The notes below the pieces were generated by a model, which saw only the letters and a list, made by a program, of their open reading frames with translations, ran no database searches and was not told where the DNA came from. Source: Terriglobia bacterium (GTDB lineage Bacteria; Acidobacteriota; Terriglobia; UBA7540). From it: a stretch of 64,000 bases of DNA. The first letter of the stretch is position 1. The number at the start of each line of letters is the position of its first letter. Below are positions 1-64,000 of the stretch, piece after piece. The translations under genes were made by a program, and so were the position numbers. Location: positions 1-64,000 of the forward strand of contig JAIQEZ010000006.1 of the NCBI GenBank assembly GCA_020073545.1. Direction: 5' to 3'.

Positions 1-1055
1 CGCCAAGCGATGACGAAACTCGTCACCAGAATGTTCAGCAAGCCCACGGGCAGCAGGAATTTCCATCCGAGAGACATGAGCTGGTCGTAGCGGAAGCGCG
101 GAAGCGTGCCGCGCATCCAGATGTAGAAGAACAAGAAACAAAACACCTTCAGGCAAAACCAGAAAATGGGGAGAAGCATCCGCAACGGCGCCGGTCCGAA
201 CACGGGGCCATGCCAACCTCCAAAGAACAACAAGGTAGCGAGGCAGGAGACCGTCACCATGTTGGCATACTCCGAGATGAAGAACATGGCGAACTTCATA
301 CTGCTGTACTCGGTGTGGAAGCCGCCGACCAGCTCCGTTTCACCTTCGGGCAAATCAAAAGGCACGCGATTGGTTTCCGCCACCGCTGCCGTGAAGTAAA
401 CGAAGAAACCCACCGGCTGAACGAAGATATTCCAATGGGGCAGCCAGGTATTTACGCCCGCGATATGCCAGAAACCGCCTTGCGCGTCTACGATCCCGCG
501 CAGGCTGAGCGTACCCGCAATCATCAGCACGCCGACTACGGCCAATCCGAGAGAAAGCTCGTAACTGATCATCTGCGCCGAAGACCTTAGTGCGCCGAAC
601 AGGGGATACTTGCTGTTTGAGGACCATCCCGCGAGCGCGATGCTGTACACGCCCAGGGAGGTGACCGCAAAGACAAACAGCAGGCCTACATTCAGGTCCG
701 CGATTTGAAACTCAATCGGATGTCCGTGGAAGTTGAAACCCTCGCCGAAGGGGATTACGGAGATGGAAAGAAATGCCAGGACAAATCCCAGAAAGGGCGC
801 CAGCCAGTAAATCACCCGGTCGGCCTCGAGGGGCACGATATCTTCTTTCAAGATGAACTTTATGCCATCGGCCACCGGTTGCAGTAACCCATGCGGGCCC
901 ACGAGGTAGGGTCCCCAGCGCGCTTGAATGTGGGCCACCACCTTGCGCTCCAGCCACGTCAGATACGCGATGCTGGTCAACAAAGAAACCAGGACGACCG
1001 CGACCTTTACGCCCGCGACGACAAGGAGAAATTCCGTGTCAGAAAATGTGCCCAT
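1..1055 (-). CDS. nuoH: NADH-quinone oxidoreductase subunit H (partial, 3' end outside window)
   Basis: Membrane subunit of complex I that joins the quinone-binding site to the proton-pumping arm. The frame is open from an ATG at 1055 to the window edge (about 351 codons, nearly full length). The translation shows the family signatures WLERKVVAHIQARWGP near the N-terminus, GVYSIALAGWSSNSKYPLFG in the middle, and the conserved loop AAVAETNRVPFDLPEGETEL, followed by several hydrophobic helices. The start overlaps the 3' end of nuoG by 17 bases, so the two are translationally coupled. The stop codon, and any nuoI and later genes, lie beyond base 1. Confidence 0.95.
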   Translation of the reverse strand, partial: MGTFSDTEFLLVVAGVKVAVVLVSLLTSIAYLTWLERKVVAHIQARWGPYLVGPHGLLQPVADGIKFILKEDIVPLEADRVIYWLAPFLGFVLAFLSISVIPFGEGFNFHGHPIEFQIADLNVGLLFVFAVTSLGVYSIALAGWSSNSKYPLFGALRSSAQMISYELSLGLAVVGVLMIAGTLSLRGIVDAQGGFWHIAGVNTWLPHWNIFVQPVGFFVYFTAAVAETNRVPFDLPEGETELVGGFHTEYSSMKFAMFFISEYANMVTVSCLATLLFFGGWHGPVFGPAPLRMLLPIFWFCLKVFCFLFFYIWMRGTLPRFRYDQLMSLGWKFLLPVGLLNILVTSFVIAW

Positions 1056-3390
1056 GTGGTCTCTTGGCTTCGTCGACCGAGTTCAGCGCCCAACTATAGC
1101 GGCTCAACGTTCCAGATGTGAAGAGCGAATCTCGGGAAGAGAAAATCAAATCTGCGCTGGCGAGCTCCGGTGGCGTCCCGGCCGGCTGTGTCGCGACAGC
1201 GCGGCCGATGAGCAAGTTCGGCAGCGCAATCGCGTAGCCAGGCACCTGCGCGATGATTTCCCTTAGCACGTCATCAGAAGACTGGTAAGCCCACTTGTGG
1301 CCCAGCCGTCCTGCCAGCGCAAGCAGGATTTCTAAATCACTTCGCGTGCCCGCCTTCCGCATGGGTTTTTTCAAAACCTGCACTTGGCCGCAGCTGTTCG
1401 TTACGGTGCCGGACTTTTCCGCGAAGCTCGTCGCCGGCAGGACCACGTCGGCGGCCTCGGCTGTCTCGGTCGGAAACAGTTCCGCCACCATCAAAAAGGC
1501 CAATTTGCTCAGTTGCTCCTTGGGAAGGTGGAAGGTCTTGACAGGATTTGATCCAAAAACCAGCAGTGCCTTGATCTCACCCGATTGGGCACCTTGCAGG
1601 ATCGAGCGGATGTCGCGGCCGGGCTCCGTGGGTATTCTGAATTGCCAGGCAGCTTCGAAGCGTTCGCGAGCAGCCTGCTCCGGGAGGGGCAGGTAACCCG
1701 GCAATACGTCGGGTAACAACCCCATGTCGGCGGCCCCGCGGGAATTGGCATAATCGCCGAGCGCCACGAAGCGAGTACGACCGGGAAGCGCAAGTCCCCA
1801 GCGAACCAGGTCCGCCACGTCCTTCCCGCGGATCTCGTCACCGAAGATAATGACCGTATCGGATTCCTCCAGCAGCCCTTCGCGGAAGGAGTCGAAATCG
1901 CCGGTGCCGCCAACCACCAAGCCGGCGTGAGGCGCTTGAATTCCCGCCAAGGCCCGAATCGCGTCGGGCTCTCCACTCGTCCTGACGGTGACGCTGTGAG
2001 TTGCCTGACGTTGCAACTTGATTTCGCGGCTATTCAGCAAGTACAGATGTGCATTGTGCTGACGAACAGCCTGGCGAATCTGATAAGCGACCAGCGGATG
2101 CTGGTGGGTCGGGTCGTTGCCGACCACGAGAATGCTCGGAGCCTCGTAAATGTTCTGGATGGTCGCGTAGCGGTCGGTCGCCTTCACTTCCGTCAAAGCG
2201 CGCACCAGGGAACCGTAATCGGCGGTGCGGTGGTGGTCGAGGTTGTTGGTTCCCAGCACCGTGCGCGTCAAGCGGCCGAGCAGATAATTCTCCTCGTTTG
2301 TGGTGCGATTGGAGCCAATTACGGCGACCGAGGCCGGCCCGTGCTGCTTCAGGACGTCGTTGAGGCGATCGGCCACAACGCCCAGCGCTTCCTCCCAGGT
2401 TCCGGATTCCTGTTTGCCATTCTTGCGGATTAGTGGGGCCGTCAGCCGCTGGTCGCTGTTGACGAAGTCCCAACCAAACCGGCCTTTGACGCAAAGGAAC
2501 TCACCGTTGAAGCCGGAGTGGTCGCGGTTGTTGGCCCGGACGATTTCGTTGTTGCGCACCGAGAGTGTTGTCTTGCAGCCGTCGCCGCAGTGGTTGCAGA
2601 TGGTGCCCGAGTAGGTCATTTCCCAGGGGCGGGTCTTGTAGCGATAGGTGCCACTGGTAAGCGCGCCGACGGGGCAAACGTCAATGCACATTCCGCATTC
2701 TTCGCACTCCAGCTTCTCGCCGCGGTTCGGAATGATCTCGCTGTGCGCGCCGCGAAAGCCGATGCCGTAAGCATTCACGTCAAGGCCCTCGTCGCAAACC
2801 CGGACGCAGCGATAACAAAGGATGCACCGGGGCCAATCATAATAAACCAGGCTGGAAAACTTCCGTTCTTCATGGTGGAGCTTCGGTTCCATGAAGCGCG
2901 TCTCCGCCGCGCCATAGCGGAAGACCGCATCCTGCAGTTCGCACTCGCCGCCTTTGTCGCAGACGGGACAATCGAGCGGGTGATTGGTGAGCAGGAATTC
3001 CAGCATCGCCTTGCGGGCGTTCTTTACTTCCTCGGTCTCCGTGTGGACGACCATGCCCTTGGCGACGACCGTGGTGCAGGCGGTCTGGAGCTTGGGCATC
3101 TTCTCAATCGCCACCAGACACATGCGGCAGGCGCCTTGGAGCGTGAGGCCGGGATAATAGCAGTACGAGGGGATTTCAATCCCCGCTTGCTTGGCGGCTT
3201 CAATGAGCAGCGTCCCCGCGGGGACCTTCACTTCTTTACCGTCGATCGTCACGCTTACCGGTTCAGCGGCGGGGTTTAACTGTGGAGAAAGGCTCGGACT
3301 GCGAGTGTAGGGTCCCGGGACGTGGAGGTTCTCCGGCTTGGGGGGCAAGTCCAGGATGACGAACTGCGATTTGTGCGTCTGGTCTTTCAT
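1039..3390 (-). CDS. nuoG: NADH-quinone oxidoreductase subunit G
   Basis: Peripheral iron-sulfur subunit of complex I that relays electrons from NuoF/NuoE towards the quinone. It has 783 residues. After a Pro-rich N-terminal stretch of about 45 residues comes a [2Fe-2S] ferredoxin domain (C77, C88, C91, C105), then the His-Cys3 cluster (H137, C141, C144, C150) and two 4Fe-4S motifs (C189/192/195/199 and C229/232/235/239). A further CxxCxxxC...C set (C265, C268, C272, C300) would hold the optional N7 cluster. The rest is a molybdopterin-oxidoreductase-like domain. Its ATG overlaps the nuoF stop by 4 bases, and its end overlaps nuoH. Confidence 0.97.
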   Translation of the reverse strand: MKDQTHKSQFVILDLPPKPENLHVPGPYTRSPSLSPQLNPAAEPVSVTIDGKEVKVPAGTLLIEAAKQAGIEIPSYCYYPGLTLQGACRMCLVAIEKMPKLQTACTTVVAKGMVVHTETEEVKNARKAMLEFLLTNHPLDCPVCDKGGECELQDAVFRYGAAETRFMEPKLHHEERKFSSLVYYDWPRCILCYRCVRVCDEGLDVNAYGIGFRGAHSEIIPNRGEKLECEECGMCIDVCPVGALTSGTYRYKTRPWEMTYSGTICNHCGDGCKTTLSVRNNEIVRANNRDHSGFNGEFLCVKGRFGWDFVNSDQRLTAPLIRKNGKQESGTWEEALGVVADRLNDVLKQHGPASVAVIGSNRTTNEENYLLGRLTRTVLGTNNLDHHRTADYGSLVRALTEVKATDRYATIQNIYEAPSILVVGNDPTHQHPLVAYQIRQAVRQHNAHLYLLNSREIKLQRQATHSVTVRTSGEPDAIRALAGIQAPHAGLVVGGTGDFDSFREGLLEESDTVIIFGDEIRGKDVADLVRWGLALPGRTRFVALGDYANSRGAADMGLLPDVLPGYLPLPEQAARERFEAAWQFRIPTEPGRDIRSILQGAQSGEIKALLVFGSNPVKTFHLPKEQLSKLAFLMVAELFPTETAEAADVVLPATSFAEKSGTVTNSCGQVQVLKKPMRKAGTRSDLEILLALAGRLGHKWAYQSSDDVLREIIAQVPGYAIALPNLLIGRAVATQPAGTPPELASADLIFSSRDSLFTSGTLSRYSWALNSVDEAKRPHGHIF

Positions 3391-4721
3391 GCGACGCTCA
3401 CTGCCTTCTTCTCATAAGGGCAGTAGCCGAGCTTTAGATGCTCTTCGAACTCGTGCCGGAACTTCTGGAGGATGCTGATGGTCGGCATCGCGGCGGCGTC
3501 CCCCAGCGGGCAGAGGGTCTTGCCCAGGATGTTGTAAGCAACGTCCAGCGCCGTGTCAGGATCGTCGGGAAGTGCGCCGCCCGAATGAAAGCGCTCGAGC
3601 AAACGCTTCAGCCAGGAAGTTCCTTCGCGGCAGGGAATACACCAGCCACAGGATTCGTGCGCGTAAAACCTCATGATGCGGCCTGCAACCTTCACCATGC
3701 ACGTGTCCTCATCCATGATGACGACCCCGCCGGAGCCCAGCATGGAACCGATCTTGGCGACGGAGTCGTAATCCATAGCCACGTCGATTTCCTCGGCAGT
3801 CAGCACCGGGCACGATGAGCCACCGGGAATCACGGCCTTGAGCCGCTTGCCGCGCGGTACGCCGCCACCGACTTCCTCGATCATCCGGCGCAGGGGAAAG
3901 CCCATCGGCAATTCGTAGATTCCTGGACGCGAGATGTGGCCACTCAAGCAGAAAAGGCGCGTGCCGCCGTTCTTGGGTGAGCCCAGCTTGGCGTACCAGC
4001 CTGCGCCGTTCAGGATGATGTGAGGAATATTGGAAAGCGTTTCTACGTTGTTGATGACGGTCGGCCCGCCGTAGAGGCCCAAGACCGCAGGAAAGGGCGG
4101 CTTGATGCGGGGGTAACCGCGCAGGCCCTCCAGGGAATTCAGGAGCGCAGTTTCTTCTCCGCACTCGTAGGCGCCCGCTCCCGTGTGCGTGCAAAGGTCG
4201 AAATCGAAGCCGGAACCGAGAAGATTCTTACCAAGATAGCCGCGCGCGTAGGCTTCCGCCAATGCACGATCCACGATTTCGAGGAGGTAACGATACTCGC
4301 CGCGAACATAGATGAATCCCTGATGCGCTTGAATAGCATAGCCCGAAATGATAATGCCTTCGATGAGCTGATGTGGGTCATACTCCATTAGGGGGCGGTC
4401 CTTGCAAGTGCCGGGCTCGCTCTCATCCGCGTTGCATACCACGTACTTGAGCTTGGCCGATTGCTTGGGTACGAAACTCCATTTCATGCCCGTATTGAAG
4501 CCGGCGCCGCCGCGGCCGCGCAGGCCGGAGTTCTTCACCTCGTTGATGACGTCCTCGGGTTTCGTGGCCAAGGCTTTCTTCAAGGCCTGGTACCCGTCAT
4601 GTTGCAGATAGACGTCGAGGGAGGCCGAGTTGGGTAGGGCAAAACGCTTGCTGATGACCTTCACCTCGAGCGGGCTATTGCCCATCGGATTGTCATAGCC
4701 AGGCATAAGAGGGAACTGCAC
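3387..4721 (-). CDS. nuoF: NADH-quinone oxidoreductase subunit F (NADH/FMN-binding)
   Basis: The 51-kDa-type subunit that oxidises NADH with FMN and holds the N3 [4Fe-4S] cluster. It has 444 residues. The glycine-rich NADH/FMN motif GRGGAGFNTGMKWSF lies near residue 70, and the FMN loop GAGAYECGEETALLNSLEG is near residue 190. The cluster ligands are visible in ESCGWCIPCREGT plus a distal Cys in TLCPLGDAAA. It follows nuoE by 27 bases and overlaps nuoG by 4 bases. Length and motifs are typical, and nothing suggests damage. Confidence 0.97.
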   Translation of the reverse strand: MQFPLMPGYDNPMGNSPLEVKVISKRFALPNSASLDVYLQHDGYQALKKALATKPEDVINEVKNSGLRGRGGAGFNTGMKWSFVPKQSAKLKYVVCNADESEPGTCKDRPLMEYDPHQLIEGIIISGYAIQAHQGFIYVRGEYRYLLEIVDRALAEAYARGYLGKNLLGSGFDFDLCTHTGAGAYECGEETALLNSLEGLRGYPRIKPPFPAVLGLYGGPTVINNVETLSNIPHIILNGAGWYAKLGSPKNGGTRLFCLSGHISRPGIYELPMGFPLRRMIEEVGGGVPRGKRLKAVIPGGSSCPVLTAEEIDVAMDYDSVAKIGSMLGSGGVVIMDEDTCMVKVAGRIMRFYAHESCGWCIPCREGTSWLKRLLERFHSGGALPDDPDTALDVAYNILGKTLCPLGDAAAMPTISILQKFRHEFEEHLKLGYCPYEKKAVSVA

Positions 4722-4748
4722 CCCCCGGGGGGCGTGTCCGGTCCCCTT

Positions 4749-5237
4749 TCAAATTTTCGAACGTGGCTCTTTCTTCTTCAGCTCATCGATGAGCGCGTCG
4801 ACCTTTTCCGGAGTCAGGTTTTCGTAATAGTCGTAATTCACCTGCATCGCTGGCGCCCCGCAGCAAGCTCCCAGGCACTCGACCTCTTCGAGCGAAAACA
4901 GGCCGTCCGGTGTGGTTTGCTTGTGTCCAATTCCAAGCTTCTGGCAGCAGTGGTCGAAGAGCTCGTCGGCGCCCCGCAACATGCAGGAGATGTTGGTGCA
5001 AACCTGAATGTTGTATTTACCGACAGGCTGCCGGTGGAGCATCGAATAATAAGAGATAACTTCCGTGACCTCGATGGGCCGCACGTCCACGCGCCGCGCG
5101 ACCTCCGCGATGACTTCGTCGCTCACATGGCCGACTTCGTCTTGAGCGTAAAGAAGCAGAGGCACCATCGCCGAGCGCTTCAGCGGATAGCGCGTGATGA
5201 TCTGATCGAATTTTCTGCTGAGCGTTTGGGAAATCAT
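4749..5237 (-). CDS. nuoE: NADH-quinone oxidoreductase subunit E
   Basis: The 24-kDa-type thioredoxin-fold subunit of complex I carrying the N1a [2Fe-2S] cluster next to NuoF. It has 162 residues. Cluster cysteines are visible in VCTNISCMLRG and VECLGACCGAPAM, and the N-terminal helical part (LYAQDEVGHVSDEVIAEVA) is typical of the family. It starts immediately after the nuoD stop with no gap and is followed closely by nuoF. The same fold occurs in NAD-linked hydrogenases, but the flanking nuoD and nuoF make complex I the clear assignment. Confidence 0.96.
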   Translation of the reverse strand: MISQTLSRKFDQIITRYPLKRSAMVPLLLYAQDEVGHVSDEVIAEVARRVDVRPIEVTEVISYYSMLHRQPVGKYNIQVCTNISCMLRGADELFDHCCQKLGIGHKQTTPDGLFSLEEVECLGACCGAPAMQVNYDYYENLTPEKVDALIDELKKKEPRSKI

Positions 5238-6434
5238 TTAGCGATCCACTTCTCCCAGTACGATATCGATGGTCCCGATGCAAGCCACGACGTCGGCGAT
5301 CAATCGCCCTTCGATCAGCTTCGGCAAAGCCTGCAAGTTGGCGAAGGAGGGCGCGCGGACGTGGCAGCGGAAGGGTTTCGGCGATCCGTCGCTGACCATG
5401 TAGAACCCCAGTTCGCCGCGCGGCGATTCGATGGCCTGGTAGACCTCACCGACCGGCGGATGGAAGCCCTCGGTCACAATCTTGAAGTGATAGATCAGCG
5501 CCTCGATGGAAGTCTTCATGCTCTCGCGCTCGGGCATGACGATGTGCGGGGCGTTGGCTTTGACCGGCCCGTCCGGCAAGCCTTCCATGGCCTGCTGTAC
5601 GATGCGGAGTGACTGGCGCATTTCCTCGATGCGCACCAGGTAGCGCGCGTACACGTCGCCTGCGGGGTGAGTTGCGACTTTGAAATCGAACTTGTCGTAG
5701 TTTGAATAGGGTTGCTTCTTACGGATGTCCCAGTCCACTCCGGAGCCGCGTAGGGAGGGGCCAGAGAGGCCGTAGGCGATGGCGTCTTCCCCTGAAATGT
5801 ACCCGACGCCCTGCGTCCGGCGCAGCCAGATAGGGTTCTTCGTGAGCAAGGCCTCGTATTCGTCGATGCGTTCGGGAAACATCTTCACGAATTTCTCGAC
5901 GTGCTTCAGCCAGCCCAGTGGAGGCTCAAGCGCCAGCCCCCCGATCCGGAAGTAGCTGGTCATCATGCGCTGGCCGGAGACGGCCTCAAAAATGTGCAAA
6001 ATATCCTCGCGCTCGCGGAAACAATAAAGGAAGACCGACATGGCGCCGATGTCGATGGCGTGGGTGCCCAGCCACACCAAATGACTTTGGATACGCGTCA
6101 GTTCGGTGAGCAGAACGCGAATCCACTGCGCGCGCGGCGGAATTTCGAGATCGAGCAGCTTTTCCGTCGCCAGGCAGAATCCCAGGTTGTTCGAGAGTGG
6201 GGCGAGGTAATCGATGCGGTCGGTGAGGGTAATCCCCTGGGAATAGGTCATGCTCTCGAAGGATTTTTCGAAGCCGGTGTGCAGATACCCGATATCATAG
6301 AGGCTACGCACGACGGTCTCACCCTCCAGCTCGAGCACCAACCGCAACACCCCGTGCGTCGAGGGGTGCTGCGGGCCCATGCTGAGGATGACCCGTTCCG
6401 CTTTGCCCGGAATTCTTTCCAGTGTGACCGGCAT
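5238..6434 (-). CDS. nuoD: NADH-quinone oxidoreductase subunit D
   Basis: The 49-kDa-type subunit forming the quinone-reaction chamber of complex I, related to [NiFe]-hydrogenase large subunits but without their metal cysteines. It has 398 residues. It opens with the family hallmark MGPQHPSTHGVLRL and contains the conserved GYLHTGFEK and DRIDYLAPLSNN segments. It ends at VVACIGTIDIVLGEVDR, the expected C-terminus. The gene abuts nuoC upstream (stop at 6435, start at 6434) and nuoE downstream. Translation is probably coupled along the whole run. Confidence 0.97.
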   Translation of the reverse strand: MPVTLERIPGKAERVILSMGPQHPSTHGVLRLVLELEGETVVRSLYDIGYLHTGFEKSFESMTYSQGITLTDRIDYLAPLSNNLGFCLATEKLLDLEIPPRAQWIRVLLTELTRIQSHLVWLGTHAIDIGAMSVFLYCFREREDILHIFEAVSGQRMMTSYFRIGGLALEPPLGWLKHVEKFVKMFPERIDEYEALLTKNPIWLRRTQGVGYISGEDAIAYGLSGPSLRGSGVDWDIRKKQPYSNYDKFDFKVATHPAGDVYARYLVRIEEMRQSLRIVQQAMEGLPDGPVKANAPHIVMPERESMKTSIEALIYHFKIVTEGFHPPVGEVYQAIESPRGELGFYMVSDGSPKPFRCHVRAPSFANLQALPKLIEGRLIADVVACIGTIDIVLGEVDR

Positions 6435-6908
6435 TTATCGATAACCCTCAGTGGGGTAGTCTTTGCGCAACGGGTGGCCTTCCCAGTCTTCGGGCAGCAG
6501 AAGCCGCTGCAGGAAGGGATGACCCTCAAAGACGATTCCGAACAGATCGAACACCTCGCGCTCAAAGGCGTTGGCGGAAGGCCAAACGGGAACGGCGGTG
6601 TTGGCGCGCGGATTCTGGCCCGAAACACGAATATTCAGGCGCAGCCGCTCGGCAGTTTCGATCGAGAGCAGGTGATACACAACCTCGAAGCGCGGTTCCT
6701 GGGGGTAAAGGTCCAACGCTGTGACGTCCGCGAGGAAACTGAACTTGAGCCCAGGCTCATCGCGGAGAAATTCGCAGGCCCGGATGAGATGGGCCGGCCG
6801 GATGTAGAGCGTTACCTCATCGCGGAAAGCGCGCGCATCTTCAATCGCCTCCGGGTCATATTTCTGCAATTCCTTGAAAGCCAAATTGTTTGCTAGGTCG
6901 GCGGCCAT
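6435..6908 (-). CDS. nuoC: NADH-quinone oxidoreductase subunit C
   Basis: The 30-kDa-type subunit, a structural partner of NuoD in the connecting module of complex I. I chose the ATG at 6908 (157 residues, MAADLANNLAF...) rather than the longer open frame to 7001, whose extra N-terminal residues are low-complexity and unlike the family. The signature is visible as NAFEREVFDLFGIVFEGHP followed by LPEDWEGHPLRKDYP. In most nuo operons nuoB lies just upstream. Here the next 420 bases hold a MITE-like element and no nuoB. Confidence 0.93.
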   Translation of the reverse strand: MAADLANNLAFKELQKYDPEAIEDARAFRDEVTLYIRPAHLIRACEFLRDEPGLKFSFLADVTALDLYPQEPRFEVVYHLLSIETAERLRLNIRVSGQNPRANTAVPVWPSANAFEREVFDLFGIVFEGHPFLQRLLLPEDWEGHPLRKDYPTEGYR

Positions 6909-7091
6909 AGAGGTTGGTTCAGAATGCAGGGCGAGAGGTTCGCTTCGTCCGCGCGCGCAGTCGGAGTTGTTGCTGCACGCTCCGGCTTCTCGTCTCTGCA
7001 CGAAAATCCCAACAAGCGCGCGAAGGACGAGCCTTTCCTCGTTCAGATCCTTCCGCGCGATAGCCTGGTGGCCCTGGCGGTCGCCAAGAAG

Positions 7092-7334
7092 CTAGCGCCG
7101 TTCCAACTATTTCGAGCGATTCTCCAGGAGCCAGGTTGCCAGCCTTTGCCGCAAGTACTTTTCCCTCTGCCGGTCTTCAGGTATCGCTCTCGCCTGCGCC
7201 CATCCGCTTCGAGCCAACAGGCTTCATAGTAAGCCAAGCGCAGCGGCCACCTCTGCCGGGTCGACTCCACCCGTCCTTGAGGCTAATCAGAACGTACGTG
7301 CAAAACCTAGGCCAACAAGTTGGAACGGCACTAG
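7092..7334. mobile_element. MITE-like element A (nuoC-nuoA junction)
   Basis: A 243-bp segment. Both ends carry CTAG (7092-7095 and 7331-7334), which reads as a 4-bp target duplication. Inside these are terminal inverted repeats of 13 bases, (C/T)GCCGTTCCAACT, with one mismatch between the ends. No transposase gene fits inside. Copies with the same ends lie at 14082, 36387 and 48416. The YTAR-type target is characteristic of the IS5 group, so I infer a non-autonomous IS5-like derivative. The right-hand CTAG supplies the TAG stop codon of nuoA. Bases 6909-7091 next to it contain no recognisable gene. Confidence 0.7.
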
Positions 7335-7699
7335 CGGGTCCACTCCAGAGCGCCTTTTTTCCAGATATAGATGTACCCGGCTAGTAAGATGGCGATGTAC
7401 AAGAACATCTCGACGAAGCCGAACCACTTCAGGCTCTTGAAAACTACGGCCCAAGGATAAAGAAACACCGCCTCGACGTCGAACAGGATGAAGAGCATCC
7501 CCACCAGATAGAAGCTGACTGAAAAGCGTTCACGGGCGTTGCCGACAGGAGGAATCCCGCACTCATAGGGAGAGAGTTTCTCCCGCGTGGGCCGCTTCAC
7601 CCCCACCCACCAAGACAACCCCAGGAGGGCCGAAGCGAGCACCACAACCGCCACAAAATGCAGCAAAACAGGGATGTAAAGTCCAGCCATTGCAGTCAT
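7331..7699 (-). CDS. nuoA: NADH-quinone oxidoreductase subunit A
   Basis: Small membrane subunit of complex I, 122 residues, with three hydrophobic helices and the conserved loop SPYECGIPPVGNARERFSV. The typical LFILFDVEAVFLYPW helix follows. It can start at 7699 or at the second ATG three codons on. It is the first gene of the operon, downstream of a strong sigma-70-like promoter at 7736-7765. Its TAG stop lies exactly in the CTAG that bounds MITE-like element A, so the insertion preserved the reading frame and the natural end. Confidence 0.95.
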   Translation of the reverse strand: MTAMAGLYIPVLLHFVAVVVLASALLGLSWWVGVKRPTREKLSPYECGIPPVGNARERFSVSFYLVGMLFILFDVEAVFLYPWAVVFKSLKWFGFVEMFLYIAILLAGYIYIWKKGALEWTR

Positions 7700-7735
7700 T
7701 TACGGGGACTTTTGCGTGTCTGCCCCAAGCCCAAA

Positions 7736-7765
7736 ACTATACGAGGCGGCTCCGAGTAGTGTCAA
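7736..7765 (-). promoter_or_regulatory. Sigma-70-type promoter of the nuo operon
   Basis: Read on the minus strand, TTGACA (7765-7760) is followed by an 18-base spacer and TATAGT (7741-7736). This gives a perfect -35 and a 5-of-6 match at -10, about 37 bases before the nuoA ATG. It is the best sigma-70 match seen in this intergenic region and points away from the divergent gene at 7848. Confidence 0.65.
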
Positions 7766-7847
7766 GTTTTTTCTTGCCTGCGTGGGGTGGAGTCAGTAAC
7801 ATTTGACGTATTCAATCAGGGCGTTGGCCAGCCCTAGGACGCGAACC

Positions 7848-8120
7848 ATGGTGATGGGGTTCAACACCGACATCGAACGCGACGGCGTGGTATATCACAT
7901 TCAGACAGAACCTCGGAAAAACGCGGGGATCGAAACCACGGTATACACGCAGGGCGCCGTCATCCACAAGTTAAAGAGTTCTTACCAGGACTTGCTGAAC
8001 TCTCCCGGTTTCAGTGATGAGAAATTGAGGCGCCGATTCGAAGACCAGCATCGACAGGTTATCGCGCGCATTCGCGCAGGCGAGATCAACCCCCCTGCTC
8101 AACAGGCGAGTCCTTCCTGA
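7848..8120 (+). CDS. Conserved hypothetical protein
   Basis: A small soluble protein of 90 residues with no signal peptide or membrane segment. Its N-terminal half (MVMGFNTDIERDGVVYHIQT...) looks like a compact beta-rich domain, and its C-terminal half is charged and probably helical (LRRRFEDQHRQVIARIRAG). I chose ATG 7848 because AGGA lies about 8 bases upstream; ATG 7854 is the alternative. I cannot name a function. It lies 13 bases upstream of the ThiS-like gene and could be co-transcribed with it. Confidence 0.7.
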   Translation: MVMGFNTDIERDGVVYHIQTEPRKNAGIETTVYTQGAVIHKLKSSYQDLLNSPGFSDEKLRRRFEDQHRQVIARIRAGEINPPAQQASPS

Positions 8121-8133
8121 CCTGGAGTCCCCG

Positions 8134-8373
8134 TTGATTGCCATGCATCTGAACGGAGAATTGCGCGAGGTCCCCGAAGGGCTGAACTTAGCCGCTTTGC
8201 TCGATTGGCTCAAGTTGCCCGCTGAGCGCGTGGCGGTGGAGCGGAACCTGGAGATCGTCCCTAGGTCCAGATGGGGCGAGACGATCATCCAGGCCAACGA
8301 CCGTTTGGAAGTGGTACACTTTGTGGGCGGCGGCAAGTTTGTCCTCACCGCGCCCTTCCGGGGCAGGGAATAA
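8134..8373 (+). CDS. thiS: ThiS-like sulfur carrier protein with C-terminal extension
   Basis: Ubiquitin-fold (MoaD/ThiS) protein, 76-79 residues. The start is either TTG 8134 (good spacing from GGAG) or ATG 8143. The pattern MHLNGELREVPEGLNLAALL, VERNLEIVPRSRW and the terminal NDRLEVVHFVGGG matches ThiS, the sulfur donor for thiazole synthesis, which is adenylated and thiocarboxylated on its last glycine. Here 12 more residues (KFVLTAPFRGRE) follow the glycines. Unless a protease removes them, the protein cannot be thiocarboxylated. No thiG or thiF is nearby. It might instead serve another sulfur-transfer route. Confidence 0.75.
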   Translation: MIAMHLNGELREVPEGLNLAALLDWLKLPAERVAVERNLEIVPRSRWGETIIQANDRLEVVHFVGGGKFVLTAPFRGRE

Positions 8374-8448
8374 GACCGGGCGACCCGGAACGTCGAGGGG
8401 TCCCGCCTGCGGGAGCAAGGCTTCGCGCCGAGTGTTTCGACTCTTGAA

Positions 8449-9795
8449 ATGAACCCGATCACCCACAACCCTCCGCCTTTCACGCTTGTTGACCTGCTGA
8501 TCAAGTTGGCGGTCATCGCCCTGTTGGCGGGTTTTGTCGCGCGCTTCGGAAAGTTCCGACGCCTGTTGTTTATCGAGCAACGGGGACCGCGAGAGAAGTT
8601 ACAGTTTGCCGCATTTCTGGGCGTGCCCTTTATGCTCGGCGTGTTGGCACGCTTGCTCGCGCACTATCCGACCACGGACCTGAGCCTGGAAGTTACCGTC
8701 TTGGCGGGACTGCTGGGGGGGACAATCGTCGGCTTGGTGGTGGCAGCGATGGTCAGCCTGCCTGCTGTGCTGATTGGCCACGAAATCTTGGCCACACCCA
8801 TGGCCGTGCTTTTTGCTCTGGTCGCCGGTTCGGCACGCTGGGTATGTCCTGACAAGGAAGAGATCTGGAAGTTCTCGCCGTTTATTGATCTAAGCCTGTA
8901 TCGATCGATCAAGCAGAGGTTCAGGCACCCAGCCATCGACTGGCAGGTGCTCTTTTGGCTGATCTGCGTCATCCTGGAAATCCTTCGCATGACGGTGGGG
9001 CACATGGCCCACGGCAGGTTGTTCTACCCGGATTCGCCGCACGCCTCCACCCGGGTGCTGATCGTGCTCGCCACGCTGATCGGCGTCGGCCTGCCGGTGC
9101 GCATCTGGAATACCACGCGCATCGAACGGAGACTGCAGGAACAGGAGAGAATGCTGTTGCAGGCGCGCATGGACGCCCTGATCAGCCAGATCAATCCCCA
9201 CTTCCTCTTTAATACCCTAAATACGGTTTCGTCGCTCACGCGCTTCGATCAGGACACCGCACGCAGGGTGCTGCTGAAGCTGGCGAATATTCTTCGCCGC
9301 CGACTTAAGGCCCAGATTCACTTTACGCCCCTCAAACAGGAACTGGAGTTTATCGACGATTACCTGGATATCGAAGTGGTGCGCTTTGGGCGCGACAAAC
9401 TTCAGATCCGCAAGGAAATTGAGCCCGAAACCCTGGACATGGTCGTACCCAGCATGATCTTGCAGCCGCTGGTCGAAAATGCCATCCGCCATGGGATTGG
9501 GCCGAAGGTGGAGGGGGGCACGATCACGCTGCGAGCCAAGCGTGGCAATGGGCGTTTGATGATCGAGGTCATCGACGACGGCGTGGGCATTCCGGAACAG
9601 AGGCAGAGCGAAGTTTTCGACAGTGGTATTGGCATCAGCAATGTTCGCGAGCGGCTGAAGGTGCTCTACGGCCAGGACTTTGCTTTCAAGATCGAGAGCC
9701 GGCCAGGGCAGGGCACCGCCATCCGTTTTGAGATTCCCGAGTTGATTACTTCGCTTCCTGCGGTGCCGATGGAGACTGCACAGGTGTCGTCGTGA
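8449..9795 (+). CDS. LytS/YehU-type sensor histidine kinase
   Basis: Membrane sensor kinase, 448 residues. The N-terminal half (to about residue 225) has several hydrophobic helices, consistent with a membrane sensor region. The phospho-acceptor motif of the His_kinase family is clear: ALISQINPHFLFNTLNTVSS near residue 250. The ATP-binding domain has LQPLVENAIRHGI (N box), VIDDGVGIP and GIGISNVRERL. Such kinases normally work with a LytTR response regulator, but none is adjacent, so it is an orphan here. The preceding 75 bases hold no recognised promoter. Confidence 0.9.
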   Translation: MNPITHNPPPFTLVDLLIKLAVIALLAGFVARFGKFRRLLFIEQRGPREKLQFAAFLGVPFMLGVLARLLAHYPTTDLSLEVTVLAGLLGGTIVGLVVAAMVSLPAVLIGHEILATPMAVLFALVAGSARWVCPDKEEIWKFSPFIDLSLYRSIKQRFRHPAIDWQVLFWLICVILEILRMTVGHMAHGRLFYPDSPHASTRVLIVLATLIGVGLPVRIWNTTRIERRLQEQERMLLQARMDALISQINPHFLFNTLNTVSSLTRFDQDTARRVLLKLANILRRRLKAQIHFTPLKQELEFIDDYLDIEVVRFGRDKLQIRKEIEPETLDMVVPSMILQPLVENAIRHGIGPKVEGGTITLRAKRGNGRLMIEVIDDGVGIPEQRQSEVFDSGIGISNVRERLKVLYGQDFAFKIESRPGQGTAIRFEIPELITSLPAVPMETAQVSS

Positions 9796-10119
9796 GGAAG
9801 CCTTTCCACAGGGCATTGCGCATCCAAGCGGCAAAGCCAACAGGAGGGAGAGATCCCCAACGAACAACCTTTGCCGCCACTTGCGACCTCTAGAGTGAAG
9901 AACCTGTGCTAGTATTCTGCAGTTGCGCGCGGAGGTTGATTTCGGGAGCTGCTCCGGGGACGCGCGCCGCCAGGGTTCGGGCCACGAACTGGCCGCGCGG
10001 CTCGGGTAAGGCAACGGTCCCAGGCGCTCCCCGGTTTCACAGGGTGCTGGAATAGGCCGTAGACTGCTGAAACGGATTTGAAGCTCAATCGTCTTGACTC
10101 CAAGGAGCGAGGATTCCCT
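9796..10119 (+). other. Intergenic region with possible structured leader
   Basis: No gene is seen in these 324 bases. An extended -10 like sequence (TGCTAGTAT, ending near 9915) is followed by about 200 bases of very GC-rich sequence. Between about 9957 and 10005 this can form a strong hairpin around GTTCG-GGCCA-CGAAC. I could not match it to a known riboswitch, RNase P, 6S RNA or tmRNA. Confidence 0.3.
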
Positions 10120-10458
10120 ATGGCGAAGGACGGGCCTGAGGGCAAGAAAGATCCCCCGGCTTCGATGAGCATGATCGAGCCGCGTGTGCGCGAAATCTAC
10201 AAAGCCTTTTACAAGCAAAGCTACTTTACTCCTTCCGCGCTCGATCTGAAAACCAAGGAACTGATTGCCATCGGTTGTTCCCTTCTGGCGAAGTGTGAGG
10301 GCTGCCTGGAAGGACACATCAAGAAAGCGCTGGAAGTTGGCGCCACCAAGCAGGAAATCAGCGATGCCATTGTGATTGCCATAGGCATTGGCGCCGCGAG
10401 CGCCATGGACATGGCCGATAAGGCTGCCATCGAGCTCGACCTTCATCACTTCGAGTAA
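10120..10458 (+). CDS. AhpD/carboxymuconolactone decarboxylase-like protein
   Basis: A 112-residue alkylhydroperoxidase-like protein. The CxxC redox pair with the downstream His (CEGCLEGHIKKALEVGA) is the AhpD-fold signature, followed by the alanine-rich helix EISDAIVIAIGIGAASAMDM. ATG 10120 is chosen for its GAGGA about 6 bases upstream; the open frame extends further upstream only from a TTG. Proteins of this family often act as peroxidases or general redox disulfide enzymes. No partner gene (such as ahpC) is nearby, so the substrate is unknown. Confidence 0.88.
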   Translation: MAKDGPEGKKDPPASMSMIEPRVREIYKAFYKQSYFTPSALDLKTKELIAIGCSLLAKCEGCLEGHIKKALEVGATKQEISDAIVIAIGIGAASAMDMADKAAIELDLHHFE

Positions 10459-10502
10459 GGGTCGAAGGGTTTTCCCGTAAGCTTCCCGGGCACTGATATC
10501 CT

Positions 10503-11741
10503 TTGAAAGCCAGACGCCGGCTGCGGATTGCTTCCGAAGCCCGCGCGCACCAAGGACCGCGAGTGGACTGGCTGGTGATTGCCAATCTCTTCCTCCTGCT
10601 TTTCCTGGGCTTGGCTGACAACCAGATGATCGCAGCGCTCTTGCCGTCGCTGGTGAGCTCGCTCGGCATCAGTCTTTCGACGGCGGGATTGCTGGTTGTT
10701 GCGTATTCGGTGGCTGCGGCGGTGGCGGCGTTTTTCTCGGGGACACTCTCGGATCATTACGGTCGGCGACGGTTTCTGCTGGCCGGAGTTATGTTTTTTG
10801 CCGTGGCTTCCTGGGGGGCCTCGCAGAGCAGGACCTTCGTGGAGTTATTGCTCGCACGCGCTCTGACGGGCCTGGCCGCCGGAACGCTTTCCACGTGCTC
10901 AATCACTTTTGCCGCGGACTGGTTCGCCTACACCGTGCGCGGTCGCGCCATCGGACTGATTTCTTCCGCTTACTTTGCTGCGCCCATCCTGGGTGTGCCG
11001 ATTGCCGCCCAGGTTGCCGACCGCTTCGGCTGGCGCCAGGCGTTCCTGTTCTTCGCGGTCCTGGCGGTAGCGACTGCGCTCGTCTCGCTCAGCCTGCCCA
11101 AGGAGCGGTTGGACCCGTTGCCCTCCACGGCCAAGTTGCGAAGTGCGGTCGAGGCTTTTCGTTCCTTCCTTTCGCGGCGTGATACGGTGGCGGCACTTGC
11201 CATTGCCTTTCTGGTGTCCGGTGGCTTGGTGGGTTTTCTCACCTATATTGGCCAGTGGCTGAACAGCAGCTTTGATCTTCCCACTCGGACGATCGGCTGG
11301 GTTTTCATGCTTGGGGGTGTCGTGGCCGTCGGGAGCGCTCCCCTGGGGGGAATTCTCTCAGACCGCTGGGGTAAGCGCGGCATTTCGATCGCCAGCAACA
11401 TCCTGCTGGCGATAGCGGTGGCTTTCGTCCCGTTCTTCCCGTGGGGTTTGGGACTGCTGGTGGTTTTCGGTTTCGCCAGCCTGGGCGCGGCGTTCCGACA
11501 GGGGCCGTTGACTGCGCTGATGACGGAGCTCGTGCCCGCCGCGCAACGTGGCTCGTTCATCGCGCTGCGAAATATCTCTTCGCAGCTTGGGATCGGAGTT
11601 GCCGCTTACGCGGGCGGAGTACTTTTCCAGCAGTACGGGTACGTCGCCGTCACTTCGCTGTGTGCGGTGATGACCGCCGTGGTGGCCATCCTCCTGGGAA
11701 CACACATTGTCGAACCGGGGGGCGCAGAGGGGCGCTTGTGA
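10503..11741 (+). CDS. MFS transporter
   Basis: Major facilitator superfamily permease, about 412 residues, with around 12 hydrophobic segments. The inter-helix motif between TM2 and TM3 is visible as GTLSDHYGRRRFLLAG, and a second related loop GILSDRWGKRGISI appears in the C-terminal half, as expected for two six-helix bundles. The start at TTG 10503 is uncertain; a GTG at 10562 just before the first helix is an alternative. Drug or small-metabolite efflux is the usual role of this subfamily, but the substrate cannot be read from sequence. Confidence 0.88.
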   Translation: MKARRRLRIASEARAHQGPRVDWLVIANLFLLLFLGLADNQMIAALLPSLVSSLGISLSTAGLLVVAYSVAAAVAAFFSGTLSDHYGRRRFLLAGVMFFAVASWGASQSRTFVELLLARALTGLAAGTLSTCSITFAADWFAYTVRGRAIGLISSAYFAAPILGVPIAAQVADRFGWRQAFLFFAVLAVATALVSLSLPKERLDPLPSTAKLRSAVEAFRSFLSRRDTVAALAIAFLVSGGLVGFLTYIGQWLNSSFDLPTRTIGWVFMLGGVVAVGSAPLGGILSDRWGKRGISIASNILLAIAVAFVPFFPWGLGLLVVFGFASLGAAFRQGPLTALMTELVPAAQRGSFIALRNISSQLGIGVAAYAGGVLFQQYGYVAVTSLCAVMTAVVAILLGTHIVEPGGAEGRL

Positions 11742-11835
11742 GAGCGGCGGCACGGGGCCTGGGCGGTTCTCGGAGGGAAGAACCTTCAACACTCAGGGAA
11801 TGCTGATCAAGGTGAGATCAGAGCAGGAGGAGAAT

Positions 11836-12765
11836 GTGGTGTCCCGGTCAAGAATCTGGAAGACGGTGCGGAATGTTTTGTTGATTCTAGCGCTACTGGT
11901 TGCTGGCTTTTTCCTAATCTTCGTCCCTTGGTTCTTCAGCAAGATGGCCGCCTACCATCAGTTTCACTATCCCGACCCGAATGACGGCAAGACGCCGAAA
12001 TCCTATAACCTCGAATTCCAGTGGGTGGATTTCCACTCGCCGGATGGAATCCCGCTCAAGGGCTGGTACATTCCTGCTCAAGGTTCTGCGCGCGGCACGA
12101 TCATTTATTGCCACGGGCTCAACCGCACGCGAATCGAGATGCTGCCCGACGCCGTGTTCGCGCACAGCCTCGGTTACAACGGGTTGTTGTTCGATCTCCG
12201 CCATCAGGGCATGAGTGGCGGCGGCATTACTACGTTGGGTTATCAGGAACGATGGGACGTGGAGGGCGCCGTGCGTTTTGCGCTCAAGCGCGAGAAGGCC
12301 GCCCGGCCCGTCATTCTGTGGGGAGTTTCGATGGGTGCATCGGCGACGCTGATGGCGGCGGCCGAAACGCCGGACGTTGCGGCAGTGATCTCCGACAGCT
12401 CTTTCGATTCTCTGATGGGCACCGTTCGGCATCACCTGACGCTGTTCCTGCATCTGCCGGCGTTTCCGATTGCCGACGAGGTTGGTTATTGGACGGCGTG
12501 GCGCGGCGGCTTCCGGCCTGCGGATTTCGATCTTGTGCAGGCTGTGGAACGGGTGGGTGACCGGCCCATTCTCTTTGTCGCCGTCGAAGGCGACCGACGC
12601 ATGCCGCCCTCCATTGCGCAGACCCTCTACGCGCACGCCCGGAGCCCGCTGAAGAAGATCGTCATCCTGCCCGGGCATCGTCACGGTGAGGGGTTTAACC
12701 AAGCGAGGCAACCTTATGAAAAGGCGGTTACGGATTTCCTGGCGGGTCTTCCCGCCGGGGAGTGA
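11836..12765 (+). CDS. Membrane-anchored alpha/beta hydrolase
   Basis: Serine hydrolase of the alpha/beta fold. I place the start at GTG 11836 (or 11839), preceded by a strong AGGAGG at 11825; upstream ATG 11800 lacks a comparable site. An N-terminal hydrophobic segment (VLLILALLVAGFFLIF) anchors it, with the catalytic part outside or at the membrane. The nucleophile elbow GVSMGAS, an acidic residue in AVEGDRRMPP and a terminal His in LPGHRHGEG make a plausible triad. The oxyanion region is YCHGLNRTR. It resembles BAAT/YfhR-like esterases of unknown substrate. Confidence 0.85.
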   Translation: MVSRSRIWKTVRNVLLILALLVAGFFLIFVPWFFSKMAAYHQFHYPDPNDGKTPKSYNLEFQWVDFHSPDGIPLKGWYIPAQGSARGTIIYCHGLNRTRIEMLPDAVFAHSLGYNGLLFDLRHQGMSGGGITTLGYQERWDVEGAVRFALKREKAARPVILWGVSMGASATLMAAAETPDVAAVISDSSFDSLMGTVRHHLTLFLHLPAFPIADEVGYWTAWRGGFRPADFDLVQAVERVGDRPILFVAVEGDRRMPPSIAQTLYAHARSPLKKIVILPGHRHGEGFNQARQPYEKAVTDFLAGLPAGE

Positions 12766-13011
12766 TTCGAGAAATTAGGCAATCATGCGTTCCGACTCAG
12801 AGTGAGGCGAGGTTGCCGGTACCTTTGGTGAGGTTTTACATCCCACCCATGTAATCTTTTCCTGAAAGCAAGCGACCAGAATCCGACACCACATTCCAAC
12901 TGACTGAAACACAAACCCGTGGTACATTTGGAGACCCACGTGCGTAGACCTGCATGGGGGGTAGGGCAACTTAATGACAATCTAATTTTAGGGAGGCTGG
13001 GATCCGACCGC

Positions 13012-14085
13012 ATGCGGACTGTAGAGGGCTTCTGTCTACTGGAAATCTCCCCTGAGGAATTCAAGCGCCGGAGGATCTCCTTCGCGATAGGGTGCGCTGT
13101 TGAGACAGCAGGTATTGGTTTGCTTGTGCTGGCGGGTGTATGGTTTCCGTACCGAGTATCGCAGCACGTCAATCGGTATGTACTCATAAGCCTTCCTTCC
13201 CCAGCCGAGGAATGGCCCATGTTGAAGGCCTGCCCACTGCCGAGGGCTGTGGCGCGGAAGATCGAGCCGCCAAAGCCCCTCGCGCCCCCCGTTGTGCCAG
13301 TGCTCCCTGTTGACGCTCCAGGGATCGAAGAGCCGGAGATCCACGCCAAGCTTCCTGTCCCGAACGTGAGTAGACAGCTGCAGTCAATGGCGGCTGTCGC
13401 TCCACCCAGCCCGCCCCCCTCGCGGCCACGCCCAACTGTTCACCCGGGTCTCTTTGGTCAGGTGGAGGGACACGCGGTGAGCGAGAGGACTCCCTTAAAG
13501 CAGGTACAGACAGGTGGTTTTGGCGATCCTGAGGGGCTGCCGGGCCGAGCACAAGCTGGGAATCCAGGAAACGTGCCCAAGCTTGGAGCTTTTGATTTGG
13601 CGGCAGGCCCCGGCAGAGGAAACGGAATCGGTGGGTTGCAGGGAAGCCCGCGAACCGTTGCCGACACGGGATTCGGGGGTGGTGGCGTGGGTATTGGAGT
13701 GAGTCGGGGGCCTGGCGGGGGCGCTCCTGCCGCTGTGAAGACAGGCGTCTTCGGTGCCGCGCCTGAATCGACGCAAGCACCCGTGAAGTCGCTGCGCGCG
13801 GCGCCTCCTGCCCCGGAAACCCAGCCTGTGGAGGTCCTTTTCAAGCCCTCGCCACAGTACACCGAGGAAGCGCGGCGACTGCGCGTGGAAGGCGAGGTTG
13901 TGCTGTCCGTGGTCTTCCAAGCCGACGGCACCCTCAGGGTGGTGGGCGTGGTGAAGTCCCTCGGGCATGGGTTAGACCAGATGGCGGAGCAAGCCGCTTC
14001 ACAGATCCGCTTCAAGCCGGCAGAGCAGGCCGGCAAGCCGGCGGATTTTCCGGCCACGCTGCGCATCGCATTCCGGTTGGCCTAG
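13012..14085 (+). CDS. TonB-family energy-transducer-like protein
   Basis: About 357 residues from ATG 13012, with GGGAGG roughly 15 bases upstream. One N-terminal hydrophobic segment (GCAVETAGIGLLVLAGVWF) is followed by a long Pro/Gly-rich periplasm-spanning linker. The C-terminal TonB-like domain contains YTEEARRLRVEGEVVLSVVF and ends in PADFPATLRIAFRLA. The YP-like motif is SPQYTEEAR. Such proteins couple inner-membrane energy to outer-membrane receptors, but no exbB/exbD is adjacent. Its TAG stop (14083-14085) lies in the CTAG that begins MITE-like element B. Confidence 0.8.
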   Translation: MRTVEGFCLLEISPEEFKRRRISFAIGCAVETAGIGLLVLAGVWFPYRVSQHVNRYVLISLPSPAEEWPMLKACPLPRAVARKIEPPKPLAPPVVPVLPVDAPGIEEPEIHAKLPVPNVSRQLQSMAAVAPPSPPPSRPRPTVHPGLFGQVEGHAVSERTPLKQVQTGGFGDPEGLPGRAQAGNPGNVPKLGAFDLAAGPGRGNGIGGLQGSPRTVADTGFGGGGVGIGVSRGPGGGAPAAVKTGVFGAAPESTQAPVKSLRAAPPAPETQPVEVLFKPSPQYTEEARRLRVEGEVVLSVVFQADGTLRVVGVVKSLGHGLDQMAEQAASQIRFKPAEQAGKPADFPATLRIAFRLA

Positions 14086-14192
14086 TGCCATTCCAACTTA
14101 GTGAAGCTAATATGGTCCGCTTCTCTCCTGCGCAGCATCGACACCCCATCGGGCTTGCGCGGATTAGCCGGAACAAATTGGAACGGCGCTAA
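14082..14192. mobile_element. MITE-like element B
   Basis: A 111-bp segment flanked by CTAG (14082-14085) and CTAA (14189-14192), both fitting a YTAR target. Its ends are TGCCATTCCAACT and, inverted, CGCCGTTCCAATT. It belongs to the same family as the copies at 7092 and 36387. The left CTAG provides the stop codon of the TonB-like gene, as the right CTAG does for nuoA at element A. It encodes nothing and separates the TonB-like gene from the M48 protease. Confidence 0.6.
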
Positions 14193-14217
14193 CCGGGATC
14201 GGAATTGGAGAAAAATC

Positions 14218-15921
14218 ATGATCGTTGCCCGCACTGGATACACCCCCGCGCCCCCGGCCTTACTGGCGGCAATGGGTGTGCTTATGGCTCTTCCTTTCGC
14301 CGGGTATTGCCAATCCCGGGGCCCCGCTGCGAACGAGCAGCAGTTTCAGTCCGCCGGGGTGAAGAGAATTATTGACCGCATCGTCACGGGTGAGAAGCAA
14401 TACACCGAGAATCTGAAAAAGTATTCTCCTCGGGTCGAGACCTACCTGCAGTTCGATCTCCCGGATCCCGAACTGGGGGATACTGCCACGAACGACGCCC
14501 ATTTCTTGGGTCGTATGGATTTCGGCAAGGCGGAGGAAATATCCTTTGTTCCGGTAAACCCACTCCACTGGATGCGCAGTGGCCTTGAAATTATCGCGAC
14601 GCCTATTCTCCCCCCCCACCTTTTCCTGAACCGCTTCGCGACGTCCACGATGGTGGACGCGCGTAATTTCGATCAGCAGCACTATGCGTTCGATCCTGTC
14701 GGGTGGGAGTTCCTGGGGGATGTGCGCTGTCTGGCCATCGACGTCCATCCACGGGAAAAAGCCGGGGTGGGGGCATTCAATGGACGCATTTGGGTGGAGG
14801 ACCGTAACTATGCGGTCGTCCGTCTGAACGGCGTACGAGTCAACCCTCCACGTTTCAACGCCTATGTCCATTTCGATTCCTGGCGCGAGAATCTCCGGGC
14901 AGGTGAGTGGCTGCCTGCGTACATTTACAGCGAGGAGTCGGATTTGGGCGGCACGCTCCGTTTCAAGTCGAATACTCGCCTTTGGGGCTACGATCTCACT
15001 GCCCCGCATCAGCAGGAGGAGTGGACAAAGATCCTGGTGGACGCTCCGGCCCCTGTTCACGACAGCAGTGATGCCAGTTGGGACCTGTCTCCGGTCGAAA
15101 GCAAACGCCAACTGGAAATGGAGGCCGAGCGCAATGTGTTGGACCGGCTGGAAAGAGCTCGTCTGATTGCGCCTGCCGGCCCGGTTGACAAGGTGGTGGA
15201 GACGGTACTGAACAACTTGGTTGTCACCAATCACCTCGATAACTTGCCTCCTCTCCATTGCCGTGTGATGCTGACGTCCTCCCTGGAGTCCTTCACCCTG
15301 CGTTACACCATCGTACTCAGCCGCGGTCTCCTCGACGTCTTGCCCGACGAGCCGAGCTTGGCCATGGTGCTGGCTCATGAACTGGGCCACGTGGTGCTCG
15401 GCCACAAGCTCGACACGAAGTATGCCTTCAACGATCGTCTGCTCGTCGCCGATGAACAACTCCTGGCCAGGCTGGATTTGGCCCGCGAGATGCCGGAGGA
15501 AGCGGCGGCCGACGCTAAAGCCCTGGAGTTCCTGCGGAATTCACCCTACAAAGATAAACTGGGTAGCGCCGGTCTCTTCCTGCGGGCGGCTGCCGCGGCA
15601 GCACCACGCATGCCTCACCTGTTCGGCCCCCACATGGGCGACCGACTGGCCCCACGCCATGGTGCGATCCGCATGGCGGCGCTCATGGGTGGCGCCCCTG
15701 AACTCCAAAAGACGAGATTGGACCAGATCGCGGCCCTGCCTCTCAGTTCCAGGGTGCAGGTAAACGCCTGGGATGGGAGCATCACCTTCCCGAATCGGAA
15801 GGCCGTGGCGCTCGTGGACCCCAGCGAGAAATTGCCCTTCCGGGTCACTCCTCTGTATCCCCATTTGGCCCGCTATGAAGAGATGAACAGCCCCAAGGTG
15901 GCCGCTCGTCAAGCCCAGTAA
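14218..15921 (+). CDS. M48-family metallopeptidase (exported)
   Basis: About 567 residues from ATG 14218, with GGAG 9 bases upstream. The N-terminus has a signal-like hydrophobic stretch (APPALLAAMGVLMALPFAG) ending near a Cys (YCQS), so lipoprotein processing is possible. The zinc site is HELGHVVLGH near residue 420, with a third ligand likely in the Glu-rich helix MPEEAAADAKALEF. The N-terminal 300 residues form an extra beta-rich domain of unknown role. M48 peptidases act in envelope protein quality control. The open frame upstream of 14218 lies in element B and is not considered coding. Confidence 0.85.
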   Translation: MIVARTGYTPAPPALLAAMGVLMALPFAGYCQSRGPAANEQQFQSAGVKRIIDRIVTGEKQYTENLKKYSPRVETYLQFDLPDPELGDTATNDAHFLGRMDFGKAEEISFVPVNPLHWMRSGLEIIATPILPPHLFLNRFATSTMVDARNFDQQHYAFDPVGWEFLGDVRCLAIDVHPREKAGVGAFNGRIWVEDRNYAVVRLNGVRVNPPRFNAYVHFDSWRENLRAGEWLPAYIYSEESDLGGTLRFKSNTRLWGYDLTAPHQQEEWTKILVDAPAPVHDSSDASWDLSPVESKRQLEMEAERNVLDRLERARLIAPAGPVDKVVETVLNNLVVTNHLDNLPPLHCRVMLTSSLESFTLRYTIVLSRGLLDVLPDEPSLAMVLAHELGHVVLGHKLDTKYAFNDRLLVADEQLLARLDLAREMPEEAAADAKALEFLRNSPYKDKLGSAGLFLRAAAAAAPRMPHLFGPHMGDRLAPRHGAIRMAALMGGAPELQKTRLDQIAALPLSSRVQVNAWDGSITFPNRKAVALVDPSEKLPFRVTPLYPHLARYEEMNSPKVAARQAQ

Positions 15922-16144
15922 TCTCGGGAAATGCCCACGGTCAGGTGGACTGACCGTAGCTCCACTCCGGAACTCCTTCTGCCACAGCACAGCGGAAAGC
16001 AGGCCCTGCGCTACATCGTTGGCCACTCCCCCCGGTCGCGAGTGACGACGGTATCGTTTTCTATCTAACGACACTCTGTACGAGGCGCGTTGAAAGACTT
16101 CACGCGTTCAAGTAACATGCGTTGGGGACATTCTCCCGGAGACT

Positions 16145-17839
16145 ATGCTTATGGACCACACGAAGCACCTGATTTCCTTAGCCGCAGCCGCGCCCCTGGT
16201 TTTCGGAGTTCTTCTCGCCTTGGGGGGCGCCACCGGACCTGTCGCCTGGAGCGGCATGAGCGCCGAAAGGATGCTCGAGAACATCAAGATCCTTTCCTCG
16301 AACGAATATGAAGGACGCGCGCCAGCCTCGAAGGGTGAGGAGCTTGCCACCCAATTCATCGAAAAGCAATTCAAGCAATTGGGGCTGAAGCCCGGGAACC
16401 CCGACGGCGCCTACTTCCAAAATGTGCCCATGGTGGGCATCACGGCTGACCCGGCCGCCGAATTGGTGTTGGCCGATCCCGCTGGCGGAAAGCAGATGGC
16501 GCTCAAATACGCCGACGACTTCGTGGCCTGGACGAAACGGGAGGAGCCACAGGTCAGCATGAATGCCGACATGGTTTTCGTTGGTTACGGCGTCGTGGCA
16601 CCGGAGTACACGTGGGATGACTACAAGGGCGTGGACGTAAAGGGCAAAGTCATGGTGGTGCTCATCAACGACCCACCCGTCCCGGACCCGAATGATCCTT
16701 CCAAGCTGGATGAGAAGACGTTCAAAGGCAAGGCGATGACGTACTACGGCCGCTGGACCTACAAATTTGAAATCGCGGCAGAAAAAGGCGCTGCCGGGTG
16801 CCTGATCGTTCACCAGACCGGACCCGCGGGATATCCGTGGGGTGTGGTCAAGAATAGCAATACCGGCGAGCAGTTTAGCTTGGTGACGGCCGATAAGGGG
16901 ATGTCGCGCAGCGTGGTTGAAGGCTGGATGACTTACGACAAGGCAAAGGAATTGTTCGCCATGGCCGGCAAGGATTTCGATGCGCTGGAGAAGGCAGCCG
17001 TCAGCCGCGACTTCCGGGCTGTGGACCTGGGAGTGAAGGCTTCGCTCGCGCTCAAGAACGGTATCCGCACCATTGAGTCGAAAAATGTCGTTGCCAAGCT
17101 GGAGGGCGCCGACCCCAAGCTCCGCGACGAGTATGTGATCTACACTGCCCACTGGGATCATCTGGGAATCGGTCCGGAGGTCAATGGCGACAAGATCTAT
17201 CACGGGGCAGTCGATAATGCCTCGGGGGTTGCGGGTTTGCTGGAAATCGCGCGCGCGTACACCGAGATCCAGCCCCCTCCGCGACGTTCGATTTTGTTTC
17301 TGTCGGTGACGGCCGAGGAAAAGGGTCTGCTGGGTTCGCAGTATTACGCCGAGCATCCCCTCTACCCGCTGGTTAAGACTCTGGCTGAGATCAACATGGA
17401 TGGGCTGAACGTGCTCGGACCGACCAAGGATATCGAAGTCATCGGGCTCGGCCAGTCTACGCTGGACGATGTCGTCAAGGCCGTGGCGGCGGAGCAGGGA
17501 AGAGCGGTGAAGCCGGATGCCGAGCCGGAGAAAGGCTACTAGTATCGCTCGGACCACTTCAATTTTGCCAAACAAGGAGTGCCGGCGCTGGATCCGAGCG
17601 AGGGCGCGGATTATGTCGGCAAGCCGGAGGGGTGGGGACTCGAGATGCGGGAAAAGTTCACCGCAGAGGATTACCACAAACCCTCGGACAAGGTGAAGCC
17701 TTACTGGGACTTGCGCGGCGCTGTCGAGGATCTACAACTCCTGGGTGAGGTTGGCTATCGGATCGCAAATGCGAAAACCTATCCGACCTGGAAAGCGGGT
17801 TCGGAGTTTCAAGCGAAAAGGGTGGAAATGTTGAAGTAA
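16145..17839 (+). pseudogene. M28-family aminopeptidase interrupted by an in-frame amber codon
   Basis: Secreted zinc exopeptidase of the M28 family, about 564 codons. The start is ATG 16145 or, with better ribosome-site spacing, 16151; a signal peptide follows (HLISLAAAAPLVFGVLLALG). Zinc ligands are visible in YTAHWDHLG, VDNASGVAG, EEKGLLGSQYY and INMDGLN. A TAG at 17540-17542 interrupts the frame, which then continues with YRSDHFNFAKQGVPALD to 17839. Family members usually have an aromatic residue at that spot, so a single base change would explain it. The final His ligand lies after the stop, so the truncated product should be inactive. Readthrough or a sequencing error remain possible. 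Confidence 0.85.
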
Positions 17840-17986
17840 GTCGATACACCAGAGCATTAACTCTTAAGCAAGCATTATGGGATGATAAATACACCCGAAG
17901 AGAGCATTGTGCACGGGCCCTCCGCGCAGAGAGCATTGACATAGATGGATAAGCAAATCGTTGCAGACAAATCGAAGGAGGTGGCC

Positions 17987-18862
17987 ATGTCCTCTGAATC
18001 TGAAGGTATCAAGCGGACACCGTTTGTACGTTTGCTGCATCGTGCGATGATCTTTCTTGCTGCATTGGTTATCGTACGTTTTGTTTTGGAACTCGCTGGC
18101 CTGTCCCCCGACGTTGCCCGTTACTTTTCCGGCACCGCGGGGATGCTTTTCGTCGCGATCTACGTGGCTGCCGTGGCCCCGCTGCGAGGTGGCATGCAGA
18201 AGTTTCCCCAACTCCTGCTTCCTGCCTTGCTCCTGTCGGCGTGGACCAGGGCCTGGATCATCGTGGCGACGGTCATCTCCGCGGTGTTTCACCTGGAGCG
18301 GAGCCACTTTGCCGCGAAGGAAGACTACGGCAACTGGGCTCAACTGGGTCGGCACCTGGTTGGACACGTGATCGCGCTCGGCGTGTTCTTCATCGTGATT
18401 TTGTTGCTAATGGCGGTGGTCCATTTGCTCTGGCGCTGGCCGGTCACGGTCGCTCCCGGCGCCATGCTGGGCGCGTTCGTCCTCATGCGTTACTGGACGG
18501 AAGCGATGGGAGTCGAGGCATGGCGCAGCGCCGCCTGGAGCTCGACCGTGCTGATTTTTCTGAGTGCTTTCTACCTGGGCGGGGTGGGCGCGCGACTGGG
18601 TGTGACGGAAGCACGGAAGCTCCTGGTGCCCTCTCTGGTGCTGGGATGGACGTGGCGCTTGTGGGTCTACCTCGCCACACTGTTTGCTGCGCTCGTGCCA
18701 TTCCACAGCACACACTTTTTCGACCCTTCCGGAGGTCACGTTCCCGTGCGACTTTTGGGCGCTCTGGGGGCTAGCGTGCCCGAGGGCTTCATTGCGGGCC
18801 TGATCGTCTGGGGCATTGCGGTCTGGATTGCACGCGCCACACAGCAACAGACCAGAACGTAG
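17987..18862 (+). CDS. Internally duplicated membrane protein
   Basis: About 291 residues from ATG 17987, which has GAAGGAGG 5 bases upstream. Some eight hydrophobic segments are apparent. The two halves look duplicated: QLLLPALLLSAWTRAWIIVA followed by FHLERSHF in the first half resembles KLLVPSLVLGWTWRLWVYLA followed by FHSTHFF in the second. Both repeats contain W-R-W/I in a helix and a His-containing loop, which could be functional sites. I do not recognise the family. It stands alone, between the broken M28 gene and ileS. Confidence 0.8.
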   Translation: MSSESEGIKRTPFVRLLHRAMIFLAALVIVRFVLELAGLSPDVARYFSGTAGMLFVAIYVAAVAPLRGGMQKFPQLLLPALLLSAWTRAWIIVATVISAVFHLERSHFAAKEDYGNWAQLGRHLVGHVIALGVFFIVILLLMAVVHLLWRWPVTVAPGAMLGAFVLMRYWTEAMGVEAWRSAAWSSTVLIFLSAFYLGGVGARLGVTEARKLLVPSLVLGWTWRLWVYLATLFAALVPFHSTHFFDPSGGHVPVRLLGALGASVPEGFIAGLIVWGIAVWIARATQQQTRT

Positions 18863-19106
18863 GGCCGAGCCGGGTCCTCCGCAGGTGGGTCGGGTTCGAG
18901 GCCATGTCCGTTGCCGAAGACCAGGGTGGAGGTCTGCGTACCTCCCGACGTGCCCGCGGCCCTCCTATGCAGAAGGAACATCCGTGAGGTCCGTCCAACG
19001 AGTAGGAGCAACTGCCGCTCATCCCGGCTCCGGCTGTCGAGGTAGTCAGAACGCTGGCACTGCAACGGAATCAACCATGGCCGTCCGCCTCTGCCACCCT
19101 CTTTGC

Positions 19107-19136
19107 TAGACACTTCCTTCCCGCGTTCTCTATAAT
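19107..19136 (+). promoter_or_regulatory. Sigma-70-type promoter of ileS
   Basis: TAGACA (19107-19112) with an 18-base spacer and a perfect TATAAT (19131-19136), 29 bases before the ileS start. The preceding 240 bases back to 18863 hold no recognised gene or T-box leader. Confidence 0.6.
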
Positions 19137-19165
19137 GGCTAGTTTATCCTCACGACGGAGGACGC

Positions 19166-21997
19166 ATGCAGAAGAGCCTGGATCTGAAGCACACGATCAA
19201 CCTGCCCAAGACCTCATTTTCCATGAAGGCGAACCTGCCCCAGAACGAGCCCAAGTGGCTTGCCCGGTGGACCAAGGAAAATCTCTACGGTCAGATTCGT
19301 GCGGCGCGTCAGAGTGCGCCGATTTTCACGCTGCATGACGGCCCTCCGTACGCGAACGGACGCATCCATCTCGGGACCACGCTCAACAAGATCCTGAAAG
19401 ACTTTATTGTGAAGGCGAAGACGCTGGAGGGCTTCAACGCACCCTACCTGCCCGGTTGGGACTGCCACGGGTTGCCGATCGAGATCAATGTGGATAAAGA
19501 GCTGGGTCCGCGCAAGGCCCAGATGACCACCGTGGAAGTTCGGCGCGCCTGCCGCCGGTACGCGGAAAAATACGTGGACTTGCAGCGGCAGGATTTCATT
19601 CGCTTGGGGGTTTTCGGCGAGTGGGAAAAGCCCTACCTGACGATGGACTTTGAATATGAAGCGCTGATTGCCGAAGCGTTTCTGGCTTTTTTGCGCGGCG
19701 GCTATGTCTACCGCGGGCGCAAGTCTGTCTACTGGTGCATTGCCGACAAGACGGCGCTGGCGGAAGCCGAGGTGGAATACGAAGAAGACCGCAGCCCGTC
19801 GATCTACGTGCGCTACCCCGTCCTGACCGATCCGGCCACGCTTGACCCTGCGCTCAAAGGGCGCAAGCTCTGGGTCATCATCTGGACCACGACCCCGTGG
19901 ACCCTGCCCGCGAGCATGGCCGTGGCGTTCCATCCGGAATTTGAGTACGTGGTCGTGGGTGATGGCAATGACGATGCCTACATCCTGGAGAGCCGGCGTC
20001 ACGAGCCGGTGCTGCAGGAGACGGGGCTGAAGGCTTCCCGCATCCTGGGACGCCTTCCCGGCAGACGGCTGGATCGAATTCAAATTCAGCATCCGTTCCT
20101 AGATCGCAAAATCATCGGAGTGCTGGCCGATTACGTGACCGCCGAGGACGGGACGGGTTGCGTGCACACCGCTCCCGGCCACGGGCGCGAGGACTATCAG
20201 ACCGGCGTGCAATACGGCATTGAGGTTTACTGTCCGGTGGACGAGTCGGGAAGACTCACGGAGGGCCTGCCGGAATACGTTGGCAAGAAAGTCTTCGATG
20301 CCAACGAGCCCATCGTCGAGTTGCTGAAATCGCGAGGCGTGCTGGTGGGACAGGCCGGGTGGCTCACGCACTCTTATCCCCACTGCTGGCGATGCCACAA
20401 TCCCATCATTTTCCGCGCTGCCGACCAATGGTTCATCAACATCGACCACCAGGGACTTCGCGAGCGCGCCCTGGAGGAAATCAAGAAAACGAAATGGGTG
20501 CCAGCCTGGGGCGAGGAACGCATCTCCAACATGCTCGCCGAGCGTCCGGACTGGTGCATCTCGCGCCAGCGCGTCTGGGGTGTGCCCATCACCGTGTTCC
20601 ACTGCGACGACTGCAAGCAGCCCATTCTGGATGCGAGTTTCGCCCAGCGCGCGCTCGAACTCTTTCGTAAGGAAGGCGCTGACGCGTGGTACGCACATTC
20701 GGAGGCTGAGCTTTTGCCCCCGGGGGCTCGCTGCCCGCAATGCGGTGGGACGAGGTTGCGCCGAGAGACCGATATTCTCGACGTCTGGTTTGACTCGGGC
20801 TCCAGTCACTATGCGGTTCTTGGCCGCCGGCCGGATTTGCCCTGGCCTTCCGACGTGTACCTGGAGGCGGGTGACCAATACCGGGGCTGGTTCCACAGTT
20901 CGCTGCTGGTTGCCCTGGGCACGCACGGTTCGGCGCCGTATCGCCAGGTGCTGACCCATGGATGGGTACTGGACGCGGAAGGCCGCGCCATGTCGAAGTC
21001 GCTGGGCAACGTGATTGAACCGTTGGAGGTCATTAAGACCCATGGGGCGGAGATCTTGCGCCTTTGGGCCGCCTCCGTGGAGTTTGGTGAGGATGTCTCG
21101 ATCTCGGCGGAGATGCTGACCCGCCTCTCCGAGGCTTATCGCAAGCTGCGCAACACGTTTCGATACTGTCTGGGCAACCTCTACGATTTCGACCCAGCAA
21201 AGGACTCCGTGAATGCGAGCCAGCTCGAGGAGATCGATAGCTGGGTGTTGGTGCGCACGGCGGAACTGCTCGAACGGGCACAGGCCGCCTACTATGACTA
21301 TGCGTTTCACAAGGTCTATCGTGGCGTGTATGACTTCGCTAGCGTGGACTTAAGCGCATTCTACTTTGATATCTTGAAAGATCGGCTCTACACCTCGCCC
21401 GCGCGCTCCGTTCGCCGCAGGGCTGCACAGACCACGCTTTACCGGATTGCGGACACGCTGGTGCGCATCCTGGCTCCGCTCCTGTGCTTCACTGCGGACG
21501 AAGTCTGGACGCACCTTCCCGCCCCTCATCTGCGCGAGAAGAGCGTCCACTTGGCCAAGTTCGTTGCACCCGCCGACCTGCGGGCGGGGATTCCTGAAAA
21601 GCACCTCCAGCGGCTGGAAAATTGGCCGCGCTTGATCGCCGTGCGTAACGAAGTGTTGAAGGCGCTGGAAGTGGCGCGCCAGGAGAAATTCATCGGGGGT
21701 TCGCTGGAGGCCTGCGTGCGCCTCTCGGTCAGTGGAGACTTGCAACCTCTCGTGGAAGAGTACTGTACTCTTTTGCCAGGGCTCTTTATCGTCTCGCAGG
21801 TGGGGATCACCCATAAAGTTGTGGAGGGAGCAGGCGTGACCGAACTGCCGGGCCTGAGTGTGAAGATTGAGAAGGCTTCCGGCCGGAAATGCGAACGTTG
21901 CTGGAATTATTCCGAGCAGGTCGGGAAGGACTCGCGCTACCCCACGGTGTGTGAGCGGTGCTCGACCGCGCTAAAGGAAATTGAGGCGGCAGGCTAA
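19166..21997 (+). CDS. ileS: Isoleucine-tRNA ligase
   Basis: Class I aminoacyl-tRNA synthetase that charges tRNA-Ile and edits mis-activated valine. It has 943 residues, typical of the bacterial form. The HIGH-like motif is in PPYANGRIHLGTTLNKILKD near residue 60, and the KMSKS loop reads GRAMSKSLGN near residue 610. The editing domain has WTTTPWTLPASMA. The C-terminal zinc finger has CERCWNYSEQ and CERCSTALKE. The start is supported by GGAGG 4 bases upstream. lspA follows after 136 bases of AT-richer, repetitive-looking spacer. Confidence 0.97.
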   Translation: MQKSLDLKHTINLPKTSFSMKANLPQNEPKWLARWTKENLYGQIRAARQSAPIFTLHDGPPYANGRIHLGTTLNKILKDFIVKAKTLEGFNAPYLPGWDCHGLPIEINVDKELGPRKAQMTTVEVRRACRRYAEKYVDLQRQDFIRLGVFGEWEKPYLTMDFEYEALIAEAFLAFLRGGYVYRGRKSVYWCIADKTALAEAEVEYEEDRSPSIYVRYPVLTDPATLDPALKGRKLWVIIWTTTPWTLPASMAVAFHPEFEYVVVGDGNDDAYILESRRHEPVLQETGLKASRILGRLPGRRLDRIQIQHPFLDRKIIGVLADYVTAEDGTGCVHTAPGHGREDYQTGVQYGIEVYCPVDESGRLTEGLPEYVGKKVFDANEPIVELLKSRGVLVGQAGWLTHSYPHCWRCHNPIIFRAADQWFINIDHQGLRERALEEIKKTKWVPAWGEERISNMLAERPDWCISRQRVWGVPITVFHCDDCKQPILDASFAQRALELFRKEGADAWYAHSEAELLPPGARCPQCGGTRLRRETDILDVWFDSGSSHYAVLGRRPDLPWPSDVYLEAGDQYRGWFHSSLLVALGTHGSAPYRQVLTHGWVLDAEGRAMSKSLGNVIEPLEVIKTHGAEILRLWAASVEFGEDVSISAEMLTRLSEAYRKLRNTFRYCLGNLYDFDPAKDSVNASQLEEIDSWVLVRTAELLERAQAAYYDYAFHKVYRGVYDFASVDLSAFYFDILKDRLYTSPARSVRRRAAQTTLYRIADTLVRILAPLLCFTADEVWTHLPAPHLREKSVHLAKFVAPADLRAGIPEKHLQRLENWPRLIAVRNEVLKALEVARQEKFIGGSLEACVRLSVSGDLQPLVEEYCTLLPGLFIVSQVGITHKVVEGAGVTELPGLSVKIEKASGRKCERCWNYSEQVGKDSRYPTVCERCSTALKEIEAAG

Positions 21998-22133
21998 AGA
22001 GGCGGTACGAGGTACGCCTTTGGCAAAGCAATTCTAGGTTTGCGATTTTGGATTTTGGATTAGTGGAGCGCGTGTCGGCCGCCTTTGAGGGCATGCGCCT
22101 GCGCCGACCAAGCGATTTGCTCTGAGAAGGTAC

Positions 22134-22646
22134 GTGACGTTACCTATGTCCTCACCCGTTCCAGCCCGAGCCGGAACACTCTCACGAATCCTTTCAGTCG
22201 CGATCGCGGCGGTGGTGTTCGTGGGGGATCAAGCGACCAAGGCGCTTGTGGAACACCACATTCCCGAATACGCCGTGATTCCCGTAGTGCCAGGATTCTT
22301 CAACCTGACCCATACCAAGAACGCCGGAGCAGTGTTCGGACTCTTCTCTGAATCCCCCGCAACCTGGAAGACTGTTTTGCTGATCGTCATTTCTACTGCC
22401 TTGCTCATCACCGTGGTGGGAATTGTGTGGCGAACGCGCCGCCTCGGATGGGAGACCAGCCTGGGACTCGCTTTGACTCTGGGTGGCGCCCTGTCCAACC
22501 TCTTGGACCGCATTCGAATGGGGCGCGTCGTGGATTTCCTGGACTTCTACGTCCGCAGTTATCATTGGGCCTCCTTCAATCTGGCGGATAGCGCCATCGT
22601 GGTCGGCGCGGGCTTCCTCATTCTGCAAGTGCTCTTTTCGGATTGA
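22134..22646 (+). CDS. lspA: Lipoprotein signal peptidase II
   Basis: Integral membrane aspartyl protease that removes lipoprotein signal peptides after lipid modification. It has about 166-170 residues (GTG 22134 or ATG 22146) and four hydrophobic helices. The conserved blocks are FVGDQATKALVEH, FNLTHTKNAGAVFGLF and the two catalytic-Asp regions, GGALSNLLDRIRMGRVVDF and WASFNLADSAIVVG. It lies between ileS and rluD, an arrangement common in bacteria (ileS-lspA-rluD). Confidence 0.96.
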   Translation: MTLPMSSPVPARAGTLSRILSVAIAAVVFVGDQATKALVEHHIPEYAVIPVVPGFFNLTHTKNAGAVFGLFSESPATWKTVLLIVISTALLITVVGIVWRTRRLGWETSLGLALTLGGALSNLLDRIRMGRVVDFLDFYVRSYHWASFNLADSAIVVGAGFLILQVLFSD

Positions 22647-22720
22647 CGGTTCGAACTCGAACCTCGAAAATTGCGGCACGGCCAACGAGCAGTTCCCCAG
22701 GCTGCGGATCCTGAGTGCTT

Positions 22721-23665
22721 ATGGCGCAGACCCGAGAGTTCGTTGTTCCTCCTGAAGCGGCAGGCGAGCGCCTGGATGTATTCCTCGTGCGGCGGATGCC
22801 GGACTGGAGTCGCAGCCAGATTCAGCGCTTGATCCGCCAGCGATTGGTGACTCTCGGCGCGACGCCCGCGCGCAAGGCCGGGGAAGAGATCGCGACCGGG
22901 GCGCGCATTAGGGTGCACGCGGAACGCCAAGAGCTGCGCGCCACGCCGGAAGATCTGCCGCTGGCCATTGTCTACGAAGACGCGGACCTGCTGGTCGTGA
23001 ACAAAGCTGCGGGTATGGTGGTGCACGTGGGCGCGGGCGTGAAGTCGGGCACGCTCGTGAATGCGCTATTACATCACGTCGCGACATTGTCTGGCGTGGG
23101 GGGTGAGCTTCGGCCGGGTATTGTCCACCGGCTGGACAAGATGACTTCGGGGCTGGTGATTGTCGCCAAGAATGACGCCGCCCACCGCCGCCTTAGTGAA
23201 CAGTTCAAGTCGCGGGAAGTGCACAAGATCTATGTGGCGCTCGTCCACGGCCGCGTGGCAAATGACCGCGGGCAGATCTCCAAACCGGTGGGCCGCGACC
23301 CGCTGCGCCGCACCCGCATGAAGGCAGGCGGGATTGCCGCGCGTCAAGCGCTGACCAGATACCAGGTGGTGCGCCGGTTTGCCCATTTCACGCTGGTCGA
23401 GGCCGAGCCCGAGACCGGGCGCACGCATCAGATCCGCGTGCATCTGGCCTCCGCGGGTCATCCCGTGGCCGGTGATGTGACTTATGGCGCGCCGGTGAAA
23501 CTGCGCCTAGAGGGAAGGGAAGTAGCAACGCTGCCGCGCACATTTCTCCATGCCGCCAAGCTGGCTTTCAAGCATCCGCGCACGGGCCAGCCGCTGAGGT
23601 TTGGGGCGCCGTTGCCTGAGGAGCTTACGGAGTTCCTTCATCAGGTTGAAAGCCGCGACCACTGA
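22721..23665 (+). CDS. rluD: RluA/RluD-family 23S rRNA pseudouridine synthase
   Basis: About 314 residues from ATG 22721. The N-terminal S4-like RNA-binding domain (GERLDVFLVRRMPDWSRSQI) is followed by the catalytic domain with the hallmark GIVHRLDKMTSGLVIVAKN, whose Asp is the catalytic nucleophile. Later motifs are EPETGRTHQIRVHLA and HPVAGDVTYGAP. It modifies uridines in large-subunit rRNA, most likely the RluD positions given its place after lspA. Specificity within RluA/C/D cannot be settled by eye. Confidence 0.92.
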   Translation: MAQTREFVVPPEAAGERLDVFLVRRMPDWSRSQIQRLIRQRLVTLGATPARKAGEEIATGARIRVHAERQELRATPEDLPLAIVYEDADLLVVNKAAGMVVHVGAGVKSGTLVNALLHHVATLSGVGGELRPGIVHRLDKMTSGLVIVAKNDAAHRRLSEQFKSREVHKIYVALVHGRVANDRGQISKPVGRDPLRRTRMKAGGIAARQALTRYQVVRRFAHFTLVEAEPETGRTHQIRVHLASAGHPVAGDVTYGAPVKLRLEGREVATLPRTFLHAAKLAFKHPRTGQPLRFGAPLPEELTEFLHQVESRDH

Positions 23666-23773
23666 TTTGGGTGGCCCGGCGCCCTTGGGCGGAGTCTTGA
23701 GAACTTTTTTAGGCGCACACCTACCACCCACTCTGCGGGCGGGATCTGAGTTCTGAATTCGCGACAAACCACG

Positions 23774-24544
23774 ATGACGATTCTGGATAGTTTCAAACTG
23801 GACGGTAAGGTCGCGCTGGTGACCGGATGCACGCGGGGCATTGGCAAAGCGGTGGCGGTGGCCTTGGCCCAAGCCGGCGCGGACATTGTGGGCGTGAGCA
23901 AATCGCTCGAACTGACCGGCAGTGAAGTAGAGAAGGCAGTAATTGGGGAGGGCCGCAAGTTTCGGGCCTATCGGTGCGATTTTCGAGACCGCCAAGCCGT
24001 CTATGAATTCGTCGGGCGCGTGACGGCAGATTTCCCGGTGATCGACATTCTCTGCAATAACGCCGGGACGGTCCTGCGCCGGCCCGCGGCAGAGCACCCG
24101 GACGAGTATTGGGACGAGGTCATCGAAGTGAATCTGAATTCCCAGTTCGTTCTTAGCCGCGAGTTGGGGAAACGGATGGTGGAGCGTGGCTCGGGGAAGA
24201 TCATCTTTATCGCTTCCTTGCTGGCCTTTCAGGGGGGAATCCTCCTTCCCGGTTACGCAGCCAGCAAAGGCGGTATCGCCCAGCTCACCAAGGCACTGGC
24301 GAACGAATGGGCCGGTCGCGGTGTGCAGGTCAATGCGATCGCTCCGGGATATATCGCCACCGATACTACCGTCGCGTTGCAGGAAGACCGGGAGCGGAAT
24401 CCCGCCATCCTGGCGCGCATTCCCGTGGGTCGTTGGGGAACACCCGAAGATTTGCAGGGCGCGGCGGTCTTCCTCGCGTCGCAGGCTTCGGATTACGTGA
24501 ACGGTACAATACTCGTTGTAGATGGCGGCTGGATGGCGAGGTAG
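23774..24544 (+). CDS. kduD: SDR-family dehydrogenase, KduD-like
   Basis: Short-chain dehydrogenase of 256 residues. The cofactor motif is TGCTRGIGKAVAVALAQAG; NNAG is present, and the catalytic set is Ser in FIASLLAFQGG and YAASK with its Lys. The stretch SLLAFQGGILLPGYAASKGG and the end RIPVGRWGTPEDLQGA closely resemble 2-dehydro-3-deoxy-D-gluconate 5-dehydrogenase (KduD) and gluconate 5-dehydrogenases. That would place it in pectin or uronate breakdown, but no other kdu genes are nearby. The specific substrate is therefore inferred. Confidence 0.85.
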   Translation: MTILDSFKLDGKVALVTGCTRGIGKAVAVALAQAGADIVGVSKSLELTGSEVEKAVIGEGRKFRAYRCDFRDRQAVYEFVGRVTADFPVIDILCNNAGTVLRRPAAEHPDEYWDEVIEVNLNSQFVLSRELGKRMVERGSGKIIFIASLLAFQGGILLPGYAASKGGIAQLTKALANEWAGRGVQVNAIAPGYIATDTTVALQEDRERNPAILARIPVGRWGTPEDLQGAAVFLASQASDYVNGTILVVDGGWMAR

Positions 24545-24564
24545 GGGAGCATTCGCCATTGCGA

Positions 24565-25470
24565 CTAATAATTTCTGCGAATCAGCGACTCCAGCTCCTC
24601 CAACGTGCGGGGCCAATCCTGTTTCAACAAACGTGATAGGGCGCGGTCGGCGAGCAGCCTGCCGCCCGTCTGGCAGTGTGCGCAGTAATTGGTTTCATTG
24701 CTGGCGTAGCGGATGCGCTGTATTTTGGCTCCGCAACGCGGGCAGGGCTGGCCGTATTTCCCGTGGACGGCCATCCCCTCACGGAAAGCGGTCACCTTTT
24801 CTGGAAAGTCCCCTTGGGATTCGGCGCGCAGCCGCTCCGTCCACTCCACCAGCGTAGTGCGCGCCGCGGCCAAGAGGCGCGCGATTTCTTCCTCGCTCAA
24901 ACGCGTGGTCATGGCGACGGGCGAGAGCTGTGCGCGGTGGAGGATTTCGTCGGAGTAGGCGTTCCCAATGCCACTGAACAGGCGCGCGTCGGTCAAGGCG
25001 CGCTTGAGGGTGTGGTTTGCCGAGGTCAGGCGAGCCGCAAAAGTGCCAAGATCAGAGTCCAGAACCTCCAGGCCGCCGGGATCGAGTGCGCGCAGGGCTT
25101 CTTCGCCCTGGATCACGTGCAGTGAAGCGCGGCGCTGTGTGCCGGCTTCGGTGAGGAGCAGGCTGCCGTGGGGAAAATCCAGCGCGGCGAGGGCGCGCTT
25201 GGAAGCGAGCTGCACTCCTGCCTCGCGCCAGTGCAGGCGCCCGGCAATCATCAAGTGCAACACCAGCCAGAGATCCTCTTGCATGCCGAGGGCGATGCGC
25301 TTGCCGATGCGCCGAAGCCTCTCGACAGATTTGCCCTCCACAGCCTGGAGGGGCGGCCTGGCGGTGCGCAGAAGGAACGGACTCGCGACCCGGACGCGTT
25401 CGAGCCGCTGGTGGAGGATGCGCCGCTCGAGCGCTTCGATGTAAACGACGATGTCGGGAAGTTCCGGCAC
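24565..25470 (-). CDS. Fpg/Nei-family DNA glycosylase
   Basis: Base-excision repair glycosylase/AP lyase of 301 residues. The N-terminus MPELPDI retains the catalytic Pro2 and Glu3. A conserved Lys lies in RRIGKRIAL, the helix-two-turn-helix in [19 protein letters not shown], and the C-terminal zinc finger has CPRCGAKIQ...[11 protein letters not shown]. The PELPD (not PELPE) start and the [12 protein letters not shown] segment mark a subfamily distinct from classical MutM, so I give no symbol. It is convergent with the SDR gene and divergent from the oxidoreductase downstream. Confidence 0.9.
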
Positions 25471-25650
25471 GGCTCCGCCATCTTGTCATGGGGTTTCGCG
25501 ACAGTAAACCCTTTCGTTGCACATGTGGCGTGGCGTGCGGCGCGGCTGTATAATCGCGGTTCGCTTCGAGGGGGGTGAATCTTCAAGCATTCGCAGATAG
25601 ATTGTGACGTTGCGGGGGGCTGCGAGATTCAGTGAGGGAGGGATTGATCG

Positions 25651-27015
25651 ATGAATTTCATGAATCGCAGGGATTTCATGCGTCATTCGGGAATTGCGGC
25701 GACGGCCGGAACGGTGGCCCTGCGCAGCGGCGGGAAAGTGCTGTGGGCGTCTTCGCCGGGCCCCGCCTCGGTTTCGCCCAGCGATAAGGTGCGCTTGGGC
25801 GTAATCGGCATCGGCGCACGGGCGTTGCAGGACACTTACAGCTTCACCGTGACGCCGGGCGTGGAACTCGTGGTGGCGTGTGATGTTTACCAGGACCGCT
25901 TGATTCGCGCCAAGGAACTGTTTGGCGAAAAACTTGAAACCACGGGTGATTATCGGAAGATTCTGGACCGCAAAGATATTGACGTGGTGCTGATCGCCGT
26001 GCCCGATCACTGGCACAAGAAGATGATCATCGACGCGATGGACGCGGGGAAAGACGTCTATTGCGAAAAGCCCATGACCTACACGATCGAGGATGGCTCC
26101 GAGATCATCGAGGCGGAAAAACGCACGGGGCGCATTCTGCAGATCGGCAGTCAGTGGGTGAACTCGCCGCTCACGGAACTTGCGAAGAAATGGATCGACG
26201 AAGGCCGCTGTGGGCAGATCACGCTGGTGAAGGCGTGGGAAAACCGTAACACGCCTTCCGGGGCGTGGTTCTATCCCATCGCCCCGGATGGAAACGAAGA
26301 GACCATCGACTGGAAGAGTTGGCTGGGCCCGGCGCCCCAACGGCCCTTTGACGCGCGGCGCTATTTCCGCTGGCGGTGCTACTGGGATTATTCCGGCGGC
26401 TTGCAGAGCGACCTGGTGGTGCATCACCTGAATACCCTTCACTTCCTGATGAATGAGACCTACCCGCGCAGTGCCATCACCTACGGCGGGAGCTATCGCT
26501 GGAAGAAGATTTACCCGGAGACGGAAGTGCCCGACGTGGTGCAGACGCTGTTCGAATACCCGAATTTCACTTACAACGTTTCCTTGACGCTGAATTCCTC
26601 CAGCCAGGGCTTTGGCGCGTATTTTATGGGGACGAAGGGCACGATCCAGGTCAGCGAAGCAGCGCTCTCGTTCTACACCGATGACCCGTTCGACGATTCG
26701 GGTTGGGTCTTAGCCACGTGGCCTCAAAAGATGCAGGCCGAGTGGGTGAAGCAGAATAACTACGTCAGCATCGACCACCAGTGGGCCCCGGGGACGTGCA
26801 CGGCGCCGGAAGCGAACGAGCACTACGACGTGATTGGCGATCCGACCGACCTGCACGTAAAAGCTTTCGTCGAGTGCGTGCGCGCACGAAAGAAAACCAA
26901 GGAATCCGGCCTGGAAGGCCACAACGCGGCGGTGGGCGCTCACCTTGCCAACCTGTCGTACCGCGCCGGCAGCCGCAAAGTCCTTTGGGACGGTAAGAAG
27001 GCCACCCTCGCGTAA
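25651..27015 (+). CDS. Tat-exported Gfo/Idh/MocA-family oxidoreductase
   Basis: NAD(P)-dependent dehydrogenase of 454 residues with a twin-arginine signal at its start (MNRRDFMRHSGIAATAGT). The start at 25651 has an AGGGAGG-type site. The Rossmann motif is LGVIGIGARALQD, and the family's conserved EKP motif appears as GKDVYCEKPMTYTIEDG. It is followed by the usual C-terminal domain (SWLGPAPQRPFDARRYF). This exported subfamily is abundant in Acidobacteriota and Planctomycetes and is thought to act on sugars or glycosides. A second, similar gene lies at 46350. Confidence 0.9.
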   Translation: MNFMNRRDFMRHSGIAATAGTVALRSGGKVLWASSPGPASVSPSDKVRLGVIGIGARALQDTYSFTVTPGVELVVACDVYQDRLIRAKELFGEKLETTGDYRKILDRKDIDVVLIAVPDHWHKKMIIDAMDAGKDVYCEKPMTYTIEDGSEIIEAEKRTGRILQIGSQWVNSPLTELAKKWIDEGRCGQITLVKAWENRNTPSGAWFYPIAPDGNEETIDWKSWLGPAPQRPFDARRYFRWRCYWDYSGGLQSDLVVHHLNTLHFLMNETYPRSAITYGGSYRWKKIYPETEVPDVVQTLFEYPNFTYNVSLTLNSSSQGFGAYFMGTKGTIQVSEAALSFYTDDPFDDSGWVLATWPQKMQAEWVKQNNYVSIDHQWAPGTCTAPEANEHYDVIGDPTDLHVKAFVECVRARKKTKESGLEGHNAAVGAHLANLSYRAGSRKVLWDGKKATLA

Positions 27016-27183
27016 GTTCTCGGTTTGCTGTCTTGCAGGTGTGGCGTTGGGCCGCGGGCAGAGACACGGGGAACGATTCCGGCACTGGCGCGCGGTCTGG
27101 TTTTGCCAGCGGGGCAGGTGCGCGCTCCGCTGGCGTCATATCCGAGTCCCGGCGGGGACATTCCTAGGAGACCCGCATTGGCA

Positions 27184-28038
27184 ATGCCGAAGACAGTGAT
27201 GTGCATTTGGGGGGTGGTAATGGCTGCAATCCTCTCAGGCGATTCCATGTTCGCCCAAACCCCGGGCAAAATCCGAATCCTTTACGTCGGAGATTCATCG
27301 GTCACCCTCGGCGCTGCAAGCGCCGGCAGCAATTTTTCCTACGACCAGCGCGGCGTGCAAATTGAGGTGGCCGCGGAGAAGATCCTGAATGCCTGGCGCA
27401 AGAGCCCGCGTTTTGAAGTGAGTTACCTGACGGGGTGGGACGCGCTGGCACAATTCCCGGAAACGCCCGAGGCGCTGCACCGCTACGATGTGGTGCTGCT
27501 GAGCGACGTGGACAGCGATTCGCTGGTGCTCTACCCGTCGGAACGCTCGAGCCGGGCGCCCATGGGGCCGAACCGGCTGAAGTCGATCCGGGAATTTGTG
27601 CGGCAGGGCGGGGCCCTGGTCATGATCGGCGGCTATTCCACCTTTACGGGTCGCCACAACGCGGGGAATTACCACGGCACACCTGTGGAAGAAGCGTTGC
27701 CGGTGAATTGCCTGGCGGTGAATGACGATCGCATGGAAACCCCGGAGGGCGTGAGGGTGGAAGTGAAGCAGCCGGACAATGCCATCCTGCGGGGCATCGA
27801 GTGGTCGCCTGGCCCCATTTTCAACGGCTATAATCGCCTGGAGGTGAAAAAAGGCGCGCAGGTGCTGGCCTGTATCAAGGAGACAGGTGACCCGCTGGTG
27901 GTGGTTTGGACGTTTGGCAAGGGCCGGTCGATGGCCTTCGCCTCCGATATCGCCCCGCACTGGGGCGCGGGCTTCCAGGAGTGGAAGTATTACGAACAGT
28001 TTTGGGAACAGGCGCTAGAATGGCTGGCGTCGCGATAG
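27184..28038 (+). CDS. Putative glutamine-amidotransferase-like exported protein
   Basis: About 284 residues from ATG 27184; TTG 27178 has better spacing to AGGAG. An N-terminal hydrophobic segment (VMCIWGVVMAAILSG) precedes SMFAQ, consistent with export. The body has a flavodoxin-like class I GATase fold: KIRILYVGDSS, YDVVLLSDVDSDSL, FVRQGGALVMIGGYSTF and the terminal GKGRSMAFASDIAPHW. This fits the putative glutamine amidotransferase family (PF07090-like). No obvious Cys nucleophile is in place, so it may bind sugars or act only structurally. It probably forms an operon with the preceding oxidoreductase. Confidence 0.75.
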   Translation: MPKTVMCIWGVVMAAILSGDSMFAQTPGKIRILYVGDSSVTLGAASAGSNFSYDQRGVQIEVAAEKILNAWRKSPRFEVSYLTGWDALAQFPETPEALHRYDVVLLSDVDSDSLVLYPSERSSRAPMGPNRLKSIREFVRQGGALVMIGGYSTFTGRHNAGNYHGTPVEEALPVNCLAVNDDRMETPEGVRVEVKQPDNAILRGIEWSPGPIFNGYNRLEVKKGAQVLACIKETGDPLVVVWTFGKGRSMAFASDIAPHWGAGFQEWKYYEQFWEQALEWLASR

Positions 28039-28083
28039 AAACTACAAGGTAACACTGCTAGTGTAAATACTCAGGAGGATGAC

Positions 28084-28608
28084 ATGCGACAAGTTACGCT
28101 TGTGCTATTGAGTGTGACGATGGTGATCGCCCTTGCTGCCTCGGCTCTCGCGCAGCGCAACCCGCGCGGTACAGCGAACCTTACGCTCAAGGGGAAAGCC
28201 GTTTCGGTCGAGTACGGGCGGCCCTCGCTGAAAGGGCGCACCGTGGACCAAATGCTCAGCCAGTTGAAGGTGGGAGACGTCTGGCGGCTGGGCGCGGACA
28301 AGTCCACGACCTTTACCACCGGCCTTGATCTTGCCTTCGGCGACGTCACGGTGCCCGCCGGGGAATATAGCCTGTGGATGCAGAAGCAAGCGGATAATTC
28401 CTGGAAGCTGGTCTTCAACAAACAGCACGGCCAGTGGGGCACGCAGCATGATGCGGCGCAGGACCTGGTGTCGGCGCCGTTGAAGCAATCGCAGCCTGCC
28501 GAGCCCGTAGAGATGGTAACCATCACGCTCGCCGAAGCCGGCGAGGTCGGCGTCATCAGTATCGAGTGGGGCACGCTGAAGGTCACCGCCAGCTTTACGG
28601 TGAAATAG
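28084..28608 (+). CDS. DUF2911 family exported protein
   Basis: A 174-residue protein with a clear signal peptide (LVLLSVTMVIALAASALA-Q) and AGGAGG upstream at 28073. The body matches the DUF2911 pattern, with SVEYGRPSLKGRTVDQML, DVWRLGADKSTTFTT, VPAGEYSLWMQ and a terminal ISIEWGTLKVTASFTV. The family is frequent in Bacteroidetes and Acidobacteriota and has no established function. It follows the GATase-like gene by 45 bases and may be co-transcribed. Confidence 0.9.
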   Translation: MRQVTLVLLSVTMVIALAASALAQRNPRGTANLTLKGKAVSVEYGRPSLKGRTVDQMLSQLKVGDVWRLGADKSTTFTTGLDLAFGDVTVPAGEYSLWMQKQADNSWKLVFNKQHGQWGTQHDAAQDLVSAPLKQSQPAEPVEMVTITLAEAGEVGVISIEWGTLKVTASFTVK

Positions 28609-28995
28609 CCAGCCGGCGATTACCGGCCAGTGCGCAAATCGTGGGTTCGGCCCGCCGTCGAGGCTTGCCGGCGGGTCATCACTGGGGTTTTCGGGTGAGT
28701 CAGCCACCAGTTTGGCCCCTCATCTGAGACGGAGGTCGAACCTGCGATTTGCGCGGGCGAGGCGGCCAACGCGTTGCCGGCCGAATATGCTCCGGATTTT
28801 CAGTTTTGGGTTGAACCGCTCATCCACGCAGACGTGGACGCACAATCGCGCGAAGTGGACAAACCCGCGCACGCATTGTCTTGTCACCCGCCTTTGCCTT
28901 CCCGTACTTAACGGCCAGTTAGATTTTGGAACTTTTTTCTTGCCCGGGGTGCCTGTGTCAGTGGAAGATACTTTTCGGAGGGATGAGTCGAACCC
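28609..28995 (+). other. Intergenic region with small hairpins
   Basis: No gene is recognised. A 7-base-pair hairpin (CCCGCCG at 28651 with CGGCGGG at 28669) lies just after the DUF2911 gene but lacks a T-run, so a terminator is uncertain. The rest looks unstructured. Confidence 0.35.
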
Positions 28996-29112
28996 ATGGT
29001 TATCATTGCAGTATTCGGTGGTCTAGTCATCTGTGGAGCGATCTTTGCAGTTCTTAAGAACAGCGGAGGCAGTGCGACCAACAGCAAGTACACGAAGTTG
29101 GACATTGGGTAA
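28996..29112 (+). CDS. Possible small single-pass membrane protein
   Basis: A 38-codon frame starting ATG 28996. It reads as one hydrophobic helix (MVIIAVFGGLVICGAIFAVL) followed by a short polar tail (KNSGGSATNSKYTKLDIG). A GGAGGG lies about 13 bases upstream, longer than ideal. Nothing else in this 700-base gap looks coding. It could be a genuine small membrane protein or a chance frame, and I do not know a family. Confidence 0.35.
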   Translation: MVIIAVFGGLVICGAIFAVLKNSGGSATNSKYTKLDIG

Positions 29113-29314
29113 CGCCGGGATCCCACCAAAACGGTCCTGTCCCGAGTAGGCGAAACTTTTCCCAAGACCTCGCAAGGTAAGACGTCGTGGAGTCGGCGGC
29201 GGAGTGTCTTTGGTGCCCAGTCCCCGGCCAGCGGCAGTCTCCACAGCTCCAGACGCCTACCCGGATCCCAGCTTGGTTGCCAAGCCGCGTCCGATGACAT
29301 AACATGGAGCTGGG

Positions 29315-30139
29315 ATGTTTCGAAGGGCGGCAGGGGAAGGGAAACTCATTTTACTAGCAGTATGTTTGCTCGCGGGCGCGCCGGCGTTCGCCGCCGCACC
29401 TGAGGACCCACAAGGCGAGTCCACCTCGAAATCCCCCCAACAGCGCGTCTCCCTCGACACCGGAAGGCCCACCACCTGGAAATCTCTTGCACCCAACCTT
29501 CTTCATGACCAGAAAAGCATCTGGACATTTCCCGTCAAGTTAGCTCACGGCGAACATTGGAAGCCCGCGCTCGCGGTTACGGCTGCCTTAGGAGGCCTGG
29601 TGGCGCTCGACGCACATGACACCCCCTACTTTCGGCGTACCCAGGCCTTCGCGGGGTATAACCGTGGCTTGAGCGGAACTAACACAGCGCTTGTTACCAC
29701 GCTCGTTCCGGTTTCATTCTATGCCTTGGGCTTGGTGCGCAAGGATTCCTACGCGACGAAGACTTCGCTGCTGGCTGGAGAAGCTGCGGCAGATGCCATG
29801 ATCCTCATGTGGGTTCTCAAGAATTCTACTGGCCGCCGCCGCCCAATTGACATCCTGCCGGGAGGGAACTACTCGGACACGTGGTTTGAGTCCTACCAGC
29901 CACCCCTGAACGCAGACGCGAGCTTTCCTTCTGGACACACCATTGCAGCATTTTCGATCGCCACGGTCTTTGCGCTCCGCTATGGGCGCCACCGCTGGGT
30001 GCCCTGGGTCGCTTATGGCACCGCGGGCCTGATCGGCTTCTCACGCGTCACGCTGCAGGCACACTTCCCCTCCGACGTCTTCGCTGGCGCCGCGTTTGGC
30101 TACGCCATCAGCCGGTATGTTGTCCTGCCTGGACGCTAA
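29315..30139 (+). CDS. PAP2-family phosphatase
   Basis: Phosphatidic-acid-phosphatase/haloperoxidase-like enzyme of 274 residues with an N-terminal signal peptide (LILLAVCLLAGAPAFAA). The three active-site motifs are present: KNSTGRRRP, the SFPSGHT loop, and SRVTLQAHFPSDVFAGA. Several hydrophobic helices surround them. Such enzymes dephosphorylate lipid phosphates (PA, PgpB or undecaprenyl-pyrophosphate type) at the membrane or in the periplasm. No neighbouring gene narrows the substrate. Confidence 0.88.
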   Translation: MFRRAAGEGKLILLAVCLLAGAPAFAAAPEDPQGESTSKSPQQRVSLDTGRPTTWKSLAPNLLHDQKSIWTFPVKLAHGEHWKPALAVTAALGGLVALDAHDTPYFRRTQAFAGYNRGLSGTNTALVTTLVPVSFYALGLVRKDSYATKTSLLAGEAAADAMILMWVLKNSTGRRRPIDILPGGNYSDTWFESYQPPLNADASFPSGHTIAAFSIATVFALRYGRHRWVPWVAYGTAGLIGFSRVTLQAHFPSDVFAGAAFGYAISRYVVLPGR

Positions 30140-30261
30140 GCGCGGCCCCAGATTGAAGCGAATGGGTTGATATGCGAAGATGGAGCGTCGCACAGGCAAG
30201 GCCCTCGCATGCGGCCCTGCGCCCTGCAGGTCCCTGTCGGTTTCCGCCGGAGGCAGGAGCG

Positions 30262-31122
30262 ATGTTCACTCCGAGACTCGACATAATTCTTTGCCCAACG
30301 GATTTCAGCACGCATTCGGCGGCGGGATTGTCGGTGGCCGGAGGTATCGCGCGCGCCTTTGGGGGACGCGTGGTGGTGCTGCACGCGCAGCGGTTGGAAG
30401 CGCCCGTGTACTTCACCAAAGCACAAACGCGGGCGCTAAACGCGCAATTGCGGCGCAGCGCGCGGGCGGCGTGGGGATACGTAAACGATTTTGCCACCCA
30501 AAACTTGCCCGAAGACGTCGACCACACGATTTTGTTGCTGGAGGAAGATCCGGTGGCGGCAGTGTTGCGCGTCGTAAAGGAACTCCACGCGGGACTGGTG
30601 GTGATGGGAACGCACGGGAGGACGGGACTGGCGCGCATCCGGCTGGGATCGGTCACGGAGAGCGTCTTGCGGCAGGTGAGCGTGCCGGCGCTGACCGTGG
30701 GGCCGCGCATCAAACCCTCGCCGCGGCTGGCGAGAATCCGGCGTATCCTGTGCCCCGTGAACTACAGCGAGTTGGCGCGCGCGGCGTTTGAGTACGCCGC
30801 GGGACTGGCGGAAAAGCTCGGTGCGCAACTGGTGGCGATGCATGTGCTGGAGCACGCCGGGCATCACGCAGATAGCGACCCGGTGCGGAGACTCTGCGAC
30901 TGGCTGCCGGCGGAGGTGCGCAGCCGCTGCGAGGTGAAAGAGGCAGTCTTGGAGGGTAGAGCGTCAGAGCAAATTGTGAGCGAGGCACGCCGTTCGCGTG
31001 CCGACTTGATTGTGTTGGGAGCGCAGCCGCGCAGCTTTGTGGGCACCGTCCTTTTCGGCTCGACGTCCGAACTGGTGATTCGCAACGCGCTGTGCCCGGT
31101 GGTGTCAGTGATTCGGAAATAG
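30262..31122 (+). CDS. Tandem-domain universal stress protein
   Basis: Two UspA domains in 286 residues. ATG 30262 is chosen for GGAGG 8 bases upstream; the longer frame to 30172 is not family-like. Domain 1 starts IILCPTDFSTHSAAGL and ends with VVMGTHGRTGLARIRLGSVT, the G-2x-G-9x-G ATP-binding signature. Domain 2 starts RILCPVNYSELA and ends LIVLGAQPRSFVGTVLFGST, a weaker match that may not bind ATP. The protein is cytosolic, with a role in stress response by homology. Confidence 0.88.
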   Translation: MFTPRLDIILCPTDFSTHSAAGLSVAGGIARAFGGRVVVLHAQRLEAPVYFTKAQTRALNAQLRRSARAAWGYVNDFATQNLPEDVDHTILLLEEDPVAAVLRVVKELHAGLVVMGTHGRTGLARIRLGSVTESVLRQVSVPALTVGPRIKPSPRLARIRRILCPVNYSELARAAFEYAAGLAEKLGAQLVAMHVLEHAGHHADSDPVRRLCDWLPAEVRSRCEVKEAVLEGRASEQIVSEARRSRADLIVLGAQPRSFVGTVLFGSTSELVIRNALCPVVSVIRK

Positions 31123-31234
31123 AGCGGCACGGTTTGCGACCCCAGCCGTTGGGGCCAATTCCGCCGCGCCCTGGCAAAACCAGCAGTCCCCCTCTGCGGA
31201 ATCGGGAGAGGGCCGCGAGTCGTCATGCTCCCGG

Positions 31235-33430
31235 TCAGCTCCGCGGCATTCCCGCCTTAACCCTCTCGGGTGTCATCGGCAATTGCAGCAGCCTGGCACC
31301 GGTGGCATCAAACACCGCATTCGCGAGGAGTCCGCCCATGCAGATGATGGCTGGTTCTCCGCCGCCTTGCGCGGGGGAGTTTTTCGCGTCGATGATGACA
31401 GTCTCGATTTCGGGCACCCAGGAAAAACGGGGCAACTCATACGAATCAAAGTTGCGGTTACGAATCTCGCCTCCCTGGAATTGAACCTCCTCAGTCAGGG
31501 CATAACCCAGGCCCATAGTGATGCAGCCTTCCATCTGCAGCTTGGCGCCTTCGGGATTGATGCAGAGTCCCATGTCCTGAGCGCAGACCACCCGCTTGAC
31601 CCTGACGTGGCCGGTTTCCTTGTCAACCGTGACTTCGGCGATGTGGGCGACGTAGGTGCCGGCATCGATGCCGCACGCCACACCGTACCCGCGTCCACTC
31701 GGAGCCTTTGCAGGTGTCCAGCCGAACTTGTCGGCGGCGGCCTGCAACACGCGTCGCATGCGCTCATCTTTCAAATTCCGCATCCGGAACTCAACGGGAT
31801 CAACGCCGGCCTTTGCGGCCAAGGCATCTATGTGCGACTCCCGGGCAAACGTGTTCGTGTTGTTGGCGGGAGCGCGCCAGGGTCCCGTGGCAAACGGATG
31901 CGCACCGGGTCCGCCGTCCCAGCCGGAGCTATAGGCAACCGTCCGATGGTGCGGAACGTTGTAGAACTGCTGTGACCCTCTTTCTCCCGCGAAATAGACT
32001 CCATAGTCCCAGAAAGAAATCAATCCGGCGTCCGTAACTCCGGCCTTGATCTTGACGACCGCGGCGGGGCGGAACGTGTCATAGAAGAATTCCTCCGCGC
32101 GAGTCCACATGACCTGGACAGGCTTGCCCACGAGCTTCGCCAGCCTGACAGCCTCCAGGGCCTGTTGATTGTTGCTCTTGCCTCCAAAGCCCCCGCCCAC
32201 GAACGACGGAATCACGTGCACGTTCTGCGCTGGAAGGCCCAGCAACGATGCAGCCGCCTCCTTGAGGGGGAAGGGTGTCTGGGTGGATGCCCAGACGGTC
32301 ACCTTGCTACCCTCGACCTTCGCCAGGGCCGTATGCGTTTCGATGGGTGCGTGAGAGACATAACTGTTGAGGTACGTCTGGTCGACGACCTGCCGTGCGG
32401 CCTTCTCTCCCTCCGCGAGGTTTCCCCCTTCCGCAACGGTCTGGCCTTGCGGCGCCACTTTGAGGAGGTGATCGAAAATGGTCTTGTCATCCACGTTAGA
32501 TTCCGTCCGGTCGTACTGAGCCTTGATGCTCCCCAGGGCCTGTTCCGCCACGTCAGGAACCTCGTAAAGGACGGCAACCAAGTCCCCCTCTTGAATCACC
32601 TGGACGCCTGGGATCTCTCGCGCCGCGGAGACATCGACATGAGTGAGCTTGGCGCCGTGCGCCGGAGGCCTCAGAAGGCGCGCATGGAGCAGGCCCGGCT
32701 CGCGGATGTCACCCGCAAACTTGGCTTTGCCCGTAACCTTTTCAACCGCATCTCTTCTTAAGGTAGGTTTGCCGATAAGGGTGAATTGGCTGGGTTCTTC
32801 CGGATTGGCCCCTTTCACGTGCCGCAGTATCTTCTGCCCCTTGGCGAGCTCGGCGTACGTTACCCGTTTTTCCCCGGCTTCTTCGTAGACAATGCCAGCC
32901 TTGGTCCTCAGCCGGTCCTTTGGCACCTGCAATTTTTCGGCGGCCAGTTCAACTAGCACGGCCTTAGCTTCGGCGGCAGCGGCTCGGAAGGGAGGCCCGA
33001 AAAAGCGCGTGGTCATGGAACCGAAGGTTCCCATGTCCCAGGGGCAGAGGTCCGTGTCGCCCATCACCATGTCCACGGATTCCAGTGGAACGTCCAACTC
33101 ATCGGCCAGCATTTGCGGCAGGGAAGTTATCACTCCCTGGCCCATCTCGATTTTGCCCGTGTAGCCGGTCACCCGCCCGTCTTCGCCGATCCTGAGAAAC
33201 GCGTTGAAATCTTCCGGGAGCGGATGCCTAGGACCGCGCCCGCCTTCGCGTTGCGGAACCGCCTCGAGATACTGGGTGGAGATGGCGACGAGAATCCCGC
33301 CGCCCACCAGTTGCAGGAACTGCCTGCGGTCAAGTGCGAGGCCCGGCAGGGACTCGCCCGGGTCATTCGAGAAGTCCATCGCCAGATATTCTTCATGTGT
33401 GCTTTGCGGTCTGCCGTCGTCGTTTCTCAT
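31235..33430 (-). CDS. Molybdopterin-binding subunit of xanthine dehydrogenase-family oxidoreductase
   Basis: Large catalytic subunit, about 731 residues from ATG 33430, which overlaps the small-subunit stop by 4 bases; the longer frame to 33610 lies inside that neighbour. A twin-arginine-like signal (DRRQFLQLVGGGILVA) suggests export of the assembled enzyme. Family features include TGKIEMGQGVITSLPQ, FVGGGFGGKSNN and a terminal GGGEPAIICMGG with the likely catalytic Glu. This resembles isoquinoline 1-oxidoreductase or aldehyde oxidoreductase beta subunits. No FAD or cytochrome c subunit is adjacent. The electron acceptor and substrate are unknown. Confidence 0.9.
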   Translation of the reverse strand: MRNDDGRPQSTHEEYLAMDFSNDPGESLPGLALDRRQFLQLVGGGILVAISTQYLEAVPQREGGRGPRHPLPEDFNAFLRIGEDGRVTGYTGKIEMGQGVITSLPQMLADELDVPLESVDMVMGDTDLCPWDMGTFGSMTTRFFGPPFRAAAAEAKAVLVELAAEKLQVPKDRLRTKAGIVYEEAGEKRVTYAELAKGQKILRHVKGANPEEPSQFTLIGKPTLRRDAVEKVTGKAKFAGDIREPGLLHARLLRPPAHGAKLTHVDVSAAREIPGVQVIQEGDLVAVLYEVPDVAEQALGSIKAQYDRTESNVDDKTIFDHLLKVAPQGQTVAEGGNLAEGEKAARQVVDQTYLNSYVSHAPIETHTALAKVEGSKVTVWASTQTPFPLKEAAASLLGLPAQNVHVIPSFVGGGFGGKSNNQQALEAVRLAKLVGKPVQVMWTRAEEFFYDTFRPAAVVKIKAGVTDAGLISFWDYGVYFAGERGSQQFYNVPHHRTVAYSSGWDGGPGAHPFATGPWRAPANNTNTFARESHIDALAAKAGVDPVEFRMRNLKDERMRRVLQAAADKFGWTPAKAPSGRGYGVACGIDAGTYVAHIAEVTVDKETGHVRVKRVVCAQDMGLCINPEGAKLQMEGCITMGLGYALTEEVQFQGGEIRNRNFDSYELPRFSWVPEIETVIIDAKNSPAQGGGEPAIICMGGLLANAVFDATGARLLQLPMTPERVKAGMPRS

Positions 33431-33906
33431 CGTGGCGCTCCTCCCATCTGTTTCGCGGCGGTCTCGATGGCCGCGATGATTCTCCGGTGGGCTCCACAGC
33501 GGCAGAGGTTGCCGTCCATGGAGTCGATAATCTGGCTCCGGGAAGGTTGTGGGGTGGTCAGCAGCAGGCTGTAAGCGTTCATGATCATCCCGGGAGTGCA
33601 ATACCCGCACTGCAAGGCGTCATGCTCCACAAAGGCTTTTTGGATCGCGTGCAGTTCTCCATTCTTGGCCAGACCTTCGATGGTCGTGACTCCCTTGCCG
33701 GCTACTTCCTTGACCTGGAGCGTGCACGCGCGCACGGCTTTGCGATCGATAATCACAGTGCAGGCTCCACAGAGGCCCTCTCCACAACCATACTTCGTGC
33801 CGGTCAGTCCCAGGTCATTGCGCAAGACCCAGAGGAGCGTGCGGCTGGGATCGACATCGAGATTCATACGCTGACCGTTGAGATTGAACGAAATGGTTTT
33901 TTTCAT
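33427..33906 (-). CDS. [2Fe-2S] subunit of xanthine dehydrogenase-family oxidoreductase
   Basis: Small iron-sulfur subunit of 159 residues, from ATG 33906 with AGGAAGG just upstream. The plant-type [2Fe-2S] motif is YGCGEGLCGACTVIIDRKAV with a distal Cys in ACTLQVKEV. The second cluster lies in CGYCTPGMIMNAY and DGNLCRCGAHRRI. It passes electrons from the molybdenum centre of the downstream subunit. Having no Tat signal of its own, it would be exported together with the large subunit. Confidence 0.93.
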   Translation of the reverse strand: MKKTISFNLNGQRMNLDVDPSRTLLWVLRNDLGLTGTKYGCGEGLCGACTVIIDRKAVRACTLQVKEVAGKGVTTIEGLAKNGELHAIQKAFVEHDALQCGYCTPGMIMNAYSLLLTTPQPSRSQIIDSMDGNLCRCGAHRRIIAAIETAAKQMGGAPR

Positions 33907-34287
33907 GTGCACACCTTCCTGATCGTACATCCGGCGGACGGCGAGGGATCCTGCGGGGATGACAAACTCGATAAAAGCGTGTTGTCGCGGGCTATTATAG
34001 TCCTCCGCGCAGGAATGGCAAGCAAACTTCCTGCAGCGGGTCGCCTCATGGCCCGACCAGGGGGAGATTTGCGCCGGGTTCAGCGAGGGGAATTTGAAGC
34101 GGCCGGGGGGGCCGCCACGGCCCGTAGGTTTCGAACTGCGGGATTTCACTCAAAATGAAGGTCATCTAGACACCCTGTTCAGCGGGCGCCCGTCATAACT
34201 GACGAGTTGTCGGCGCCTTTTGCTTGCACATCCAACAAATTCTTCAGCGGCTTGGCAGCATTCGTGCCGAAGGTCGTTCGGCTATCT

Positions 34288-34821
34288 ATGACGCTCCCCT
34301 CGGATGCGACCTTTGCGCCCGTCGAGATTCAGACCCGCACCGGGAGAACTTTGCAGGTCCGGGAATACACGCTGGACGACTTCCGCCCGCTGGTCGAGAT
34401 GTACAAGGGCTTTGAGCCCAAGCGCACCGCGCAGGGGCTTCCGCCGCCGGATGTGCCGCGCATCGCGCAGTGGCTGGACCGGCTGCAGCAGAAATCGCGC
34501 GCCCTGCTCGCCTGGGATGGCCCGCGCGTGGTCGCGCATGCCCTTCTTTGCCCGATCTCCGAAGCGGCAGTAGAGTTCACCATTTTCGTTCATCAGGACT
34601 ACCGTTGCGTGGGGTTGGGAACGGCGCTGACCCGGCTGGCGGTGGCATTTGCCGATCGCTGTGGCTTTGCTGAGGTGTTTCTGACCACCGAGCTCTCGAA
34701 TCTGGCCGCTCTGCGAGTGTACCGTCACGTGGGCTTTCAGGTGACGAGCAGCTTCGGCGACGAGTGTGAAATGAAACTGGTGATTGCGGGGAGCTCGTCC
34801 CCACAGGCTCGCGCTGCCTGA
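34288..34821 (+). CDS. GNAT-family N-acetyltransferase
   Basis: About 177 residues from ATG 34288. The acetyl-CoA-binding motif A is visible as VHQDYRCVGLGTALTRLAVA, followed by the C-terminal ALRVYRHVGFQ block typical of the fold. No signal peptide. The earlier part of the open frame from 34207 looks non-family. The acceptor substrate cannot be inferred from its neighbours. Confidence 0.85.
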   Translation: MTLPSDATFAPVEIQTRTGRTLQVREYTLDDFRPLVEMYKGFEPKRTAQGLPPPDVPRIAQWLDRLQQKSRALLAWDGPRVVAHALLCPISEAAVEFTIFVHQDYRCVGLGTALTRLAVAFADRCGFAEVFLTTELSNLAALRVYRHVGFQVTSSFGDECEMKLVIAGSSSPQARAA

Positions 34822-35025
34822 GCCTTTCTACCGCCAAGTTGCCTCTCGCCCTTCATCCAAATTTAACCTCGCTTCACGGTGATGCACTTGACACAGCTTC
34901 GTTCCCTCTCGTAGCATGACGGACTGGGCCACGTCTGATTCCACGGTCGATAAGCCCATGAATCCTGTGAGCGGCAGGTCGCGTGTTCCGGGAGTTCACG
35001 TGAGGGATTCCAGCAGTGAGGTGAG

Positions 35026-35454
35026 ATGGTGAGAATCACGATGCGCTTCAAAGAGGATGCAGCGGTGTTAAGTTTGAGTGGGAAATTCCTGGCCGGCAGT
35101 GACGGTCCCTATCTCCGGCAAAAGGTGAAGGACCTGATGGACGCCGGAACCAAGAAGGTGGTCCTGGATTTCGCCGACGTGCCTTACATCGACTCGACGG
35201 GTCTGGGATTTTTGGCCGGTGCCCGGGTCACGGCGGTGAACGCCGGCGCCCGAATCGTTCTGGCCAATCCGAATCGCCACGTGCGCAAGATTCTGGACGA
35301 CGTAAAGCTGACGCAGTTCTTCACGATCGCCCCGAGTGAAGCCGCTGCGATGACCCTGCTGAATCAACCTGCCCCCGCCCTGGAAGGGGCTCCTGAGCTT
35401 CCCAAGGGAGAATCGAAAGGGAAGCGGCGTACCGGCGCGGCGCCGGAAGCTTGA
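35026..35454 (+). CDS. STAS-domain anti-sigma-factor antagonist
   Basis: A 142-residue protein with a single STAS domain (about residues 1-110). It carries the conserved phospho-acceptor region PYIDSTGLGFLAGARVTAV and a beta strand ARIVLANPNRHVRKIL, followed by a basic Pro-rich tail (PKGESKGKRRTG). Such proteins act by partner switching with a serine kinase or anti-sigma factor. No partner kinase or sigma factor is adjacent, so its pathway is unknown. Confidence 0.88.
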   Translation: MVRITMRFKEDAAVLSLSGKFLAGSDGPYLRQKVKDLMDAGTKKVVLDFADVPYIDSTGLGFLAGARVTAVNAGARIVLANPNRHVRKILDDVKLTQFFTIAPSEAAAMTLLNQPAPALEGAPELPKGESKGKRRTGAAPEA

Positions 35455-35515
35455 AGGGAGCGTTTTCCGGAAACTGACCTGCCTGCAACATTGGAGATTC
35501 CTCAGACGCCTCGTG

Positions 35516-35706
35516 GGGACATTTGTCTGTGCAAGTGCGACTTCATAGCGGCGAACCCCAGGCGACGTTGGTGCGTAACCTGCACATTCTGCGCGTCCTA
35601 GCGGCCAAGAGGGCCGTATTGCGAGGAATCGCGCCAGTCGCGACCGTCAGCAGATGGTGTACCTCGATGATAATGTCCCCTTTTGTTTTCGATAGAAATG
35701 TCCCCC
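35516..35706. mobile_element. Insertion-sequence end remnants
   Basis: GGGGACATT at 35516 is matched in inverted orientation by AATGTCCCC near 35669 and again near 35697, and GGGGACATT recurs near 37213. The text CCGTCAGCAGAT occurs near 35645 and 37242. GGGGACA-type ends are typical of some IS21/IS481-like elements. No transposase remains, so this is only a fossil. Confidence 0.4.
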
Positions 35707-35744
35707 TACTGACGCCTGCACAATATGGTGCCACCCATTCTCTG

Positions 35745-35770
35745 TAGGGGCGCATGGCCATGCGCCCCTA
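35745..35770. repeat. 26-bp perfect palindrome (REP-like)
   Basis: Two perfect 13-base arms (TAGGGGCGCATGG and its complement) with no loop. A close relative with CAAGG in place of CATGG and one mismatch occurs inside the protease gene at 52912-52937. I interpret both as members of a dispersed palindromic repeat family. Confidence 0.7.
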
Positions 35771-36386
35771 GGCCTGGGCGGGGAGCGCCGAGAATCCAGC
35801 GGTCGCAAACCGCCGCTACAGCAGCGGTTGTCACTATCGTTTGCAGCACTCAATAATGTGATCTCCGGAAGGACGTCAGATTGGGGCGGATCGAGATGAG
35901 CAGGAGGGAGTTGGCAAGGGTCGAGGTGCTGGCGCGGGTGAGGAGCGCCGGCTGTCATCCTGAGGAGTCCCGCCCTGCGGAGCGACGAAGGATCCCCGTA
36001 TTACGTTTGCCCCAACGGCGCAGATTCCCACTCCCTGGCGATGGTCCAGCGTGAACGGGTATTCCCGCACGACAGCGGCGTAACCAATGCGCCGCTGCCG
36101 GTCAACGATTGCCAGTTTGCCCGTGGATTCGAAAGCGCGAATTGAGGAAGAACCGCCCCAATGCATCGGGGCAGCTTTCAGGTTCAAATCCTCGCGTTCT
36201 CATCCGGCGGGCCAAAGCACAGCATGGAGTAAAGAAGCGAGCGGAGGCAAGCCGCGGAGTGGCGGTCCCGCTCAGGGGGATGGGCCATGGCTTCCCCGCG
36301 GCTGTCGCCCGGGCACGGCCGAAGGTCCGCCGATCTTAATGGCGGACGGGTCAAAGGAGCCCGTGGGCCACAATCTATCGGCCCTC

Positions 36387-36489
36387 GTGCCGTTCCAACT
36401 ATTTCGGACCAACTCCTGCCACCCATCGGGCCGTGACTTGAGGGAGGAGACAAAAACAATCCCAAGACGCCTTAACTTGGAACGGTACT
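36387..36489. mobile_element. MITE-like element C
   Basis: A 103-bp segment with ends GTGCCGTTCCAACT and, inverted, AGTACCGTTCCAAGT. The left end shares GCCGTTCCAACTATTTCG with element A at 7097. The flanks (CTCG and CTGG) are a decayed form of the CTAG target. It has no coding content. Confidence 0.6.
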
Positions 36490-36702
36490 GGCGGGGCTGA
36501 GCGAGCGCCGCAGTAGCGCCAGCGTCCCGCCGGCCAGCCGGCCAGTCCGATTTCAGGACTCCGGTGGAGTCCATCGAACTCCAGAAACCGGAGACGCCAG
36601 CGCTACGATTGCTCAACTCCCCCCTGACCCCCTCCTGAACTGGGACCGGAATGAGCAAGCGCAGGGACGATTTCGGACAATTAGATACCCCTCCTTCACG
36701 AT

Positions 36703-36769
36703 TTTTCCTACCGGTAGGAAAAGTCATATTAACCCCTATTGACAAGCCCCCGGTGCATGGCGCTAGTCT
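36703..36769 (+). promoter_or_regulatory. Palindrome plus promoter-like sequence
   Basis: A perfect 20-base palindrome (arm TTTTCCTACC, 36703-36722) lies 16 bases upstream of a perfect TTGACA (36739-36744). A weak -10 (GCTAGT or TAGTCT, near 36762-36769) follows. This looks like an operator next to a promoter, but the only frame downstream is the relic at 36916. Confidence 0.35.
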
Positions 36770-36915
36770 ACAAGGGTGAGCACTGGGGCCGGACGCGAAA
36801 GACCGCGGACCTACACAACGGGTCGGCGCTGCCCATACTAGATCAGTCGGCAGTAAGCAGTAGGCTGAAGGCTGAACGCTGACTGCTGAACGCGTCTTTG
36901 CTCATGGAGGTTCCC

Positions 36916-37059
36916 ATGTCCCTGGTCAAGAAACCGACGATGACTCTGCGCCAACTGGCCGCTGTTCGGCGGAACGCGCGGCTCACCAATGTGCTGATCA
37001 GGGTCAGAAACGGGGCACTGACCCAAAAAGATGTTAAAAATGCAGGACGATCTGGATGA
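36916..37059 (+). pseudogene. Relic of a short conserved acidobacterial reading frame
   Basis: A 47-codon frame with an excellent GGAGG site 5 bases upstream. It begins MSLVKKPTMTLRQLAAVRRN, a start I recall as common to a family of longer acidobacterial hypothetical proteins. After about 25 residues it loses the expected sequence and soon stops. Near-duplicate text (GATCTGGATGA followed by TTGAAAA) occurs twice just downstream, at about 37049 and 37099, suggesting repeat-driven decay. Confidence 0.4.
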
Positions 37060-37463
37060 CTTGTTGAAAACAAAGGGCAAGAGCAAATGAAAAACCATCG
37101 ATCTGGATGAGTGCTTGAAAATAAAGGGGTTACGCGATAATCGAGGCGAAGCCAGAATGTTATTGAAAGGAAAGGCACTTACCGCGCCAGCCTCAGCCAA
37201 TGAGGTAAGAAAGGGGACATTGCTAAGGAGCTTTGACATTGCCACCGTCAGCAGATTGACAGGGCGTGAGTGATAAGGTATTTTCAAATCTGAGCCTGCC
37301 AGAGCAGGCTCGGGGGGTTCGAAGCCGGGCCGGGGGTGCTTGCGCAACCGTGATAGTACCTGCCAAGCCCCGCGGGCGTGACCTGCCTACCGCAGGCAGT
37401 CTGTCGGGAGCGTCGTGGTGACTCAACGGATTCCGACAGCCCCCTCTGTTATTCTGGCGACAC

Positions 37464-38267
37464 ATGACCACCTTGGAGCGACGACGCACGGAACGCATCC
37501 TGACTCCGATGCGGATCCGAGTGATTGGGAACGACGCCGGGGGAGTCTCTTTCGCGGAGGAGACGGTCACCGTCAGCGTCAATCAGCAAGGCGCGCGCAT
37601 CAGTCTGACCCACTCTTTGCTGCCGGACGATATCGTGCTGGTCAAGAACCTCGAAAATGAGGTGGAGGAGGAGTTTCGCGTGGTCGGCGCCCTCCAGCAG
37701 GTATTCGGGAACCGGCGCGAGTGGGGCGTGGAGGCTATAAACCCCGAGAGCCGCATCTGGGGAGTGGGGTTTGTCCCGAACGCTGACGGCGCGCAGCCGA
37801 AGCTGCTAATTGAATGTGGCGCCTGCAAGACCGCCACGCAGAGCACGCTTTCCAGCATCGAGTATGACGTGCTGTTGGCCACGGGCCTCATTTCCCGCCA
37901 TTGTGATCGCTGTAACGAGACCACCCGCTGGATGCCCAGCGACCAGATCGTGACGCCGGAGATTCTTGGCCGGTCGGGGAAACCTGCTGCTTGGCCCGCC
38001 GTGGAGCGGCGGGGGAAGCGGCGCTTGAAGCTCACCATGCAACTCCGCGTCCAGAACAGTTGGGGCGTTGCTGGCATCGCCCAGACGCGCGACGTCTCCA
38101 AAACCGGCCTCTGCTTTGTCAGTGGCCAGCGCTATTCGACCAGCGACGAGGTCTGCATCACCTTGCCCTATGCCCAGAGCCAGACCCCCCCGGAAATCAA
38201 GGGAAGAATCGTGTGGACCGCCGAAGGCACCTCGGGTTGGTTCTGTGGTGTCGAGTACGTGCGCTGA
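37464..38267 (+). CDS. Double PilZ-domain protein with central zinc ribbon
   Basis: A 267-residue cytosolic protein. Residues 1-100 form a PilZ-like beta barrel beginning ERRRTERILTPMRIRV. Two CxxC pairs (ECGACKT and HCDRCNE, residues about 113-155) resemble a zinc ribbon. Residues 175-267 form a second PilZ domain with ERRGKRRLKLTMQLRV, DVSKTGLCFVS and a terminal GWFCGVEYV. PilZ domains bind cyclic-di-GMP through RxxxR and D/NxSxxG motifs, and the second domain retains both elements in recognisable form. It is probably a c-di-GMP effector; the target is unknown. Confidence 0.85.
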   Translation: MTTLERRRTERILTPMRIRVIGNDAGGVSFAEETVTVSVNQQGARISLTHSLLPDDIVLVKNLENEVEEEFRVVGALQQVFGNRREWGVEAINPESRIWGVGFVPNADGAQPKLLIECGACKTATQSTLSSIEYDVLLATGLISRHCDRCNETTRWMPSDQIVTPEILGRSGKPAAWPAVERRGKRRLKLTMQLRVQNSWGVAGIAQTRDVSKTGLCFVSGQRYSTSDEVCITLPYAQSQTPPEIKGRIVWTAEGTSGWFCGVEYVR

Positions 38268-38297
38268 CCGGGGAGATCGCTCGCCCAGAAAGGCTTT

Positions 38298-38957
38298 ATG
38301 AGCCAATTCCGGAAATTCGCTTGGTTTGTTGCCAGCGTGGTGATGGCCTGCACGGCCGCTGCGCAGGTCGCGCCACAGCAGCACCATCCGCCGGAATCGA
38401 CCAGCGCTTACATTCGTGCCCTTGAGGACCCCAGCCGCGTCGAGTGGCAAAAGCCCGACGAAGTGGTCGAGAAGCTCGGCCTGAAAGCCGGCGAGGCCGT
38501 GGCGGACCTCGGCGCGGGCTCGGGATACTTCACCCTGAGATTTGCCCAGGCGGTCGGCCCGGCGGGCAAAGTCTATGCGGTGGACGTTGACCGCGGCATG
38601 CTCGACAACATCGAACGGCGCGCGAAAGAAGCGCATCTCGAGAACATTCAACTTGTTCTCGCCGAACCACACGATCCCCAACTGCCGGCTTCTTCGGTCA
38701 ATATGATTTTCATTTGTGACACGCTGCATCATATTTCTGACCGCGCGACATACTATCCGCTGCTGGTTCGCGCCCTGCGGCCCGGTGGGCGGCTGGTCAA
38801 CATCGACTTCCATAAAAAACCTTTGCCGGTCGGCCCGCCTGTGGCGATGAAGATCGCCAAAGAGGACATGATCGAGGAAGTGAAGCCGGCGGGCTTCCAC
38901 GTGGTCAAGGATTTTGATTTCCTTCCCTATCAGTATTTCCTGATTTTCCAGCGGTAG
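38298..38957 (+). CDS. SAM-dependent methyltransferase with signal peptide
   Basis: A 219-residue class I methyltransferase. The SAM-binding motif is VADLGAGSGYFTLRFAQAVG, with YAVDVDRGML as the second motif and ICDTLHHISD and ALRPGGRLVNIDF further on. Oddly, it begins with a signal-peptide-like segment (FAWFVASVVMACTAAAQ). If exported it would lack cytosolic SAM, so either the segment is an anchor or the start is misjudged. No methylation target is suggested by neighbours. Confidence 0.82.
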   Translation: MSQFRKFAWFVASVVMACTAAAQVAPQQHHPPESTSAYIRALEDPSRVEWQKPDEVVEKLGLKAGEAVADLGAGSGYFTLRFAQAVGPAGKVYAVDVDRGMLDNIERRAKEAHLENIQLVLAEPHDPQLPASSVNMIFICDTLHHISDRATYYPLLVRALRPGGRLVNIDFHKKPLPVGPPVAMKIAKEDMIEEVKPAGFHVVKDFDFLPYQYFLIFQR

Positions 38958-39217
38958 CCTCGCGGGGTGGCAAGCGGGCTCAGTTCCCGGTCACTCCTCG
39001 ACCGCGGGAAACCTTCGTGGTTGTCACGGGGGACGCCTCTGCTCCGTCTATGCGCAACGGGTCGATGGCCCTGTCAGTGCCAATGCTGCACCCGCGACGA
39101 CCGGACGGCGTGCTGCATCGGTCGGGCTGCGTTCACGAATCGGCTGTAGTTCGTGTTGCGCTCTGTAACCGCTGCCTTCCCATGGCCAGTTGAGGCAGCC
39201 CCTCGTTGACTTTCCCT

Positions 39218-39246
39218 TTGCACTTCGACATAAGGGCCTGTAAGAT
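39218..39246 (+). promoter_or_regulatory. Promoter of the padR-permease operon
   Basis: TTGCAC (39218-39223), a 17-base spacer and TAAGAT (39241-39246), placing transcription start about 20 bases before the padR ATG. An alternative -35, TTGACT, lies 12 bases upstream. Confidence 0.5.
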
Positions 39247-39274
39247 GCTTCCTGTAGAAGCGAAAGGGAAGCTT

Positions 39275-39607
39275 ATGGCAGACAAGCGTATCGACTTACC
39301 CCAAGGGACTCTCGACCTGTTGATCCTCAAGACACTGGCTCTCGAACCCCAGCATGGCTGCGCGATTTCTGACCGCATTGGGCAAATCTCAAAAGACGTG
39401 CTGTGCATCAAGCAGGGGTCTCTCTATCCGGCTTTGCACCGCATCGAGAGGCGCGGATGGATCAAGGCTAAGTGGGGGACATCGGGGAACAACCGGCGTG
39501 CAAAATACTACGAGTTGACGAAAAGCGGAAGGAAGCAGCTTGAGGCCGAGGAGAGCGCCTGGCGGAAACTCACCTCTGCCGTTGGACAGATCCTGGAGAC
39601 TGCTTAG
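39275..39607 (+). CDS. PadR-family transcriptional regulator
   Basis: A winged-helix regulator of 110 residues from ATG 39275, with GGGAAG 4 bases upstream. The conserved core is QGTLDLLILKTLALEPQHG, SLYPALHRIERRGWI and YYELTKSGRKQL. In Acidobacteriota such genes commonly precede a large FtsX/MacB-like permease and probably control it, as here, where the permease follows by 9 bases. The ligand is unknown. Confidence 0.92.
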   Translation: MADKRIDLPQGTLDLLILKTLALEPQHGCAISDRIGQISKDVLCIKQGSLYPALHRIERRGWIKAKWGTSGNNRRAKYYELTKSGRKQLEAEESAWRKLTSAVGQILETA

Positions 39608-39616
39608 GAGCGCATA

Positions 39617-42295
39617 GTGGTGAGTGATTTCCTATATCGGTTACGGGCTCTATTCCAGCGTGGGGACATGGAAGCGGAGTTGGACGAGGAACTGCGTACG
39701 CACTTTGAAAACTTGGTTGAGAAGTACGTCCGGTCGGGCCTGCCACGCGAGGAAGCCGCCCGGCGGGCGCGGCTGGAATTCGGCGGCCTTGACCAGGTGA
39801 AAGAAGAGTGCCGGGACAGTTGGCGTGTGCAGCTTATCACCGAACTCGTACAGGACCTCCGCTACGGCCTGGGCCAACTGCGGCGTAACCCCGGCTTCAC
39901 GGCAGTCGCTGTAATTACGCTGGCACTTGGGATTAGCGCGAACACGGCGATTTTCAGCGTGGTCAGTACCGTACTGATACACCCCTTACCTTACAGCGAA
40001 TCCCGTTTATCTTACAGCGACCCTGACCGTCTGGTGTGGATCACAGAATTCGACTCGCGCGTCTCGAGCGTCGTAGGCACCGTAGTGCCCATTCCGGACT
40101 ACCTGCATTGGCGTGAGCAAAACCATGTGTTCCAGAGCGTGGCCGCTTACGATTTCGGCCGGCTTGGGCTTAACCTTAGTGGCAATGGCGAACTGGAGCG
40201 CATTGACGCGACCGGCGTGACCTGGAACTTCTTCCCCATGCTCGGTGTTCGCCCGGCTTTGGGACGAAGTTTTCTTTTTGAGGAAGATCGGCCGGGAGGT
40301 CCGCCCGTTGTAATGTTGAGCCATTCGCTTTGGCAGCGGCGCTTCCGCTCCGATCCGAATCTGGTCGGCACAATGATAACTCTGAACGAAAAAGGCTACA
40401 CCGTTATCGGAATTATGCCCGAGAGTTTCCATTTCCCCGCTGACTGGAGCCCGGAACTATTCACCCCTTAGGGTCTAGCCCCGAATTTGAATTGGGATTC
40501 CCCCTCGTTTGGGGCGGTCAATGTTATCGCGCGCCTAAAGCCCGAAGTAAAGCTAGATCGGGCCACGTCTGACCTAGTCACGATCAACCAACGGTCCGAC
40601 AAGGCGCTTCCGCCGAGTTTTGCTCAGGTGCACGCCGAGTGCCAAGTGAGAATGGTGGCTCTTCACGAACACCTGGTGGGAGACGTACGACCTCTCCTGT
40701 TGATTCTGCTGGGGGCAGTTGGATTCGTGCTGCTGCTCGCGTGTGCGAACGTCGCGAATTTGCAGCCCGCTCGTGCCGCCACGCGGGAGAAGGAGTTTGC
40801 CGTGCGTGCCGCGATCGGTGCGGGCCGCTGGCGGCTGGCGAGACAACTGCTGGTTGAAAGTTTCGCACTCGCGGTACTCGGAGGGGTGGCCGGGCTGATC
40901 CTGGGGGCCGGCGGCGTGGCGCTTTTTAAGCGCTTGGGGCCGCCTACCATTCCCGCCCTCAAGACCGTAGGCTTCGACCCGTGGGTGTTTGCGTTTATCG
41001 CTGCGATTACGGCATTCGCCGGCATCGCAGTTGGTCTGGCGCCGGTGTTTGTCGCTTCCAGGCTGGATTTGGAGGAAACGCTGAAGGAGTCGAGACCGAG
41101 CACAACGACGGGGGGGGCTGCACAGCGACTGCGCGCGTTGCTGATGGTTTCAGAGGTCGCCTTGGCTCTGATCCTGCTGACGGGCGCGGGTCTTCTGATC
41201 CGCAGCTTCGTCCGTCTCACTTCTGTAGACCCCGGTTTCGACCCGCGGCATCTTCTCACCGAGCGAGTCGTGCTGCCGCTTGAAAAATACCCGGAACCTG
41301 CTCAGTGGACGCCCTTCTTCCAGAGCGTCCTCGAACGCGTCGGGGGTCTGCCTGGCGTCGAGTCTGTTGCTGCGGCAAGCTCTCCGCCCTTAACGGACGC
41401 CATGCCTGGTGGCGTCTGGGAGGTCGAAGGCCGGCCAATGCCGCTGGGGATGGACAGCAGCGTGCACGGATGCACCGTCAGCCCATCGTACTTTCACGCC
41501 CTGCGGATTCCGCTTATCTCCGGGCGAGGTTTCACTGGCGACGATGACGGCTCAGCTCGCCGTGTTGTAATAGTGAACGAGATTTTCGCCCGGCGCTTCT
41601 TCGGACACAAGGACCCGGTGGGGCGGCGCATTCGACTCGGCGGACCTGGGGGCAACTGGTACTCGATTGTGGGCGTCGTGCGGAGCACGCGGCACCTGCC
41701 TCTTACTACCGAGCCGTCCGCCGAGGTTTTCACCTGCTCTCTTCAGGGGACGTTTTGGTCCATGACGCTGATCGTCCGCGCCACTTCCGACCCGGCATCG
41801 CTCGCCGCCGCAGTACGAAGTAAGGTACAAGAGGTGGACCGGAATCAGCCCGTCTATGACGTTGCCACCATGGAACAGCGATTTTCGCAGGCCGTCGCAC
41901 CACAGCGTTTTAACGCGCTAGTCCTGGGCATCTTCGCCGGTATGGCGGTGGTCTTAGCGGGAGTAGGGGTTTACGGCGTAATGGCTTACTCCGTGACCCG
42001 GCGCACGCACGAGATCGGAATCCGCAGGGCGCTCGGAGGGCAGCGGCAGGATGTCATGGGGCTCGTATTACGCCGCGGGGCGGCGCTGTCGCTTGTTGGC
42101 GTAACACTCGGTCTCGCCGGCGCGCTGGCGCTAACGCGATTCTTGTCAAACCTGCTCTATGGAGTAACGGTCCGGGACCCGCTGACGTTTGTCGCGGTGT
42201 CTCTGATCCTGACTGCGGTCGCGCTCATGGCCAGCTACATCCCCGCCCGCCGGGCGACGAAGGTCGATCCGATGGTGGCGTTGCGGTATGAATGA
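39617..42295 (+). pseudogene. ADOP-type ABC permease interrupted by an in-frame amber codon
   Basis: MacB/FtsX-like permease of about 892 codons from GTG 39617, with AGGAG 6 bases upstream. The N-terminal soluble part has LDEELRTHFENLVEKY. A first transmembrane helix follows (GFTAVAVITLALGISANTA), then the MacB periplasmic core and, after about residue 300, the FtsX domains with three-helix bundles (LLILLGAVGFVLLLACANVA). The C-terminus is SYIPARRATKVDPMVALRYE. A TAG at 40469-40471 sits in the same frame within FTP-stop-GLAPN, probably once a Leu TTG. Both sides remain family-like, so the lesion is recent, read through, or an error. Confidence 0.8.
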
Positions 42296-42399
42296 GACTT
42301 GTCGCCTGCTCCATGCCGCGGGCCAGGAGAAACCGCAAGAAGGCGCGGCGCTTCGGCCAGAACAACACCGTTGACGGGAGATGCGCTGGGGCGTCCGCC

Positions 42400-43407
42400 T
42401 CACCCGGCCCCCAAGCCGGGGGCGACGCTGTCCCCTTGAAGGGGGCTGGGGGGTTCGAGTGGCCGCGCGGTTCTCCAGAGGCGGCTGATGTCGGGCACGG
42501 GAATGTCGGACTCCCGGACGCGGGACCTTGCCCGTTCGGCGACCAGCCAGACGATACCCAGGACGGCCGGCAGCAGGATGGCGAAGACAAACCACAGGAG
42601 CGCGGCATCCACGGCGGCGCCATAGGGCACGGCGTAAGGAGAGAGCAGCAGGGCGGCCACGCCTTCGCGCACCCCTATGCCACTGAATGAGAGCGGCAAA
42701 TCTCCCGCCAGCACGATATACGGGTAGGTGGCGACGGCAGTGGTGAAGCCTACGGGGAAGAAGGCACGGAGGAGGAAGAAAAACAACGCCAGTTCCGCCC
42801 ACATGGCGCCCAAGGCCAGGATCGCGTAGCGGGGCGTCTGAACGTGCGGCAGTTCGGCCACTGCCTCTGTAAGGTGCCAGCGGGAACGCCAGCGTTCTGG
42901 CGCCAGTTTGAAGAGACGGGCAAGGAGCCGGGGAAAATCCATCACCACGGGAAGCAGGGCCAGCCACACGGCAACTCCTAAGACGGCGGCGGGGTAGCGC
43001 ACTAGGAAAAACAGGCTGGCTCCCAGCAGGGTGAACAGCGACCAGAGATCCAGCAGCCGATCTAGCAGGGTGAGGAGGGCAACCTGGGCGCGTTCTTCCT
43101 CCCGGACGAAAACGCAGCGCGCCAGCTCTCCGAGCCGCCCGGGCGTAATCAATCCCAGCGCGAAACCGCCAAACAGCGAGCGCAGCGATTGCCGTAAATG
43201 GACCTTGCCCACGGCGGCCAGCAGGCGGTGCCACTTATAGGCGCGCAGAAAGAGCAAGACCAGAAAGCAGAAGACGGCCAGCAGCAGACTGCCCACTTCC
43301 AAGTTGCGAAAAGCCGCCCGCAGGCCCCCGAACGGGACGCGCCAGACAATCACGCTGGCGACCCCCGCCGAGAGGGCAATCTGGGTCCAGGGAATTGAAC
43401 GCGCCAC
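42400..43407 (-). CDS. Lysylphosphatidylglycerol synthase TM-region/flippase-like protein
   Basis: Polytopic membrane protein of about 335 residues with around eight helices. I prefer the GTG at 43407, which has GGGAGG 5 bases upstream, over ATG 43440. The hallmark loop GGFALGLITPGRLGELARC and the later GDLPLSFSGIGVREGVAALL match the LPG_synthase_TM family (PF03706). These proteins move or modify lipids; without the C-terminal synthetase domain this one is more likely a flippase-like protein. It is convergent with the permease. Confidence 0.82.
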   Translation of the reverse strand: MARSIPWTQIALSAGVASVIVWRVPFGGLRAAFRNLEVGSLLLAVFCFLVLLFLRAYKWHRLLAAVGKVHLRQSLRSLFGGFALGLITPGRLGELARCVFVREEERAQVALLTLLDRLLDLWSLFTLLGASLFFLVRYPAAVLGVAVWLALLPVVMDFPRLLARLFKLAPERWRSRWHLTEAVAELPHVQTPRYAILALGAMWAELALFFFLLRAFFPVGFTTAVATYPYIVLAGDLPLSFSGIGVREGVAALLLSPYAVPYGAAVDAALLWFVFAILLPAVLGIVWLVAERARSRVRESDIPVPDISRLWRTARPLEPPSPLQGDSVAPGLGAG

Positions 43408-43440
43408 AGTCACCTCCCGCCCCGAGGGGGCGCACGGCAC

Positions 43441-43791
43441 TCTCCGAACGCCTTTATATCGGCGGGGGGGGCAACGGACTTTAAGGATTTCTCTTGTCTC
43501 GCTGACCTGCCACGAGATTTCGCTGGAGCCCTTATGCCAACAGGGTGCATGCGGGTGGGCCTTCAGGATGTCGCGGTACGCCCACCGGCAGGAGCGGCCG
43601 ACACCGGGTGTCCGGCAAAGACGGTAGTGCAGGAGTGGAGGGGCCGTAATCAGAAGGCAGAAAGCCGGGAGCGCCTTTTCCGAGTCCCGGCAGAGTCGGG
43701 ATAGGCAGTGGCTAGGTTGCGGGTGGCAGAAATCGGGGCGTGGAGAGTTGGAGGCCCAAATCTCCGGCCGGGCAGGGTTCGCCGAGAGGGC
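43441..43791. other. Gene-free intergenic stretch
   Basis: No coding frame with family resemblance, no clear promoter and no repeat shared with the other elements was seen in these 350 bases. Short open frames here look accidental. Confidence 0.4.
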
Positions 43792-44391
43792 TCAGTCGGT
43801 CCGGTTGATCTCAGCCTCAGGGGTCTTTACTGCCACCGAATCACCCTTTTGGTCCGTCCAAGTGATCTGCATATGGATGAGGCTCCCCACAGGTAAATAC
43901 GGCCCTTCCGCTATGGCCAGTTCAACCGCCCGGATCTCGCCTGACTTGAGCGCGCCGTCCCATTCCACATTGTACTTGGCGATAGCATCCTCTTTGGTCT
44001 TTTCATCGTAGTTGCGGTAGGCGTTAGCGACATCATCGGGTAGAACTCGGAAGTTGGGGAGGACTTTGGGGGCTACAGGGTAGGATTGCCCGTTGGCGTC
44101 CACGACGACGGCCTTGAAGGAGAATTTGTTCGCGTCGCCTCGCGAGTTGTCCATCCGCAGCCTAATCTTGGCGTGCAGGGGTGAGCCGCCATCCGGCCCG
44201 GGATGAGAAACGATGGGCATCCAGTCGCGCCAGAAGTAAATCTCCGTGACCGTAATCTCGCATTTGCCAAGCTGGACCTTCGCGCCCTTCTCGACTACGG
44301 TCGTGGTTTGTGAGACCGAGGCGGGGCCTGGCCAGCCTGCAATCAGACATCCGGCGAGCATACAATGCATCCAGATTATGCGCGCTCTCAT
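43792..44391 (-). CDS. Hypothetical exported protein
   Basis: About 199 residues from ATG 44391; longer starts lack export features. A signal peptide is likely (MHCMLAGCLIAGWPGPASVS). The mature part is beta-rich: KGAKVQLGKCEITVTEIYFW, HAKIRLRMDNSRGDANKFSF and GSLIHMQITWTDQKGDSVAV. I do not recognise a family. Codon usage and base composition match the surroundings. It stands alone. Confidence 0.65.
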   Translation of the reverse strand: MRARIIWMHCMLAGCLIAGWPGPASVSQTTTVVEKGAKVQLGKCEITVTEIYFWRDWMPIVSHPGPDGGSPLHAKIRLRMDNSRGDANKFSFKAVVVDANGQSYPVAPKVLPNFRVLPDDVANAYRNYDEKTKEDAIAKYNVEWDGALKSGEIRAVELAIAEGPYLPVGSLIHMQITWTDQKGDSVAVKTPEAEINRTD

Positions 44392-44942
44392 GCTGGGCCA
44401 TCCTCTCGAGGTCAGTGGGGGCGAGCCTACGACTCGCCCCGCGGGGTGCAGCGGCAGGGGGCACCGCGCGGTGGTTGTGTACCTCAACAGTCCAGGGTGG
44501 ATTCTCTCGCAGCGCGCCGCAGATTTCAACAACAACCCGCGCTCGCAAAGCTAGATCACGCGGCTAGTCCCGTGACCGCCAAAAGAACTCCCGAACCCGC
44601 TCTGCCCACACGGCGCTTTGGATGACTGCAAACGCTTCCGAAATGAACCTAACCAGGCGGGCACGGGACTAGGATACGCCGCCCGCCAGGCAGAAAACAG
44701 GAAACAGAGACCCGAGAGTCGGAAGTTGAGCGGTGAAAGACCGAATCCTCGGCCGCGCAGGCCCGGGCTGCCTTTGGCTGGTGAGGCGGCAAGGAGGGGT
44801 GGAATTCGCCTTGACGCCCAGGAAAGCTCGGTGCTAGCTTGCCAGGACGCTCCTGTTTCAGCGGGAGGCGGGCGCTCGGGCGAGGACGCCCTTTGCGCTG
44901 CTGTCCCGGGGACAAAAAGGCGAGAAAGGCGGTCTGAGTCGC
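44392..44942. other. Intergenic region with hairpin
   Basis: No convincing gene. A hairpin with an 8-base stem (GGGGCGAG near 44418 with CTCGCCCC about 7 bases on) lies near the 5' end of the minus-strand gene. The rest is GC-rich and unremarkable. Confidence 0.4.
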
Positions 44943-46172
44943 GTGGCTGGAATCGGATTAAGATCGGGCGGGAAGGCGGCAACGGCGTGCGCGCTCCTGG
45001 TGTGGCTGGCTTGGGCAGGTACGCCTGCGGCTTTCGCGCAGGCGAGCACACGTCTGCTGCTCACGAGCGGCACGGGAGTGCCCGGGCACGCGGGTTTCGC
45101 CTTTGGCCCGTTTTCGAACCTTTCGATGAACGGGAACCGCGACATCATCTTCCTCTCCAGCTTGCGCAGCCCGCGTAACGAGTTGCGCGCCGTGGTGCGC
45201 TCGAGCGGCGTGAGCCTCACGGTGGCGGCCTTTCAGGGGTTGCTTGCGCCGGTTCCCAGGACCTCGTACGACGCTTTCAGCGCGCCGACCATGAATGACG
45301 CCGGGGTGATTGCCTTCACGGCCACGCTGGCTTCGGAACATGACGATGCGCCCAAGACGGTTGTAGTACGGCAAGAGGATTCGAAGACTCGGGCGCTCGC
45401 GACCAATCTGGATGCGCCGCCGGACTTGCCGGAGGCGAAGTTTGAAGAGTTCTCGGCGCCGCTCGTGACCTCTGATGGAAACGTGCTTTTTGGGGCGCGC
45501 TGGTCGGGGAAGGGCGCAGGCAGCGGGCTGTTTCTGTGGAGCCCGCGCGGCTTGCAGCCGTTGCAGTTGCCGGCGGGAATGAAGCTCTCCAAAAAGGAAT
45601 TGCTCGAGCCGTTTTTCTTTAGCCACGACGAGGCGGCGTTTCTCCGGCACGGCGCCTCGCCCGAGGCGGCCTTGGAACAGTTCTTCCGCGCCATCGCCAT
45701 CCAGACCTTTCAGGAATTAAAGCCACCTCCCGAGCCTACCGAAACCACGCAAGTGTTGGCAGCGCGCGGGGGCGTGGCGCCCATGCAAATGCTGCTGGTC
45801 TTCCTCGAGAACGGTAGCCTCCAGACAGCGCTCATGGCAGGCGATCCCTCGAAGCCCGTGCTGGCCAAACAAACACCCGGCGTCTTGCCGGAAAAGCCCG
45901 TGGGAAGAATTCTAAGCCTCACCATCGGCCCGCGCGGCGACATGATCTTTGCCGCTGCTCCGGCGGATGCCCCCAACGACCTCGGCCTCTATTGCTACTG
46001 CGACGGGCAGTTGAATCGGCTCACTACCCCCGAAGATTTCCAGCCCATCACCCAGCCCGCGCCGGGAAGACCGCTCTTCTCACTCACCGGCGATTCCCGA
46101 CAGACCACGGCGTTCATCGTTCCCACCGCGAGCGTCGATAGCACCGCCATCTACGTGACGGCGATTCCCTGA
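44943..46172 (+). CDS. Hypothetical exported protein (DUF7453-like)
   Basis: A 409-residue protein with a signal peptide (TACALLVWLAWAGTPAAFAQ), starting at GTG 44943. The body has recurring beta-strand units typical of propeller-like proteins, each with a small motif: FSNLSMNGNRDIIFLSSL, FSAPTMNDAGVIAFTATL, FSAPLVTSDGNVLFGARW and ILSLTIGPRGDMIFAAAP. These repeats resemble the choice-of-anchor/DUF7453 family often seen in Acidobacteriota. Function unknown. Confidence 0.75.
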   Translation: MAGIGLRSGGKAATACALLVWLAWAGTPAAFAQASTRLLLTSGTGVPGHAGFAFGPFSNLSMNGNRDIIFLSSLRSPRNELRAVVRSSGVSLTVAAFQGLLAPVPRTSYDAFSAPTMNDAGVIAFTATLASEHDDAPKTVVVRQEDSKTRALATNLDAPPDLPEAKFEEFSAPLVTSDGNVLFGARWSGKGAGSGLFLWSPRGLQPLQLPAGMKLSKKELLEPFFFSHDEAAFLRHGASPEAALEQFFRAIAIQTFQELKPPPEPTETTQVLAARGGVAPMQMLLVFLENGSLQTALMAGDPSKPVLAKQTPGVLPEKPVGRILSLTIGPRGDMIFAAAPADAPNDLGLYCYCDGQLNRLTTPEDFQPITQPAPGRPLFSLTGDSRQTTAFIVPTASVDSTAIYVTAIP

Positions 46173-46349
46173 GAATAGTTGAGAGTTGAAGGTTGAAAGG
46201 TGAAGGCGCGCCGACAAGGGATGATTCAGCCCTCTCCGCGGCGACAGGGCTGATTTCCCAAAGGGCAGGCACACGGCCTAGGACTACATGGCGCAAGGCG
46301 AGGGTCGCCCATGCAACTATCGATTTTCGACCCTCAACTTTCGACTCGG

Positions 46350-47717
46350 CTACACCGTCAGCTTCCAGGGCGCGCGGTATTCGCGGCTCAAGAGCTTCTG
46401 TGCCGCCGGGCCGCCCTTGGTGAGCTTCTGGCCCGCCACGTCCCACTCGAGGCGCTCTTTCGAGCGCAGGGCGACGTTACCGAGCAGACAAGCACTGCTG
46501 CTGCGGTGGCCGGACTCGATGTCGGTCTGCGGCGTCTTGCGCGTGCGCAGGCACTCGAGCAGGTTGCCGACGTGGTTGAACAGTCCGTCGTCCACCTGTT
46601 CCATTTTCATCATCGGTGTTTTGCCCAGTTCTCGGTGTTCCCTTTTGCCTTCCGACCTGTGCAGGTCTCGGTAGTCGCGTTCCTCCAGCATTTCCGGAAA
46701 AACCTGGAAGCCGCTGCGGTCGAGGAACATGCTGCCGTCGGTGCCGTTGAATTCGATCCCGTAGCCGTGCTTGTGCAGAGAGTTGCCGTTACACAGCCGG
46801 TTTTCGTAGGTGGCAACGAAAGTGGGATACTCCCAGGTGATCTGGAGCGTGTCAGGAGTGTCGCTGTTATCTTGCAGGTAGAACTTGGAACCCAACGCCG
46901 TGATGGTGGTCGGCCCGTCGACCTTCAAGGCCCACTGCACGATGTCCATCAGGTGAACGGCCCAGTCGCCCGGCCAGCCGTTGGCGTAGTCATAGAAATA
47001 GCGGAACGTGGACCAGCGATCGCCAACGCCGAAACGGTTCCAGTTGTAGGGCACTTTGGGCGCGGGGCCCAGCCACATGTCCCAGTCGAGTCCCGGAGGC
47101 GGGTCGGAATCGGGAGGATTCCCGATGCCCTCAGGGCAAATGTTCGAGTAATTCCAGGTGCGCACAAAGCTGACCTTGCCCAACAAGCCACTCTGGATTA
47201 GCTCCACGGCTTTCTGAAAGTGCAGGTTTGAGCGCTGCCAGAGTCCCACCTGCACCACCCGCTGGTATTTGCGCGCGGCTTCCACCATCTTCTTGCCTTC
47301 TTCGACCGCCACCGAGATGGGCTTCTCCACGTAAACGTCCTTGCCGGCCTGGCATGCCATGACCATGCAGAGCGGATGCCAGTGATCGGGGGTGGCGACG
47401 ATGACGACGTCAATTTCCTTGTCGTCGAGCACTTGGCGAAAATCTTTGAGGGTTTTGGCCTTGCCACCCGCCGCGGCCAGCCCTTTGTCCAGGTTGGGTT
47501 GAAATACATCACAAATGGCCGCAACCTCCACACCGTGCTGCATGAAGTTTCGCATGTTGTCCACGCCTTGGCGGCCGGCGCCGATCACGCCCAGTCGGAC
47601 GCGGTCGTTCGCGCCCAGGACGTTGCCGCTGCTTAGCCCGCACATCGACAGGCTTACGCCTGCCGACGTCAGGGCGGCACGTCTCAGGAAATCTCGCCGA
47701 TTGATCTCGTCGCTCAT
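46350..47717 (-). CDS. Tat-exported Gfo/Idh/MocA-family oxidoreductase (second copy)
   Basis: A 455-residue NAD(P)-dependent oxidoreductase from ATG 47717, with AAGGAAGG upstream. It begins with a twin-arginine signal (INRRDFLRRAALTSAGVS). The Rossmann motif is RLGVIGAGRQGVDN and the EKP motif is GKDVYVEKPISVAVEEGKK. The C-terminal domain contains WDMWLGPAPKVPYNWNRF and the conserved HLMDIVQWAL. It resembles the gene at 25651 and belongs to the same exported subfamily. No partner genes are adjacent. Confidence 0.9.
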   Translation of the reverse strand: MSDEINRRDFLRRAALTSAGVSLSMCGLSSGNVLGANDRVRLGVIGAGRQGVDNMRNFMQHGVEVAAICDVFQPNLDKGLAAAGGKAKTLKDFRQVLDDKEIDVVIVATPDHWHPLCMVMACQAGKDVYVEKPISVAVEEGKKMVEAARKYQRVVQVGLWQRSNLHFQKAVELIQSGLLGKVSFVRTWNYSNICPEGIGNPPDSDPPPGLDWDMWLGPAPKVPYNWNRFGVGDRWSTFRYFYDYANGWPGDWAVHLMDIVQWALKVDGPTTITALGSKFYLQDNSDTPDTLQITWEYPTFVATYENRLCNGNSLHKHGYGIEFNGTDGSMFLDRSGFQVFPEMLEERDYRDLHRSEGKREHRELGKTPMMKMEQVDDGLFNHVGNLLECLRTRKTPQTDIESGHRSSSACLLGNVALRSKERLEWDVAGQKLTKGGPAAQKLLSREYRAPWKLTV

Positions 47718-48136
47718 GATGCCTTCCTTCCTCGCGGGATTCGAGACAACGAGGGGGTGTTTTCTCACGTTGGTCGCAGCCGTTTATAACCGGAAGTTGG
47801 AGAGAACTCAAGCCCCTTTCAGCGCGTTTCGCCAAGCGAGACAGGAGTGCGTGGCAGCAGCCTGGGATCCGATTCGCTCCACCTTTGGTCGGCCGTGGTC
47901 GACCTCAACCGCCAAGCTGGGGATTGCGGGACTCGTTTTGTGCCTTCGGGCAATTAGTTTTCTGGACTTTGAAATGCCGCAAGGGTGGCACGAGTGACTG
48001 GGGCATTCGTCGCAACGCATCGGCAGGCAACGACACATTGGCCGATTGCGTCCCTCACACCGCCCCTTTTGTCTTCCGCGTTCAGCCTAACCCGCTTAAT
48101 TCCTTTACGTTCGTGATGCCCTTGTAGACAGCGATT
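47718..48136 (+). other. Regulatory intergenic region upstream of the 3b hydrogenase operon
   Basis: About 420 bases without a recognisable gene, between the divergently transcribed oxidoreductase and the hydrogenase operon. If the sigma-54 promoter at 48137 is real, enhancer sites for an activator should lie here, but I could not identify a convincing inverted repeat for one. Confidence 0.4.
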
Positions 48137-48152
48137 TGGCTCAAGGGTTGCA
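48137..48152 (+). promoter_or_regulatory. Sigma-54-type -24/-12 promoter, 3b hydrogenase operon
   Basis: TGGCTCAAGGGTTGCA matches the consensus TGGCAC-N5-TTGCA at all but one position and keeps the required GG-N10-GC spacing (GG 48138-48139, GC 48150-48151). Transcription would begin near 48163, 24 bases before the ATG at 48187. A near-identical site lies before hdrC. Confidence 0.55.
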
Positions 48153-48186
48153 GAACTAATGTCGAAAGGAACGGAGATAGGCGCTT

Positions 48187-48399
48187 ATGGCCGAACGTGC
48201 ATCGTTGTGCGGGGGCTTTCCGGCTAGGTTCTCGCCGCGGGTGCAGGAGAAGCTCTTGGCGCTTGCCGAGACTTTTCAGTTCAAGGCTGGGCAGGACACT
48301 ATTGGCGAGGGGGACCCCCGCCTATATCTCCACATTGTCAAGAGCGCCGGGTGGATGCGCCCTTGGTATCTGCCGCGGCGTTTGCAGGTGGGAAGGTGA
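48187..48399 (+). pseudogene. Truncated cyclic-nucleotide-binding domain gene
   Basis: A 70-codon frame that begins like the cNMP-binding domain proteins often found at the head of group 3b hydrogenase operons: GFPARFSPRVQEKLLALAE, FQFKAGQDTIGEGDPRLYLH and IVKS. After about residue 58 (GWMRPWYLPRRLQVGR) resemblance fades and a stop follows. The phosphate-binding cassette and everything after it are missing. The end of a MITE-like element (48416-48433) lies 17 bases downstream, so an insertion or deletion event probably removed the rest. Confidence 0.6.
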
Positions 48400-48415
48400 C
48401 AAGTTAGCCAGGGTC

Positions 48416-48433
48416 CAGTTGGAACGGCACTAG
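48416..48433. mobile_element. Solitary MITE-like end (element D)
   Basis: CAGTTGGAACGGCACTAG is the same right end as element A (AGTTGGAACGGCA followed by CTAG). No left partner is visible upstream, so most of the element is lost. The AGGAGG ribosome site of the hydB gene begins inside and just after this CTAG. Confidence 0.55.
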
Positions 48434-48447
48434 GAGGCAGATTCTCT

Positions 48448-49572
48448 ATGAAACCCAGCCTTCCTCGGGTTGCCGCCAGTGTGGTGGTATCCAAGGCCTC
48501 GCTGCAGAAGGTTTTCGACAACATGCGGGTCTCGGGCTTCTCACTAGTGGGCCCGACCGTCCGCGAAGGCGCTATCGTTTTGGACGAGCTCACGCAGATG
48601 AGCGAGCTTCCCGTGGGCTGGAGCGACCTGCAGGCACCAGGAGGTTATCGCCTGGAGCGGACCCGGGAACCTCAGTACTTTGCTTATAGCTGTGGCCCGC
48701 AATCGTGGAAGAAGTACTTGCTTCCAGCGCGGCTGAAGCTGTTTTCCGTGGAGAAGGAAAACGGCAACTGGCGCGTGCAGCCCGCGCAGAACTTGGTTCC
48801 GCGCTATGCCTTCATCGGAGTGCGCGCCTGCGAGTTGAGCGCTATCGCCATCCAGGATCGCGTCTTCATGACCGGAGAATTCCGCGACCCCCACTACGCG
48901 CGGCGGCGGGAGCCCATTTTCATCCTGGCCGTGCAGTGCACCCAATCAGCCTCAACGTGTTTCTGTGTTTCCATGAAGACGGGCCCCCGCGCCGCGGGTG
49001 GATTTGACCTGGCGCTCACGGAGTTGCCCGACACCTTCGTGGTGGAGGTCGGCTCGGAAGCCGGTTCGGAAATGCTGCGCGACACCGCCTGGGCGCCCGC
49101 CACGGCTTTTGACCTGGGCCGGGCCACCCAGGCCTGCCAGCGCGCCGGCCGCGAGATGCAACGGCAAATGCGCACCGACGACTTGCCCGGTTTGCTCTAC
49201 AACAACCTGGAGCACCCGCGCTGGGATGAGGTTGCCACGCGCTGCCTGTCTTGCGCGAACTGCACGCAGGTTTGCCCCACCTGCTTCTGCGTAAACGTCG
49301 AAGATCACAGCAATCTGAAAGCCACGGCGGCGGAGCGGACCCGTGTCTGGGATTCCTGCTTCGCGCTGGATTTTTCTCATGTGCATGGCGGGAACATCCG
49401 TCCCACGATCCGCTCGCGCTATCGCCAGTGGCTAACTCACAAGCTGGCCTCGTGGATTGACCAGTTCGGCGTCTCCGGCTGCGTCGGCTGCGGGCGCTGC
49501 ATCACGTGGTGCCCGGTGGGAATTGATTTGACTGAAGAAGTGCAGGCGATTCGCGACAAGGCCATCAAATGA
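48448..49572 (+). CDS. hydB: Group 3b [NiFe] hydrogenase beta subunit (4Fe-4S, HydB-like)
   Basis: A 374-residue iron-sulfur protein like the beta subunit of sulfhydrogenase I/II. Two 4Fe-4S motifs are visible: CLSCANCTQVCPTCFCVN near residue 266 and CVGCGRCITWCPVGIDLTEE near residue 349. Its role is to pass electrons between the flavin subunit (HydG) and the hydrogenase small subunit. The start has AGGAGG (48432), set against the MITE end. Its stop overlaps the hydG start by 4 bases. The protein is cytosolic, with no export signal. Confidence 0.9.
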   Translation: MKPSLPRVAASVVVSKASLQKVFDNMRVSGFSLVGPTVREGAIVLDELTQMSELPVGWSDLQAPGGYRLERTREPQYFAYSCGPQSWKKYLLPARLKLFSVEKENGNWRVQPAQNLVPRYAFIGVRACELSAIAIQDRVFMTGEFRDPHYARRREPIFILAVQCTQSASTCFCVSMKTGPRAAGGFDLALTELPDTFVVEVGSEAGSEMLRDTAWAPATAFDLGRATQACQRAGREMQRQMRTDDLPGLLYNNLEHPRWDEVATRCLSCANCTQVCPTCFCVNVEDHSNLKATAAERTRVWDSCFALDFSHVHGGNIRPTIRSRYRQWLTHKLASWIDQFGVSGCVGCGRCITWCPVGIDLTEEVQAIRDKAIK

Positions 49573-50435
49573 GCATCGCAATTCCAACTCTCGATCGGCG
49601 TTCCATGCTGGACCCCATGCTGCCGCATGCGGCCGTGATTCAGGGGATTAATCCGGAGGCCAACGGCATTTCCACGTTTTCCCTGGAATTCGTGGATCCC
49701 GCCGAGGCGGCTGCCTACCGGTTTTCGCCCGGACAATTCAACATGCTTTACCTGCCGGGCTTTGGCGAAGTGGCTATCTCCCTCAGTTCCGATCCGGGCG
49801 AGCCGCAGGTGCTGGGACACACCATCCGCTGCGCGGGCAGCGTGACGCGCGCCTTGGGCCGCCTGCGTGTCGGGGATCTGGTGGGGGTCCGCGGGCCTTA
49901 TGGGAGCGCGTGGCCACTCGAAAGGGCCCAAGGGAAGAACCTGGTACTGGCGGCGGGGGGGATTGGCGTGGCGCCCTTACGGCCGGTCATCCTCTCCGTG
50001 CTGCGCCAACGCGATCAGTATGGCCGCGTCCTGCTCCTGTACGGCGCGCGCATGCCCGCCGACCTGCTTTACCACGAGGAGATCGGGCGCTGGCGCCAGG
50101 GCGGCATCGAAGTGCACATCACGGTGGATCTGGCGGATGAAAACTGGAAGGGGCAGGTCGGCGTGGTGCCGCAGCTCTTCTATCGCATCCGGGTCGATCC
50201 CAAGCAGACACTGGTGATGACTTGCGGGCCGGAGATCATGATGCGCTTCGTGATCTACGAAGCCCTGGCCCGGCGTATTCCCAAAGAATCCATCTTTATT
50301 TCCATGGAGCGCAACATGAAGTGCGCCGTGGGTTTCTGCGGCCACTGCCAGTTCGGGCCCACGTTTATCTGCAAGCAGGGTCCGGTGCTCAACTTTGCGG
50401 TCATCGAGCCGTTCTTTGGCAAGGAGGACTTCTAA
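49569..50435 (+). CDS. hydG: Group 3b hydrogenase gamma subunit (FAD/NAD(P)-binding, HydG-like)
   Basis: A 288-residue ferredoxin-NAD(P)+ reductase-like diaphorase subunit. The flavin-domain motif is RFSPGQFNMLYLPGFGEVAI, the NAD-binding glycine motif LAAGGIGVAPLRPVI, and the C-terminal [2Fe-2S] site MKCAVGFCGHCQFGPTFIC. It links hydrogenase electrons to NAD(P)(H). It overlaps hydB by 4 bases and precedes hydD by one base. Related proteins are dihydroorotate dehydrogenase electron-transfer (PyrK-like) subunits, but the context fixes the assignment. Confidence 0.92.
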   Translation: MSIAIPTLDRRSMLDPMLPHAAVIQGINPEANGISTFSLEFVDPAEAAAYRFSPGQFNMLYLPGFGEVAISLSSDPGEPQVLGHTIRCAGSVTRALGRLRVGDLVGVRGPYGSAWPLERAQGKNLVLAAGGIGVAPLRPVILSVLRQRDQYGRVLLLYGARMPADLLYHEEIGRWRQGGIEVHITVDLADENWKGQVGVVPQLFYRIRVDPKQTLVMTCGPEIMMRFVIYEALARRIPKESIFISMERNMKCAVGFCGHCQFGPTFICKQGPVLNFAVIEPFFGKEDF

Positions 50436-50436
50436 G

Positions 50437-51225
50437 ATGTCGCCGGAAACGCGCCCCAAGCTGGCGGTCTACAAATTCTCCTCTTGCGATGGTTGCCAGT
50501 TGGCGATTCTGAGCCTGGAAGATGAGCTGCTGAGCCTGGTGGGTGAAGTGGAGATCGCCTACTTCTTGGAAGCCCGTTCGCAGACGTTGGAGGGCCCTTA
50601 TGATGTGACCCTCGTCGAGGGTTCCGTGAGCACGGCGGAGGATATCGAGCGAATCCACAAGGTTCGCGAGCAATCGAAGTATTTGATCACCATCGGCGCC
50701 TGCGCCACGGCAGGAGGAATCCAGGCCCTGCGCAACTGGGCGGATGTGGGCGAATTCGTGCGAGCGGTTTATGCCACGCCCGCTTACATCAACACGCTGG
50801 AACAATCCACGCCGATTTCGGCGCACGTGGCTGTGGATTTTGAACTCAATGGTTGCCCCATCAACAAGTATCAAATCCTGGAGGTGCTCACGGCTTTGCT
50901 GGTGGGGCGTGCGCCCCATCTCCCCCGCCACTCGGTCTGCCTGGAGTGCAAGCGGCGTGGCACGTCCTGCGTGATGGTTTTAGGGGGAATCCCGTGTCTG
51001 GGTCCCCTTACGCAGGCCGGATGCGGCGCCTTGTGTCCCGCCTACAATCGCGGCTGCTATGGTTGCTTTGGGCCGATGGAAAGTCCCAACCCGGATTCGT
51101 TCGCCGGTTTCCTGCTGAAGAACGGTACGCCGCGGGCTGAACTCATCCGCATGCTGCGCGGCTTCACCGGTTATGCGGAGGTATTTCGCTCGGCGGGGGA
51201 CAAGCTCGCGAAGACGTCGCCCTAA
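50437..51225 (+). CDS. hydD: Group 3b [NiFe] hydrogenase small (delta) subunit
   Basis: A 262-residue iron-sulfur small subunit from ATG 50437, with AAGGAGG about 10 bases upstream. Cysteines for the proximal cluster are in KFSSCDGCQLAIL and GACATAGGI. Further clusters lie in CLECKRRGTSC and LCPAYNRGCYGCFGPMES. There is no Tat signal, consistent with a cytosolic group 3 enzyme. It partners the large subunit at 51436, separated by a 210-base gap that holds no recognised gene. Confidence 0.93.
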   Translation: MSPETRPKLAVYKFSSCDGCQLAILSLEDELLSLVGEVEIAYFLEARSQTLEGPYDVTLVEGSVSTAEDIERIHKVREQSKYLITIGACATAGGIQALRNWADVGEFVRAVYATPAYINTLEQSTPISAHVAVDFELNGCPINKYQILEVLTALLVGRAPHLPRHSVCLECKRRGTSCVMVLGGIPCLGPLTQAGCGALCPAYNRGCYGCFGPMESPNPDSFAGFLLKNGTPRAELIRMLRGFTGYAEVFRSAGDKLAKTSP

Positions 51226-51435
51226 CCCGGGAGTGGAGCAGCAGGAAGCCGCCCTCCCCCAGTCTTAGGAAAGCGATCAGTGGTCCGCGAAAGGGCATCC
51301 CGCAGGGCGGGAACACCCTCCACCGCCACGGCGACAGAGGGGGAAGCGAATGAGAGGGTTCATCGATCCAGGTGGAGAGCTTGTTACGTCACAATGCCTT
51401 AGTTCCACCCCTCCTCTCTGAAAGGTGGTGATTTC

Positions 51436-52749
51436 ATGGCCGGCGAGATGGCGAAAGGCGAAAAAACCGTAAAGATCGAGTACCTGACCCGTGTGGAAGG
51501 CGAAGGTGGCATCTATGTACGCGCGGAGGGCGGGGAACTGCGTGACGTCAAGCTGAATATCTTCGAGCCACCCCGCTTCTTCGAGGCCTTCCTGCGCGGG
51601 CGCCATTTTCAGGAAGTGCCGGACATCACCGCGCGCATTTGCGGCATCTGTCCGGTGGCCTATCAAATGAGTTCCGTGCACGCCCTCGAGGCTGCTCTGG
51701 GCGTTCGCCCCGGCCCGGAGATCCGTATGCTCCGCCGCCTGCTCTATTGTGCAGAGTGGATAGAAAGCCACGCGTTGCACATCTATCTCCTCAACGCGCC
51801 GGATTTCTTGGGGTATGAGAGCGCCGTGGCGATGGCCGCCGACCACCCCCAGGAAGTCGAGCGGGGATTGCGCTTGAAGAAGATCGGCAACGGCCTGCTG
51901 GATCTTCTGGGTGGACGCGCCACCCACCCGGTTTCTGTCTGCGTAGGGGGCTTCTACAAAGTTCCCCGCCGGAAGGAGCTTGAGAAGCTCCGGGAGGACT
52001 TCCTCTGGGGCTTGGAGGCTGCCCAGGAAACCGTGACGTGGGTTTCGGGCCTCACCTTCCCCGAATTCACACCCGAGTATGAGTTTGTTTCGGTCTCGCA
52101 TCCCACCGAGTACCCCATGAACGAGCGGCGCATCATCTCCTCCGTGGGCCTGAATATTGATCCCGTCGAGTATGAGCAGATTTTTCTGGAAGAGCACGTG
52201 GCGCATTCCACCGCGCTGCACTCCGTGCGCGCCGATCGAGGCTCGAGCTACTTCGTGGGGCCGCTGGCGCGCTTGAATCTGAACTTTGACAAACTCTTAC
52301 CCCGTGCCCAGGCAGCCGCGCGTTCCTGCGGAGTGTCGTGGCCGTGCCATAACCCTTTCATGAGCATCGTGGCACGCGCCGTCGAACTGGTGCATGCCTT
52401 CGAGGAAGCGCTGGGCATCATTGATGCCTACCGGGAGCCAGCCGCGAGCCGCGCGGAAATTCAGGTCCATGCCGGAGAAGGGTGCGCAGCCACGGAAGCG
52501 CCGCGCGGGCTTCTCTATCACCGCTACCGCATCAATGACCAGGGCTTAGTGGAAGCTGCCAAGATTGTCCCACCGACCTCCCAGAACATGCGACGGATGG
52601 AAGACGATCTCCGGCAGTTGCTCCCGGGCGTGCTGAATCAGCCCGACGCGGAAATAGCGCGGGTCTCCGAAAACCTGGTTCGCAGTTACGACCCATGTAT
52701 TTCCTGCTCGACGCATTTCCTAAAGCTGAGGTTCGACCGTGGCCGGTGA
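51436..52749 (+). CDS. hydA: Group 3b [NiFe] hydrogenase large (alpha) subunit
   Basis: Catalytic subunit of 437 residues. The N-terminal nickel-ligand motif is RICGICPVAYQMSSVHALE (near residue 62) and the C-terminal one is YDPCISCSTHFLKLRFDRGR. The residues after the final His are the short propeptide cut off by the maturation protease encoded next. The start has GAAAGGTGG upstream (near 51420). It carries out the H2/H+ reaction with electrons to or from NAD(P)(H) through HydD, HydB and HydG; some relatives also reduce sulfur. Confidence 0.94.
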   Translation: MAGEMAKGEKTVKIEYLTRVEGEGGIYVRAEGGELRDVKLNIFEPPRFFEAFLRGRHFQEVPDITARICGICPVAYQMSSVHALEAALGVRPGPEIRMLRRLLYCAEWIESHALHIYLLNAPDFLGYESAVAMAADHPQEVERGLRLKKIGNGLLDLLGGRATHPVSVCVGGFYKVPRRKELEKLREDFLWGLEAAQETVTWVSGLTFPEFTPEYEFVSVSHPTEYPMNERRIISSVGLNIDPVEYEQIFLEEHVAHSTALHSVRADRGSSYFVGPLARLNLNFDKLLPRAQAAARSCGVSWPCHNPFMSIVARAVELVHAFEEALGIIDAYREPAASRAEIQVHAGEGCAATEAPRGLLYHRYRINDQGLVEAAKIVPPTSQNMRRMEDDLRQLLPGVLNQPDAEIARVSENLVRSYDPCISCSTHFLKLRFDRGR

Positions 52750-53425
52750 CGTGACGAGCGGCGGCCGTGCAGAAGCGGCGGTGGGGCGCCCGCGCCTGAT
52801 GGTCTTGGGCTGCGGGAACCCTTTCGCGGGCGACGACAATGTGGGGCTTGAACTCGTTCGCCGCCTGCGGGCCCGCGGCAGCTGCGGGTGCGAGTTTCGA
52901 GACCTGTCGGGTAGGGGCGCAAGGCCTTGCGCTCCTACGTTTCCTCGCCGCGGTTACGGATATGAATTCCGAGCGCTGCCGGAGGGAGGCCTCGGTTTGC
53001 TGGAGCTCTTTGACCGCGCCGACATCATTCTGTTTGTCGATGCAGTCCTGAGCGGCGCGCCTCCGGGGACTCTTCACTTGGTTCTCTTGCCCGCACGCGA
53101 AGTGGTGCCGCGGGCGCTGGGGTCCGTCTCGAGCCACGGGTGGGGGTTGGATGAGGTCTTAAGGCTGGCGCTTGCCTTGGGGCGAAAAGTCCCGCGACTC
53201 ATGCTCCTGGGGGTCGAATTGGAGAGTGTCGCGCAGGGGACTCGGCGCACGGCTCCGGTCGACGCGGCCCTGGAAGTGGTGATCGAACATTTCCCCCAAC
53301 TTCAGGCAGCACTGCAGGATAGCGAGTCTCCTCTCTGGTCGGGCCATCACAGTTACCCGCCCCGGGGCAGCCCCTTTCTCGAATTCTCAGAGGCCATCCC
53401 AGTTTTGGTGCGGACGGGTGGGTGA
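52739..53425 (+). CDS. Hydrogenase maturation protease with in-frame palindromic insertion
   Basis: HycI/HyaD-family endopeptidase, expected to clip the C-terminal tail of the adjacent large subunit. It has 228 residues from GTG 52739, overlapping hydA by 11 bases. The core reads VLGCGNPFAGDDNVGLELV, then ALPEGGLGLLELFDRADIIL and SHGWGLDEVLRLAL, with metal ligands in the usual places (Asp in AGDD, Asp near FVDAV, His in SHGWG). Between strands, residues about 58-75 (GRGARPCAPTFPRRGYG) are encoded by the palindrome at 52912. The C-terminal 30 residues are also longer than usual. Confidence 0.85.
   Translation: MAGDVTSGGRAEAAVGRPRLMVLGCGNPFAGDDNVGLELVRRLRARGSCGCEFRDLSGRGARPCAPTFPRRGYGYEFRALPEGGLGLLELFDRADIILFVDAVLSGAPPGTLHLVLLPAREVVPRALGSVSSHGWGLDEVLRLALALGRKVPRLMLLGVELESVAQGTRRTAPVDAALEVVIEHFPQLQAALQDSESPLWSGHHSYPPRGSPFLEFSEAIPVLVRTGG
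52912..52937. repeat. Palindromic repeat inside a coding sequence
   Basis: Two 13-base arms, TAGGGGCGCAAGG and CCTTGCGCTCCTA, with one mismatch. It is of the same family as the intergenic copy at 35745. It is flanked by imperfect 22-base direct repeats starting at 52889 and 52961 (15 of 22 identical, 72 bases apart), which suggests a 24-codon in-frame insertion. Confidence 0.7.
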
Positions 53426-53808
53426 TTCCCCGAGTGCTCCAGGTTACCCGTCAACTCCGCGGCAGGGAGGCGGCCGTCCCAAGAGACAGATTGTCGCTGC
53501 ATCTGTGAATGAATCGAGTGATTTGACCCAAGGACGAGGACATTAACTCTGTTCTGCCGGCAGAGTCTGCCTCTCAGTCGGACAAGCTTGAGCGGCTGGA
53601 GGACCGGAGAGCCGGTTGCGGAATTAATCATGACTTCCCTGACCTCGGACAGCACATATCAAGCTCGCTTAGACTCGTAGAGTTATTCAGCAGTTGATCG
53701 CAGCTTTGTCCGAGTTTAGGCACATGGGAAGCTGATATTTCTCACAGAGTGTTCAGACATTTTTTGCCTGGAAAGCGGGCGCCGGGGGCGGTCCCAACTG
53801 TGTACCCT
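53426..53808. other. Intergenic region between the two hydrogenase clusters
   Basis: About 380 bases upstream of the hdr-mvh promoter with no recognisable gene. It separates the 3b and 3c clusters and could hold activator sites for the sigma-54 promoter, but none is identified. Confidence 0.4.
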
Positions 53809-53824
53809 TGGCGCGTACCTTGCT
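53809..53824 (+). promoter_or_regulatory. Sigma-54-type -24/-12 promoter, hdr-mvh operon
   Basis: TGGCGCGTACCTTGCT keeps GG-N10-GC (GG 53810-53811, GC 53822-53823) and matches TGGCAC-N5-TTGCW at all but one position. The leader to the hdrC ATG would be about 155 bases. It parallels the site before the 3b operon. Confidence 0.5.
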
Positions 53825-53988
53825 TAATTATCCACGCTCGGCCTGCCTTGACGAGGGTATAGGTTTGAAACGGCTGCGGACACGGCCCCAATTTGTGAGT
53901 CCTGCCATGCATGGCTCGCGGCTCAGCGCACCACCAGCAAGGGAAACCGTGGTCGAGCTTCGCCCGTGAACCCTGGGAGGGAGTCTGT

Positions 53989-54576
53989 ATGGCGGTGAAG
54001 AGAATGATCAAGTACGAGGTTGAACGGGACCCGCAGTTCGCAGGATGGGTCGCGGGCGTTATCGGCGGAGAACGCGTCCGCAATTGCATTCAATGCGGAC
54101 TCTGCAGCGCAAGTTGCCCGCTCTCGCCGTACATGGACTACACGCCCCGGCGCCTGATCCACATGGCGCGCGAAGGATTCAAGCGGGACGTTCTGGGGAG
54201 CTTCACCATCTGGCTCTGCACGAGCTGCTATTCCTGTACGGTGGAATGTCCGCGGCGCATTCGGGTCACCGACGTCATGTATGCCCTGAAACGACGGGCG
54301 ATCGAAGACGGGGTCTACCCGAAACGCTTCCCCATTCCCGTCCTGGCCAGCGAATTCGGGGCGATGATTCGGAGGAAAGGCCGCGTGACGGAGAGTTGGC
54401 TGATCTTGAGGGTTTTCCTGAAGACCGCGATCATCAGGCTGCTGGGGATGTCCAAGCTGGGAAGCAAGCTCTTTTTCAGCGGACGCATGGGGCTGGTGCC
54501 CGAATCCATCCGCGACCGCAAGCAACTTCAGACCCTGCTGGATGCCGTGGAGACGCACAAGGAGGTGGCGGCATGA
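53989..54576 (+). CDS. hdrC: Heterodisulfide reductase subunit C-like protein
   Basis: A 195-residue electron-transfer subunit from ATG 53989, with GGGAGGG 6 bases upstream. Two 4Fe-4S motifs are visible: CIQCGLCSASCPLSPYMDY near residue 34 and LCTSCYSCTVECPRRIRVTD near residue 78. It links HdrA to the HdrB active site. Its stop overlaps the hdrB start by 4 bases (ATGA). In methanogens HdrC serves CoM-S-S-CoB reduction; this bacterium's acceptor must be different or unknown. Confidence 0.92.
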   Translation: MAVKRMIKYEVERDPQFAGWVAGVIGGERVRNCIQCGLCSASCPLSPYMDYTPRRLIHMAREGFKRDVLGSFTIWLCTSCYSCTVECPRRIRVTDVMYALKRRAIEDGVYPKRFPIPVLASEFGAMIRRKGRVTESWLILRVFLKTAIIRLLGMSKLGSKLFFSGRMGLVPESIRDRKQLQTLLDAVETHKEVAA

Positions 54577-55451
54577 AGCGATACCTCTATTACCCGGGTT
54601 GCTCGTTGCGAGGAACGGGGAAGGCATACGAAGAATCGCTGCTGGCGGTGTTCAAGGCGCTGGATGTTGAGCTCGAGGAGCTGGAGGATTGGAACTGCTG
54701 CGGCGCCACGGCGTACATGGCCATCGATGAAATGAACGCCTTTGCCCTGGCGGGGCGCAATCTGGCCCTGGCGGAGAAGAAGAAACTCGACCTCCTCGCG
54801 CCGTGCAGTGCTTGTTATCTGGTTCTCAACAAGGCACAACGCTACATCAAAGAATACCCGAAAGTTGCGAAGTTGCTGGACCATGGCTTCAAGGCAGCAG
54901 GACTGACCTACACTGGAACTACCAAGGTCCGGCATCCTCTCGACATCCTGATCAATGACATCGGGTTGGACGAGATTAAGGCGCGCGTCAAAAGGCCCCT
55001 CGCGGGCCTCAAAGTGGCTCCGTATTACGGCTGCCAGATCGTTCGCCCTTACGCCACTTTCGATCTGACGTATTACCCCGTTTCCATGGACAAACTGCTG
55101 CGGGCAGTGGGGGCCGAGATCGTCGACTACCCCCTGAAAACTCGTTGCTGTGGGGGGAGCCAGAAGGGGACTTTGCCCGAGGTGGGACTCTCCCTCATTC
55201 ACATTCTCTTGAAGGAAGCGGGGCGGCGCGGAGCGCAGGTCGTTTCCACGATCTGCCCGCTCTGCCAGTTCAACCTGGATGCTTTTCAGGACGAAGCCGG
55301 CAAGAAGTATGGGGAGGTCTCCAGGCCGGTTGTGTATTTCACGCAACTTCTCGGTCTGGCATTTGGTTTTTCAGCCAAAGAACTCGGGCTCGAACGCAAT
55401 ATCGTGTCGGCCAAGAGAGTCTTGGTGAAGTTTGAGCCGGTGGCGGCCTGA
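54573..55451 (+). CDS. hdrB: Heterodisulfide reductase subunit B-like protein
   Basis: A 292-residue catalytic subunit with two CCG domains. The first reads YYPGCSLRGTGKAYEE, NWNCCGATAYM and PCSACYLV; the second YYGCQIVRPYA, TRCCGGSQKG and CPLCQFNLDA. In methanogens each domain binds a noncubane [4Fe-4S] cluster that splits the heterodisulfide. All the expected cysteines appear present, so a disulfide-type acceptor is plausible. It is translationally coupled to hdrC. A 178-base gap with an inverted repeat follows before hdrA. Confidence 0.93.
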   Translation: MKRYLYYPGCSLRGTGKAYEESLLAVFKALDVELEELEDWNCCGATAYMAIDEMNAFALAGRNLALAEKKKLDLLAPCSACYLVLNKAQRYIKEYPKVAKLLDHGFKAAGLTYTGTTKVRHPLDILINDIGLDEIKARVKRPLAGLKVAPYYGCQIVRPYATFDLTYYPVSMDKLLRAVGAEIVDYPLKTRCCGGSQKGTLPEVGLSLIHILLKEAGRRGAQVVSTICPLCQFNLDAFQDEAGKKYGEVSRPVVYFTQLLGLAFGFSAKELGLERNIVSAKRVLVKFEPVAA

Positions 55452-55473
55452 TTTCCGGCCACGGATCAATGCG

Positions 55474-55613
55474 CCACAGATTAACACGGATGAACACAGA
55501 CCATGGCAGAGCACAAGCAGAGAGAGCAAAAACCGAGGCAGAGGCTGCTTCTCGGAGTATCTGTGCTTTTTTCTCGTGTTTCTTGGTCCGTGTTCATCCG
55601 TGTTGATCGGTGG
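55474..55613. repeat. Inverted repeat between hdrB and hdrA
   Basis: Imperfect 30-base arms (55474-55503 and 55584-55613, about 26 of 30 matching) containing ACACGGATGAACAC and its complement, with an 80-base middle. A shorter relative lies at 57635 between hdrA and mvhD. No gene is encoded. It could fold into a long hairpin in the operon mRNA. Confidence 0.7.
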
Positions 55614-55628
55614 CAGGAGGTGATTTGA

Positions 55629-57623
55629 ATGGACGCCCGGAATGGTGATCTCCGCATAGGGGTTTATGTCTGTCATTGCGGAACGAATATCGCGGCCACG
55701 GTGGACGTCAAAGCGGTGGCGGAGTACGCGGCGGCCCTGCCGGGAGTAGTGGTGTCGCGCGAGTACAAGTACATGTGCTCTGACCCCGGCCAGGAACTCA
55801 TCCGCCAGGACATTGTGGAGCTCAAGCTGAACCGTATCGTCGTGGCTTCCTGTTCGCCTCTGCTGCACGAGGAGACCTTTCGTGGGGCGGTCGCGAAAGG
55901 TGGCCTCAATCCCTTTTGCTTCCAGATGGTCAACATCCGCGAGCACGATTCCTGGGTGCATCAGGACCGCCAGCGCGCGACCGAAAAGGCGATTGCCCTG
56001 GTGCGCGCCGCCATCCGGCGCGTGGCGCTCCACAAGCCGCTGGAAAAGAAGCGTGTGCCCATCCATCCCGACGTACTGATTGTGGGCGGCGGCATTGCGG
56101 GCATCCATGCGGCCTTGACCCTCGCCAACGCCGGCAAGCACGTTTACCTGGTCGAGCGGGAGCCGACCATCGGCGGAAACATGGCGAAGTTCGACAAAAC
56201 GTTTCCCACGCTCGACTGCGCCGCCTGCATCCTCACGCCCAAGATGACAGCGGTGAAAAAGCACCCGAACATCACCCTCTGGACGCTCTCCGAGGTCACC
56301 GAGGTGCAAGGGTACGTGGGGAATTTCGAGATCGCGGTCACGCGCAAGCCGCGCTATATCAACGAGGACCTGTGCGTCGGGTGCCTGGAATGCATCGAGG
56401 CGTGCGTCTACAAGCAGGCGAAGGTCCCCGATGAGTTCAACCTGGGCTTGGGCAAGCGGCGGCCCATCTACATCTCCTTCCCCCAGGCAGTGCCCCAGAT
56501 CCCGGTCATCGATCCCGAGACCTGCATCGACTTCAAGACCGGCCGCTGCAAGAAGACCTGCATTGAAGCTTGCGGGGATCGGCACGCGGTGGACTTGAAG
56601 CAGCAGCCCAAGCAGGAAACGATCAAGGTCGGGGCCATCATCCTGGCGACGGGGTATCAGACCTTTGATGCCCGGAAGGTCCCGGATTACGGATACGGTG
56701 TCTATCCCAACGTGTACACCGCTCCGGAAGTGGAACGGCTGATCAACGCCTCCGGTCCGACGGGCGGGGAAGTGATTCTGCGCGACGGCCGCAAGCCGCA
56801 GAGCATCGGCATCATCCACTGCGTGGGTTCGCGCGACGAAAACACCAACAAGTGGTGCTCCCGCGTCTGCTGCATGTACAGCCTGAAGCTGGCTCACCTG
56901 CTCAAGGAACGCACGGGAGCGGAAGTCTACAACTTCTACATTGACATGCGGGCGGCGGGCAAAGCCTACGAGGAGTTCTACCACAAACTCCTGGAAGAAG
57001 GCGTCCACATGATCCGCGGCCGCGTGGCGGAGGTCACCGACTGGGCCGTGACGCCGGAAGAGGAAGGGAAACTGGTGATGCGCGCCGAAGACACGCTCAT
57101 TTCCTTCGTGCGACGCGTGCCGGTCGATATGGTGGTGCTGTCAGTCGGCCTCGTCCCGCACGAAGACGCCAAAGACGTGCGCAGGCTCTTCAACATCAGT
57201 TGCTCCTCGGAGGGCTGGTTCCTGGAGCGCCATCCCAAGCTCGCCCCGGTCAATACGTTTACTGACGGCATCTTTATTGCGGGCGCCTGCCAAGCACCCA
57301 AAGACATTCCCGATGCGGTGGGCCAGGCTGGCTCTGCCGCGGCCGAGGCCATGGTCCTGATCGACACCGGCTATGTGGAGATGGAGCCGAACACGGCCTA
57401 CATCCTCGAAGAGGAGTGCTCCGGCTGCAAGACCTGCATTCCCCTTTGCCCGTACTCGGCGATCACTTTCCTCGCGGACAAGAAGATAGCGCATATCAAC
57501 GAAGTACTATGCAAGGGTTGCGGGACCTGCGTGGCGGCTTGCCCGTCGGGCTCCATCAAGCAGAACCTCTTTGAAGACGAGGAGATTTTCGAAGAGATCC
57601 GGGGGGTCTTGGCTAATGCCTGA
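55629..57623 (+). CDS. hdrA: Heterodisulfide reductase subunit A-like, flavin-containing protein
   Basis: A 664-residue FAD-iron-sulfur protein, the likely electron-bifurcating core. It has an N-terminal YVCHCGTNIAATVDVK, the FAD-binding motif VGGGIAGIHAALTLANAGKH, and VEREPTIGGNMAKFDKTFP, with an adjacent four-Cys region (LDCAACILTPKM). The cluster motifs are CVGCLECIEACVYKQ, CIDFKTGRCKKTCIEACGD, CSGCKTCIPLCPYSA and CKGCGTCVAACPSGS. In methanogens HdrA splits electron pairs between ferredoxin and heterodisulfide. It contains cysteine, not selenocysteine, at the cluster positions. Confidence 0.94.
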   Translation: MDARNGDLRIGVYVCHCGTNIAATVDVKAVAEYAAALPGVVVSREYKYMCSDPGQELIRQDIVELKLNRIVVASCSPLLHEETFRGAVAKGGLNPFCFQMVNIREHDSWVHQDRQRATEKAIALVRAAIRRVALHKPLEKKRVPIHPDVLIVGGGIAGIHAALTLANAGKHVYLVEREPTIGGNMAKFDKTFPTLDCAACILTPKMTAVKKHPNITLWTLSEVTEVQGYVGNFEIAVTRKPRYINEDLCVGCLECIEACVYKQAKVPDEFNLGLGKRRPIYISFPQAVPQIPVIDPETCIDFKTGRCKKTCIEACGDRHAVDLKQQPKQETIKVGAIILATGYQTFDARKVPDYGYGVYPNVYTAPEVERLINASGPTGGEVILRDGRKPQSIGIIHCVGSRDENTNKWCSRVCCMYSLKLAHLLKERTGAEVYNFYIDMRAAGKAYEEFYHKLLEEGVHMIRGRVAEVTDWAVTPEEEGKLVMRAEDTLISFVRRVPVDMVVLSVGLVPHEDAKDVRRLFNISCSSEGWFLERHPKLAPVNTFTDGIFIAGACQAPKDIPDAVGQAGSAAAEAMVLIDTGYVEMEPNTAYILEEECSGCKTCIPLCPYSAITFLADKKIAHINEVLCKGCGTCVAACPSGSIKQNLFEDEEIFEEIRGVLANA

Positions 57624-57634
57624 GAAGAGCCCCG

Positions 57635-57658
57635 GATCAACACGGATAAACACAGATC
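57635..57658. repeat. Dispersed repeat between hdrA and mvhD
   Basis: GATCAACACGGATAAACACA and the following few bases resemble one arm of the inverted repeat at 55474. It sits in the 67-base hdrA-mvhD gap without disturbing either gene. Confidence 0.5.
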
Positions 57659-57690
57659 AAGAGAAAGCCCAAACAAGGGAGCAAAGACCA

Positions 57691-58164
57691 ATGAGCAATC
57701 CGGAATCGCTCGTGGCGATTCAGAACAGTTTCGAGCCGAAGATCGTGGCCTTTTTCTGTAATTGGTGCACCTACCTGGCCGCGGACCTGGCGGGGACCTC
57801 GCGTATCAAATACGCGCCCAACATCCGGGTGATCCGCACCATGTGCTCCGGCCGCGTGGACCCACAGTTTGTGCTCGAGGCCTTTGCCCGTGGCGCAGAT
57901 GGCGTCCTGATCGGCGGGTGCCACCCCGGCGACTGCCACTATCAGGAAGGCAACTACAAGACCCTGCGGCGCGTGCGCATGCTCCGGCGCGTGCTAAGAG
58001 AAATGGGGATTGAAGACGAGCGTTTTCGCCTGGAATGGATTTCGGCCTCGGAGGCCGAACGGCTGAAAGTGGCGGTGAACGACATGGTGGAAAAGATACG
58101 GGCGCTGGGCCCGCTGCGACTGGAGATCAAGGCCGAGCACTTTCCGGAGGAGGTGGCGGCGTGA
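57691..58164 (+). CDS. mvhD: MvhD-like hydrogenase iron-sulfur subunit
   Basis: A 157-residue [2Fe-2S] protein joining HdrA to the hydrogenase. Start at ATG 57691, with AAGGGA upstream; the longer frame overlaps hdrA and is not family-like. It shows IVAFFCNWCTYLAADLAGT, VIRTMCSGRVDPQFVLEA and GGCHPGDCHYQEGNY, the signature of MvhD/FlpD proteins. Its stop overlaps the next start by one base (TGATG). Confidence 0.93.
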   Translation: MSNPESLVAIQNSFEPKIVAFFCNWCTYLAADLAGTSRIKYAPNIRVIRTMCSGRVDPQFVLEAFARGADGVLIGGCHPGDCHYQEGNYKTLRRVRMLRRVLREMGIEDERFRLEWISASEAERLKVAVNDMVEKIRALGPLRLEIKAEHFPEEVAA

Positions 58165-59174
58165 TGACGAAACCTGCCGCAGTCCCCAAGAACCCCAAGC
58201 CCAAGGTCGCCTTTTATTGGTGCGCCTCGTGTGGGGGATGCGAGGAGACCGTTCTGGATCTTGACGAGCGAGTCCTCGACGTCGTCGCCGCGGTCGATAT
58301 CGTCTTTTGGCCCGTTGCCCTGGACTTCAAACGGCACGACGTGGAAGCCCTGCCGGACGGTTCCATTTTGGCGGCCTTCGTGAACGGCGCTGTCCGCACT
58401 ACCGAGCAGGAAGAGATGGCGCACCTTCTCCGTAAGAAGGCCAAGGTGCTGGTAGCGCTGGGTTCGTGCGCACAGCTCGGGGGGATCGCCGGGCTGGCCA
58501 ACCTCTCGTCGCGGGAAGGCATTCTTCAATCCTCTTACTGTGAGTCGCCGTCCACGGTGAATGCGGAGAAAGTATTCCCCCAGACCCTTTACAAAGAGAA
58601 CGGATACTCCGTGAGTTTGCCGGGATTGTTTGAAACCGTGTGCTCGTTGGACCAGGTGGTTGATGTGGATTACTACCTGCCGGGGTGCCCGCCCACTCCG
58701 AAGCTCTTGTGGGATGCGGTCCACGTCCTGCTCGGCGGCGAGCTGCCGCCGAAAGGAACCGTGCTCGCTCCGGACCGCGCGCTTTGCGAGGAATGTCCAC
58801 GCAAGGACACACGCCCCGAAAAGCTCACCTTGAAGGAGTTCAAGCGACCGCAGGATGCTGTCATCGATGAGGCGACCTGCGTGCTGGCGCAGGGCGTGGT
58901 GTGCCTGGGACCGGCGACGCGCAGCGGCTGCGAGGCCCTCTGCCCGCAAGGCAACATGCCGTGCACGGGCTGTTTCGGTCCCACCAGCCGCGTTCGCGAC
59001 TATGGGGCAAAAGCCTTGTCAGCCATTTCTTCCATCATCGACAGCAACGATCCGGAAGAGATTGAAAAGATTGTGCATACAGTTCCCGACCCGGTCGGAA
59101 CGTTCTATCGGTATAGCCTACCGGCCTCGTTGCTGCGGCGCAAGAAGATCGATGAAGCGCTGAAGACGAAATGA
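58164..59174 (+). CDS. mvhG: Group 3c [NiFe] hydrogenase small subunit (MvhG-like)
   Basis: A 336-residue iron-sulfur small subunit with no Tat signal. The proximal cluster motif is FYWCASCGGCEETVLDLDE, followed by VALGSCAQLGGIAGLAN and YLPGCPPTPKLLWDA. Further cluster cysteines lie in EECPRKDTRP and SGCEALCPQGNMPCTGCFGP. The ribosome site GGAGGAGG is in the mvhD 3' end. Its TGA stop (59172-59174) touches the left inverted repeat of the element that separates it from the large-subunit gene. Confidence 0.93.
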   Translation: MTKPAAVPKNPKPKVAFYWCASCGGCEETVLDLDERVLDVVAAVDIVFWPVALDFKRHDVEALPDGSILAAFVNGAVRTTEQEEMAHLLRKKAKVLVALGSCAQLGGIAGLANLSSREGILQSSYCESPSTVNAEKVFPQTLYKENGYSVSLPGLFETVCSLDQVVDVDYYLPGCPPTPKLLWDAVHVLLGGELPPKGTVLAPDRALCEECPRKDTRPEKLTLKEFKRPQDAVIDEATCVLAQGVVCLGPATRSGCEALCPQGNMPCTGCFGPTSRVRDYGAKALSAISSIIDSNDPEEIEKIVHTVPDPVGTFYRYSLPASLLRRKKIDEALKTK

Positions 59175-59737
59175 GTCCGAAGTCCGAGGTCCGAAGCCAA
59201 TGGTCGTGTGCCACCCATCGTCCAATACCCTAGGGGTTCGAGTCGGGGCGAGCGGAAACCATGAGATGTATTGAAGAGATTCAGGCATGGCAGAAAGCCA
59301 GAGAGCTAGTGCGTGAAATCTACAAAACCTCTCAGGACGGGAAACTCAAGAGGGATTTCGGACTCCGGGATCAACTCTGTCGTGCCGCAATCTCCTCGAT
59401 GAGTAATATTGCGGAGGGATTCGCCCGGAAGAGTGACCGCGAATTTGCACACTTCCTGGATATTGCCAAAGGCTCGGCCACCGAAGTGCAGTCACTGCTA
59501 TATGTTGCCTCCGATGTTGGCTACGTCACCCGCGACGAGTTCGACCGGCTCTACAAGCTGGCCGCGGAAGCAGCTTCGCTGATCAGCGGACTTATATCCT
59601 ACCTCCGCAGGGGTCAACGAACTTGACGTAAAGAGTCTGGCGAGTTTGCTCGCTTTCCGCACGCCGGACCTGGAAGTTCGGACCTAGGCGTTCGGATTTT
59701 GTCGCTGGTTCCGACTTCGGACCTCGGACTTCGGACT
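59174..59737. mobile_element. Inverted-repeat element carrying a four-helix-bundle gene
   Basis: A 564-bp segment bounded by perfect 23-base inverted repeats (59174-59196 and 59715-59737, arm AGTCCGAAGTCCGAGG and onward). It contains the four-helix-bundle gene at 59261 and a small hairpin after it (GCGAG-TTTG-CTCGC, 59640-59653). Degenerate copies of the arm lie near 59680-59700. It interrupts the usual close spacing of mvhG and mvhA. The arms resemble low-complexity dispersed repeats, so transposition is inferred, not shown. Confidence 0.6.
59261..59626 (+). CDS. Four-helix-bundle protein (S23/Avd-like, 23S rRNA intervening-sequence type)
   Basis: A 121-residue all-helical protein of the four-helix-bundle family (TIGR02436-like). 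Hallmarks are IQAWQKARELVREIYKTS, LRDQLCRAAISSMSNIAEGF, EFAHFLDIAKGSATEVQSLL and DEFDRLYKLAAEA. Related proteins occur in 23S rRNA intervening sequences and as the Avd accessory factor of diversity-generating retroelements, and bind nucleic acid. It has no known role in hydrogenases, and no reverse transcriptase or template repeat is nearby. It appears to be cargo of the surrounding inverted-repeat element. Confidence 0.9.
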   Translation: MRCIEEIQAWQKARELVREIYKTSQDGKLKRDFGLRDQLCRAAISSMSNIAEGFARKSDREFAHFLDIAKGSATEVQSLLYVASDVGYVTRDEFDRLYKLAAEAASLISGLISYLRRGQRT

Positions 59738-59759
59738 TTCTTTCATGAGGTGAATCGCA

Positions 59760-61313
59760 ATGCCCGAAACGAAGGACCTTAGACGGCGGATCACGATCGA
59801 TCCCATCACGCGTCTGGAAGGCCATGGAAAGATCGAGATCTTCCTCGACGAGCGCGGGAGCGTCGAGCGAGCCTTCTTCCAGGTCCCGGAGTTGCGTGGG
59901 TTTGAGAAGTTCGTGCAGGGTCGCCCCGCCGAGGAGATGCCGCAGATCACCTCGCGAATTTGCGGGGTGTGTCCCACCGCCCATCATATGGCGTCCACGA
60001 AAGCGTTAGACGGCCTTTACCGGGTCACGCCGCCGCCGGCTGCCAGGAAGATTCGCGAGCTGTTCTATTCCGCCTTCGTCACCGAAGACCATGCCCTTCA
60101 CGTGTACTTCCTGGGTGGTCCCGATTTCATCGTGGGACCAAAGAGTCCGGCCGCGGAGCGGAACGTCCTCGGCGTGATCGCCAAAGTTGGGGTGGAAGTC
60201 GGCCAGAAAGTGATCGGCATGCGGCGCAAGCTGCGCGAAATGATGACGGCGATCGGCGGCAAACCCGTCCATCCGGTGCTGGGATTGCCGGGGGGAGTCG
60301 CCAAACACATCAGCCCCAGCGAGCAGGAGAAGATTAAGCAGGTCGCTAAAGAGGCGGTCGACTTCGCGAGCTTCACCCTCGAAACCTTTAACAAACTGGT
60401 TTTGCAGAATAGCGAGTACGTGGACCTGATCCGCTCCGACGCTTTCACCCATCGCACCTACTACATGGGAATGGTCGATACGGCCAACCGCGTGAATTTC
60501 TACGATGGCTCGGTCCGCGTGGTCACGCCGGAAGGGAAGGAGTGGAAGAAGTTCGCGGCGGAGAAGTATCTCGACTACATTGCCGAGCATGTGGAGCCCT
60601 GGAGCTATGTGAAGTTCGCTTACCTCAAGCCGCTGGGCTGGAAAGGTTTCACGGAGGGATCAGAGAGTAGCGTTTACTGCGTGGCGCCGCTGGCTCGACT
60701 GAATACCGCGGAGGGCATGGCCACGCCCCTCGCGCAAGAAGCGTACCAGCAGTATTTCGCCGCACTGGGCGGCAAGCCGGTTCACCACACTTTGGCGAAC
60801 CACTGGGCGCGCGTTATCGAGCTCCTCTACGCGGCCGAGCGCCTGAAAGAACTTGCCGAGGATCCTGAGATCACAGATTCGCAAATACGCGCTTTACCCA
60901 CTGAAGCGCCCCGCGAAGGTATAGGCGTCGTGGAGGCCCCCCGCGGCACCTTGATTCACCATTACCAGACGGATGAGAAAGGAATCATCCAGAAGGCCAA
61001 CATGATCGTGGCCACCCAAAACAATGCCGCGCGCATTGCTATGAGTGTAGAGAAGGCCGCCAAGGGACTCATATCCAATGGAAACGTCTCGGAAGGCATC
61101 TTGAACATGGTGGAGATGGCTTTCCGAGCCTACGACCCCTGCCACGGCTGCGCGACACATTCTCTGCCCGGAAGTATGCCCCTGCTCGTCCGCGTCCACG
61201 ACCACCGAGGCGATGTGCAGACAACGCTGCGACGGGATTGGGATGGAAAGATCATTCGGGTCTCGGGAATCGGGGTTCGGATTTCGCCCGAATCCCGAAC
61301 CCCGAATCCCTAA
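59760..61313 (+). CDS. mvhA: Group 3c [NiFe] hydrogenase large subunit (MvhA-like)
   Basis: Catalytic subunit of 517 residues. Nickel-ligand motifs are SRICGVCPTAHHMASTKAL near residue 64 and YDPCHGCATHSLPGSMPLLV near residue 460. After the last His come about 50 residues, which the maturation protease should remove, at least in part. The final 18 residues (RVSGIGVRISPESRTPNP) are encoded by an inverted repeat at 61263 and have no family counterpart. The start has GAGGTG upstream, 23 bases after the inverted-repeat element. It forms the H2-activating part of the Hdr-Mvh complex. Confidence 0.93.
   Translation: MPETKDLRRRITIDPITRLEGHGKIEIFLDERGSVERAFFQVPELRGFEKFVQGRPAEEMPQITSRICGVCPTAHHMASTKALDGLYRVTPPPAARKIRELFYSAFVTEDHALHVYFLGGPDFIVGPKSPAAERNVLGVIAKVGVEVGQKVIGMRRKLREMMTAIGGKPVHPVLGLPGGVAKHISPSEQEKIKQVAKEAVDFASFTLETFNKLVLQNSEYVDLIRSDAFTHRTYYMGMVDTANRVNFYDGSVRVVTPEGKEWKKFAAEKYLDYIAEHVEPWSYVKFAYLKPLGWKGFTEGSESSVYCVAPLARLNTAEGMATPLAQEAYQQYFAALGGKPVHHTLANHWARVIELLYAAERLKELAEDPEITDSQIRALPTEAPREGIGVVEAPRGTLIHHYQTDEKGIIQKANMIVATQNNAARIAMSVEKAAKGLISNGNVSEGILNMVEMAFRAYDPCHGCATHSLPGSMPLLVRVHDHRGDVQTTLRRDWDGKIIRVSGIGVRISPESRTPNP
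61263..61310. repeat. Inverted repeat forming the 3' end of mvhA
   Basis: Two arms of about 21 bases, with TCGGGGTTCGG at 61272 pairing with CCGAACCCCGA further on, and a 4-6-base loop. It lies within the last codons of mvhA and ends 14 bases before the next ATG. The arms resemble other dispersed repeats in this genome segment. Confidence 0.65.
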
Positions 61314-61324
61314 CCCCAACTTTC

Positions 61325-61882
61325 ATGACTCCGCAGATCCGCATTTTGTGTTTGGGTAACGAGCTCCTCGCTGACGACGCCTTTGGTCTGGCCGCGGCGG
61401 AAGAGCTCCGAAAGCGACTCCCAGACATGGAAGTGGTCTTCACTACCGAGGCGGGCTTCCGTCTGATCGACTATCTGTCTGATGCTGAACTTCTGGTCGT
61501 GGTGGATAGCATTCAAACCACGACCGTCCCTCCTGGAACCCTCTTGGTGGTCCGAAACGCGGACATTACGTCCCAGTCTGCCCCTTCACCGCACTACGTC
61601 GGACTTTTTGAAACTCTTCAGTTGGCCAGGAAATTGCTCCTTCCTGTCCCAGAGGAGGTTATAATTCTGGCGGTGGAGGCGGTGGACTGCATGACGCTCG
61701 GTGGCGAGATGCATGCAGCGGTGAAATCGGCCGTGGGGCTCGTGGTCGAACTGGTCCACGAGATAGCGCGGTGCTGGAAACCGACCGGGGCCGATCCCGA
61801 CGGCAACTCCGCGCACGATTTGCAGCATGCCCTTGCGGCCGTGTCAGCCCGTTGCGGGCCAGACCGGTTCACAGTCATTTGA
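61325..61882 (+). CDS. Hydrogenase maturation protease
   Basis: HyaD/HybD-family endopeptidase of 185 residues, placed to process the adjacent MvhA-like subunit. Start ATG 61325; the upstream frame overlaps mvhA. Conserved elements are LCLGNELLADDAFGLAAAEE (first metal ligand), LLVVVDSIQTTTVPPGTLLV and a His in SAPSPHYVGLFETLQLA. It is shorter and more typical than the protease of the 3b cluster, and lacks any palindromic insertion. It is probably specific for the 3c enzyme. Confidence 0.9.
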   Translation: MTPQIRILCLGNELLADDAFGLAAAEELRKRLPDMEVVFTTEAGFRLIDYLSDAELLVVVDSIQTTTVPPGTLLVVRNADITSQSAPSPHYVGLFETLQLARKLLLPVPEEVIILAVEAVDCMTLGGEMHAAVKSAVGLVVELVHEIARCWKPTGADPDGNSAHDLQHALAAVSARCGPDRFTVI

Positions 61883-61943
61883 GCGTCAGGTTCCCCCCGA
61901 AGTTGTTCCAGCCTTACAAGTCTCCGCCATGAGATGAGCGACT

Positions 61944-62219
61944 ATGTGTCTGGCGATTCCAGGGAAGATTGTCGAGAAACAGGAACGCGACGGTGCATTG
62001 GTAGGTCGCGTGGATTTCGGCGGCGCCCTGCGAGAAGTCTACCTGGACTTTGTCCCGGAGGCCGAGGTGGGCGATTACGTCATTGTCCACGTGGGCTTTG
62101 CTCTCAGCCGGCTTGATGCGGAAGAGGCCGAACGCACCTTCCAGTTACTCCGGGAGATGGGCGCCCTGGCAGACGAAGGCTTGGATGCGCCTGCCGACAG
62201 CGCCCCTACAAAGAAGTGA
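61944..62219 (+). CDS. hypC: Hydrogenase maturation chaperone HypC
   Basis: A 91-residue HypC/HybG-type chaperone that carries the Fe(CN)2CO group with HypD to the large subunit. It begins MCLAIPGKIVE, with the essential Cys2, and contains GRVDFGGALREVYLDFVPEA and VGDYVIVHVGFALSRLD. The C-terminal tail (DAPADSAPTKK) is poorly conserved. hypD follows after 9 bases. Confidence 0.96.
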   Translation: MCLAIPGKIVEKQERDGALVGRVDFGGALREVYLDFVPEAEVGDYVIVHVGFALSRLDAEEAERTFQLLREMGALADEGLDAPADSAPTKK

Positions 62220-62228
62220 CCGACAGCA

Positions 62229-63329
62229 ATGAAGTACATCGACGAATATCGCGACGCGACCGTGGCGCGTGCTTTGCTAGGCGAGATTACGCGGCGCGTC
62301 ACACGGCCCTGGGTGTTGATGGAGATCTGCGGCGGGCAGACCCACACCCTGATGCGCTACGGCATCGATGAACTTCTCCCTCCGCAGATCGAACTCGTTC
62401 ACGGACCCGGCTGCCCCGTTTGCGTCACCCCGCTCGAAATCATCGACAAGGCGATTGCGATTGCCTCCCTGCCGAACGTCACGCTGGTGTCTTACGGAGA
62501 CATGCTGCGAGTTCCCGGCTCGCATTCGGACCTCTACCACGTCAAGGCGGGCGGCGGCGACGTGCGCGTCGCCTACTCGCCCATGGAAGCCTTGAAGATT
62601 GCGCGTTCCAACCCCGAGCGCCGGGTGGTCTTTCTGGGGATTGGCTTTGAGACGACGGCGCCCGCCAACGCCATGGCCGTCTGGCAGGGAGCGCGAGAGG
62701 GTTTGAAGAACTTCTCGATGCTGGCCTCGCAGGTTCTCGTCCCCCCGGCCATTCGGATGCTGCTCGAGTCTCCGCAGCATCGGGTCCAGGGGTTTATTGC
62801 TCCTGGTCACGTTTGCACGGTCATGGGTTATGAGGAGTACGCGGAGCTGAGCCGAGTTTTTCATGTTCCCATGGTGGTGGGGGGATTTGAGCCGGTGGAT
62901 CTGCTCGAAGCCATTTCCATGCTGGTGGCCCAACTCGAGGGGGGCCGCGCTGAGGTTGAGAACCAATACGTCCGTTCCGTAGCCAGGGAAGGGAATCATC
63001 CGGCACAGGAGATCATGGCAAGGGTGTTCGAGGTCTGCGATCGCAAGTGGAGAGGCCTCGGGCTGATTCCTCGCAGCGGTTTGAAGTTGCGCGCCGAGTT
63101 CGCCGCCTTCGACGCTGAGAGAGTCTTTGACATCGCGGCGGAAGATGTGGAAGAGCCCGCCGAGTGCATCAGTGCCCAAGTACTGCAGGGCTTGAAGAAG
63201 CCTCTGGATTGCCCGGCATTTGGCGGGCGCTGCACTCCCGCCCGCCCGCTCGGAGCGCCCATGGTCTCGGCGGAAGGAGCCTGCGCGGCTTATTATCAAT
63301 ATCGCCGACATGCCGCCGGGAGGTTGTGA
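62229..63329 (+). CDS. hypD: Hydrogenase maturation protein HypD
   Basis: A 366-residue [4Fe-4S] protein that, with HypC, assembles the iron cyanide/CO centre. Family motifs are [51 protein letters not shown] and [17 protein letters not shown]. The C-terminal cluster region has [20 protein letters not shown]. Length is typical. It serves both hydrogenases in the window. hypE follows after 8 bases. Confidence 0.97.
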
Positions 63330-63337
63330 GACGTTCG

Positions 63338-64000
63338 ATGAGTGACGACGAGCATCCTCTGGAACAATTCACATGCCCGGCTCCTTTGCCCGCGCAAGAC
63401 AAGGTTTTGCTGGGGCATGGCAGTGGAGGCCGGCTCAGCGCCGAGCTGCTGCGAAAAGTCTTTCTGCCGGCCTTCCAGAATCCGGCTCTGAACTGCTTGA
63501 ACGACCAGGCCCTGGTGAGTGTGGACGGAGTCCGGTTGGCTTTTACAACCGATTCGTTTGTCGTGAGGCCTCTGTTCTTCCCCGGGGGAGACATCGGTTC
63601 GCTCGCCGTTTATGGGACCATCAACGACCTGGCCATGGGCGGAGCCGAGCCCCTTTTTCTCAGTGCGGCGTTCATTCTCGAAGAGGGCCTGCCGCTCGAC
63701 ACGCTCCACCAGGTGGTGGCGTCGTTCAGCCGGGCAGCGCAAGAGGCGGGAGTGGAAGTGGTCACCGGCGATACCAAGGTGGTTGAAAAAGGGAAGGGCG
63801 ACGGGCTGTTCATCAACACCTCGGGGATTGGGCGTGTGCCTCCTGGCATCAATCTGTCTGCGGATCAAGCGCGCCCCGGGGATCGGATTATCCTCAGTGG
63901 GTCGATGGGCGAACACGGCATGGCGATTCTCTCGCAACGCGAGGGTTTGGAATTTGAGAGTCCCATTGCGAGTGACTGCGCGCCGCTTCACACGCTGGTG
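63338..64000 (+). CDS. hypE: Hydrogenase maturation protein HypE (partial, 3' end outside window)
   Basis: First 221 codons, from ATG 63338, with the frame open to the window edge. HypE dehydrates a thiocarbamate on its C-terminal Cys to give cyanide ligands. Conserved pieces are LLGHGSGGRLSAELLRKVFL, FFPGGDIGSLAVYGTINDLA, MGGAEPLFLSAAFILEEGL and SGSMGEHGMAIL. The C-terminal PRIC motif is not in the window. hypA, hypB and hypF are not seen and may lie beyond the edge. Confidence 0.95.
   Translation, partial: MSDDEHPLEQFTCPAPLPAQDKVLLGHGSGGRLSAELLRKVFLPAFQNPALNCLNDQALVSVDGVRLAFTTDSFVVRPLFFPGGDIGSLAVYGTINDLAMGGAEPLFLSAAFILEEGLPLDTLHQVVASFSRAAQEAGVEVVTGDTKVVEKGKGDGLFINTSGIGRVPPGINLSADQARPGDRIILSGSMGEHGMAILSQREGLEFESPIASDCAPLHTLV

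Follow-up and report, generated by a model that had tools for sequence, protein, structure and literature searches.

A nuoB-less complex I operon in a Terriglobia bacterium and its relatives, with a younger inverted-repeat element at the nuoA stop codon

Introduction

The canonical bacterial nuo operon, as in E. coli, runs from nuoA to nuoN. The operon described here shares with it the order of nuoA and of nuoC to nuoH, a nuoL-M-N set on a second contig (C192) and, encoded in the same genome, NuoB and NuoI proteins of the ordinary families; it differs in the placement of nuoB and, by every indication, nuoI, which are found as stand-alone genes on separate contigs. Nitrospina gracilis likewise keeps one core complex I gene apart from its main operon: nuoA-M are reported to form a single operon, with nuoN at a different site (PMC3578206). 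By comparison with that single nuoN, the displaced genes here are nuoB and nuoI, and the pattern extends to most Acidobacteriota loci read and to Methylomirabilota. For most species of Acidobacteriota, complex I is reported to be complete (PMC12361115). Searches of the open-licence literature gave no paper on an Acidobacteriota nuo operon without nuoB or nuoI, which weakly suggests that the arrangement is undescribed.

Gene order in the window

The analysed stretch of 64,000 nucleotides (hereafter the window) comes from a soil acidobacterium and forms the start of contig C179. On its minus strand nuoA (7331..7699, 122 aa) is followed by 422 bp without nuoB and then by nuoC (6435..6908), nuoD (5238..6434), nuoE (4749..5237), nuoF (3387..4721), nuoG (1039..3390) and nuoH (3..1055), the last of which is cut by the end of the contig. 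NCBIfam models name A, C, D, E and F of these; nuoG is a reading frame with 69.5 and 75% identity in the operons of two relatives, and nuoH shows 78-79% identity in two relatives' operons. The nuoB between nuoA and nuoC that belongs to the canonical 14-gene operon is missing from the window, as the initial annotation had recognized. A six-frame search with a NuoB profile covered 16 gap sequences, namely 6909-7330 with a second form of the window gap, and the gaps of 14 relatives; it returned a best E value of about 1, which is the chance level, while an A-B-C-D locus used as positive control scored 4.9e-87. No NuoB remnant was detected in the 183-bp original nuoA-nuoC spacer (6909..7091).

The same annotation credited the operon with a retained strong promoter. 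The sequence in question, TTGACA-18-TATAGT, is present at 7765-7736 with 11/12 matches, but one promoter-like site in the stretch scanned is within chance (0.5 +/- 0.7 expected). Because the reading frames found in the window are intact, the enzyme is likely to be still produced.

The nuoB-less gap in relatives

A search for nuoA orthologues in 40 genomes of the order identified, besides the window, 20 relatives at 65% identity or more. In all 20 (65-88% identical) nuoC comes directly after nuoA, at a distance of 59-194 bp, and no nuoB occurs in the roughly 3 kb of the locus. Altogether 30 nuoA loci were examined (the window, the 20 orthologous loci and nine of other nuoA types), and nuoB adjoins nuoA in three of the nine loci of other types. 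Such a shared gap, with nuoB encoded elsewhere, had been named beforehand as the synteny result that would speak against a deletion in this lineage, and it is essentially what the relatives display.

We extended the comparison with a NuoD scan of named genomes, in which 80 loci were kept among 233 matching and phyla were grouped by record titles; the genomes compared are mostly metagenome-assembled. Among 58 Acidobacteriota NuoD loci, nuoA and nuoC were both seen in 54, and nuoB is missing in 53 of these. The loss of nuoB is not universal among Acidobacteriota operons, because one locus of the phylum (L173) has the order A-B-C-D. None of the four readable loci among five from Methylomirabilota contains nuoB, and a locus labelled Acidimicrobiia (L147) is also without it. 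In Zixibacteria, Eisenbacteria, Chloroflexi and one unclassified bacterium, nuoB lies between nuoA and nuoC in all 16 loci.

nuoI and the distal operon genes

In the complete operons of two relatives, nuoJ starts 6 bp (L201, G010) and 153 bp (L202, G011) past nuoH, with no NuoI between them. When the H-J interval of the named loci was scanned with the query NuoI1, nuoH was followed by nuoJ without nuoI in 30/30 Acidobacteriota loci with both genes seen and in 3/3 Methylomirabilota loci, and likewise in L147; the one wide spacer, 397 bp (L153), coincides with a short nuoH alignment. Five loci of other phyla were readable, and nuoI lies between nuoH and nuoJ in three of them; the two without it are both from Eisenbacteria and retain nuoB. 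Since nuoJ comes directly after nuoH even where nuoB is in place (L173, L179 and L181), nuoI seems, on these few loci, to have departed first and nuoB later.

A search of the genome for nuoI, proposed in the initial annotation, identified a stand-alone gene on the minus strand at C101:14280-14663 (TIGR01971, 137.6 bits versus a cut-off of 113.05) and a second NuoI over the cut-off on C30. The C101 protein contains two 4Fe-4S motifs, matching Fer4 / Fer4_7 in Pfam. Proteins of its type share 74-100% identity across 17 loci (74-94% in 16 other genomes), and its identity to NuoI of 13 canonical loci is 36-51%. The window contig ends in nuoH, and by all signs nuoI lies outside the window-type operon.

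The corresponding search for nuoJ-N was successful in part. A minus-strand nuoL-M-N set on C192 is 69-71% identical to window-type operons (G010; L and M of G011), against 38-53% for the other set on that contig, and on these similarities we take it for the distal portion of the window operon; the assembly yielded neither nuoJ nor nuoK of the window operon, nor the end of its nuoH. A second, scattered complex I comprises nuoA2 (C129), a C19-type NuoB and J-K-L-M-N on the plus strand of C192, and C81 carries nuoD2-H2 with a partial nuoI2 at the contig end and a nuoC-like stretch before. Positions 1-13839 of locus L191 (contig C192) hold two convergent nuoL-M-N sets, of two different complexes I.

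Stand-alone NuoB genes

Five PF01058 matches were found in the genome, two of them inside the window. The TIGR01957 cut-off of 142.7 bits is passed by two proteins, encoded at C105:7429-7854 (239.9 bits; stand-alone nuoB at about 7387-7896 of locus L070) and at C19:15345-15767 (236.5 bits), and a third match, on C4, stays under it with 127.9 bits. The genome thus has nuoB at other sites, as had been suggested, in two stand-alone copies. The C105 protein aligns with chain 6 of Thermus complex I (2fug_6) with an E value of 4.6e-69, and the CC, C and C positions, the ligands of cluster N2, are aligned.

The zinc-binding dehydrogenase gene near the C105 nuoB recurs near this type of nuoB in all three genomes looked at (L070, L195 and L196), and XdhC-type and MobA-type genes lie beyond it; these assignments rest on family matches for all three genes of L070 and for the dehydrogenase of L195, and on translations for the others. 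A small Rieske ferredoxin gene (L069 8835-9203) directly adjoins the stand-alone nuoB of C19. The two PF01058 proteins of the window (50485-50898 and 58230-58721) are not NuoB, because one is far under the TIGR01957 cut-off (24.8 bits) and the other is unlisted; judged by length, they are presumably hydrogenase small subunits.

The probable NuoB partner of the window operon

NuoB proteins of 54 loci were typed by sequence and set against the nuoA types across 40 genomes of the order; seven genomes (G001, G027, G032, G034, G035, G038 and G039) contributed no NuoB typed in this way. Three pairings emerge: window-type nuoA with C105-type NuoB, C129-type nuoA with C19-type NuoB, and canonical nuoA with an adjoining canonical nuoB. 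C105-type NuoB occurs in 17 of the 21 genomes with window-type nuoA, among them all nine with a completeness of 90% or more, and in one genome of 96% completeness (G010) the sole nuoA is of the window type and the sole NuoB of the C105 type. The pairing is imperfect. Four genomes with window-type nuoA, 58-80% complete, lack a typed C105-type NuoB, and C105-type NuoB is present in two of the 19 genomes without window-type nuoA (G009 and G026, both 85% complete), a group in which several NuoB matches were left untyped by sequence. The C105-type clade has a support of 83/99 in a tree that gives kinship among NuoB proteins, not membership of a complex.

From this co-occurrence we infer that the C105 gene encodes the NuoB of the window operon's complex. 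The C19 protein could instead serve the window complex, or both could do so interchangeably; by its TIGR01957 score of 236.5 bits the C19 protein qualifies well as a NuoB, and its gene has the Rieske ferredoxin gene for a neighbour. Against this, two genomes (G010 and G021, 96% and 92% complete) combine window-type nuoA with only C105-type NuoB, C19-type NuoB occurs without window-type nuoA in genomes such as G013 and G025, and NuoB of the C19 type matches the other, scattered complex I. We consider a role of C19 in the window complex unlikely, and C19 was dropped as its partner on the nuoA/NuoB co-occurrence table.

A young insertion at the nuoA stop codon

The gap between nuoA and nuoC contains an inverted-repeat element on the minus strand. 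Its body (7096..7330, 235 bp) has the ends TGCCGTTCCAACT / CGCCGTTCCAACT and carries a decayed GIY-YIG frame, and the terminal inverted repeats (7091-7108 / 7318-7335) are 17/18 complementary. The MITE-like insertion reported earlier is thus real, and the length of 243 bp given for it is close to that of the body. CTAG flanks the element on the nuoA side (7331..7334), where it contains the TAG stop of nuoA (7333-7331), and on the nuoC side (7092..7095).

Locus L040 of G003, the relative whose nuoA comes nearest (88% identical), has an unoccupied site with a single CTAG at the nuoA stop, a 170-bp spacer and no nuoB; the window flanks joined for this comparison omitted five bases beside the target (7091-7095). 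The single CTAG of the empty site versus CTAG on both sides in the window identifies a target-site duplication. Among the 21 orthologous loci the element is present in the window alone, and the window spacer minus the element and one CTAG measures 183 bp, within the 59-194 bp of the relatives. The insertion is lineage-specific and postdates the departure of nuoB from the operon; because the nearest relative has an empty site and already lacks nuoB, the element came later and replaced nothing.

Two other explanations for the missing gene were weighed. The element occupies exactly the place between nuoA and nuoC at which nuoB would be expected; the initial annotation spoke of nuoB as replaced by it, and offered an insertion-linked deletion as one of two alternatives. 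A deletion of this kind in this lineage is refuted by the empty site in L040, itself without nuoB, and by a nuoB-less gap that spans two phyla, Acidobacteriota and Methylomirabilota; the residual spacer of 183 bp lies in the relatives' range and CTAG is duplicated on either side, as for a simple insertion. We regard such a replacement as highly improbable. An assembly artefact, in which a collapsed or chimaeric junction dropped nuoB from the contig, might be considered in a draft genome of 261 contigs with a window contig that ends within nuoH. Against it, the identical A-C junction recurs in the independent assemblies of 20/20 relatives and in named records of many studies. Because independent assemblies show the same junction, a misassembly at 6900-7340 is very unlikely, and we give it practically no chance.

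Proposed history of the operon

We are confident that nuoB (and nuoI) were displaced from the operon long before this species arose, that the element arrived later and independently, and that the C105 and C101 genes supply the two subunits. The operon type is A-C-D-E-F-G-H-J-K-L-M-N, with nuoB and nuoI lost to other chromosomal sites at that early stage. NuoB would be made from the stand-alone gene of C105 and NuoI from that of C101, both of which keep the Fe-S cysteine motifs, and the two proteins would assemble in trans with the operon products. Much later, the small inverted-repeat element inserted at the CTAG of the nuoA stop, duplicating CTAG, regenerating the stop and leaving the genes intact. 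This order of events is drawn from the taxonomic distribution. A link between the mobile element and the loss of an essential subunit gene is not supported, and the case is one of an ordinary enzyme with an old, unusual dispersal of its genes.

The two genes that have moved both specify Fe-S subunits of the quinone module, and the pattern holds in most Acidobacteriota loci read and in Methylomirabilota. NuoB and NuoI could conceivably have been displaced for a reason: as transcription units of their own, the genes would allow the amount or timing of the Fe-S parts to be controlled separately, for example by iron, with nuoI leaving first and nuoB following. We regard this idea as improbable; if it were true, the operon would yield a scaffold, and two further loci would govern its activation. 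Whether the split has regulatory meaning or reflects drift after an old rearrangement is a testable question. The dispersal also carries an annotation risk, in that tools scoring operon completeness may score such bacteria as lacking NuoB and NuoI.

The element family and its GIY-YIG frame

The element shares with bacterial MITEs short terminal inverted repeats, a short target duplication (CTAG), dispersed copies and the absence of a transposase inside. It differs in that the 235-bp window copy and a copy on C240 carry a GIY-YIG frame, most family members being about 100 bp. The C240 copy (C240:3575-3881; L072 3578-3881) is 75% identical to the window element, adjoins the stop codon of the preceding gene and, at about 300 bp, is nearly filled by an intact GIY-YIG nuclease gene between inverted repeats; its protein scores 49.6 bits on PF01541 (cut-off 22.6). 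The open part of the window copy (7043-7270) gave no Pfam match, and its GIY-YIG frame, with 67-70% identity to the C240 protein over 43-45 residues and an internal stop, is decayed and shortened. The short members, with the same ends, are commoner, with 10 strict paired-end copies in the genome. Across the family genomes 40 strict copies were counted, in 10 of 39 genomes, and a reversed-pattern control yielded 0. Two more short copies, slightly decayed, lie in the window at 14086-14188 and 36388-36487, the former positioned right at the stop of a reading frame of 388 codons.

The position at stop codons recurs in the family. We compared 27 distinct elements (L006, L091-L108 and L254-L268), from loci fetched by element or end searches with the strict pattern and perhaps not independent insertions, with 119 control CTAG sites from the window and eight loci of the same genome, which include the CTAGs of the elements themselves. 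Twenty of the 27 elements lie directly at the stop of a frame of at least 90 codons, compared with 44/119 CTAG sites (Fisher P 0.0006), and 16 at the stop of a frame of at least 200 codons, compared with 22/119 (Fisher P 0.00005). Duplication of the CTAG target regenerates the TAG stop codon. CTAG itself is common at stops, and the remaining excess may reflect selection that removes insertions falling within genes.

The GIY-YIG gene was also considered as the mobile unit of the inverted-repeat family. Relatives of the C240 protein were collected at 30 loci, of which 22 aligned and eight gave no alignment; only the C240 and window copies among the aligned loci carry the family ends, and the proposal was rejected. 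At one locus (L204, G029:C276) a GIY-YIG gene lies between the arms of an inverted repeat that is perfect over 16 bp and unlike that of the family; small elements of more than one kind may therefore carry GIY-YIG genes here.

Follow-up and report, generated by a model that had tools for sequence, protein, structure and literature searches.

In-frame insertion of a REP-type palindrome, along with a target duplication, in a hydrogenase maturation protease gene of an Acidobacteriota bacterium

The window analyzed here is the whole stretch of 64,000 nucleotides at positions 1 to 64,000 of contig JAIQEZ010000006.1 from a soil Acidobacteriota bacterium (Terriglobia; assembly GCA_020073545.1). It includes a [NiFe]-hydrogenase locus in which the gene located directly 3' of the large subunit gene encodes a maturation protease and is interrupted by a palindrome of the kind that usually lies between genes (Table 1). 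In the sequence-only reading of this DNA, the interrupted product was taken for a HycI-type protease, and this identification is borne out: the ORF scores 80 bits against the NCBIfam profile TIGR00072 (cut-off 47) and matches Pfam PF01750, and HybD (1cfz) is the first structural match of its AlphaFold model (pTM 0.72). The family profile, the fold, and the metal-ligand residues of the HybD/HycI endopeptidases (1cfz, 2e85) are thus all present; what sets the protein apart from these enzymes is that helix 1 and strand 2 are separated by 24 additional residues. The large subunit retains a C-terminal extension beyond DPCISCSTH, as expected in a substrate of the protease, and its C-terminus would be the candidate cleavage site for the insert-bearing enzyme. 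When the large subunit was used as the query, the closest named relative was PMYF01000324.1 (MAG Acidobacteria fen_180), followed by JAIQGA010000013.1 (Terriglobia MAG), both of which place the window in Acidobacteriota; a protein scan of the genome contigs with the protease as the query yielded no match. Another hydrogenase region of the window (59760-61882) comprises a second large subunit (59760-61313) and an ORF (61238-61882) for a maturation-protease-like protein of its own; where the two meet, the sequence CCCGAATCCCGAAC forms a short tandem repeat (61287-61317).

Table 1. Coordinates of the features of the hydrogenase locus and of related palindrome copies
Feature	Position	Strand	Remarks
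Hydrogenase small-subunit type protein (Oxidored_q6)	50395..51225	+	PF01058
[NiFe]-hydrogenase large subunit	51436..52749	+	PF00374; C-termini compared
Hydrogenase maturation protease gene (HybD/HycI type)	52739..53425	+	228 aa, holds the insert; TIGR00072, PF01750, 1cfz
Direct repeat copy 1	52867..52910, core 52889-52910	+	encodes ..SCGCEFRDLS; in register with copy 2, offset 72
REP-type palindrome GTAGGGGCGCAAGGCCTTGCGCTCCTAC	52911..52938	.	28 bp, one mismatch; read in frame within GRGARPCAPT
Direct repeat copy 2	52939..52982	+	encodes ..YGYEFRALP; predicted strand beta-2 (75-80 in the model)
72-nt (24-codon) insertion relative to orthologues	52911..52982 (equivalently 52867-52938)	+	from alignments
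Second palindrome copy, GCATGGCCATGC subtype	35744..35771	.	intergenic; no convincing gene across it
REP in the MetRS linker	L014:1501-1528 (G000), L149:801-828 (G001), L211:1501-1528 (G016)		same subtype, same place

Alignment of the protease gene with the orthologue from a genome of the same genus (G006), in which the empty site is readable at the base level, reveals a clean insertion of exactly 72 nt, and the reading frame passes through it without a stop, in agreement with the earlier estimate of about 24 codons added in frame. The added residues had also been predicted to be unique, and indeed, none of about 40 orthologues aligned at the protein level, which come from the same family and from further classes and phyla, has the 24-residue insert; it is confined to the window protein, that is, to a single genome and a single species. 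The same alignments rule out ancestral residues that were lost elsewhere. The imperfect 22-bp direct repeats noticed previously (15/22 identical) extend, still in register, over 44 nt (27/44). The two copies are identical to each other at 22/33 positions (33% different) and match the empty site of G006 at 28/33 (copy 1) and 27/33 (copy 2). As each copy matches this single-copy site, the insert consists of the palindrome (28 bp) and a duplication of the target (44 nt). A bare 28-bp insertion would shift the frame; the frame is kept because 28 + 44 = 72.

The insertion was thought to be tolerated, and the comparisons agree with this assessment. Outside the insert, divergence from the G006 orthologue (dN 0.17, dS 0.76; dN/dS about 0.2 (0.23)) shows, as judged from the coding sequences, that the enzyme is under purifying selection, and relative to the G016 outgroup, the window gene (nucleotide identity 0.572) is no more distant than its insert-free G006 counterpart (0.555). 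D32/D33, D101, and H133, which correspond to the metal ligands of HybD, are all intact in the alignments, and protease activity is probably retained. In the AlphaFold model, residues 48-74, between a helix (31-47) and a strand (75-80), have low confidence, with pLDDT below 50 for residues 48-53 and 64-72; the strand is formed by repeat copy 2 (YEFRAL), and in the model of the insert-free G006 protein (pTM 0.84), EFREL (37-41) forms the same strand. A surface loop, which had been named earlier as a point to check by modelling, is compatible with this prediction, under which the insert would lie in a flexible loop that links helix 1 to strand 2. We read the models as suggesting that the duplication provides a spare strand and that the remainder loops out.

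The palindrome, GTAGGGGCGCAAGG-CCTTGCGCTCCTAC, with arms complementary at 13/14 positions, had been described as 26 bp long, with a close relative between genes; the palindrome and its intergenic relative at 35744-35771 are real, but the length is 28 bp (52911-52938). A census of copies by pattern searches and covariance-model searches supports a mobile palindrome: the genome contains 9 sites with at most 3 mismatches to the consensus, compared with 0 for the reversed control pattern, and about 19 sites according to the covariance model (E<0.01). Dinucleotide shuffles of the window contained 0 matches to the palindrome at the same stringency. A 29-bp subtype has four more members in the genome, and another subtype was found as well. 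The copies are both intergenic and intragenic, and their flanks are mutually unrelated, so that the element ends at GTAG and CTAC. REPs usually exceed 100 copies per genome, and the present genome contains fewer.

The closest likeness is with GTAG REPs, which, according to Di Nocera et al. 2013 (PMC3733652), are short GC-rich palindromes that start with GTAG, dispersed and located beside RAYT genes, with some copies in frame within ORFs, others closing ORFs with the TAG of GTAG, and with hosts that include genes for tRNA synthetases and DNA repair. The element described here is a GC-rich palindrome within the 20-40 bp range with a terminal GTAG, has many dispersed copies, and is accompanied by RAYT genes flanked by the same repeat. 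These RAYT-like genes (IS200-like HUH transposases, TnpAREP), located on contigs C98 and C163, have the same palindromes both within the coding sequence and next to it (upstream and inside in C98, inside and downstream in C163) and keep the MPNHxHGI motif; they match the NCBIfam profile REP_Tyr_transpos with E-values of 4e-15 and 3e-19, respectively, which is below the curated cut-off. In two loci (L005:1844-1871 and L007:1501-1528), the REPs lie within the RAYT coding sequence just 3' of MPNHxHGI, with decayed palindromes alongside. The relationship between REPs and RAYTs has been set out by Nunvar et al. 2010 (PMC2817692) and by Di Nocera et al. Unlike the classical REPs, in which GTAG is unpaired at one end only, nearly all copies here have GTAG paired with CTAC, without an unpaired tail; we therefore file the element as a variant of the GTAG REP that acts like a REP and is presumably mobilized by a RAYT. 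A further difference is the 44-nt target duplication in two genes.

The sequence-only reading had instead likened the insert to the coding palindromic elements (RPEs) of Rickettsia, though in a different phylum. The closest counterpart is, however, the intragenic GTAG-type REP; such REPs had been reported by 2013 from several phyla, with copies in repair and tRNA-synthetase genes (Di Nocera et al., PMC3733652), so that the change of phylum is not novel in itself. A dedicated RPE-like element selected for intragenic sites would account for in-frame copies in many unrelated genes, including genes of known function, and, like the RPEs, the palindrome is read in frame within a protein that is apparently functional. 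However, RPEs are of about 100-150 bp (about 150 bp in PMC10969869) with conserved encoded peptides and lack a link to RAYTs, whereas the present element differs in sequence, is only 28 bp long, has unrelated flanks, and is represented by many intergenic copies; moreover, both open reading frames of the palindrome are used (VGA.. and xRGA..), the remaining one being closed by the TAG in GTAG. We consider an RPE-like origin highly improbable; the element is a REP-type one because the RAYT genes of this genome carry and adjoin the same palindrome. No GTAG family of Acidobacteriota is named in the available part of Di Nocera et al., where Acidobacteria appear only as hosts of transposases flanked by TIRs (PMC3733652), and our literature search found no description of REPs with a target duplication or of intragenic REPs in Acidobacteriota.

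Apart from the protease, in-frame REPs in the same genome were detected in the genes for MetRS, a family-B DNA polymerase, a DEAH/MrfA-type helicase, and the two RAYTs. In relatives, they were detected in LeuRS (editing domain), MnmG (two), MutS2, EtfA, and several protein kinases, and Pfam matches either span the REP or stand on both sides of it. In the family-B DNA polymerases (L012:1501-1529, L131, L125), the same loop, after VDSLYV, varies between genomes: G000 has a REP there, G001 has a long repeat-derived insert that is unrelated, and the bases of G006 are unread; the loop might be an insertion hot spot. The Ser/Thr kinases of relatives (L100, L174:801-867, L175) carry REPs between DFGLAKL and the TSPG..GT segment of the activation loop, and L174 has two different REP subtypes there in tandem. 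The variable linker of the MrfA-type helicase (L011) includes a second repeat-like stretch (around 1440-1500, encoding DSRFRGND) that adjoins the REP; the apparent ISEP..ISEP repeat of this protein was not counted as a target duplication, as the linker varies freely among relatives.

Among 81 REP sites scanned for flanking duplications, a clear duplication was found at 2 only, in the MetRS and protease genes of the window genome (scores 20 and 13, reached by 0.2% and 0.8% of the control positions, respectively; offset 72 in both), so that target duplication is not general. The MetRS insert is likewise exactly 72 nt long and comprises an in-register 44-nt duplication and a 28-bp palindrome; in the G001 gene, the offset of 72 is weakly shown (score 8, second best). 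The MetRS inserts bear on the possibility of an assembly or binning artefact, which has to be entertained for a single contig of a metagenome-assembled genome, given that palindromes and direct repeats are difficult to assemble. Such an error is very hard to reconcile with the observations: the protease insert is in frame, its duplicate copies are mutually diverged, the same architecture recurs in MetRS of the separately assembled G000 and G001, and a REP occupies the same place in G016.

The repeat copies also allow for a two-step history, in which a 44-nt tandem duplication arose and diverged first and a REP was later inserted at the junction of the duplicates. In the protease, the copies are 33% different over 33 nt compared with a single change in the palindrome, so that the ages of the two might differ, and in MetRS, the copies differ at 7/33 (G000) and 14/33 (G001) positions whereas the palindrome is perfect. 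Under this scenario, however, the exact junction must have been struck twice, in two genes, both with an offset of 72; furthermore, duplicating 44 nt without a REP would throw the gene out of frame and leave a broken intermediate, and no genome with the duplication only was seen. We regard the two-step history as rather improbable and a single event of duplication and insertion as likely, with less certainty than for the insertion itself because divergence is greater between the copies than in the palindrome. That a REP-type palindrome was inserted in frame along with a duplicated target is well supported.

The near-perfect state of the MetRS palindromes suggests yet another possibility, namely, that the palindrome is kept for a role at the nucleotide level, as an mRNA hairpin, a protein-binding site, or a hot site for re-insertion. 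In three species, the palindrome is identical (G000 and G001, 28/28) or nearly so (G016, 27/28), all nine third codon positions being the same in every pair, whereas the flanks are 63-74% identical and the upstream third positions only 39-45% identical among the same-genus genes compared with G000, which is near saturation. The binomial P against the flanks is 3e-5 to 2e-3 for the three intact MetRS copies, a rough test that is indicative only. Conversion by other copies is an unlikely source of this identity because the MetRS subtype occurs a single time in G000 and, as an exact match, a single time in G001. The converse evidence comes from both genes: the MetRS insert is decayed in G010 (24/28) and absent from G003 and G007, the protease copy is found in one species only, and at the protease, the mRNA stem forms but local RNA folding is no stronger than in shuffles (z -0.75). 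The MetRS genes with the insert do not form one clade in the tree, and this distribution may reflect loss, recurrent insertion at the same site, or exchange. Altogether, selection that maintains the palindrome is a possibility suggested mainly by MetRS, and we view a nucleotide-level role as doubtful. A broader proposal would hold that REPs in this acidobacterial family enter genes with a fixed 44-nt duplication, producing 72-nt inserts, and that some of them, as in MetRS, are kept near-perfect from genus to genus by selection that acts on the nucleic acid itself and so represent domesticated coding REPs; this we put forward tentatively, as somewhat less plausible still.

The scenario that we favor, with considerable confidence, is that a REP was inserted in the protease gene within this bacterium's own lineage, with a 44-nt target duplication that kept the frame, and that the enzyme stayed under purifying selection. 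A non-autonomous 28-bp REP of the type associated with IS200-like HUH transposases, probably mobilized by a RAYT, would have entered the gene, most likely after the split from the closest sampled relative. Insertion together with, or into, a 44-nt target duplication would give the net 72 nt through which the frame survives, and the protein would become 24 residues longer, the addition lying between helix 1 and strand 2. Of the duplicated strand, the second copy would then take the native position, and the first copy, along with the peptide encoded by the REP, would become a flexible surface loop. At odds with this scenario, IS200/IS605 elements are not known to produce sizeable target duplications upon insertion (PMC2817692).

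Intragenic REPs as such are already known (PMC3733652); the departures here are the fully paired GTAG end and the target duplication. With the filled site, the empty site, and the duplicated target all readable, this locus is a base-level example of a REP entering the gene of a functional enzyme. It suggests how such an event might be survivable: the target duplication would leave the interrupted strand present once in intact form and restore the frame. The mechanism of REP dissemination has been called unresolved (PMC8266576), and recurrence of a 44-nt target duplication would bear directly on how REPs move. The long-kept palindrome in MetRS makes the acquisition of a role by intragenic REPs testable.
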